Virus record (IMG/VR): IMGVR_UViG_3300040856_002504
Span: 1-28,903 of that record
Length of the DNA stretch: 28,903 bases
Strand: one strand, 5' to 3'
DNA from: a virus
Within the stretch, counting starts at the first letter, position 1. Every line of letters starts with the position of its first letter. Shown here piece after piece: positions 1-28,903 of the stretch. Made by a program: the position numbers and the translations under genes. The notes below the pieces were generated by a model. That model made no database searches. It saw only the letters and a list, made by a program, of their open reading frames with translations, and was not told the DNA's origin.

Positions 1-1429
1 CCGCGTTTGAAACGTGGAAGTACTCAAGGTCGTCAAAGATTGCTGAAATCTCAGAAGAGACAACAATCCAGTTAGCACCACCTCTTAAAGTAGACTTATG
101 GATTTGAGCAGAAATCTGATTGATTGCTGTAATCAATGTCTGATTCCAATCCTTTTGGTTGTACGCAGTTGAAGTAGTGTTTAACTTTCTCCATCCATCG
201 TAGTCCCATCTTAATGTCCAAGCCGCACCTTTTCTTAAGTCTCTTAAGATTTCACGGTCGATTTCAGCCGCAACCTGCTCTGACAACAATGCTGTCAATT
301 CAGCCTCAGCGTCAATGTTGTGGAACGCTGAAACGTCTTGAGCGAGTTCTGGTGACCACTGAGCTCTTAACTTTCTTTCTGTTACAGAAACAGTAACAGC
401 CTCTAAGTCAAACGAAACTTCACCGATAGCGTCTTCGAATTCCAATGTTTCGTAGATTCTGTAATCAGCTTGTAAAGTCCATGCAGTGACTGTCTGTCCA
501 GTATAACCGTCAACAGTGGCAGTACCACCAAGTGCAACTGGTACACTACTATCAATAGACAAGTAGATGACACCATTAGCATCGCAAATGTTATCATATG
601 AACCACCAGGTCCATCACTTGGGAATGTAGTTGGTGTAGATGAACCGTACTGAACGATACCCTTACCATACTTCTGAGTTACAACTCTGAATGGTAAATA
701 AGTTTTGGTTGCACCTGTGTAGTAAACTTGCAATGAAGAAAGGAATTCTTCAGTGTCCATAGCGTTACCGTCAGGTCCGATTAACTTACCAGCACCTGCG
801 TTTGAGAAACCTGATAATGCAACTAAGATTTCTTTTACGTTAAGACCTGTGTAGTCTGAACCCAATGAACCGACTACTAACTCACCATCACTCCACTTAA
901 CAGCGGTCAATGACTTTGTTACATCACTAAACTTACCTTTAGAGTAGTCAAACAATCCTGCTGGGTCATCCTCAGGGATTTCACCTTCGTAGAAACGGTC
1001 ATACAAGTTTGTTGCATTAGTGTAACCTGAAGTGCTTGATGTAGGACCACCTGGTGCTCCGAATGGAGGGATGTGTGAACCGTCAGAATTTCTGTTCTGA
1101 ATCTTTGGTACAAAGTAGAACAACTTACCGATTGGTAGGTTCATAGCCTGTACAGAAACGATGTCGTTAGCCAATAACTTAGAGAAAACTCTTCTTACGA
1201 TTGGGAAAACAACAGTTTCAAAAGAACCTGAACTGTCAGAAGCAGCTGCTTCGTTTATCAAATGAGACGCTTGGTTTTCATACAACTGCGCCATATTTTC
1301 TTTTAAGTGACCCTTAAGTCCGTCGAGGAACCCTAACTTGTCCCACTTGTTGATTGTGTCTTCCTTGATAACTTTTAAGTGCTTAAGACCGATGTTACCA
1401 ACTAGACCTGATTCTAATAATGCTCCCAT
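1..1429 (-). CDS. gp23: Major capsid protein, T4 gp23-like (3' end cut by window)
   Basis: Reading from the ATG at 1429 gives about 476 uninterrupted codons that run off the left edge. The N-terminus begins MGALLESGLVGNIG. The conserved gp23 core is clear: AQWSPELAQDVSAFHNIDAE, then AELTALLSEQ and an EIDREIL stretch, which in the T4 family marks the HK97-fold capsid protein. HLINE-AAASD around residue 60 fits the T4 prohead-protease cleavage rule (I/L-x-E before A or G) and lies close to where T4 gp23 loses its 65-residue propeptide, so maturation by the protease at 3114-3836 is expected. The gene follows the scaffold gene by 27 bases with no promoter motif of its own, so it is probably co-transcribed. 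Identity is very likely; the cleavage site is inferred. Confidence 0.93.
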   Translation of the reverse strand, partial: MGALLESGLVGNIGLKHLKVIKEDTINKWDKLGFLDGLKGHLKENMAQLYENQASHLINEAAASDSSGSFETVVFPIVRRVFSKLLANDIVSVQAMNLPIGKLFYFVPKIQNRNSDGSHIPPFGAPGGPTSSTSGYTNATNLYDRFYEGEIPEDDPAGLFDYSKGKFSDVTKSLTAVKWSDGELVVGSLGSDYTGLNVKEILVALSGFSNAGAGKLIGPDGNAMDTEEFLSSLQVYYTGATKTYLPFRVVTQKYGKGIVQYGSSTPTTFPSDGPGGSYDNICDANGVIYLSIDSSVPVALGGTATVDGYTGQTVTAWTLQADYRIYETLEFEDAIGEVSFDLEAVTVSVTERKLRAQWSPELAQDVSAFHNIDAEAELTALLSEQVAAEIDREILRDLRKGAAWTLRWDYDGWRKLNTTSTAYNQKDWNQTLITAINQISAQIHKSTLRGGANWIVVSSEISAIFDDLEYFHVSNA

Positions 1430-1456
1430 TTTAATAATTTTTTAAGGATTTTATTT

Positions 1457-2719
1457 TTATTTTAATTTACTCATTAAATCTTTCATTCTTAAGAACTGAG
1501 GATTTTCATAAGTTTTACTCTCAATTAGATTGTTAGCAGAACCCTTAGTAGGTGTCTTAGTAACTTTAGATTGTACTGATTCAGTAACAACATTTTGTTC
1601 CTTACCTCCCAAGTCTTCTTTAACTGTCTTATAAAGAGATTTTGATTCTTTAAGAGTTTCGACACCATCGAAACGTCTTAATATATTTATTTTTTCTTGC
1701 TTCGTTGTAGAATGTTCTGTGAACAAACGAGTAGCGTATGCCAAGTTAGAATTAAATACCGCGACCTCATTTAACTTTTCCTTAAAGATGTTGAGTGCTT
1801 TTCTGTACTCTTCATTCTTTTCTCTAAGTTGAGTTAGTTCTTTTTGAACTGACTCATTATAACGAGATTTGTTTGGAATAGTTTTTGGTTTTGGTAAACC
1901 CTTACTCTTTTCTGAAGAGGCTCTTTGACCTTGAGCTAAACTTCTTTCGGTCATTTCTTCCTCTTCTTCAGACATTTCTTCTTCAGTGGTTTCGTAATCT
2001 TTGTGAGACTTAGAGTCGTCACCTTTCTTACCTCCCCAACCTTCACCCATTTCTTCATGAGTTTCTTCTTCTTCGTAAGCTTCTTCTTCTTCACCAATTT
2101 CGATTTCATATACAACGTCTTCTTCTTCGTAAGCTTCGTCACCTTCAGACACTTCGTCTTCAGTTTCCATAACTTCTTCTTCATCTTCTGATTCACCTAA
2201 CTGAATCACATATTCTGCGTCTGTTTCGGTATCGGCCAAATGAACATCATCACCGTCTTGTTTAACAATGATACCATCATCTTCACCCATAGCCTTAAAG
2301 ACCTTTAAGATTTCGTCGTCAGAAGCTGCAGTTAAATCGAGTGGTAAAAGAACTTCTTCTTCGTCGTCAACTTCCAAGTCGTCACCAGGTAAATCAGTCA
2401 TTAACATTTCCTCATCACCCATTTCCAACTCTTCGTCTTCTTCATTATCAGAAAGTGCGTCGTCTAAGTCTAATTCAAGACCTTCTTCCTCACCTTCATC
2501 TTCATCCTCAACATCCATATCTAATTCAAGTTCTCCTTGTTCAGATATTTCAGTATCAGAAAGTTCAATCTCATCTTCTTCAGATAAAGATTCTTTTACT
2601 AATTCGCTGATTTCTTCCTTCATAGTAGAAGCAAGTATTCCTTTTGCATTGTTTGTAATAGCCTCTTGCAAGTTTTCCATTTGCAATAAAGCTTCTTCAA
2701 CTAAGTTTTTTTCTGCCAT
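1457..2719 (-). CDS. gp22: Prohead core scaffolding protein, T4 gp22-like
   Basis: This 420-residue protein has a very acidic first half (Glu/Asp-rich tracts such as ELDMDV near residues 65-70 and LELDLDD near 81-87). A basic, Lys-rich C-terminal half follows, predicted helical or coiled-coil (about residues 290-345, ELTQLREKNEEYRKALN). It ends NPQFLRMKDLMSKLK. Size, charge, coiled coil and position directly before the capsid gene and after the protease fit the T4 core scaffold, which is degraded by the prohead protease. NLQE-A at residues 16-20 is a possible protease site. The start is the ATG at 2719. A TATTTATA motif lies 31 bases upstream on the sense strand. The call rests on composition and synteny, since scaffold sequences diverge quickly. 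Confidence 0.75.
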   Translation of the reverse strand: MAEKNLVEEALLQMENLQEAITNNAKGILASTMKEEISELVKESLSEEDEIELSDTEISEQGELELDMDVEDEDEGEEEGLELDLDDALSDNEEDEELEMGDEEMLMTDLPGDDLEVDDEEEVLLPLDLTAASDDEILKVFKAMGEDDGIIVKQDGDDVHLADTETDAEYVIQLGESEDEEEVMETEDEVSEGDEAYEEEDVVYEIEIGEEEEAYEEEETHEEMGEGWGGKKGDDSKSHKDYETTEEEMSEEEEEMTERSLAQGQRASSEKSKGLPKPKTIPNKSRYNESVQKELTQLREKNEEYRKALNIFKEKLNEVAVFNSNLAYATRLFTEHSTTKQEKINILRRFDGVETLKESKSLYKTVKEDLGGKEQNVVTESVQSKVTKTPTKGSANNLIESKTYENPQFLRMKDLMSKLK

Positions 2720-2750
2720 TTTTAATATTTAGCAATCGTTTATTATTACA

Positions 2751-2758
2751 TATAAATA
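2751..2758 (-). promoter_or_regulatory. Candidate late promoter TATTTATA before the scaffold gene
   Basis: On the minus strand the sequence reads TATTTATA inside the short palindrome ACATATTTATATGT, 31 bases before the scaffold ATG. The same motif in sense orientation precedes many other head genes here. It lies downstream of the terminator at 2805-2826, so it would restart transcription into scaffold and capsid. Confidence 0.5.
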
Positions 2759-2804
2759 TGTCTAATAATAAAAAAGTGTTTTTTTTATAACTTTTAACAA
2801 AAAA

Positions 2805-2826
2805 AAATCGGGGTTTCCCCCGATTT
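2805..2826 (-). terminator. Rho-independent terminator
   Basis: A 9-bp stem AAATCGGGG / CCCCGATTT with a 4-base loop is followed on the minus strand by about nine T residues. It would end the transcript from the protease and 69-residue genes before the scaffold and capsid genes. The T-run on the other strand is short, so it works mainly leftward. Confidence 0.8.
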
Positions 2827-2835
2827 AAAAAATTT

Positions 2836-2880
2836 TCGTACCTGAATACGATATTTATATACTTTCGTATCTACATACGA
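2836..2880. repeat. Two tandem palindromes TCGTA-N6-TACGA
   Basis: TCGTA-N6-TACGA occurs at 2836-2851 and again at 2865-2880, 29 bp apart. Together they form an imperfect direct repeat of about 22 bases (TTTCGTA ... ATACGATATT). A plus-strand TATTTATA (2852-2859) sits between them. The array lies between the stop codon of the 69-residue gene and the terminator. It could be a protein-binding site or an RNA structure in the 3' UTR. Confidence 0.5.
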
Positions 2881-2882
2881 TA

Positions 2883-3092
2883 TTACTCGTAAACTTCGTC
2901 AATTTTACTTTCTACACATGCAGTGATTCTCCAATCATACGTAAAGTCTTTGAAGTTTTGTGTCACTTTAGCTTCTACATCGGTAACGTTATACCCCTTA
3001 ACCAACTTCTCTTCTCTAATCTTTTTGATTTTACCTGAGTTCTCATCAGGAAGGTCATACTGTACCTTTGCAACAAAATATTTTTCGTCCAT
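2883..3092 (-). CDS. Small conserved hypothetical protein, DUF4494-like
   Basis: This 69-residue protein begins MDEKYFVAKVQYDL, with an alternating hydrophobic/charged pattern, a KIKKIREEKLVKGYNVTDVE segment and the acidic tail KIDEVYE. The pattern of an aromatic beta strand, Lys-rich turn, and a YxVxxxxVxDVEAKV helix resembles the start of small Bacteroidetes proteins annotated DUF4494; this is from memory and uncertain. No signal peptide or membrane segment is seen. It lies between prohead protease and scaffold, where T4 keeps small head genes, and has 21 bases of spacing from the protease gene, so it is probably in the same transcript. Function unknown. Confidence 0.75.
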   Translation of the reverse strand: MDEKYFVAKVQYDLPDENSGKIKKIREEKLVKGYNVTDVEAKVTQNFKDFTYDWRITACVESKIDEVYE

Positions 3093-3113
3093 AGTAATTA
3101 TTTTTAATAAGGT

Positions 3114-3836
3114 TTAATAACCTAAATAATCGGAAAGTCTTTTCATTAAGTCAACACTTGCACCTAATCCACCGTCAATTCTTGGTTCCTGTGAACGTAG
3201 TTGAGTCTCTTCTTCCAAGTTCTCCTCATATTTACCTCTGTCGTCTTTATTTAAGAAAAGGTATGCTCCTGGTGTAGAAGGTGACGACACCAAGTCAAAA
3301 CAGATTAATTCAAAATCATCCTGTACTTCATTTCTTTCCCCCTTCTTTACGAGTGAACCTACACCACGAGAAGAAACACCCATAGTAACACCTTGTCTCA
3401 TTAGATTGGCTGCTTGGTCACCAGGACAAGACACCACACCTCTTTCGTGAAAACCTGGTGAAGTTAAAAGTTTTATCTTACCCATAAGAGTATTACCTTC
3501 CCACCATATCTCAGTTATAAGGTGTGATACTCTGTCCAAATCAATTAATGATGATTCAGGGTGGTTAAGTTCTGAGATAGACAATCCTTTTTGAATCGCT
3601 TTGTTATATGCGTCAGCCTCTCTCCTTAATATCTTTTCAGGATATACCCTTCCGTTACGGTTGGGGGTGTCATACTTCTGTAAAGTGGCGTAAAACTCAA
3701 AAGGTTTTGAATGGTCTAAATGACCATAGGATTCTCTAATCACTTCTGCGTTACGACTATCGTGCGGGTTAATTGTTCCTGCGTCCCACTCAACTAAAAT
3801 ACCCCTACCCGTATCGTTTGGTCCTAATATATTCAT
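3114..3836 (-). CDS. gp21: Prohead maturation protease, T4 gp21-like
   Basis: This 240-residue protein matches the T4 gp21 / herpes-assemblin-type serine protease family. The catalytic His lies in ELNHPES (H92), the Ser in GVSSRGVG (S155 or S156), and a conserved ELICFDLVSSPS strand follows with D181 as a possible third residue. NRNGRVYP near residues 59-66 is typical of the family. It should cleave scaffold, capsid and internal proteins during prohead maturation after I/L-x-E. The start is the ATG at 3836, with an A-rich leader (AAGAAAAAAC) and TATTTATA 10 bases upstream. Placement before the scaffold and capsid genes matches T4 order. Length is slightly above T4 gp21 (212 residues). Confidence 0.9.
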   Translation of the reverse strand: MNILGPNDTGRGILVEWDAGTINPHDSRNAEVIRESYGHLDHSKPFEFYATLQKYDTPNRNGRVYPEKILRREADAYNKAIQKGLSISELNHPESSLIDLDRVSHLITEIWWEGNTLMGKIKLLTSPGFHERGVVSCPGDQAANLMRQGVTMGVSSRGVGSLVKKGERNEVQDDFELICFDLVSSPSTPGAYLFLNKDDRGKYEENLEEETQLRSQEPRIDGGLGASVDLMKRLSDYLGY

Positions 3837-3846
3837 GTTTTTTCTT

Positions 3847-3854
3847 TATAAATA
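3847..3854 (-). promoter_or_regulatory. Candidate late promoter TATTTATA before the protease gene
   Basis: The minus strand reads ATATTTATAAAGAAAAAAC directly before the ATG at 3836. The motif ends 10 bases before the start, so the leader would be only a few bases. Confidence 0.6.
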
Positions 3855-3856
3855 TA

Positions 3857-4300
3857 TCAGACCAACTCTTTTGTCGTTTTACTCTTATGTACTTTAAAGT
3901 ATTTCATACCTTTCAAACAATCAGTATATACTCCATTAATGATTGTTTTAATTTTGTCTTTTAGTATTGGTGACTTAAAATCCATATGATTTTTAACATA
4001 CAGAGTTATTTCTAAATTCATAAAACTCCTTTTCCCCTTTTGTATCCCACTACTCCTCAAGTCCAAATCTACTATATTAAACTTCTCAAATAGCTCAGGG
4101 TCAACAACCTCAATAAGTGCGTGTTTGATATTCCTTTCTAATATACCAGTGGCTCTATCCCAATTTTCAAATTCTTTTATGGGTTCTACCCACGATTGTA
4201 ACACTACATATACTGTTTTTAAATTTTTTGCATCTACAGTTCCGTAATAACATTTTGCGTCACTAAATAATTTTATTTGTGCCGTTTTTCCCTTTTTCAT
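3857..4300 (-). CDS. Conserved phage protein of unknown function, head region
   Basis: This 147-residue soluble protein begins MKKGKTAQIKLFSDAKCYYG. It has mixed alpha/beta character with no Cys cluster, membrane span or known catalytic motif. Segments such as TVYVVLQSWVEPIKEF and VDLDLRSSGIQKGKRSFMNLE suggest beta strands followed by helices, as in a small structural or assembly factor. The start is the ATG at 4300. The gene stops 20 bases before the protease ATG and may be co-transcribed with it, although the protease has its own late motif. Upstream are a 10-bp inverted repeat and a host-like promoter. I do not recognise the family. Confidence 0.7.
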   Translation of the reverse strand: MKKGKTAQIKLFSDAKCYYGTVDAKNLKTVYVVLQSWVEPIKEFENWDRATGILERNIKHALIEVVDPELFEKFNIVDLDLRSSGIQKGKRSFMNLEITLYVKNHMDFKSPILKDKIKTIINGVYTDCLKGMKYFKVHKSKTTKELV

Positions 4301-4311
4301 ATAATCCCATC

Positions 4312-4340
4312 TTTACTTAAAGTTTATTTATTTAAGTAAA
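4312..4340. repeat. Perfect 10-bp inverted repeat
   Basis: TTTACTTAAA (4312-4321) and TTTAAGTAAA (4331-4340) are separated by 9 bases. The repeat touches the -7 element proposed for the 147-residue gene (4338-4345) and would lie at its transcription start, so it could be an operator or a 5' UTR hairpin. There is no adjacent T-run, so it is not a terminator. Confidence 0.6.
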
Positions 4341-4369
4341 ATATAGTATATTATTAGTCTTATGTCAAA
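4338..4369 (-). promoter_or_regulatory. Possible Bacteroidetes-type promoter for the 147-residue gene
   Basis: On the minus strand TTTG (4369-4366) and TATATTTT (4345-4338) are separated by 20 bases. This matches TTTG / TAnnTTTG except for the last base. Confidence 0.4.
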
Positions 4370-4377
4370 AAAAGTCA

Positions 4378-4385
4378 TATTTATA
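4378..4385 (+). promoter_or_regulatory. Candidate late promoter TATTTATA before rpsU
   Basis: TATTTATA ends only 4 bases before the ATG at 4390. If transcription starts about 6 bases past the box, as at T4 late promoters, the transcript would begin at or next to the AUG and be nearly leaderless. Confidence 0.5.
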
Positions 4386-4389
4386 TATA

Positions 4390-4575
4390 ATGCTAATAGT
4401 AAAAGTTAAAAAAGGTAATATAGAAAGGGCTCTTAAAGAGTATAAGTACAAAGCTCATAGGACTAAACAAATGCAAAAGATTAGAGATAATCAAGAATAT
4501 ACTAAAGATTCTGTAATACGAAGAGAAGAAAAAAAGAAAGCAATTTATGTAAATAAAAAAAGGGACTCTGAATGA
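4390..4575 (+). CDS. rpsU: Small-subunit ribosomal protein bS21
   Basis: This 61-residue basic protein has full bS21 length and pattern: MLIVKVKKGNIERALKEYK, a KT/RTKQMQKIRDNQEYTK middle, then SVIRREEKKKAIYV. The order (VKxGENIxxALKRYKRK, RxxxxYxKPSxxRRxxxxxA) matches Bacteroidetes bS21 closely. bS21 binds the 30S platform near the 3' end of 16S rRNA. In Flavobacterium johnsoniae, bS21 with bS6 and bS18 masks the anti-Shine-Dalgarno tail. A few phages carry bS21 that can enter host ribosomes. Here the gene is single, opposite to its head-gene neighbours, with its own late-type motif and terminator. No Shine-Dalgarno sequence precedes it, although rpsU of Flavobacterium is reported to use one for autoregulation. 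No truncation is seen. Confidence 0.93.
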   Translation: MLIVKVKKGNIERALKEYKYKAHRTKQMQKIRDNQEYTKDSVIRREEKKKAIYVNKKRDSE

Positions 4576-4588
4576 GTCCCTTTTTTTT
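4555..4588. terminator. Bidirectional terminator between rpsU and a membrane protein gene
   Basis: AGGGACTC (4561-4568) pairs with GAGTCCCT (4574-4581) across loop TGAAT. A run of A residues precedes and T residues follow, so it works on both strands. The TGA stop codon of rpsU (4573-4575) starts in the loop. Confidence 0.88.
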
Positions 4589-4817
4589 ATTCTTCTGACC
4601 CCCTATTTCGGGAGAACTTTTCAATTGTTGTAAATCCTAATCCCGCACCTACTATATACATCATACCATCCCAAACAAATTGTTGTAGAGGTATATCCAT
4701 AAAGATATTTGCAAGGAAGGCGATACACATCATAAAAAATGCTAAGATGGTAATAAATCTTTTAGATGATTTTTGACCATCCACATCACCCATTAAGGAC
4801 ATGAAAAATTTTTTCAC
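4587..4817 (-). CDS. Small two-span membrane protein, holin-like candidate
   Basis: The 76-residue product has a short N-terminus (MKKFFMSLMGDVDGQKSSKR), a strong hydrophobic helix (about residues 22-44, FITILAFFMMCIAFLANIF), a second weaker span (about 52-66, MMYIVGAGLGFTTI) and the charged tail EKFSRNRGSEE. Two spans, under 80 residues and a charged tail are usual for phage holins, but no family signature is clear. The start is GTG at 4817, whose GTGA overlaps the upstream stop and suggests translational coupling. ATG at codon 6 is an alternative. It is the last gene of the portal, coiled-coil and membrane set and ends at a bidirectional terminator. Confidence 0.7.
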   Translation of the reverse strand: MKKFFMSLMGDVDGQKSSKRFITILAFFMMCIAFLANIFMDIPLQQFVWDGMMYIVGAGLGFTTIEKFSRNRGSEE

Positions 4818-5023
4818 TTTAGTTTACTTAAAACCCACCCTTTTAAAAGGTCCCAGTTTCTGGTAAAGAAAACACCGAAGGCAACACCCGCGAAAATTTT
4901 CTGACCTGTAGTCCACAGGAATAAACCTAAGAGTAATCCAACGATACCTTCAATACCGTTAGCGACAACCCAATCTTTACATAGGTTGTAAATTCTTAAT
5001 ACGAAATCTTTAATTGTAGTCAT
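4814..5023 (-). CDS. Small membrane protein
   Basis: This 69-residue product starts MTTIKDFVLRIYNLCKDWV. It has a hydrophobic stretch (about residues 24-56: GIVGLLLGLFLWTTG and KIFAGVAFGVFF) that could form one or two spans, then the basic tail KGWVLSKLK. The ATG at 5023 overlaps the upstream stop by 4 bases (ATGA), and its own stop overlaps the next gene by GTGA, so the three genes are translated as a coupled set. With the 76-residue neighbour it could form a holin/antiholin pair, but a virion or membrane assembly role is equally possible. No known family is recognised. Confidence 0.7.
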   Translation of the reverse strand: MTTIKDFVLRIYNLCKDWVVANGIEGIVGLLLGLFLWTTGQKIFAGVAFGVFFTRNWDLLKGWVLSKLK

Positions 5024-5754
5024 AATCCTTTTTCTAATTGTTTTAATTTATACAATGAGGTTAATGTTTGTTTAGACTCATTGATTTTGTTTATTGTTTT
5101 CTGAATTTTGTCTTTTAATTCTGTATCGGTAGACTCATTTAGGTTTACCTGTAACTTTTCTAAAATTTGTTTTTTAGTTTTTTCTATCTCTTCAGTTAAG
5201 TTTTTACCTTTTAATGAGGTGTAGAAATTAAGTTCTTTTTTTTCTTCTTCACTTAACGTCTCTATTTCTTTATTAAGTGTTTTGTTGGCGATTGACATCA
5301 TAGAAGATATTGGTAAATTTATATTTCTCTTTTCCTCGGTAACTTTTTTTGATAATAAAGTTCTTTTAATTCTCTGTTTTGACTCCAACAAGGACTCCAA
5401 TTCTTTAACTACGTTTTTAGTATAAATTTGTTTGTCAATATCTTCGTAGTTGTTGTCAACATCCTCTTTAAGTAGGTCATTTATCCACTCACTTAATTCT
5501 TCTATTTTTTTCTTATTATTGTCTATAATAGTCTTTAAGTGGTCAAAAGATTCTGTAATGTAATCATCAACAATACTTTCATTTAAACCTTTTTCAGATG
5601 ATAATTCATCATAAAGGTAATACGCCTCAGATATTGATTTATTCTTTATTACGTGGGACGCAAACCCTTTAAGATTATCTTTGAAGGACGGTTTACCGTA
5701 ACTACTTTCTAACAATCTTTCTATTTTAGTTTTTATTATTCCGAATGAACTCAT
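5020..5754 (-). CDS. Helical, Lys/Glu-rich protein of unknown function
   Basis: This 244-residue protein is almost entirely charged helix. Coiled-coil-like runs lie around residues 75-95 (IIDNNKKKIEELSEWINDLL), 115-135 (VVKELESLLESKQRIKRTLL) and 185-244 (KTKKQILEKLQVNLNES to the end). No Cys, membrane span or catalytic motif is seen. The N-terminus holds RLLES, an L-x-E motif near residue 16. It directly follows the portal gene, where T4 carries small head-core genes 67 and 68, so a head-core or assembly role is plausible. ATG at 5754; a TATTTATT motif ends 14 bases upstream, at the edge of the portal gene's 3' end. Confidence 0.7.
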   Translation of the reverse strand: MSSFGIIKTKIERLLESSYGKPSFKDNLKGFASHVIKNKSISEAYYLYDELSSEKGLNESIVDDYITESFDHLKTIIDNNKKKIEELSEWINDLLKEDVDNNYEDIDKQIYTKNVVKELESLLESKQRIKRTLLSKKVTEEKRNINLPISSMMSIANKTLNKEIETLSEEEKKELNFYTSLKGKNLTEEIEKTKKQILEKLQVNLNESTDTELKDKIQKTINKINESKQTLTSLYKLKQLEKGL

Positions 5755-5768
5755 AACATTATTTTTTT

Positions 5769-5776
5769 AATAAATA
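5769..5776 (-). promoter_or_regulatory. Candidate late promoter TATTTATT
   Basis: The minus strand reads GATATTTATTAAAAAAATAATG just before the ATG at 5754. The motif directly abuts the end of the portal gene. Confidence 0.5.
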
Positions 5777-7669
5777 TCAATCTTTTAGTAATGCGTTCAA
5801 TTTATCCTCAATTTCACCTAGTGAATGTCTACCTTTTGATAAATCCAAAATACTTTTTCCGTTAATTAGGTCGTCCTCAACTAATAAATCTAAATCTTTA
5901 TTTCTTACAAATCTTTCTACTGGTACCTCTTCTGGTGCTTCTCCACCTCCTTCATCTCCACCACCTAAATCATCACCACCTAAATCACCACCACCTAAAT
6001 CACCACCACCTAAATCACCACCAAAGTCTAAACCTCCCCCACCTGATGGTGGAGCACCTCCTAAGTCACCCATTCCAGTATCTGTAGTTTCACCACCTTC
6101 GGCATCACCACCCTCACCAGGTTTGTTACCATATAACTTATCAATGTTCGCGAATATACCTGTTTTACCGATAACTTCAGGTGTCTTTTCAAGTTCAGAT
6201 GCAACTGCCCTTTCTATTCTTTGTTGTTGTAAATCAAGTTTAATTTCCTCGTCACTAAATCCAAGAATATGTTTCTTAGCCCAAGACGACGATACAGGTA
6301 ATATACCGTTACCAGGGTCAGTAACCGCATCTCTATAAAGTTGAATCTTTTGTTGCCATTGTTCAACCTTAAGTAAGTCGGCTTGTGTTGATGGGTTAGT
6401 TAATCCTAATGTAAAGTTACCTAATTCATCCTCAAAACCTAATAGATATAAGTGAATAATTGCGATTTTATTCAACTCCTGTATCATAGATTTTTGTATC
6501 CTATTAATGGTACGTGCAAAACGAATATCTTGTAAAGATAGATTTTTACCGTCACCTACAACTTCTTCAAAACCTAAGAATGCTTTTGGTACTCTTAAAG
6601 AAGTTAAAAGTTTTTTCTGAATATATTCAATATCAGCTATTTCTGACAAATTCTGAGCCCCTGGTAGGGTGTCAATTGGGTTTGGTGCGTTAGGGTCGCG
6701 AACAGGTATAAAGTAATCTTGGTCAACGGCCATTTGATTGTAACGTAAATCAACATTACCATTCTGAGAATCTACTACTTGGTCTCTTTTAAACTTATTA
6801 GCGACTCTGTTTACGTATGGCTCAACGTCTTTATCATCCATATTACCAACAAATACTTTAAATACACGTCTTTCGGGGGCTCTTGATGTTCTGTATATTA
6901 ACATCGCATCCTCCGATAAAATTAATTGTTTCCAAATACGTCTACCTTTTTCTAACATAGATGTACCATAAGGTAATTTTCTATCATCACCTAACAATCT
7001 GAAGTGAGCTACTTCCCATGTGTTAAATTCAATATCTTTATTTTGCCATAAGAACTTTAAGGAATCATTATCAGTGTCAGTACTATTTCTTTCAGGTTTA
7101 ATTTTCATACCTCTTTCCTGACGCGTAATCTCAATATTAGGTAATTGTTGTGCACCCATAACACCTTTTTCGGGACTGAGTTTAAGATAAACAAAATTAT
7201 CACCATACTTACATGTATTACGTGTCCACATAGGTAAATTTACGTTTATATCAAGTCTATTGTTAAATAAGTCACCTAAGACAGATTTTATTCTTTTACT
7301 CTCAGAATATATTTGAAGGATATATCCGTCCTCATCTGGTGTAGTACTCTCTTCAGAGTATATATCTAAAGCCGCCGAAATTTCAGGAGTGTACTCCATA
7401 CTTTCGTAATCATAAAACGATGCTAATCTTGTTGGTTCATAATAAACGGCTTGAGTATAAAGGTTATTTTCTATCTTTTGCCATTGTTGCCCTAGATATA
7501 AAGTTTGTTGTGCTTGTAATTTTTCCCTCTCGTATTCTTTTTTATCGGGAGTTTTTAAAATCTGTTTTTTGTCAAACTGATAAACAGGTGCTTGTTGGTC
7601 TAAAGTAGAATCAGGACCAAATACCTTTGTTAATCGTTGCCATATTGTATAATTAGTATTGTCAGCCAT
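5777..7669 (-). CDS. gp20: Portal protein, T4 gp20-like, with Gly/Asp-rich tail
   Basis: This 630-residue protein shows the gp20 core: EYTPEISAALDIYSEESTTP near residues 92-111, LPYGTSMLEKGRRIWKQL near 232-249, RAPERRVFKVFVGN near 262-275 and DIEYIQKKLLTSLRVPKAFL near 345-364. These are hallmarks of the dodecameric T4-type portal, the DNA channel and head-tail connector. T4 gp20 has 524 residues. The excess here is largely C-terminal: a low-complexity GGDLGGGDLGGG tract (about residues 550-583), then an acidic stretch and a conserved-looking end (KDLDLLVEDDLINGKSILDL). The repeat tail is unusual for gp20 and resembles acidic tracts in neighbours. ATG at 7669, with TATTTATC 10 bases upstream. 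It follows terminase by 44 bases. Confidence 0.93.
   Translation of the reverse strand: MADNTNYTIWQRLTKVFGPDSTLDQQAPVYQFDKKQILKTPDKKEYEREKLQAQQTLYLGQQWQKIENNLYTQAVYYEPTRLASFYDYESMEYTPEISAALDIYSEESTTPDEDGYILQIYSESKRIKSVLGDLFNNRLDINVNLPMWTRNTCKYGDNFVYLKLSPEKGVMGAQQLPNIEITRQERGMKIKPERNSTDTDNDSLKFLWQNKDIEFNTWEVAHFRLLGDDRKLPYGTSMLEKGRRIWKQLILSEDAMLIYRTSRAPERRVFKVFVGNMDDKDVEPYVNRVANKFKRDQVVDSQNGNVDLRYNQMAVDQDYFIPVRDPNAPNPIDTLPGAQNLSEIADIEYIQKKLLTSLRVPKAFLGFEEVVGDGKNLSLQDIRFARTINRIQKSMIQELNKIAIIHLYLLGFEDELGNFTLGLTNPSTQADLLKVEQWQQKIQLYRDAVTDPGNGILPVSSSWAKKHILGFSDEEIKLDLQQQRIERAVASELEKTPEVIGKTGIFANIDKLYGNKPGEGGDAEGGETTDTGMGDLGGAPPSGGGGLDFGGDLGGGDLGGGDLGGDDLGGGDEGGGEAPEEVPVERFVRNKDLDLLVEDDLINGKSILDLSKGRHSLGEIEDKLNALLKD
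5957..6023. repeat. 15-bp tandem repeat coding the portal GGDLG tract
   Basis: About four head-to-tail copies of a 15-base unit (CACCACCTAAATCAC on the plus strand, one changed base in one copy) encode GGDLG units in the portal tail. Such exact repeats can change copy number by slippage. Confidence 0.8.
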
Positions 7670-7679
7670 CGTTTTTTTA

Positions 7680-7687
7680 GATAAATA
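7680..7687 (-). promoter_or_regulatory. Candidate late promoter TATTTATC before the portal gene
   Basis: The minus strand reads TATATTTATCTAAAAAAACG directly before the ATG at 7669. The A-rich stretch between box and start may serve as the ribosome entry site. Confidence 0.55.
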
Positions 7688-7713
7688 TAAACTTTACTTG
7701 AATTAATTAAAGT

Positions 7714-9492
7714 TTATCTTCTTCCTCCACCGAATAACCACCCATAATCTTGATAATCTTTTTGTGTGAAACCATTGGGTCTTCTGTGGTCGTTTACATT
7801 ATTCGGCATCATAGGTAAGCCCGGATTAAACTCTTTTGAACTGTTCTTAACCGGAGTCTCGTTAACCATCCAACTTTCCATCATTGCCTTTGTTTGTTCA
7901 GTCACTTTTTCAAGTTGCGTGAACGAGTTTTCCCCTACATATATTGCCATAGCCATTGCCATTATAAGGTCATCGTGTTGTCCTTTTATGTGGTCAGGTC
8001 TACCGTTCACATATACAAATGTGTTTAATTCATTCATTAAACGAGAAGAACGTACAACGAAATTATGTCTCAACGCCTCCTCAAAAGATGCCACAATCTG
8101 AACTCTTTTTGAATTAAAATTTAAACCTGGTATTTTTTCTATAGTTTTTGGGTTATACTTCCATTTGTCAGCGGTGTTAGTTCCCTCAACATATAAGTCC
8201 TTATAATTCATCTCCTGAAGCTTACGTGCTGTAGACACACCCATACCACCTGTAATATCAATTACAATAAACGCAGAATACATTGTAGCCCATTTATATG
8301 CCACTTCAGCGGCTACATCGGGAGGTATCTTACCCAGATATTCTAACACCTGTTCTCTTTCATCAAAATCTATAATACAGAATGTTGTGAAGTCTTCACT
8401 ATCCCCACGAGAAACATCAATACCCATAATATATTTGTGTCCAACAACTGGTTCTTTCCATTGCCATAATGCACCTCCCATAAATTTGTTTTCAGGGTCA
8501 CGAATAAAATTTTCTTTTATCTTTTCTACAGTGTCTGATGGGATAACATTATCACCTGAACCTAAGAAATTACACTCCAATTCCTGAGCAATCTTACGTC
8601 TATCAAACTTAAGTTTTTTAGACATTCCCTCAAACCATGTAGAATAAGGTTTATAACCATCTAAGAAATGGGTTTTAATTTCCTCAAAATCCCTTTCCAT
8701 GGGGTTTATGTGTGAATAATCAAGAATTATTTCATCATCGTTGTAGTCTTCCCTATTCAACATGTAATGAACAATATCATTACATTTAATTAGTTTTAAA
8801 TCTTTCGCGTAACGAGGGTCACGATACCAATACATTTCTGTAATTTTAAAATCGTTCATTCCTCTTAAACACTGGTCATAGATAGAATAATATATGGGGT
8901 CAAAACCGTTAGGTGTGGATATTACAATTACTTTACCACCTGTAGAAAGTGAGGCCATACATGCGGACCAGAAATCATTGTCCGCCTCAATAAAAGCCGC
9001 CTCATCAAATACGAGAATTGTTGGTGTATATCCACGAAGGGCGTCTTTAGATGTCGCGACTGATTTTACCTCACAACCGTTATTTAGTTTGTAATGTCTC
9101 TGTGAATTTTTCTCATTGGAGAAGCTGATACCAAACCAGCTCGGCCATTGGTCGATAAAAGCTCGTATCTTACCCGCCATCTCAACTGAGGTGTCAAGTT
9201 TGTTGGCAATAATAAGAATTTTTTCAGGTTTTGTTTTTGAAGCAGTAACTAATTTTTTTGATATCCATGCGGATGTTACTGTTGATACACCTGCCTGTCT
9301 ATACTTAAGAGCGATATTTTCTTCGTGAGTATCGTAATCATTTATTAGATGTTCTTGGTCAGGAAATAACTGTAACGGCACATATTTTGACTGTGTATTA
9401 TCATATGTCTGTAGATATGTCTTTAACGCATACGAGGTGTCTTTTACACACCTCGCATACTCTAATAATACTTTTTCTTTTGTTAACGCCAT
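7714..9492 (-). CDS. gp17: Terminase large subunit, T4 gp17-like
   Basis: This 592-residue packaging motor has an N-terminal ATPase with Walker A RQAGVST (residues 65-71), Walker B ILVFDEAAF (D163, E164) and coupling motif ISTPNG (191-196). The C-terminal RNase H-fold nuclease has GIDVSRG (D359), FIVIDITGG (D412) and HDDLIMAMAMA (D507/D508). All motifs needed for ATP hydrolysis and DNA cutting are present. Length is close to T4 gp17 (610). The protein docks on the portal, whose gene follows directly. The start is the ATG at 9492, preceded by ACTTTATTAAAATG on the minus strand with no perfect TATTTATA. The T4 tail sheath and tube genes that sit between 17 and 20 in T4 are absent here. Confidence 0.96.
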   Translation of the reverse strand: MALTKEKVLLEYARCVKDTSYALKTYLQTYDNTQSKYVPLQLFPDQEHLINDYDTHEENIALKYRQAGVSTVTSAWISKKLVTASKTKPEKILIIANKLDTSVEMAGKIRAFIDQWPSWFGISFSNEKNSQRHYKLNNGCEVKSVATSKDALRGYTPTILVFDEAAFIEADNDFWSACMASLSTGGKVIVISTPNGFDPIYYSIYDQCLRGMNDFKITEMYWYRDPRYAKDLKLIKCNDIVHYMLNREDYNDDEIILDYSHINPMERDFEEIKTHFLDGYKPYSTWFEGMSKKLKFDRRKIAQELECNFLGSGDNVIPSDTVEKIKENFIRDPENKFMGGALWQWKEPVVGHKYIMGIDVSRGDSEDFTTFCIIDFDEREQVLEYLGKIPPDVAAEVAYKWATMYSAFIVIDITGGMGVSTARKLQEMNYKDLYVEGTNTADKWKYNPKTIEKIPGLNFNSKRVQIVASFEEALRHNFVVRSSRLMNELNTFVYVNGRPDHIKGQHDDLIMAMAMAIYVGENSFTQLEKVTEQTKAMMESWMVNETPVKNSSKEFNPGLPMMPNNVNDHRRPNGFTQKDYQDYGWLFGGGRR

Positions 9493-9512
9493 ATAGACAT
9501 TTTAATAAAGTT

Positions 9513-10802
9513 TTATGTTAAAGAAATACCTAAATCACCTAATAGGTCATCTAAGTCCATATCGTCATCATCATCACGGTATTGTGACATTGCATCATCA
9601 TATTCCTGTTGTTTTAACTCTGAAATGATTTCACTAACCATTTTATCTACTAATTGTTTACCTTCATCTGAACCTGACAATATCATTCTTGCAACTTCAA
9701 AAAATTCATCTGTAGATAACGCAGAGAAACGAGAAAATAGGTAGTTCTGAATTTCCCTCATATCGTCATCAAATAACTTTTCAGGGTAAGACGCTTTAAA
9801 TTTGTTCCATATAACCGGACCCAATCTCAAATCCCATACCTCATAAGGTAATGTATCAGTTTGACCCATAACCATTTCAGCGGCCTTAGGGTCGTCAGGT
9901 AATCCCGCGGTCCCTAATACTTCATACACACCTTTAATAAGTTCATGTATCAATACAGGGAAGAATAAACCCTTAGCCCTAATCGTTGGAGGGTCAGTAG
10001 TGTCGTCAACTTCTTCAGACCCTTGTACTCCTTCTCCACTTCCCGCCGCTGACATAACCATTTGGTCGGGGACAATCCAATATAATAAATCATTAATTGA
10101 CATTAAAACACCATATAGATTTAAAAGTTGAGGATTAATAGTATTTAATTGTTCTTCAACCATGTGAAACATATAGTGACCCTTTTTAGACGCCCCTTGA
10201 ATTAGTGAGTTAATAAACCTTCTTTTTGCTTTTTCTAAATCGAACTTTTCGAAGGCGGCCATAAAGTTTTCTAAGTCATCTTCAGCCTCATCAGCATCAA
10301 CACCAAACTGTTGTTGTACCTCTTCATCGTCTAATTCTTCAGGTTCGGATATCATTTTAGATGTATCAATCTGACCCGGCATTGATTGCAGTTCTACATC
10401 GTATTGGAACGCATCATCAGGAATAGATAATTCTTGTTTTACCAAATCAACGGCTAACTGCTCCAAATAACCTTCGTTATTAGATTCAATAGATTTAACT
10501 GTTTGTACTGCCTGTTGTAACATCATCTGAAGTTGCATAAAAGCGTTTGGTCCTGATACGTCTTGCATACCAGTGTAACGCTTTACTGTTTCAACAACTT
10601 CTTTAAATCTTTCAGATGCAACTAACTCGGCAAATGAATTATCAAATTCGTCCTCATCTTTACCAGGTAACGCAGGGTTATCAGATAAAGGAGTTTCACC
10701 GCTGGAGATTTTTCTTTCAACTTCTCTGTCCATTCTTTCAGGACCGTCATATTCAATCGCTTCTTTCAAACGAGACATAATTTGTTTTACTGACTTACTC
10801 AT
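9513..10802 (-). CDS. Acidic phage protein of unknown function, probably virion or packaging related
   Basis: This 429-residue protein has a short basic N-terminus (MSKSVKQIMSRLKEAIEYDG), an acidic middle (EPEELDDEEVQQQFGVDADE), a folded-looking domain near residues 225-400 with FFPVLIHELIKGVYEVLG and YEVWDLRLGPVIWNKF, and the acidic end DDDDDMDLDDLLGDLGISLT. RLKE-A at residues 11-15 fits the prohead-protease site rule. It overlaps the upstream gene by 8 bases and precedes terminase by 20 bases, so these belong to one transcript. Position before terminase is where T4 has gp16 (small terminase), but the size is more than twice that and no helix-turn-helix is evident. I do not recognise a family. 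Confidence 0.75.
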   Translation of the reverse strand: MSKSVKQIMSRLKEAIEYDGPERMDREVERKISSGETPLSDNPALPGKDEDEFDNSFAELVASERFKEVVETVKRYTGMQDVSGPNAFMQLQMMLQQAVQTVKSIESNNEGYLEQLAVDLVKQELSIPDDAFQYDVELQSMPGQIDTSKMISEPEELDDEEVQQQFGVDADEAEDDLENFMAAFEKFDLEKAKRRFINSLIQGASKKGHYMFHMVEEQLNTINPQLLNLYGVLMSINDLLYWIVPDQMVMSAAGSGEGVQGSEEVDDTTDPPTIRAKGLFFPVLIHELIKGVYEVLGTAGLPDDPKAAEMVMGQTDTLPYEVWDLRLGPVIWNKFKASYPEKLFDDDMREIQNYLFSRFSALSTDEFFEVARMILSGSDEGKQLVDKMVSEIISELKQQEYDDAMSQYRDDDDDMDLDDLLGDLGISLT

Positions 10803-11868
10803 CTCTAAACTGTATATTTAAATTACTAAATTTAAGGAATTCTGGTAATCCTCTCTCCTCACCTGCTTTAGGTTTTGGACTATGTTTTGGTTTGTAAGGT
10901 GTACCTCTTTCAGGTTTAACACCAGGTTTAACCGTAGGTCTTGCAGGCGCAATTTCAGTACCCGCTTTAGGTTTTGGACTATGTTTTGGTTTGTAAGGTG
11001 TACCTCTTTCAGGTTTAACACCAGGTTTAACCGTAGGTCTTGCAGGTGCAATACTCGGTTGCTCAGAAAGAATATCTCCTTTTGTAAACATCTTACCTTT
11101 TGTTTTCTTAATCAAAGATACAATACTTTCCTCAATTTGTCTAATTTTATCTTCATTACTTTCTTTTTTAACACAGTTAGGAACTCTTTTCCCAAACATA
11201 GTTTTCATACCTTTCTTTTCATACCCTTTCCAACATTTTGTACCTTCGTTTACTTTTTCAGGTAATGAGTCAAAATCTTTAGTGTCGTCAGAAAACTCTT
11301 TGGCCATTTTACACCACTTTGATTTTGGTCCCTCTTCTTCACACTTGGCATAAAATAACCTTTGTTGTGATTTTGACTCAAATTTTTCGTCAACTTCACC
11401 TTCAAACATACCTAATGTAGTTATTGGAGTTTTCATTTTAGGTTTACCGAATAATGACTCCAAAACTTCCTCTTCATTAATATCTTCAAAGATACCCATA
11501 CCATCATTAGCATTCATATTATCTGATGGTCCATCTTCATTACCTTCAGGATTTGGGTCTTCGTTAGGGTCTAAGTTCGCCATTTTATCTAATGCTGCGG
11601 AATCTTCCTCTCCCATTTCTTGAGTTACCGTTACTGAACCATCATCGTTAGGTGTAACGGTACCATTAACATTTAGTCCTCCGCTTTTATCTTTCATCTG
11701 TTGTACCTCAGACTTACTGTATGTTGTCTTTTGCACAGTAGAGGTTTCCTCCTCATTAACAAGTTTTTTATAAATCTTATTAAGATGATAGTCGTTCATT
11801 TTCTTAATAGTATCATAAGAAAATCCCTCATCTAGTAGTCGTACTATTTTATGTTCTTTATTCTTCAT
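10795..11868 (-). CDS. Repeat-containing phage protein, possible internal virion protein
   Basis: This 357-residue protein has several regions. The N-terminus is helical and contains LLDE-G (residues 11-15), a possible prohead-protease site. An acidic linker follows (about 85-140), then a compact part with four Cys (C176, C186, C212, C232) containing FESKSQQRLFYAKCEEEG and a KCWKGYEKKGMKTMFGKR segment. Near the C-terminus are two almost identical 33-residue Pro/Lys-rich repeats (273-305 and 306-336, unit core KPGVKPERGTPYKPKHSPKP). The basic repeats and Cys/Lys-rich core suggest DNA or RNA binding, as in proteins packaged with the genome; this is inference. It overlaps both neighbours (11 and 8 bases), so translation is coupled. 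Confidence 0.78.
   Translation of the reverse strand: MKNKEHKIVRLLDEGFSYDTIKKMNDYHLNKIYKKLVNEEETSTVQKTTYSKSEVQQMKDKSGGLNVNGTVTPNDDGSVTVTQEMGEEDSAALDKMANLDPNEDPNPEGNEDGPSDNMNANDGMGIFEDINEEEVLESLFGKPKMKTPITTLGMFEGEVDEKFESKSQQRLFYAKCEEEGPKSKWCKMAKEFSDDTKDFDSLPEKVNEGTKCWKGYEKKGMKTMFGKRVPNCVKKESNEDKIRQIEESIVSLIKKTKGKMFTKGDILSEQPSIAPARPTVKPGVKPERGTPYKPKHSPKPKAGTEIAPARPTVKPGVKPERGTPYKPKHSPKPKAGEERGLPEFLKFSNLNIQFRDE
10862..11051. repeat. Two-copy 99-bp tandem repeat inside a coding region
   Basis: Two copies offset by exactly 99 bases (10862-10952 and 10961-11051) are nearly identical at DNA level. They encode the Pro/Lys-rich 33-residue repeats. The identity, including third positions, points to a recent duplication or active homogenisation. 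Confidence 0.9.
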
Positions 11869-12268
11869 GTGTCACAAAACTTTTTTCATAAGAAAGAACG
11901 ATATCTCTTTCGTATAATTTATCTTCTACGGATTTTACAGAATCACCATATCTGAAGACAAGACGAGTATAGTTGTCGTCAATAACATGTTCAGAATCTG
12001 ATTTTTCCCAACCCAACGCAATAACATCTTCTACTGCGTCATAAACAGAAAAAAAGTCAGAGTTTTGAACTAGTTCCAACTCAATATCTGAGTTTCTCAA
12101 AACACCAACTTTCTTAATGTATTCAATATTTGGGGGTGATGGTCGACCTGAAGCTGGTTCAGCATCCCACTCATCACCCCATACTTCTTCTACGTCAGAG
12201 AATATAAACTCATATATATTATCCCCCTTATAGTTGGGACCCAACTCGTTGACGTAGATTAACCTCAT
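11858..12268 (-). CDS. Small acidic phage protein of unknown function
   Basis: This 136-residue acidic protein begins MRLIYVNELGPNYKGDNIYEFIFS. A WGDEWDAEPASGRPSPP loop sits near residues 30-46, and alternating strand-like segments follow (TRLVFRYGDSVKSVED, IVLSYEKSF). No membrane, zinc or catalytic motif is visible. Its ATG overlaps the upstream stop as ATGA and its end overlaps the next gene by 11 bases, so it is part of a four-gene coupled chain leading to terminase. A structural or assembly role is suggested only by this context. Confidence 0.75.
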   Translation of the reverse strand: MRLIYVNELGPNYKGDNIYEFIFSDVEEVWGDEWDAEPASGRPSPPNIEYIKKVGVLRNSDIELELVQNSDFFSVYDAVEDVIALGWEKSDSEHVIDDNYTRLVFRYGDSVKSVEDKLYERDIVLSYEKSFVTHEE

Positions 12269-13695
12269 AGCAATTCTCCATTAGGTGATACCTTAAGTTG
12301 TTTACCGTCAATTTCAAAGACTAAGTTGTTTTTATTAGTCTTACCTAAGAACTTAGTGTTTTTATTTTCCTTCATTAAAAACTCAGAAGTTAGTTCTTGT
12401 TCAAAAGTTTTAGACATTTCTTTGATTTCATTTTTAACTTTTACTTTTTGAACTTTTTCCGTAATAAACCTCATAACGTTTTTATTAACATTTTCCTTTT
12501 TTTCTTCTTCGGAAATAACAAAATACTTAGATAATACCTTATCAACCTTTGATTCGGCAAAAACCTCATCCAATACAGTATCAATAGGTGAGTCACCCTT
12601 TCTTCTACGTAGTTTAATAGGTCCTAATTTTGCGTATTTATCATACAAATCAGGTCTTTTTCTACTAAAGACTTTTTGGTTGTCAGGTAATATACCTAAT
12701 AATTTTTCAAAATCATCTGGACCAAATTCCTCATCATCTTCATATTCAAAATCAAACTCCCCACCATAAGGTCTATCAAACTCATCCATCCACTGACCAT
12801 CATAAGGACTTTGTAAGTACATACTACCCTCAGCCAATTCTTCATCGGCAACAGGTTCTTCTTCCACGTCCATATCCAAGTCTAAGTCCATCTCATCTTC
12901 ACCACCTAAATCTAAATCACCTTCCATATCATCATAGTCAATCTCTTCTTCAAAATTAGCTAAAATATCATCTTTATCTTCTTCGTCTAATTTTTCTAAG
13001 TCAACTGCGGAAATGATTGAATTTAATACGTATTTAATATTTTCAGATGTTAGACCTTCTTGTGAGTCAAGAGTTCTTAGTTTTTGACCTAACTTACCTG
13101 TTAATTTTTGAATTGTTTTAAAAGAGGTGTCTTCGTCGTCGTCACCTCCTTCTAATGGCTCTTCACCACCCAAATCCATATCTAAATCTAATTCTTCTTC
13201 ACCACCTTCAGGGGTTTCCAAATCTAAATCCATATCTAAACCTAAATCTTCACCACCTTCAGGTGATGGTTCAGGTGCGGGAGGAGGTGTAGTATAACCA
13301 CCCATATCACTCATACTTGCTTCAGGTGTCTTTAAAACAAACTTTTTTTCTTCACCTATTAAGTTAATATTTTCAGTATGTTCGTGTATGCGGTTTAATT
13401 CACCCGCCAATAAGTTTAATTTTTTCATTGCTTGAGAATATGACTTATGATACTTTCTGTTTTTCATAGGTTCAATATAATCAAACTCTGACTCGTTAAT
13501 TCCTCTTTTAACTATGTACCCATTCTTTTCATTTACAATTGAGTAGTAGTTTCCATCGGCTAGTTGTATTGTATAATCAGTCCTATTTTCATTTAAACTT
13601 TGTGAAGTCTCATTATAACGAGCGATTTCAAGGATACGATTAATCTTATCCATTCCTTGTAATTTTTCACTACCTAAAGGTCTTAAATCTGCCAT
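12265..13695 (-). CDS. Large acidic low-complexity phage protein, probable virion component
   Basis: The 476-residue product has an N-terminal domain (about residues 1-125, with YTIQLADGNYYSIVNEKNGY), a Pro/Gly/acidic region with repeated LDMDL/LDLD units (about 150-183 and 260-280), a helical segment between them (TSENIKYVLNSIISAVDLEKL), a WMDEFDRPYGGEFDFEYEDD patch near 302-321, and a basic C-terminal helix plus small beta tail (KFLGKTNKNNLVFEIDGK). The LDLDMDVEEE unit is very like ELDMDVEDED in the scaffold, which hints at a shared role in head assembly. The start is the ATG at 13695 with TATTAATA (one mismatch to the late motif) upstream. No known family. Confidence 0.78.
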   Translation of the reverse strand: MADLRPLGSEKLQGMDKINRILEIARYNETSQSLNENRTDYTIQLADGNYYSIVNEKNGYIVKRGINESEFDYIEPMKNRKYHKSYSQAMKKLNLLAGELNRIHEHTENINLIGEEKKFVLKTPEASMSDMGGYTTPPPAPEPSPEGGEDLGLDMDLDLETPEGGEEELDLDMDLGGEEPLEGGDDDEDTSFKTIQKLTGKLGQKLRTLDSQEGLTSENIKYVLNSIISAVDLEKLDEEDKDDILANFEEEIDYDDMEGDLDLGGEDEMDLDLDMDVEEEPVADEELAEGSMYLQSPYDGQWMDEFDRPYGGEFDFEYEDDEEFGPDDFEKLLGILPDNQKVFSRKRPDLYDKYAKLGPIKLRRRKGDSPIDTVLDEVFAESKVDKVLSKYFVISEEEKKENVNKNVMRFITEKVQKVKVKNEIKEMSKTFEQELTSEFLMKENKNTKFLGKTNKNNLVFEIDGKQLKVSPNGELL

Positions 13696-13716
13696 ATTTT
13701 TATTTTTTAATTTCGT

Positions 13717-13887
13717 TTAACTATTAATACCAGAGCCTCCGATTCTAACTGAACGACACTGTTTTGATGGTATAATAACCAATGTATTACCACTCCAATC
13801 AACTGTGTTAATTTCTGGATGAATAGTTTCAGTGTCTCCACTGTATATTTTATACTCAGTTGCGTCTGTACAAGCGGTTATTGCCAT
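13717..13887 (-). CDS. 56-residue small protein
   Basis: A short ORF starts at ATG 13887 and ends at TAA 13717-13719. It begins MAITACTDATEYKIYSGDTE and ends SVRIGGSGINS. It is rich in beta-prone residues (TLVIIPSK) and has two Cys. Support for it being real comes from the perfect-phase TATTTATT motif and A-rich stretch 14 bases before the ATG, and from a 21-base gap to the next gene's start. It could be a small capsid decoration or fibre-type protein, but nothing specific is recognised. Confidence 0.65.
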   Translation of the reverse strand: MAITACTDATEYKIYSGDTETIHPEINTVDWSGNTLVIIPSKQCRSVRIGGSGINS

Positions 13888-13901
13888 AATAATATTTTTT
13901 A

Positions 13902-13909
13902 AATAAATA
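13902..13909 (-). promoter_or_regulatory. Candidate late promoter TATTTATT
   Basis: The minus strand reads CATATTTATTTAAAAAATATT just before the ATG at 13887, in the 55-base gap after the nucleotidyltransferase-like gene. Confidence 0.55.
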
Positions 13910-13942
13910 TGTAGTAAATACGTATTTTCTTTTTTTTTCTAT

Positions 13943-14695
13943 TTAAGGTGATATTTTTTCTTGTATTGACAAATTTTTATCAATCAATTCATTTTTATTA
14001 TCAAATAGTTTTTGGATATATCCGTTACGTCTTAAAAATTTAAAAACTAAATTTTCGTTTGAGTATTCACCTCCTCTTTCTAAACCACAACTACGATATT
14101 TTTTTATCTTTTCCTTTAATTTATCTATCTTTTCAAGACCATCAGGTAATGAGTCATCTTTTAAATCCTTAAGTAATGTATCAATCATATTCATCCATTG
14201 TTTTGACTTAACTTCAATTTCATTTTTATCAATACTAACCTCTTCAGGTTTTGGTTGTGTCAGCCATTCATCATATAATACTGAATAAACTCCTGTTGAC
14301 ATATGAGGCTCATTCATGTCTTGGACATATGTTTCAACCTCGTATCCCTTCACTGTTATATCGTGCTGTGAATTAAAAACCGTTCTTTTTAAATTAAACA
14401 AGTCTCGAAATAATTCCTCTTCTTCTCCTGATTCTTTAAAGTCATATATTATGTGTAAATCTATATCTGAAAACTCAGACCAGTTAAAGTTTGCTAACGA
14501 ACCTGTCATAGTAACATCCTGTACGAAAATATCAAAACCAAGAAAACTTATAAATTCATTTGCAATTTTTAAAAGACCATCTCTTATTTCTGGTTTAATT
14601 TTTGAATTTTCTACATCATCATGGTTTTCCCAAATCTCAGAATTAAGAGTGTCTTTAGTGTAAAAACTACTAATTATTTTATTGTCTTGTTCCAT
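13943..14695 (-). CDS. Nucleotidyltransferase-fold protein
   Basis: This 250-residue protein carries the polymerase-beta nucleotidyltransferase signature. TGSLANFNWSEFSDIDLHII (residues 64-83) gives the G-S and D-x-D elements (G65, S66, D77, D79). A third acidic residue is likely in GYEVETYVQD (E119 or E121). Members transfer a nucleotide to protein, RNA or small molecules; minimal versions also serve as MNT antitoxins, and some phages carry them. The C-terminal part is helical and charged, without a recognisable partner domain. It starts 2 bases after the KTSC gene and is co-transcribed with it. All three metal-binding acids appear present, so activity is plausible; the substrate is unknown. 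Confidence 0.75.
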   Translation of the reverse strand: MEQDNKIISSFYTKDTLNSEIWENHDDVENSKIKPEIRDGLLKIANEFISFLGFDIFVQDVTMTGSLANFNWSEFSDIDLHIIYDFKESGEEEELFRDLFNLKRTVFNSQHDITVKGYEVETYVQDMNEPHMSTGVYSVLYDEWLTQPKPEEVSIDKNEIEVKSKQWMNMIDTLLKDLKDDSLPDGLEKIDKLKEKIKKYRSCGLERGGEYSNENLVFKFLRRNGYIQKLFDNKNELIDKNLSIQEKISP

Positions 14696-14697
14696 AA

Positions 14698-14955
14698 TTA
14701 GCTCTCTTCTTTTATAACTTTTTTATAATCATATTTTTTTGCAATTTCTTTATTAAAGAAACTCCCTTGTGACTCAGACATTCTAAATTTAGTATAGATA
14801 GACCACGGTACGTTATTATACTCGTAACACACTTCACCAGGAAATATCACAATCAAGTTATTTGTTATAGTATCATACTCAGTTCTGACTAACATAGATG
14901 AATCTATCTCATTTATTATTTTTGAGCCTATTATTTTTTCTGATTTTATAGCCAT
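14698..14955 (-). CDS. KTSC-domain protein
   Basis: This 85-residue protein matches the KTSC domain: IDSSMLVRTEYDTITNNLIV, then VCYEYNNVPWSIYTKF and a SQGSFFNKEIAKKY end (compare the family pattern of S-x-L...YD...L-x-V-x-F...Y-x-Y-x-x-V-P...S-x-G-x-F-x-N-x-x-I). The domain is found alone in many phages and at the C-terminus of some lysyl-tRNA synthetases. Its biochemical role is not well defined and may be nucleic acid binding. ATG at 14955 with TATTTATA 19 bases upstream. It is the first gene of a two-gene unit with the nucleotidyltransferase-like protein. Confidence 0.85.
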   Translation of the reverse strand: MAIKSEKIIGSKIINEIDSSMLVRTEYDTITNNLIVIFPGEVCYEYNNVPWSIYTKFRMSESQGSFFNKEIAKKYDYKKVIKEES

Positions 14956-14974
14956 GTTAAAAGGTTTTCATTAT

Positions 14975-14982
14975 TATAAATA
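14975..14982 (-). promoter_or_regulatory. Candidate late promoter TATTTATA before the KTSC gene
   Basis: The minus strand reads GAAGTATTTATAATAATG upstream of the ATG at 14955. It lies just beyond the terminator of the UVR gene, as expected for a fresh start. Confidence 0.55.
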
Positions 14983-14998
14983 CTTCTATGAATAAAAA

Positions 14999-15020
14999 AC
15001 CCCTCATTTTACTGAGGGGT
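14999..15020 (-). terminator. Terminator of the UVR-protein gene
   Basis: ACCCCTCA / TGAGGGGT form an 8-bp stem with a 6-base loop, followed on the minus strand by a T-run. Short T/A runs on both sides allow some activity on the other strand, but no plus-strand gene enters it. Confidence 0.85.
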
Positions 15021-15026
15021 CGTTTT

Positions 15027-15467
15027 TTAAGACTTAATCTTTTTCAGTTTGTCTCGTAATTTAATTGCTTTTTCAAACTCCTGTTTTGTAACTGCATCAT
15101 CAAGCTGTGATTGTAGTTCATTAATCTTTTCTTGATTAGACTCTATAGATTTAATTTGGTCTCTAATTTCAGCGGCGGTTTCATAATCCTGTTTATCAAT
15201 TGCATTTTCTAATTGGATTTTTAGTTCGCTCACTTCATCTGAACCTTTTGTGGGTAATTCAGTGTTATACCTATATATAGAGGTTATTTGATAAGAACCG
15301 TCATCTGATGTAAATGTTTCTTTTGTCCATGTACCATTTTCATCGTCACCGGATTCTACATTTTTCTTACCTCTAACCATCATAGGACTACTGTAAGAAT
15401 TAAATCCATCAAATAATGAGTCAAACTCAGAGAACAAGTCATTAAAATTAAATCGTCTACGTAACAT
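15027..15467 (-). CDS. UVR-motif protein, McsA-like Clp partner candidate
   Basis: This 146-residue protein has a Phe-rich N-terminus (RRFNFNDLFSEFDSLFDGFN), a short beta region (residues 45-70) and two tandem UVR motifs: residues about 82-110 (ELKIQLENAIDKQDYETAAE, IRDQIKS) and 116-144 (ELQSQLDDAVTKQEFEKAIK, LRDKLKK). UVR motifs occur in UvrB/UvrC, in the ClpC middle domain and in McsA, the ClpC adaptor; in the last two they mediate Clp interactions. No zinc-binding CxxC pairs of classical McsA are present. It is divergent from the operon with the phage ClpC-like unfoldase, whose own UVR motif is at residues 285-312. An adaptor role is therefore inferred. It has its own terminator. Confidence 0.82.
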   Translation of the reverse strand: MLRRRFNFNDLFSEFDSLFDGFNSYSSPMMVRGKKNVESGDDENGTWTKETFTSDDGSYQITSIYRYNTELPTKGSDEVSELKIQLENAIDKQDYETAAEIRDQIKSIESNQEKINELQSQLDDAVTKQEFEKAIKLRDKLKKIKS

Positions 15468-15503
15468 TTTTTTTGGTTTTTTAGTTTAAGTTTATTAATT
15501 TTA

Positions 15504-15535
15504 CAACGATATTATCAATATCATGCCAAACCAAA
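15504..15535 (-). promoter_or_regulatory. Possible Bacteroidetes-type promoter for the UVR gene
   Basis: The minus strand has TTTG (15535-15532) and TATCGTTG (15511-15504) separated by 20 bases; the -7 box has one mismatch to TAnnTTTG. A GATATT-ATC-AATATC palindrome (15508-15522) overlaps it. Confidence 0.4.
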
Positions 15536-15551
15536 AATCAATACACATAAC

Positions 15552-15595
15552 TGACATTCTGTCATATAAATTTAAAAACGACTGACAGATTGTCT
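15552..15595. promoter_or_regulatory. Pair of operator-like palindromes between UVR and Clp units
   Basis: TGACATTCTGTCA (15552-15564) is a perfect TGACA-N3-TGTCA palindrome. TGACAGATTGTCT (15583-15595) is a near copy, and both are preceded by C. They are 31 bp apart, about three helical turns, in the divergent intergenic region and upstream of the rightward -33 element. This arrangement fits binding of a dimeric regulator of both units. Confidence 0.55.
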
Positions 15596-15599
15596 ACGG

Positions 15600-15631
15600 T
15601 TGATTTAATGGTATAATCTTTACTATATTTG
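15600..15631 (+). promoter_or_regulatory. Bacteroidetes-type promoter of the Clp operon
   Basis: TTG (15600-15602) and TATATTTG (15624-15631) are separated by 21 bases, and the ATG follows 8 bases later. This matches the TTTG / TAnnTTTG housekeeping promoter, so early or middle expression by host polymerase is likely. Confidence 0.72.
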
Positions 15632-15639
15632 TATAAAAA

Positions 15640-16260
15640 ATGAAACACAGAAACGACTTACCACAATTTTTAAATGAGCGTAATCTTACAAACTCAGGAG
15701 TTGAAATAGGTTGCTTTAAAGGAGAATACTCTAAACACATAGTTTCAAATTGGTTAGGTAAATTATATATGATAGACCCGTGGAGACCTCTTGGTGAGGA
15801 TTACTCAGACATTTCTAACCATAAAAATCACATAGATTCCTATTCTAAATCTATGGATAGTATTGTGGGTTTTGAGGATAGAGCTCTTATGTTAAGAGGT
15901 TTAAGTACTGACTTTGTTGAAATATTTGAGGATAATAGTTTAGACTTTATATATATTGACGGTAATCACTCATATGATTATGTTAAAAAAGATGTAGAAA
16001 TTTGGTATCCGAAAGTAAAAAAGGGTGGGTTAATTTCAGGTCACGATTACATATTATTGGATAATTGGTACGAAACCGACTTTATTGAAAATAAAGGTAA
16101 AGATAAACACATATGGAGTAATGACGGAAGTGATAAACCTTATTCATACGTAGGAGTTTTTGGTGTAAATACGGCCGTTGATGAGTTTTGCAAAATTAAT
16201 AACTATAAACTTAACTTGACTGAAGAATTTTTTTCTACTTGGTACTTTATTAAAAAATAA
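15640..16260 (+). CDS. Class I SAM-dependent methyltransferase
   Basis: This 206-residue protein has the Rossmann methyltransferase layout of the Methyltransf_24 type: motif I VEIGCFKGEYS (residues 21-31), the acidic residue ending strand 2 in LYMIDPW (D46), LDFIYIDGNHSYDYV (about 101-115) and GGLISGHDY (129-137). Relatives are often found in glycan and exopolysaccharide clusters and modify sugars. It is the first gene of a three-gene operon. The next gene (4 bases away) is a GT25-like glycosyltransferase, so the two may modify a surface glycan or a virion glycoprotein. ATG at 15640 has an A-rich leader and no Shine-Dalgarno sequence. Substrate unknown. Confidence 0.85.
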   Translation: MKHRNDLPQFLNERNLTNSGVEIGCFKGEYSKHIVSNWLGKLYMIDPWRPLGEDYSDISNHKNHIDSYSKSMDSIVGFEDRALMLRGLSTDFVEIFEDNSLDFIYIDGNHSYDYVKKDVEIWYPKVKKGGLISGHDYILLDNWYETDFIENKGKDKHIWSNDGSDKPYSYVGVFGVNTAVDEFCKINNYKLNLTEEFFSTWYFIKK

Positions 16261-16263
16261 ATT

Positions 16264-16950
16264 ATGAATTTTAAAATTATACAATCAGGCATTAATAGAT
16301 ATGATGAAAGAGAAATTAAATCTATGGAACAGTTAAAAACATTAAGTAATTTATTTAATGTTAGGTACATTCGTATCGAGAACCCCCCGTATGAATGGGA
16401 TGCCCCTGTAGATGAAATTTTTAAAGGATGGACAGGATTTTACAGAGGTAAATCTAAAAGATATGAAGAGCAGGGATTGACTGATAGACACTATGGTGCT
16501 TGGTTATCACACAAACAATCTATTATGGTTGGGTTTTCCGATAAAGGGCATTCCCTAATATGTGAATCCGACTGTAAAATTATCAACCTTGATTTATTTA
16601 AAAAAAGAATAGAAGAGTCTATTAAAGTACTTAATGAAAACCCTGATTACCCAATCATAAGATTTGAGCCCCCAAATAATCCTGCAGGATTTGTTACTAA
16701 TTTTAATAAACAAGTTAGTGAAAATATTTTTGAGTGTGACCGTATTACTTTAGGTCACTGTTATTTAATAAACGAAAATGCGAAGGAATTTTTTAATGAC
16801 CTATACAATAAAGAGGGTTGGACAACTCCGGATGATTGGTTATTATTTAATTTCGGAGATAGGAAAATCCCGTTTTTATCCTTTAAAGAAACATTAACTT
16901 CTCAATTTGACGGATTTTCAGAAATAGATAAAATAGAAAAAAAATATTAA
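16264..16950 (+). CDS. Glycosyltransferase family 25-like protein
   Basis: This 228-residue protein has GT25 features: HYGAWLSHKQSI (about residues 76-87, family pattern GCxxSH), then SLICESDCKI (97-106) in the place of the acidic LxxEDDV motif, and ITLGHCYLINENAKEFF, resembling the (G)xxGYxIsxxxA segment. GT25 enzymes transfer hexoses in LPS synthesis or onto protein. The metal-binding site reads ESD rather than EDD, which keeps two acids. The gene starts 4 bases after the methyltransferase stop and 4 bases before the Clp gene, so it is clearly in the operon. Assignment by motif only; confidence moderate. Confidence 0.7.
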   Translation: MNFKIIQSGINRYDEREIKSMEQLKTLSNLFNVRYIRIENPPYEWDAPVDEIFKGWTGFYRGKSKRYEEQGLTDRHYGAWLSHKQSIMVGFSDKGHSLICESDCKIINLDLFKKRIEESIKVLNENPDYPIIRFEPPNNPAGFVTNFNKQVSENIFECDRITLGHCYLINENAKEFFNDLYNKEGWTTPDDWLLFNFGDRKIPFLSFKETLTSQFDGFSEIDKIEKKY

Positions 16951-16953
16951 AAA

Positions 16954-18975
16954 ATGATAGAATCAGTAGACCCAAACGAAAAAGGTGGTGGAAAGAAGAA
17001 AAAAGAGAACAATAGTTCAAGAACACCAGTACTTGATAACTTTTCAAGAGACCTGGTAAAACTAGCCTCTGAAGGTAAACTCGACCCTGTTGTGGGAAGA
17101 GAAAGAGAAATAACAAGAATTGCGCAGATTCTTTCAAGACGGAAAAAAAATAACCCCATTATTATTGGTGAACCTGGTTGTGGTAAAACAGCAATCGTTG
17201 AAGGTTTGGCAATGAAAATTTTTGAGGGTGACTGTCCCCAAAATCTGTGTGACAAAAGAATCGTGTCTTTGGACATGACCTCAATTGTTGCCGGAACAAA
17301 ATACAGAGGTCAGTTTGAAGAACGTATGAAAGTTATCTTAGACGAACTTCAAGATAATCATGACATTATTGTTTTCATTGACGAAATCCACACAATCATT
17401 GGTGCAGGTAATACTTCGGGTTCATTAGACGCATCTAATATCTTTAAACCCGCTTTGGCCAGAGGTGAGGTACAATGTATTGGTGCGACCACTTTGGATG
17501 AATACCGTGAAAACATTGAAAAGGACGGGGCATTAGAAAGAAGGTTCCAAAAGGTAATGGTTGATGGTGCAACACATGAGGAGACTATGGAGATTCTTGA
17601 AAACCTAAAATCTCGTTATGAAGACCACCACAAAGTAAAATACACTAAAGAATCATTGGAGGCTTGTGTTAGTTTGGCAGGAAGATACATTACCGACCGT
17701 GAATTCCCTGATAAGGCTATCGACGTAATGGATGAGGTCGGTGCTCGTGCCCAAATTAACGTGATACTACCCCCTGTTATTGAGGAACTTCGTAGTAAGG
17801 CTCTTGAAATAAAAGAAAAGAAAATTCAGGTAGTTAAGAGTCAAAAATACGAAGAGGCTGCCAATCTTCGTGACCAAGAAAGAAAGATTATTGATAAACT
17901 TGAATACGAAAAACTTAAGTTCGAATCTGAAAAAGATGAAAAGAGAAAAGATATCACGGAGGAAATGGTTTATGAGGTAGTTTCTACAATGACAAAAATC
18001 CCTCTATCAAAACTTAGTAGTGACGATAAAGAGTCTTTGTTGGATTTAGAGTCTAATCTAAACGGAAATGTTATTGGTCAAGAAGACGCCGTTAGAACTA
18101 TCTCCAAGGCAATCAGACGTAATCGGGTAGGTATAAAAGACCCGAATCGTCCAATTGGTTCCTTTATCTTTTTGGGTTCAACAGGTATTGGTAAGACTCA
18201 CTTAGCAAAACAATTGGCAAAAGAGATTTTTGGTGATGAAGAGTCACTTATCCGTATGGATATGTCTGAATATCAGGAAAAACACTCTATGAGTCGTCTT
18301 ATCGGTTCCCCTCCGGGTTACGTAGGTTATGACCAAGGTGGACAACTTACCGAAGCAGTCAAGAATAAACCATATTCTGTTGTATTGTTTGATGAGATTG
18401 AGAAGGCCAACAAAGATATCTTCTCAATCCTTCTACAAATGATGGATGATGGTCACCTGACAGATTCTTTTGGACGAAAGATTAATTTCCGTAACTGTCT
18501 TATTATTATGACATCAAACTTGGGAGTGAAAAAACTTCAGGACTTTGGTACCGGTGTTGGTTTTGATACTGCAACTCGTATTTCAAATAACGAAGCGATG
18601 AAAAAATCACTATTAGAAAAAGAGTTGAAGAACCACTTCACCCCTGAGTTTCTTAACCGTGTAGATGAGGTGGTTGTTTTTAATCCCCTCAGAGAAAACG
18701 AAGTGGAACAAATCGTGGAGATTGAACTTTCAAAACTTGACCGTAGACTTGTTAAGTTGGGTTACAACATTACAGTTGAACCGAAAGTTAAGAAGTTCCT
18801 GTCTGAAGTTGGTTTTGATGAGAAGTACGGTGCGCGTCCTATCAAACGAGCTATTCAAGAAAAGATTGAAGACCTTATCTCTGAAGAGGTATTAAGGGGA
18901 ACCATCTCAGAAGGTAAACCCTACAAACTTAGACTGAAAGGTAAAGAAGAGGTAGTTGTAATTAAGGGGAGATAA
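16954..18975 (+). CDS. clpC: ClpC/ClpA-type AAA+ unfoldase lacking the N-domain
   Basis: This 673-residue protein has two AAA+ modules. D1: Walker A GEPGCGKT (72-79), pore loop GTKYRG (114-119), Walker B FIDE (141-144), Arg finger ERRF (195-198). A middle domain with a UVR motif (about 285-312, KSQKYEEAANLRDQERK) marks it as ClpC-like. D2: Walker A GSTGIGKT (408-415), pore loop GYVG (455-458), Walker B LFDE (478-481). VGF (535-537) sits where ClpC/ClpA carry the ClpP-docking tripeptide. All catalytic motifs look intact. The usual ClpC N-domain (about 145 residues) is replaced by a 25-residue Lys/Gly tail. It probably unfolds substrates for host ClpP; no phage ClpP is in view. Last gene of the operon. 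Confidence 0.93.
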   Translation: MIESVDPNEKGGGKKKKENNSSRTPVLDNFSRDLVKLASEGKLDPVVGREREITRIAQILSRRKKNNPIIIGEPGCGKTAIVEGLAMKIFEGDCPQNLCDKRIVSLDMTSIVAGTKYRGQFEERMKVILDELQDNHDIIVFIDEIHTIIGAGNTSGSLDASNIFKPALARGEVQCIGATTLDEYRENIEKDGALERRFQKVMVDGATHEETMEILENLKSRYEDHHKVKYTKESLEACVSLAGRYITDREFPDKAIDVMDEVGARAQINVILPPVIEELRSKALEIKEKKIQVVKSQKYEEAANLRDQERKIIDKLEYEKLKFESEKDEKRKDITEEMVYEVVSTMTKIPLSKLSSDDKESLLDLESNLNGNVIGQEDAVRTISKAIRRNRVGIKDPNRPIGSFIFLGSTGIGKTHLAKQLAKEIFGDEESLIRMDMSEYQEKHSMSRLIGSPPGYVGYDQGGQLTEAVKNKPYSVVLFDEIEKANKDIFSILLQMMDDGHLTDSFGRKINFRNCLIIMTSNLGVKKLQDFGTGVGFDTATRISNNEAMKKSLLEKELKNHFTPEFLNRVDEVVVFNPLRENEVEQIVEIELSKLDRRLVKLGYNITVEPKVKKFLSEVGFDEKYGARPIKRAIQEKIEDLISEEVLRGTISEGKPYKLRLKGKEEVVVIKGR

Positions 18976-18990
18976 CTTCTCCCCTTTTTT
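18964..18990 (+). terminator. Terminator of the Clp operon, stop codon in the loop
   Basis: AAGGGGAGA (18964-18972) pairs with TCTCCCCTT (18978-18986), followed by T residues. The loop TAACT holds the TAA stop of the Clp gene. Confidence 0.9.
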
Positions 18991-18991
18991 A

Positions 18992-19023
18992 TTTGGTTTA
19001 TTGTAAAGTTTTATGTATATTTG
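18992..19023 (+). promoter_or_regulatory. Bacteroidetes-type promoter of the peptidase gene
   Basis: TTTG (18992-18995) and TATATTTG (19016-19023) are separated by 20 bases. The box ends 18 bases before the ATG at 19042, which rules out the TTG at 19021 as the start. Confidence 0.75.
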
Positions 19024-19041
19024 TATAACAATAAACACACA

Positions 19042-20121
19042 ATGAACAACGAACAACTCACCCGTCTCAAAGAAGTCCTCTCAGTCCCTACCAAAACCTA
19101 TAAGGAGGACGGTATGGTTGAGTACATCTGTAAAGTACTTGATACCATCGACGGAGTCACGTATTATACAGATGGGATGAACAATGTGTATGCAACTAAG
19201 GGTTCACTTTCTGAAGGTGATTACTATCCTATGTTTATTGCGCATACCGATACGGTTCACGAGTTAGTTGATGAAATTGTTGTTGAGGAAGAGATGCTTG
19301 AAAAACCCCCTACCTTTGGTCGGACGTTTACTGAAGAACTTAACTTGTCATTGAAGGGATACACACCACACGGAAACCCAACAGGTATCGGAGGTGATGA
19401 TAAATGTGGGGTTTTTCTTGCTCTCGAACTCCTCCGTGTTCTTAATACGGTTAAGGTAGGTCTTTTTGTTTCTGAAGAGACTGGTTGTCATGGTTCAAAG
19501 GAGTGTGACGTAGATTTCTTGAAGGATGTGGGTTACGCTGTTCAGTTCGATGCACCAGGTAATCACTTGGTTACTGAAGTGTGTTCAGGTACACGATTGT
19601 TTGAGGACGGTGGTGACTTCATCAGTCGTATTAAACCTGTGTTTGAACGTTCTATGGGTGTTTCCCCATACCTTCAGTCACACCCCTACACTGACGTATC
19701 ACAAATCAAACAAAAGGGTGATTTCTCTTGTATTAACTTCTCTTGTGGTTACTACAATATGCATACCGCAAATGAGTTTGTTGTGGTAAAGGACGTGGAG
19801 GACGCTTTTAACTTGGCACTTAATGTGGTTAACGAATTGGGTTTTGAAAAGTACGATTACACTTACGTAAAACCTAACTACTCAAACTACGGTCAGGGTT
19901 CTTTGTTCACTAATTATCCCGATGATGATTACGATGATTATGAATACGACTACAAAGAGTCTGATTGGGTTGATGGTGACAACCACTACTTTCACATCGG
20001 TGAGGATGAGATTGAAATTGAGTCTAAGACTACTGGTGATGTAATCTCTTTGAACCTACGAGATATGGGTGAGTTGTATCTCCTTATTCGGGAACGTTTG
20101 TTGGAAAACGAGGAGATTTAA
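19042..20121 (+). CDS. M20-family metallopeptidase, peptidase T-like
   Basis: The 359-residue product shows the two-zinc M20 peptidase signature in order: AHTDTVH (H68, D70), IGGDDKCG (bridging Asp 119 or 120), SEETG (general base E145, zinc ligand E146), QFDAPG (D170) and NMHTANEF (H241). Peptidase T and related enzymes cleave tripeptides or short peptides made by ATP-dependent proteases, in the cytoplasm. No signal peptide is seen. The C-terminus carries an added Asp/Tyr-rich stretch (about 290-310, DDDYDDYEYDYKESDW) and a tail not needed in the family. It follows the Clp unit but has its own promoter, and converges with the minus-strand gene, overlapping by 4 bases without a terminator. 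Substrate preference is inferred. Confidence 0.85.
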   Translation: MNNEQLTRLKEVLSVPTKTYKEDGMVEYICKVLDTIDGVTYYTDGMNNVYATKGSLSEGDYYPMFIAHTDTVHELVDEIVVEEEMLEKPPTFGRTFTEELNLSLKGYTPHGNPTGIGGDDKCGVFLALELLRVLNTVKVGLFVSEETGCHGSKECDVDFLKDVGYAVQFDAPGNHLVTEVCSGTRLFEDGGDFISRIKPVFERSMGVSPYLQSHPYTDVSQIKQKGDFSCINFSCGYYNMHTANEFVVVKDVEDAFNLALNVVNELGFEKYDYTYVKPNYSNYGQGSLFTNYPDDDYDDYEYDYKESDWVDGDNHYFHIGEDEIEIESKTTGDVISLNLRDMGELYLLIRERLLENEEI

Positions 20122-21977
20122 AAAGGGTCAAAAAGTGTGTAGTTGTTCAACAGTTTAATTATTGTTGTCAACTTCGCACTTCCCTTTTTTCTTTCACCGT
20201 TAGGTTTTATTAAATCAAAATTAATTTTTGAGTTCTTCGGGTTTACTCCGGTGAAAATGATTTGAGTTTCGTCTTCTGCAGTTTTTATTGGATAGGGTTG
20301 GTTTAATCCAAACTTTTTGTTGATGTAGTTTAATATACTTCTATACTCAGTTGCGTCAGTAACAACATCCTCATCCATTTCTAAACCTTCTAAAGTATTT
20401 TCCAATAGATTAGTCATATCACTATTAAACGAGTCATTAAACACATCCCAATCCTGATATTCGTATACCGCATCCATAAAATATGTGTCCAAGTCAACGT
20501 TTTGTTGGATTATGGTTTCTAATACTTGTTCCGCAGATAACTCTTTATTGTAATCTAAATTATCTTCATAGATATCGATAAGTTTATCAATACTGATTTT
20601 GTATTGACCAAAACAATCACCATCGTCAACCTTGGTTAATCCTATCTCATCATAAAGGTTACATATTTCATCTTCAATATGCTTTATAGCTCCTTCATGT
20701 ATAGACCTGTCTTCCGATTCAGAATACAAATAACCAAAATCTTCATATAGTTTTGGTAATCGGTCTTTTATAAATTCCGACAATTTTACGTCCCAATCAC
20801 CATCACGTTTAATTTCACTACCATCAAACGACTCTAACAACTCAGGTTCCATTATTTCAATAATAGAACGTAATATATCAATATGTTCAGGTGTTAATGA
20901 GTGAAGTGGGTAACCTTCTCTCATATCGTCATCAAATCGGGAAGAGTCATAAAAGAAATCACCATTAGGGTTTTCATACGCCCATAGATAATAACCTATC
21001 GCATCTTCACCGACCTCATCTTCCATAAAGTCCAAATAATTCTTAAGTTCGTTACTGAAATTAAAAATCGCGTTTTCACCATCAAACCTATCAAAGAAAT
21101 GTGAAGTTAACGCCTCATACATTGCAATCTTAGGGTTACTTCTAACTTTCTTTAGGGTTTCGTAATCGTCACCCTGTTCAGTTAACTTTTGTATTTCTTC
21201 TTTAATTGGAGCAAACCTCTCCAACAAAAAAGCATATCTTTCACCACCATCCTGTTGGTTATATACCTCAGGAGTACCATTACCAAACGGTACCAAAAGA
21301 GCCATCTTACTGTATGTCCTATCTTGAGATTTTTTGTCTATGATATAATATAACTTACCTCTTGAGGTGTACTTGTTAAAGTAACTTTCGTCGTTTTCTG
21401 ATGTCGTACACCACTGAGTACTTGCACCATAGTAACAAGAAGATTTGTGTGATAGAGGTCTTACAATTAAAAATCTATCGTTTTCAAATAGTTTTTCCGC
21501 CTCTTTTTTAATGTCCTTTTCCGTTTCAATACTTTCCAAATAATCGTCATAGTATGATACCAAAATACGTAAATCTTCATAGGTGTCAAAAGATGTAATA
21601 TCTTTAGGTCTTAGTCGTATTTTTTCCTCGGATTTATCACTACTAAAATCACCATCAAGACCGACGGTATCTATAATCTTACTAACTTTTTCAGGAGACA
21701 ACTTATCCACTATATCGTGATAAAATTTTAGTTGAACCCATAACGAACTCGCTAACGTAATCGGTGGTCTCCCTTGTAGATTACGAGGGGGGTTTTGTAA
21801 CATTTCTATGAACTTTTTAATCGCCCACTCAGAATATTTTTTTGTTACACTTGGGTCGTTGTCTATAATTTGTTCTGCAACCTGTAGTACCTCGTCACCT
21901 AACGGCTCGAGTTGTGAACGAAATCTGTCTATTATTCGCTCTTTTTTACCCTCGTTAAGTACTTGTATTATATTCAT
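20118..21977 (-). CDS. Large conserved phage protein with a CxYGAxTxWCT motif
   Basis: The 619-residue product has a helical N-terminal half followed by RPLSHKSSCYYGASTQWCTT (about residues 173-192) and a TSRGKLYYIIDKK segment. This Cys/Trp block recurs in hypothetical proteins of large phages and has no proven role that I know. The rest is acidic and helical; no transmembrane span is seen. The N-terminus MNIIQVLNE-GKKE has an L-N-E before G, fitting the prohead-protease rule, so it may be packaged and trimmed. The start is the ATG at 21977; its A is shared with the TGA of the upstream gene (TGATG), suggesting coupling. It ends convergent with the peptidase gene. Confidence 0.78.
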   Translation of the reverse strand: MNIIQVLNEGKKERIIDRFRSQLEPLGDEVLQVAEQIIDNDPSVTKKYSEWAIKKFIEMLQNPPRNLQGRPPITLASSLWVQLKFYHDIVDKLSPEKVSKIIDTVGLDGDFSSDKSEEKIRLRPKDITSFDTYEDLRILVSYYDDYLESIETEKDIKKEAEKLFENDRFLIVRPLSHKSSCYYGASTQWCTTSENDESYFNKYTSRGKLYYIIDKKSQDRTYSKMALLVPFGNGTPEVYNQQDGGERYAFLLERFAPIKEEIQKLTEQGDDYETLKKVRSNPKIAMYEALTSHFFDRFDGENAIFNFSNELKNYLDFMEDEVGEDAIGYYLWAYENPNGDFFYDSSRFDDDMREGYPLHSLTPEHIDILRSIIEIMEPELLESFDGSEIKRDGDWDVKLSEFIKDRLPKLYEDFGYLYSESEDRSIHEGAIKHIEDEICNLYDEIGLTKVDDGDCFGQYKISIDKLIDIYEDNLDYNKELSAEQVLETIIQQNVDLDTYFMDAVYEYQDWDVFNDSFNSDMTNLLENTLEGLEMDEDVVTDATEYRSILNYINKKFGLNQPYPIKTAEDETQIIFTGVNPKNSKINFDLIKPNGERKKGSAKLTTIIKLLNNYTLFDPF

Positions 21978-23428
21978 CAATTATAAGCCGCACAAGGTAT
22001 ACCTCCACTGTCTTTAAATAAGTTACTACCACCTTGTTTAATTCTTTTTAAAACTATTTTATTTCTTCCACCATCACCACCAGACTCACTAACAATCTTT
22101 ATACCCCATTCACCTAAAGTAGATGGAGGAGTCGGTGATGTTTCTGGTGGTTTTTCATAATTAAATTCAACAGCCAATTGTATAATACAAAATTTATATT
22201 GTTCATATTCATTTGGTGATGTATGTGGGTCCATGCCGTTAAACTTTCTATCACCATCTTTTTTATATGAACTAGGTTCTCCACCACCTGTTGAAAATAA
22301 GTTTGGTGATGGTGGATTTGGACCTGATGAACCGTCACCATTCCTACCGTTTGAGTTTAATGTAACCCCAACATTACCGATATCAGGTATGATAGAACCC
22401 AATTGATTTACAATATAGTTATACACACTTTGTACCCTTGCTTCAGATAGTTCTTTAAAACTCATTTGTTCTGCTTGACCTGTATTTCTGTATCTAGATG
22501 CGGATGTCCATATAGTAAACGGGTAATTTTTAATAGAACCATCAACCTCTACTTTGTCGGCTACCGAAACCGTAGCACCTGGATTTGACTCTAAAAATGT
22601 TTCAATCTCACTTCTAAAATTAGTTACCCAATCAACGACACCCTGTCCAACTTGTGTTGAATTGTTTGGGAATGGTTCTCCTTGTGTGTTTTTATTTATA
22701 TTTGCCTGTAGTCTAACTGCAGGTATTGCCTCCTCTTCCTTACCTTCAGTTTTTGTTAAAGCACCTGGAGTTAATTTTATATATTTAATATTTTTTCTAC
22801 ATTCCCCCCAATCTGGTGAATTACTATCCTTTTTCTCAGGGTATTTCTTAATACACCAATCGGTAAAATACTGAATAAACCCTTCTTTATTTTCTTCAGT
22901 CATAGGTGGTACTTCTGCACTTGACTGTCTTTTTTCTTTACCTGATACTCTTTCACCTGATTTATAATCACCACTACTACAAGTACTTAATGCTGATTCG
23001 TTATAGTCAGGATTAAAAGAATCTTCACCTAATGAAAAACCAGTTTTAACTTGACCTAATCTATCTCCTTTTTGGTCTTCAATATTTCTTAATTCTTCAG
23101 ACGATGAACGATATTTACTATCGTCATTAAAATAACTTTTAGGTATATAATTATAACTTGAGTATAGGTATTGACCTTCCACACCTCTTTTACTTGTAGG
23201 TGATTCAGGTAACTTATCAGGTTTTAATTCACTTATAGGGAACCTATATTTAAAATAATATTTTGGAGAACACACAAATTCGCTATCCGCACTCTCCCAA
23301 TAAATTTTACTCTTATCATCTAATAAAGTAACAAATAATCTTTCGGTGGTACTTGTTTGTTCTAGAATTGTCTTTAATCCCATGATTTCCCTCATACGAT
23401 TAACTTCACTCAAAATATTTCGTTTCAT
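21977..23428 (-). CDS. Large phage protein with a possible OmpA-like domain
   Basis: The 483-residue product begins MKRNILSEVNRMREIMGLKT, with I-L-S-E and T-I-L-E near the N-terminus as possible prohead-protease sites. Residues roughly 235-350 resemble an OmpA-like domain: a NPGATVSVADKVEVDGS strand, then SFKELSEARVQSVYNYIVNQ in the place of the family's N-x-x-L-S-x-x-R-A-x-x-V motif. Gly/Ser/Pro-rich linkers follow (NGDGSSGPNPPSPNLFSTGG), and a Cys near the end. OmpA-like domains bind peptidoglycan, so a virion or cell-wall-associated role is possible. It has no signal peptide. ATG at 23428, with TATTTATA 12 bases upstream, in an operon with the 619-residue protein. Confidence 0.72.
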   Translation of the reverse strand: MKRNILSEVNRMREIMGLKTILEQTSTTERLFVTLLDDKSKIYWESADSEFVCSPKYYFKYRFPISELKPDKLPESPTSKRGVEGQYLYSSYNYIPKSYFNDDSKYRSSSEELRNIEDQKGDRLGQVKTGFSLGEDSFNPDYNESALSTCSSGDYKSGERVSGKEKRQSSAEVPPMTEENKEGFIQYFTDWCIKKYPEKKDSNSPDWGECRKNIKYIKLTPGALTKTEGKEEEAIPAVRLQANINKNTQGEPFPNNSTQVGQGVVDWVTNFRSEIETFLESNPGATVSVADKVEVDGSIKNYPFTIWTSASRYRNTGQAEQMSFKELSEARVQSVYNYIVNQLGSIIPDIGNVGVTLNSNGRNGDGSSGPNPPSPNLFSTGGGEPSSYKKDGDRKFNGMDPHTSPNEYEQYKFCIIQLAVEFNYEKPPETSPTPPSTLGEWGIKIVSESGGDGGRNKIVLKRIKQGGSNLFKDSGGIPCAAYN

Positions 23429-23440
23429 TATATTTTTTTT

Positions 23441-23448
23441 TATAAATA
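23441..23448 (-). promoter_or_regulatory. Candidate late promoter TATTTATA of the 483/619-residue pair
   Basis: The minus strand reads CTATTTATAAAAAAAAATATA before the ATG at 23428. It sits back to back with the plus-strand host-type promoter whose -33 element starts at 23450. Confidence 0.6.
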
Positions 23449-23449
23449 G

Positions 23450-23480
23450 TTTGTCAGATAAAAAAACTTCACTATATTTG
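23450..23480 (+). promoter_or_regulatory. Bacteroidetes-type promoter of the CAP gene
   Basis: TTTG (23450-23453), 19 bases, TATATTTG (23473-23480), with the ATG 4 bases later. This is the best match to the consensus in the window, and the leader would be almost absent. Confidence 0.75.
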
Positions 23481-23484
23481 TATT

Positions 23485-24039
23485 ATGTATAAACTACTCA
23501 TCATCCCTCTTACGTTAATTTCATTCACCTCAATTTCACAAATTACTTGGAATTGTTATACAGAAGATGAATACGGTAACACCGTAAAGATTGATTGTGA
23601 CGGGCATATACCAACACCTGTCTTTACAGGAAATATTGATTCACTGTGTTGGGAAATGGAGAAACGGTTTGTTAATACTCTTAATGAATGGAGACGTAAT
23701 CATGGTATCCACGAGTTAGAATATGATGATGATATGGAATCTCTACTAACAGTGCCACATAATGAATGGCAGGTTAATAAAGGTCTTATCGCGCATGGTG
23801 AGGATGGTCGTTCACTTTCTGAAATCTCACGTAGTCGTGGATTTACCGGTGTTGGAGAATGTGTAGCATACAATTATAGGTCTGATATGGGTGAGGTATC
23901 ACAATTCTTCATTCAATATAAGAAAAGTAAACCACATTGGGAAATTTTAACTAGTACAGATTACCATTACATTTCTGTTTCTGTCCTATACGACCAAGAA
24001 AAAAATCGATATTATTCTACAGTAAATGTTCGTTGGTGA
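23485..24039 (+). CDS. Secreted CAP-domain (SCP/PR-1-like) protein
   Basis: This 184-residue protein has a signal peptide (MYKLLIIPLTLISFTSIS, cleavage near Q19) and a CAP domain. The helix RFVNTLNEWRRNHGIHELEY (about 61-80) matches the bacterial CAP start (LxxxNxxRxxxGxxxL). Family-type His and Glu positions are H104 (LIAHG), E125 (GECVAYN) and H151 (PHWEILTS). The domain ends with TDYHYISVSVLYDQEKNRYYSTVNV, like the family's (GV)xxxxxxYYxVxxF. Two extra Cys sit before the domain. CAP proteins are exported and bind cell-surface lipids or act in other ways; a phage role is not known. It has its own host-type promoter just upstream of the tmRNA. Recent capture from the host is plausible. Confidence 0.82.
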   Translation: MYKLLIIPLTLISFTSISQITWNCYTEDEYGNTVKIDCDGHIPTPVFTGNIDSLCWEMEKRFVNTLNEWRRNHGIHELEYDDDMESLLTVPHNEWQVNKGLIAHGEDGRSLSEISRSRGFTGVGECVAYNYRSDMGEVSQFFIQYKKSKPHWEILTSTDYHYISVSVLYDQEKNRYYSTVNVRW

Positions 24040-24040
24040 G

Positions 24041-24071
24041 TTGTTTTATTAAAGAATAATATTTATCTTTG
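24041..24071 (+). promoter_or_regulatory. Bacteroidetes-type promoter of the tmRNA
   Basis: TTG (24041-24043), 20 bases, TATCTTTG (24064-24071). The mature 5' end at 24091 is 20 bases past the box, leaving a short leader for RNase P to remove. The -33 element starts just after the CAP stop codon. Confidence 0.72.
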
Positions 24072-24090
24072 TGGTGTTCTTTGAAAATAT

Positions 24091-24475
24091 GGGGGCGTTT
24101 TTGGATTTGACTGGTACAGTCAGGCACAGAGTGCACGTAGTGAGAGGTTACCTATCACTTTAATCCACGGTTACAATTTTTATACGGCGACGTTATCGAA
24201 AACCTTCAGGCTGTCGGATTAGTCCGCACTGAAGAGGTTTACGCAGCCTAAGGCTCCGTTTACCGCAGGTCGGTCAGGACATATACCTATGAACAGAAGT
24301 CCGTTGTTGTGGTGGAGAAATGACTAAACCCTAAATTGAGTCATACATCTGTTGGTGGTAAATGATGTTAACTTGAACCACATATTTCGGATTGTTGAGA
24401 ATCAATAATGACCTAAACGTGTAGTACTCTCTGTTTGGGGTATTCAGGACCTGGGTTCGACTCCCAGCGCTTCCA
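24091..24475 (+). ncRNA. ssrA: tmRNA (transfer-messenger RNA)
   Basis: The ends form an alanine tRNA-like domain. The acceptor 5' GGGGGCG (24091-24097) pairs with CGCTTCC (24468-24474), with G-U at pair 3 as in tRNA-Ala identity and another at pair 4; A24475 is the discriminator. T arm: CTGGG / CCCAG around TTCGACT (24451-24467). The 5' TTTTGGATTTGAC and 3' CTAAACGTGTAGTA blocks are universal tmRNA landmarks. The region before the tag (AGTGAGAGG...CACTTTAATC) follows the Bacteroidetes tmRNA layout. CCA is not encoded (CAA follows). The length of 385 is normal. Its product rescues stalled ribosomes with host SmpB and tags the nascent chain. It has its own promoter and terminator. Phage tmRNAs are known but rare. 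Confidence 0.96.
24186..24251 (+). other. Tag-peptide reading frame of the tmRNA
   Basis: By layout, the resume codon is GGC at 24186, as in other Bacteroidetes tmRNAs. The frame runs 21 codons to TAA at 24249-24251: it begins GDVIEN, continues through LQAVGLVR and ends TEEVYAA. The stop lies in the loop of a P5-like helix (AGCC-TAA-GGCT plus outer GGT/ACG pairs). Usual Bacteroidetes tags are about 9 residues ending ALAA. The other two frames stop without an Ala-Ala end. Codons 7-16 lie within a hairpin (24204-24234). Confidence 0.72.
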
Positions 24476-24480
24476 CAAAA

Positions 24481-24516
24481 AAAATCCCCTAATTGTTTTG
24501 GCAGTTAGGGGATTTT
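24481..24516 (+). terminator. Terminator of the tmRNA
   Basis: AAAATCCCCTAA (24481-24492) pairs perfectly with TTAGGGGATTTT (24505-24516), with a 12-base loop. It starts 5 bases after the mature 3' end. The loop contains the -33 TTTG of the next promoter. Confidence 0.92.
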
Positions 24517-24527
24517 TATTATCTTTG
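24497..24527 (+). promoter_or_regulatory. Bacteroidetes-type promoter overlapping the tmRNA terminator
   Basis: TTTG (24497-24500), in the terminator loop, is 19 bases before TATCTTTG (24520-24527). It drives the zinc-motif gene at 24558. Confidence 0.72.
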
Positions 24528-24557
24528 TAGGGTAATCATCACATAAACATCACCACT

Positions 24558-25136
24558 ATGACTCAAGAAGAAGTAATCAAAGAAGTACAGAACTACGAAG
24601 GAACCAACAACTTCATGAACTCACTCAAGCGAGGTCTGAAGAAATACGGTTCCCTCACCGAAAACCAAGCAGCGGCAGCCATTCGTGTTATCGAAGGTGC
24701 TCGTCGTCACGAACAATCACAAAAACGTATTGACATCAAATTGGTTGGTGATACCATTAAGATTGGTCGTAAAATTGCTCTCGGAATCAAAGAAGAATAC
24801 GGATTGGATTTCCACCCCATCCTCGTGGATGTCACCGCGGTAACCGCAATGACTGACCGAGCACTCCGACTCAAAGGTAAGTTGACCAAAGAAAATGGTG
24901 GAGTATGTCGTTGTTGTGGGAAAACCCTGACCGACGAGATGTCTCAGGTTACCGGTATTGGTCCAGTATGTGCAAAATACGTTGGTGTGGAACACCCAAA
25001 ATCTAAGAACGATGTGGAAAAGTTCAAGGAGGATATGTCAAATAAAATTGACGAAATTGGTGAGTTTGAGTTTTGGATTCCCAAACGAGCCGTCATCAAG
25101 TGGGACGGAATGGGAGGTGTTATGTTGAGAATGTGA
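24558..25136 (+). CDS. DUF6011-like zinc-motif protein
   Basis: This 192-residue protein has an N-terminal helical part with FMNSLKRGLKKYGSLTENQA (about residues 19-38), a pattern seen in many phage and plasmid proteins, and a zinc-knuckle-like block CRCCGKTLTDEMSQVTGIGP followed by VCAKYVG (C117, C120, C138; a fourth ligand is not certain). This C-x-x-C-G-x-x-L-T-D...S...G-x-G-P-x-C pattern is that of DUF6011, a short domain of unknown function often found in replication-associated or DNA-binding phage proteins. The start is the ATG at 24558. Base composition is richer in GC than its neighbours, including more C-ending codons. It has its own promoter and terminator. Function unknown. Confidence 0.78.
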   Translation: MTQEEVIKEVQNYEGTNNFMNSLKRGLKKYGSLTENQAAAAIRVIEGARRHEQSQKRIDIKLVGDTIKIGRKIALGIKEEYGLDFHPILVDVTAVTAMTDRALRLKGKLTKENGGVCRCCGKTLTDEMSQVTGIGPVCAKYVGVEHPKSKNDVEKFKEDMSNKIDEIGEFEFWIPKRAVIKWDGMGGVMLRM

Positions 25137-25140
25137 AAGA

Positions 25141-25160
25141 AGGGGGTTATCCCCCTTTTT
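25141..25160 (+). terminator. Terminator after the zinc-motif gene
   Basis: AGGGGG / CCCCCT form a stem with loop TTAT, followed by a T-run. It begins 5 bases after the stop codon at 25134-25136. Confidence 0.85.
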
Positions 25161-25173
25161 TCATTTTTTATGA

Positions 25174-25181
25174 TATTTATA
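25174..25181 (+). promoter_or_regulatory. Candidate late promoter TATTTATA before the holin-like gene
   Basis: TATTTATA is followed by an inverted partner: TTTATAGT (25176-25183), loop AATAA, ACTATAAA (25189-25196). It ends 25 bases before the ATG at 25207. Confidence 0.5.
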
Positions 25182-25206
25182 GTAATAAACTATAAAATTA
25201 TTTATC

Positions 25207-25434
25207 ATGCAAACAGCAGAATTAAAAAGTTTAATTAGACACGCATTAACTGCGATTGGTACCTTGTTGGTGTTGACAGGGTTAAACAAATTCATTCCCT
25301 TAGTAGATTATTTAACTGATAATTTGGACACGACCTTTCAAGCGATAGAGGTATTAATTGGTGTTGTAATAACGGTTTTCGGTTTCTTACGGAACAAAGA
25401 CCGTTTCAAACAAGTTGCCGAGTCCGCCAAGTAA
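25207..25434 (+). CDS. Small two-span membrane protein, holin-like
   Basis: The 75-residue product has an N-terminal amphipathic stretch (MQTAELKSLIRHALTAIG), a first hydrophobic helix (about 15-33, including TLLVLTGLNKFIPL), a short loop (DYLTDNLD) and a second helix (about 44-60, AIEVLIGVVITVFGFL), then the charged tail RNKDRFKQVAESAK. Size, two spans and tail fit phage holins, which set lysis timing by forming membrane holes. No endolysin gene is next to it, so the assignment is by shape only. It is a single-gene unit with its own late-type motif and terminator. A second candidate pair lies at 4587-5023. Confidence 0.72.
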   Translation: MQTAELKSLIRHALTAIGTLLVLTGLNKFIPLVDYLTDNLDTTFQAIEVLIGVVITVFGFLRNKDRFKQVAESAK

Positions 25435-25450
25435 AAGATGAATAAAGTTA

Positions 25451-25480
25451 AAACCCCCGACCACAAATCGGGGGTTTTTC
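25451..25480 (+). terminator. Terminator after the holin-like gene
   Basis: AAACCCCCGA (25451-25460) pairs with TCGGGGGTTT (25468-25477) across loop CCACAAA, with T residues following. Confidence 0.9.
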
Positions 25481-25526
25481 TTTGACATATAAAATAAATT
25501 ATTTTATTATTAACAAAAAAACTATT

Positions 25527-26024
25527 ATGAATAATGTCTTAGTATTAAATGCGGACTTCTCCCCATTAAACATAACATCTCTTCAAAGAGGGTTTGTTTT
25601 GGTGGATAAAGGTAAAGCGGAGATAGTAAAGAAAGGTGAAAAAGACATAGTAACGACGATAGGTAATTTTGTTAGACCTGTTATTATTAGATTATTAAAT
25701 TATATTAAATTTAGACCCACAAACTTAAAGGTAAGTAGAAAAAGAATCTTCAAAAGAGACAAGTCAACGTGTCAATACTGTGGTTCCAAAAAACATTTAA
25801 CAATAGACCACGTTATGCCTCGTTCTCGTGGTGGCGGTAATACCTGGACTAATTTGGTTACTTGTTGTTCGGGATGTAATGTTTACAAAGGAAACAGGAC
25901 CCCAAAAGAGGCCGGTATGAAACTTATGTCACGCCCGTATGAGCCCTCTATATTCTCCTCTGTCTTATATGAAGAGGCTGAGGATATATGGACAGATTTT
26001 AAAAATTCATTCAAATCTTATTAA
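25527..26024 (+). CDS. HNH endonuclease
   Basis: The 165-residue product has the N-terminal block MNNVLVLNADFSPLNITSLQ, as in a widespread bacterial HNH family, and the nuclease core with structural zinc Cys C82 and C85 (STCQYCG) and C114 and C117 (TCCSGCN), catalytic D94-H95 (LTIDHVMP), N109 and N118. All catalytic and zinc residues appear intact. Upstream in-frame codons (from 25482) lack an ATG, and the ATG at 25527 is preceded by an A-rich stretch, so this start is chosen. Roles in phages range from packaging to homing or DNA attack. No intron or split gene is adjacent, so it looks free-standing. Possibly captured from the host. Confidence 0.9.
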   Translation: MNNVLVLNADFSPLNITSLQRGFVLVDKGKAEIVKKGEKDIVTTIGNFVRPVIIRLLNYIKFRPTNLKVSRKRIFKRDKSTCQYCGSKKHLTIDHVMPRSRGGGNTWTNLVTCCSGCNVYKGNRTPKEAGMKLMSRPYEPSIFSSVLYEEAEDIWTDFKNSFKSY

Positions 26025-26035
26025 ACATTTTTAAC

Positions 26036-26043
26036 TATTTATA
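26036..26043 (+). promoter_or_regulatory. Candidate late promoter TATTTATA before the adhesin gene
   Basis: CTATTTATAGG lies 39 bases before the ATG at 26083. The distance is longer than for most head genes, and the box is one arm of the inverted repeat that follows. Confidence 0.5.
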
Positions 26044-26079
26044 GGTATAAGTTCTTCAATAAACGTTAAACCTATAAAT
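26037..26079. repeat. Perfect 10-bp inverted repeat in the adhesin leader
   Basis: ATTTATAGGT (26037-26046) and ACCTATAAAT (26070-26079) are exact inverted copies 23 bases apart. The second arm ends 3 bases before the ATG. Confidence 0.7.
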
Positions 26080-26082
26080 TAA

Positions 26083-28903
26083 ATGATTTTTAAATACTTA
26101 AAACAGACACTCAGTGTCTTATTCTTACTTCCTGTGCTCTTTTTTAGTGCAGAAGTAAAATCACAGTGCGATGTTTTTATAGAACCTGGCTCTGTAAATG
26201 TGATAGACAACGGTAGTGGTGTTAAATTTGAGTTTCAAATAACAAATAACTCAGGTGTAGATTGGTATGGTGACGATTTAAAGTTATTTTGGTCACTCAA
26301 TTCAAGTGTACCTATATGGAACATCGACTACACCGATAATACTGCTTCACCACCTATTGCTGATGGTGAAACACGAACAATAAAAACCCCATGGTTTGAT
26401 TTTCCTAACCTACCTTCTTGGTTTCCTGAAGACCCAGGACCTGGTGGTGCGTTAGACGATAACTGGGTGGAAGCTTACGAATGGCCGTATTGGTCGGTAA
26501 CTCCTAATGGTTTTGATGGTACGTGGTCACAATTTAACCTTAGATTAGGAAGTTGTGGATTGGCCGATGGTGCGTGGGTTTATAATTCAGATGGTACACC
26601 ATATTACGGTCCATTTGATAGTGAATGTCCTGATGTAAATGAAGATGCGTTATGTGATTGTGACGTGGATTTTATCGGATTTGACCCAGTAACATATGAC
26701 GCTAGTATCGCAGTTATATCTCATTGGAACTGTGGTCAACCTCTAAATAGTGGTTCTCAGTCCGCGGAAATGGACCATGTAAATATGATACAAATTGGTG
26801 CTCATATACCAGGTTGGGATTACAGTTGGGGTTGTACCGCGGCTGAATATCATGTTGGTTGGACATGGGATAATCCGATACCTGGTTTTAATGAATATTA
26901 TGCTGGTGACACAATTAACTATAATTTATTTAGTGATGAAACAACCTATGACGATTGTTTTGAATCTTTGTTACAGTCAGATACCTTATCATCGTGTTTA
27001 GAGGTAGTTCTGTGGCAAATAAATTACTCCCAAACCTATCATATGGGTGATTTTCCTGACGGGTGGGCAGCAACTTGTGGTACATGTAATGACCAAACAC
27101 AAATGTATCCTGACATTTCTATGAATTTAAATTCGTTAAATGTATGTGAAGCACCACCACCTTTATATCCAGGTTGTATAGACCCTGAAGCGGAAAATTA
27201 TGATGAAACTGCAGATTTTGATGATGGTTCATGTGATTACCCACCTATTTTTGGTTGTACAAACCCTGTCGCTTGTAATTATGATTCTAACGCAACACAA
27301 AATGACGGGTCTTGTGTAACTTGTGAAAATACCTATGAAGAAGGAGTTGCAGGTTGTGGACAAAGTACATGGGAATGGTATATCACTCTTTTTGATTGTA
27401 ACCCAGGGTGTACTGACCCCTCAGCATCAAACTACGACCCTGAAGCCGAAAACGATGATGGTAGTTGTGAATATCTATCTCCTGATGCAGGCGCTAAGGT
27501 TAACACTTTAAACACTCTTTGTATTGATGGTCAACCATCTAATTTGGTTAATATTGTAGTGAGTAATTTCAACACAGGAGGTTTTAACGCTACAGATACT
27601 TTATTTAATTATTGTGTAGAAGTACCTGAATTAGGTCTTGATAGTTGTTTAAATGGTTATTTGTTTGGTGGTAGTTGGATTGAGCCAGGTGGGGGTCAAA
27701 TGATATGGCCAAATGTATATATACCTGATACAATACCTCAAATAACTGTAAATGTTTATTATGCTGAGGACGAAATAGAAGAGTATAGTTTTAATAACAC
27801 ATTTGTTTATCAAAACATATTTCAAGACACTGATGTTTGTATTATACCAGGTTGCACTGACCCCGAAGCTACTAACTACGACCCTGACGCAACAGAAGAT
27901 GATGGGAGTTGTGACTACTTTATTGATTTATCAATAGATAGTTTAAGTATAAATGAATTCTGTGATGAATTTACCCCTTACTGGGTACCAACAATACATC
28001 TATCTAATTTAAGTAATCAGACTATAGATGAATATTGTATTAAAGTACAAGTATTAGGTCAAACAAATGACACTTTATGTTTTAGTGGTACCGATTATTC
28101 GTTACCACCTTTTGGTACTCTTTCTTTTGATTGGCCGAATCCAATATATTCATATGGTACAATTAGTGTCCACGTATTAGATGTTAATGGTGAAAATCCA
28201 AGTCCTTTAATAGGTTATGGATTTGATGATAACTTATCTAATAATACTTTAGTTGTTGGGTTATCCAGTTTTACTATTAATTGTGATGTGTTAGGATGTA
28301 CTGACGATACAGCAAATAACTACAATCCTGACGCCAACGTAGATAACGGTTCTTGTACTTATGATATTACAGAATTAACTTATGTCGGTGCTGAATGTTT
28401 TGTGGATTGTGATGTAGATGGACCTTATTGGTATGTGGTCACGACTTGGACAAATACAGGAAATGTTGAAATAACTGATTTTTGTTCAGAATGGGACGTA
28501 ACAGGAGGACAGGGTGATGACATAATGTGTTTTAACGGTAGTCTATTACCTGGTGATACAACATCTCTTCAGTATGGTCCTTACAATGTTGATGTAGGTC
28601 TTATTGCATGGGCTTATGTGACAGAAATAAATGGGGTCACGTTTAACCCCCCATTAGAAAATTATGAAACATTATATTGTTTTGGTGAAGCTCAAGCAAG
28701 TTGTGTTTATGGTTGTATGGATGTGACGGCTAATAACTATAATCCTGATGCCGATTTTGATGATGGTTCTTGTACTTATGATGTCTTAGGTTGTACTGAC
28801 AATACTGCGAATAACTACAATCCTGACGCTAACGTAGATGATGGTTCTTGTACTTATGATGTATTAGGTTGTACTGACCCTGACGCTGAAAATTACAACC
28901 CTG
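26083..28903 (+). CDS. Secreted repeat protein or adhesin with GCTDP repeats (3' end cut by window)
   Basis: An open frame runs from the ATG at 26083 for 940 codons to the right edge. It starts with a signal peptide (MIFKYLKQTLSVLFLLPVLF, cleavage near SAEVKS-Q). A Trp/Asp-rich N-terminal region of about 340 residues follows, then repeats of the form GCTDPxAxNYxP...DDGSC (eight starts; see the repeat entry). Between the repeats are Ig/CARDB-like beta domains. Such Cys-paired repeats (probably Ca-binding, by the spaced Asp/Asn) occur in exported surface proteins of marine Flavobacteriia. Phage tail fibres are not exported by the Sec route, so the signal peptide is odd. It may serve surface display or exclusion, or reflect a captured host gene. 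Promoter type is late. Confidence 0.82.
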   Translation, partial: MIFKYLKQTLSVLFLLPVLFFSAEVKSQCDVFIEPGSVNVIDNGSGVKFEFQITNNSGVDWYGDDLKLFWSLNSSVPIWNIDYTDNTASPPIADGETRTIKTPWFDFPNLPSWFPEDPGPGGALDDNWVEAYEWPYWSVTPNGFDGTWSQFNLRLGSCGLADGAWVYNSDGTPYYGPFDSECPDVNEDALCDCDVDFIGFDPVTYDASIAVISHWNCGQPLNSGSQSAEMDHVNMIQIGAHIPGWDYSWGCTAAEYHVGWTWDNPIPGFNEYYAGDTINYNLFSDETTYDDCFESLLQSDTLSSCLEVVLWQINYSQTYHMGDFPDGWAATCGTCNDQTQMYPDISMNLNSLNVCEAPPPLYPGCIDPEAENYDETADFDDGSCDYPPIFGCTNPVACNYDSNATQNDGSCVTCENTYEEGVAGCGQSTWEWYITLFDCNPGCTDPSASNYDPEAENDDGSCEYLSPDAGAKVNTLNTLCIDGQPSNLVNIVVSNFNTGGFNATDTLFNYCVEVPELGLDSCLNGYLFGGSWIEPGGGQMIWPNVYIPDTIPQITVNVYYAEDEIEEYSFNNTFVYQNIFQDTDVCIIPGCTDPEATNYDPDATEDDGSCDYFIDLSIDSLSINEFCDEFTPYWVPTIHLSNLSNQTIDEYCIKVQVLGQTNDTLCFSGTDYSLPPFGTLSFDWPNPIYSYGTISVHVLDVNGENPSPLIGYGFDDNLSNNTLVVGLSSFTINCDVLGCTDDTANNYNPDANVDNGSCTYDITELTYVGAECFVDCDVDGPYWYVVTTWTNTGNVEITDFCSEWDVTGGQGDDIMCFNGSLLPGDTTSLQYGPYNVDVGLIAWAYVTEINGVTFNPPLENYETLYCFGEAQASCVYGCMDVTANNYNPDADFDDGSCTYDVLGCTDNTANNYNPDANVDDGSCTYDVLGCTDPDAENYNP
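27172..28903 (+). repeat. GCTDP / DDGSC protein repeats, eight starts
   Basis: Repeat units of about 23 residues begin near 27172, 27253, 27406, 27851, 28293, 28711, 28789 and 28867 (the last cut by the edge). Units 5-7 end DDGSCTYD or DNGSCTYD. The last three are adjacent and nearly identical at DNA level, suggesting recent expansion, whereas earlier ones are separated by Ig-like domains. Confidence 0.88.

Follow-up and report, generated by a model that had tools for sequence, protein, structure and literature searches.

A peptide-conserved family of long tmRNA tags in uncultured phages, linked to phage proteolysis genes

Phage-encoded tmRNAs as such are already known (PMC4131195, PMC9004378). 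The tmRNA genes of the mycobacteriophage Bxz1 group and of Bacillus phage G are listed in the tmRNA literature (PMC4131195), and for the methylophage Melnitz, a role in the tagging of host proteins for recycling has been suggested by its authors (PMC9004378). Among cultured flavophages, tmRNAs are reported for Cellulophaga phage Calle (PMC8776804) and Maribacter phage Panino (PMC11590407). Usually, phage tmRNAs are recorded merely as present. The tmRNA of Bxz1 reportedly has a long tag. Overall, the commonest tag length is 10 amino acids in a 2025 tmRNA database (PMC11915505). Bacteroidota host tags are similarly short, 9-10 residues and ending in A[LM]AA in 28 of the 30 tmRNAs compared, e.g., GENNYALAA and GESNYAMAA, in line with the figure of about nine residues given in the initial annotation. 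For the remaining two, the ARAGORN call was odd in one case and absent in the other.

The window, i.e., the whole stretch of 28,903 nucleotides analysed here, comes from IMG/VR as a linear virus record of 28.9 kb. It contains a T4-like head module, in which profiles for terminase, portal, head protein and prohead protease are matched. Its tmRNA (ssrA) gene is located at 24091..24478 on the plus strand and matches RF00023 with 98.4 bits (gathering score 47, E 1.5e-37). The match covers the model from end to end (1-374 of 374), and the tmRNA is thus intact at both ends, as had been proposed. The discriminator base is 24475; the next three letters are CAA, and the gene thus does not encode CCA. 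The covariance alignment runs through the four pseudoknots of the model, but its middle part is of low confidence (mean accuracy 0.59). ARAGORN, which is part of many annotation pipelines, makes no tmRNA call in the window and also misses many of the tmRNAs of the relatives. It is clear from an alignment of 24 members that structural selection acts on the tmRNA as a whole, as 31 of the 50 consensus pairs show two-sided compensatory changes. In the tRNA-like domain, there are T-arm pairs with 10 and 13 such changes, and the alanine-identity G-U at the third acceptor pair is present in all 24 members.

Judging from the surrounding signals, the tmRNA looks like a transcription unit of its own, because a promoter element and a boxA-like element lie upstream and a strong terminator downstream. 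The promoter-like TATCTTTG (24064..24071, plus strand) fits TAnnTTTG, which we take to be the Bacteroidota promoter consensus. Of 68 distinct relatives, 53 have TAnnTTTG at most 60 nt upstream of the tmRNA, where 5.8 would be expected, and this points to Bacteroidota hosts. The boxA-like GTTCTTTGA (24076..24084, plus strand), just 5' of the mature RNA, is shared by 63 of 67 distinct relatives, 14-18 nt ahead of the tmRNA 5' end, and may have a role in antitermination or processing. A similar element is also seen in a minority of the host leaders examined. The intrinsic terminator 3' of the tmRNA (24480..24517, plus strand) consists of a 17-pair stem with a T-rich tail. Directly upstream of the tmRNA, a CAP-domain protein (PF00188) that probably has a signal peptide is encoded at 23485-24039, while the conserved neighbour on the other side is a DUF6011 protein (24558..25136, plus strand; PF19474, 40 relatives). 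Positions 26083-28902 hold an open-ended frame for a large protein that looks secreted and contains GCTDPxAxNYxPxAxxDDGSC repeats.

The tag reading frame, GDVIENLQAVGLVRTEEVYAA followed by a TAA stop, lies at 24186..24251 on the plus strand. The resume codon, GGC at 24186, is taken from the covariance alignment, which gives the same frame as the initial annotation and no alternative one. The stop codon (24249-24251) sits, by inspection, in the loop of helix 5, which is formed by GGTTTACGCAGCC with GGCTCCGTTTACC (24236..24264, plus strand) according to inspection and a single-strand fold. Bacteroidota-type ssrA degrons have about nine residues and end in A[LM]AA, while the window tag has 21 residues and ends in VYAA. 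The claim of a long, unusual tag with a C-terminus unlike that of the host therefore holds, as the frame is confirmed and 28 of the 30 host tags differ from it.

Relatives were first fetched through the DUF6011 gene adjoining the tmRNA. Most of the longer contigs obtained in this way carry tmRNAs, and all of these have a 21-codon tag of the window kind. A wider set came from a pattern scan of IMG/VR for the 3' parts of tmRNAs; its counts are not frequencies, and it contains at least 114 loci of the tag family with at least 61 distinct tag DNAs and at least 51 peptides, all of 20-22 codons. Related forms of the 21-residue tag are common to dozens of uncultured phages, and the consensus is GN[VT][LIF]xK[LM]xx[VIL]GL[ILV]RxEExVxVA. 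The C-terminal residue is always Ala, the tags usually end in VA or AA, and the penultimate residue is mostly V. The proposal that VYAA represents a changed C-terminus is correct in that it differs from the host, but VYAA is only one variant, since most relatives end in VTVA, VAVA or AVVA. The ClpC proteins (see below) encoded on tag-bearing contigs are 58-89% identical to that of the window, and the tag family must therefore be old. A tblastn search with two tag variants against 50,697 records of cultured phages gave no match, a search in which a 21-residue query has little power. In three contigs, a related phage tmRNA has its T-loop interrupted by a group I intron (L147:1873-2098, L149:1873-2099 and L148:374-599; RF00028, about 86 bits). 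Introns at this site have already been described for the tmRNA genes of bacteria (PMC11915505).

Among the 53 distinct 21-codon tags, the resume codon is always GG[CA] and position -4 is always A. In E. coli, every change of the corresponding A86 dramatically lowers tmRNA activity (PMC2481249). Residues 1, 11 and 21 are invariant and residue 12 is changed only once. Sequence comparison indicates that selection on the tag region acts mainly at the peptide level, because dN/dS is low (about 0.25 in close pairs), the other two frames are closed (they contain stops in 50 and 51 of the 53 tags) and the hairpin discussed below is confined to one subclade. The whole-set pN/pS of 0.59 is below all 60 column-shuffled controls, if barely (the lowest control is 0.61). 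Two ideas about the peptide itself were rejected. The tag does not exceed its shuffles in helical hydrophobic moment, which speaks against an amphipathic helix, and when about 5000 open frames were scanned with a profile for phage proteins sharing the motif, the tags themselves and two weak matches were all that came up.

The tag frame of the window contains a hairpin at 24204..24234 on the plus strand. The pairing described in the initial annotation is possible, i.e., CTTCAG (24204-24209) with CTGAAG (24229-24234) and CGGA (24215-24218) with TCCG (24223-24226). The outer stem is complete in all 19 tags of the LQA type, where the paired bases hardly vary, but in only two of the 34 others. It is very unlikely that the region is conserved for this RNA structure with the peptide being incidental. 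Perfect as the stem is in the LQA-type tags, it is lost in 32 of the 34 others while the peptide core stays, and third codon positions are the most variable of the tag. Further, the fold of the tag region is ordinary and not better than shuffles at two standard deviations (z -1.36; 15 of 200 shuffles fold as well). As a conserved object, the hairpin is therefore ruled out outside the LQA subclade.

The hairpin was originally explained as a recent in-frame insertion of ten codons into a short tag. The frame indeed stays open when codons 7-16 are deleted, but any in-frame deletion of 30 nt in this region leaves it open. All relatives found have 20-22 codons, even those with a ClpC only 58% identical to that of the window, so if the tag was ever lengthened from a host-like one, this must have happened before the family as a whole arose. 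This explanation is not supported, because there is no member with a shorter tag among the matches listed, and we regard it as extremely improbable.

Upstream of the tmRNA by 5.1 kb and on the same strand, the window encodes a ClpC-type AAA+ unfoldase (16954..18975, plus strand; Pfam AAA, AAA_lid_9, AAA_2, ClpB_D2-small and UVR). From the Pfam matches and the alignment with host ClpC, it has two AAA+ modules and a UVR middle motif. The ClpP-docking loop is GVGF, and the form [VIL]GF is kept in all 27 phage ClpC sequences aligned. The N domain of ClpC binds adaptors. In the window protein, Clp_N has no Pfam match; the alignment to host ClpC starts just before the first AAA module, and the host N domain aligns to nothing. 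We therefore name the protein ClpC-like and not ClpC proper, as the N-terminal adaptor-binding domain is missing. It is 57-60% identical to Bacteroidota ClpC, and its closest cellular matches are from Bacteroidota, which also points to Bacteroidota hosts.

The tag and the unfoldase occur together. In a survey of 50 contigs, ClpC is found on all 46 tag-bearing contigs and on none of the four with other tags. In the first set, it is present on 26 of 27 contigs and missing only from G009, a fragment that has no full-length tmRNA match. When contigs were selected by ClpP, all nine with the window tag family proved to carry a ClpC, 67-78% identical to that of the window, while those with other long tags have either no ClpC or one that is about 55% identical. 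The tmRNA is always 3' of ClpC on the same strand, at 2.0-6.5 kb in 34 of 40 cases and at 21-26 kb in six. Contigs with both tag and ClpC are not independent events, and the linkage could reflect shared descent with a conserved gene order in one phage lineage instead of a functional pair. The initial annotation had raised the idea that a changed tag end sends proteins to a different protease. This idea gains support from the ClpC-type unfoldase in the window and on all surveyed contigs of the tag family, while the route itself is something that we infer. In two contigs, G075 and G096 (those of L214 and L265), ClpC appears as two separate matches with gaps of about 0.5 and 1.7 kb, possibly due to an intron or other insertion.

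Beside ClpC lies a gene for a peptidase-T-like metallopeptidase (19051..20121, plus strand, with a possible TTG start at 19021). It matches the peptidase family PHROG 4191 (E 1.8e-36) and the NCBIfam PepT models with E about 1e-7, which is below their cut-offs (31 bits versus 255); we call it peptidase-T-like only, as the curated PepT cut-off is not passed. The gene is next to ClpC in 20 of 22 tag-bearing contigs and in none of 12 others. Part of the tag-bearing contigs, including long ones near the window (G002, G022), also encode a phage ClpP, in which the Ser, His and Asp expected of the enzyme can be seen by sequence inspection. Head maturation does not call for ClpP, as a prohead protease of the T4 type (phrog_207) is encoded separately in the window. 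ClpP was not found on many large tag-bearing contigs, e.g., G060, G067 and G069, although contigs may be incomplete, and it was dropped as a universal member of the gene set. G163 carries a more distant ClpC (53%) and ClpP together with a short tag, DNAELAMAA, while G170, G172 and G174 have ClpC and ClpP but no full-length tmRNA match. These four contigs, together with the large tag-bearing contigs that lack ClpP, count against a strict pairing of tag, ClpC and ClpP. G170, G172 and G174 (L562, L566, L570) form a second phage group, in which the ClpC-like protein and ClpP are encoded a few kb apart.

The constant company of the tag and the phage unfoldase suggests a private tag-and-destroy pathway. 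An unfoldase without an adaptor-binding N domain needs another route to its substrates, and a dedicated C-terminal tag is one. We suggest, with the chances evenly balanced, that the phage tmRNA provides a long private degron and works with host SmpB, phage ClpC and a phage or host ClpP. In place of the short host tag, the phage tmRNA would supply a phage-specific one of 21 residues. Together with SmpB, assumed to be that of the host, this tmRNA would free ribosomes that stall in the course of infection and add the tag to the nascent chain. Recognition of the tag would then fall to the phage ClpC-type unfoldase, with its docking loop kept and no N domain, which would deliver the chain to ClpP. 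Some relatives, close ones of the window among them, encode this ClpP themselves, whereas others would use that of the host. Finally, the peptidase-T-like enzyme would break the peptides down to amino acids, to be used in phage synthesis. While the data show the tmRNA, its frame, the conserved peptide and the linkage of the genes, binding of the tag by ClpC, degradation of the tagged chain and the role in recycling are what we infer here.

Tags that end in Ala resemble those read by host proteases, and all tags of the family do so, usually with VA or AA. It can therefore be asked if host ClpXP degrades the tag through its small hydrophobic C-terminal residues, with the rest being a spacer or a host-adaptor site and ClpC serving elsewhere. 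That the phage depends on host parts, as none of the 16 phage contigs searched encodes SmpB, would fit with this. However, a spacer need not keep G11, L12 and R14, the penultimate residue is mostly V and not the AA of the host, and the link to the N-less phage ClpC would be left unexplained, making this explanation unlikely. In E. coli, where ClpXP, ClpAP and Lon act on the tags, survival is supported even by a tag that is deficient in degradation (PMC8012679), and rescue by itself could thus be enough. The tag might then be a stabilising or retargeting label, by which the phage outcompetes the host tmRNA and the rescued chains escape host proteases or meet a phage factor. The C-terminus is indeed different from that of the host, but its residues are still small and hydrophobic, and the constant linkage to the unfoldase and the peptidase points to proteolysis; a label of this kind is thus quite improbable.

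Taken more broadly, the private degradation pathway would mean that a widespread lineage of large Bacteroidota phages has its own branch of trans-translation and proteolysis, comprising a tmRNA-encoded degron, an adaptor-free ClpC-like unfoldase, a linked peptidase and, in some, ClpP, and that protein turnover in infected cells is under phage control. This wider picture is tentative, and we place it somewhat below an even chance. The locus is real and conserved, and its interest lies in a peptide-conserved tag family linked to phage proteolysis genes and not in a hairpin insertion. Neither the tag family nor its linkage to ClpC is described in the open-access literature searched, which is incomplete. 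With a tag that is kept as a peptide among widely diverged phages and linked to genes for an unfoldase and a peptidase, the purpose of phage tmRNAs becomes directly testable. If the tag and the unfoldase belong together, this would add a degron-protease pair of a new kind, which might serve for targeted protein degradation in Bacteroidota, and it would account for the control that such phages have over rescue and recycling in infection.

Compared with the chromosomal tmRNA of Bacteroidota (GENNYALAA type), the phage tmRNA is likewise in one piece, with a Gly resume codon, the stop in helix 5 and an alanine-type acceptor. However, the phage tags have 20-22 residues and end in VxVA or VYAA, whereas those of the host have 9-10 and end in A[LM]AA (28/30), and there is no sequence likeness past the first residues. 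The tmRNA gene is phage-encoded as in the Bxz1 group and Bacillus phage G, but hosts and tag sequences differ. To our knowledge, no ClpC linkage is known for the tmRNAs of these phages. Melnitz is another tmRNA-bearing phage, a marine myophage; its tmRNA is permuted, in two pieces and accompanied by a riboswitch, unlike the one-piece tmRNA of the window, and no long conserved tag or unfoldase is reported in the text consulted (PMC9004378). A permuted tmRNA (RF04321, 54 bits) is also present at L152:2470-2738 in the crAss-like phage cr130_1. Two more conserved long-tag types exist in large ClpP-encoding phages, GENPF[FY]xLAGLxP..EVALAA with 23-24 residues and GKxxVWDAINxFG..EVEYAYAA with 25 (loci L581, L583, L586, L587 and L596, L599-L603). 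The GENPF[FY] tags fit the window tag profile better than most of their own shuffles; nevertheless, both types differ from the window tag in sequence, and no ClpC at least 60% identical to that of the window is found on their contigs. Finally, while the phage unfoldase is unlike Bacteroidota ClpC in having no N-terminal domain, the two share both AAA modules, the UVR motif and the ClpP-docking loop, at 57-60% identity.
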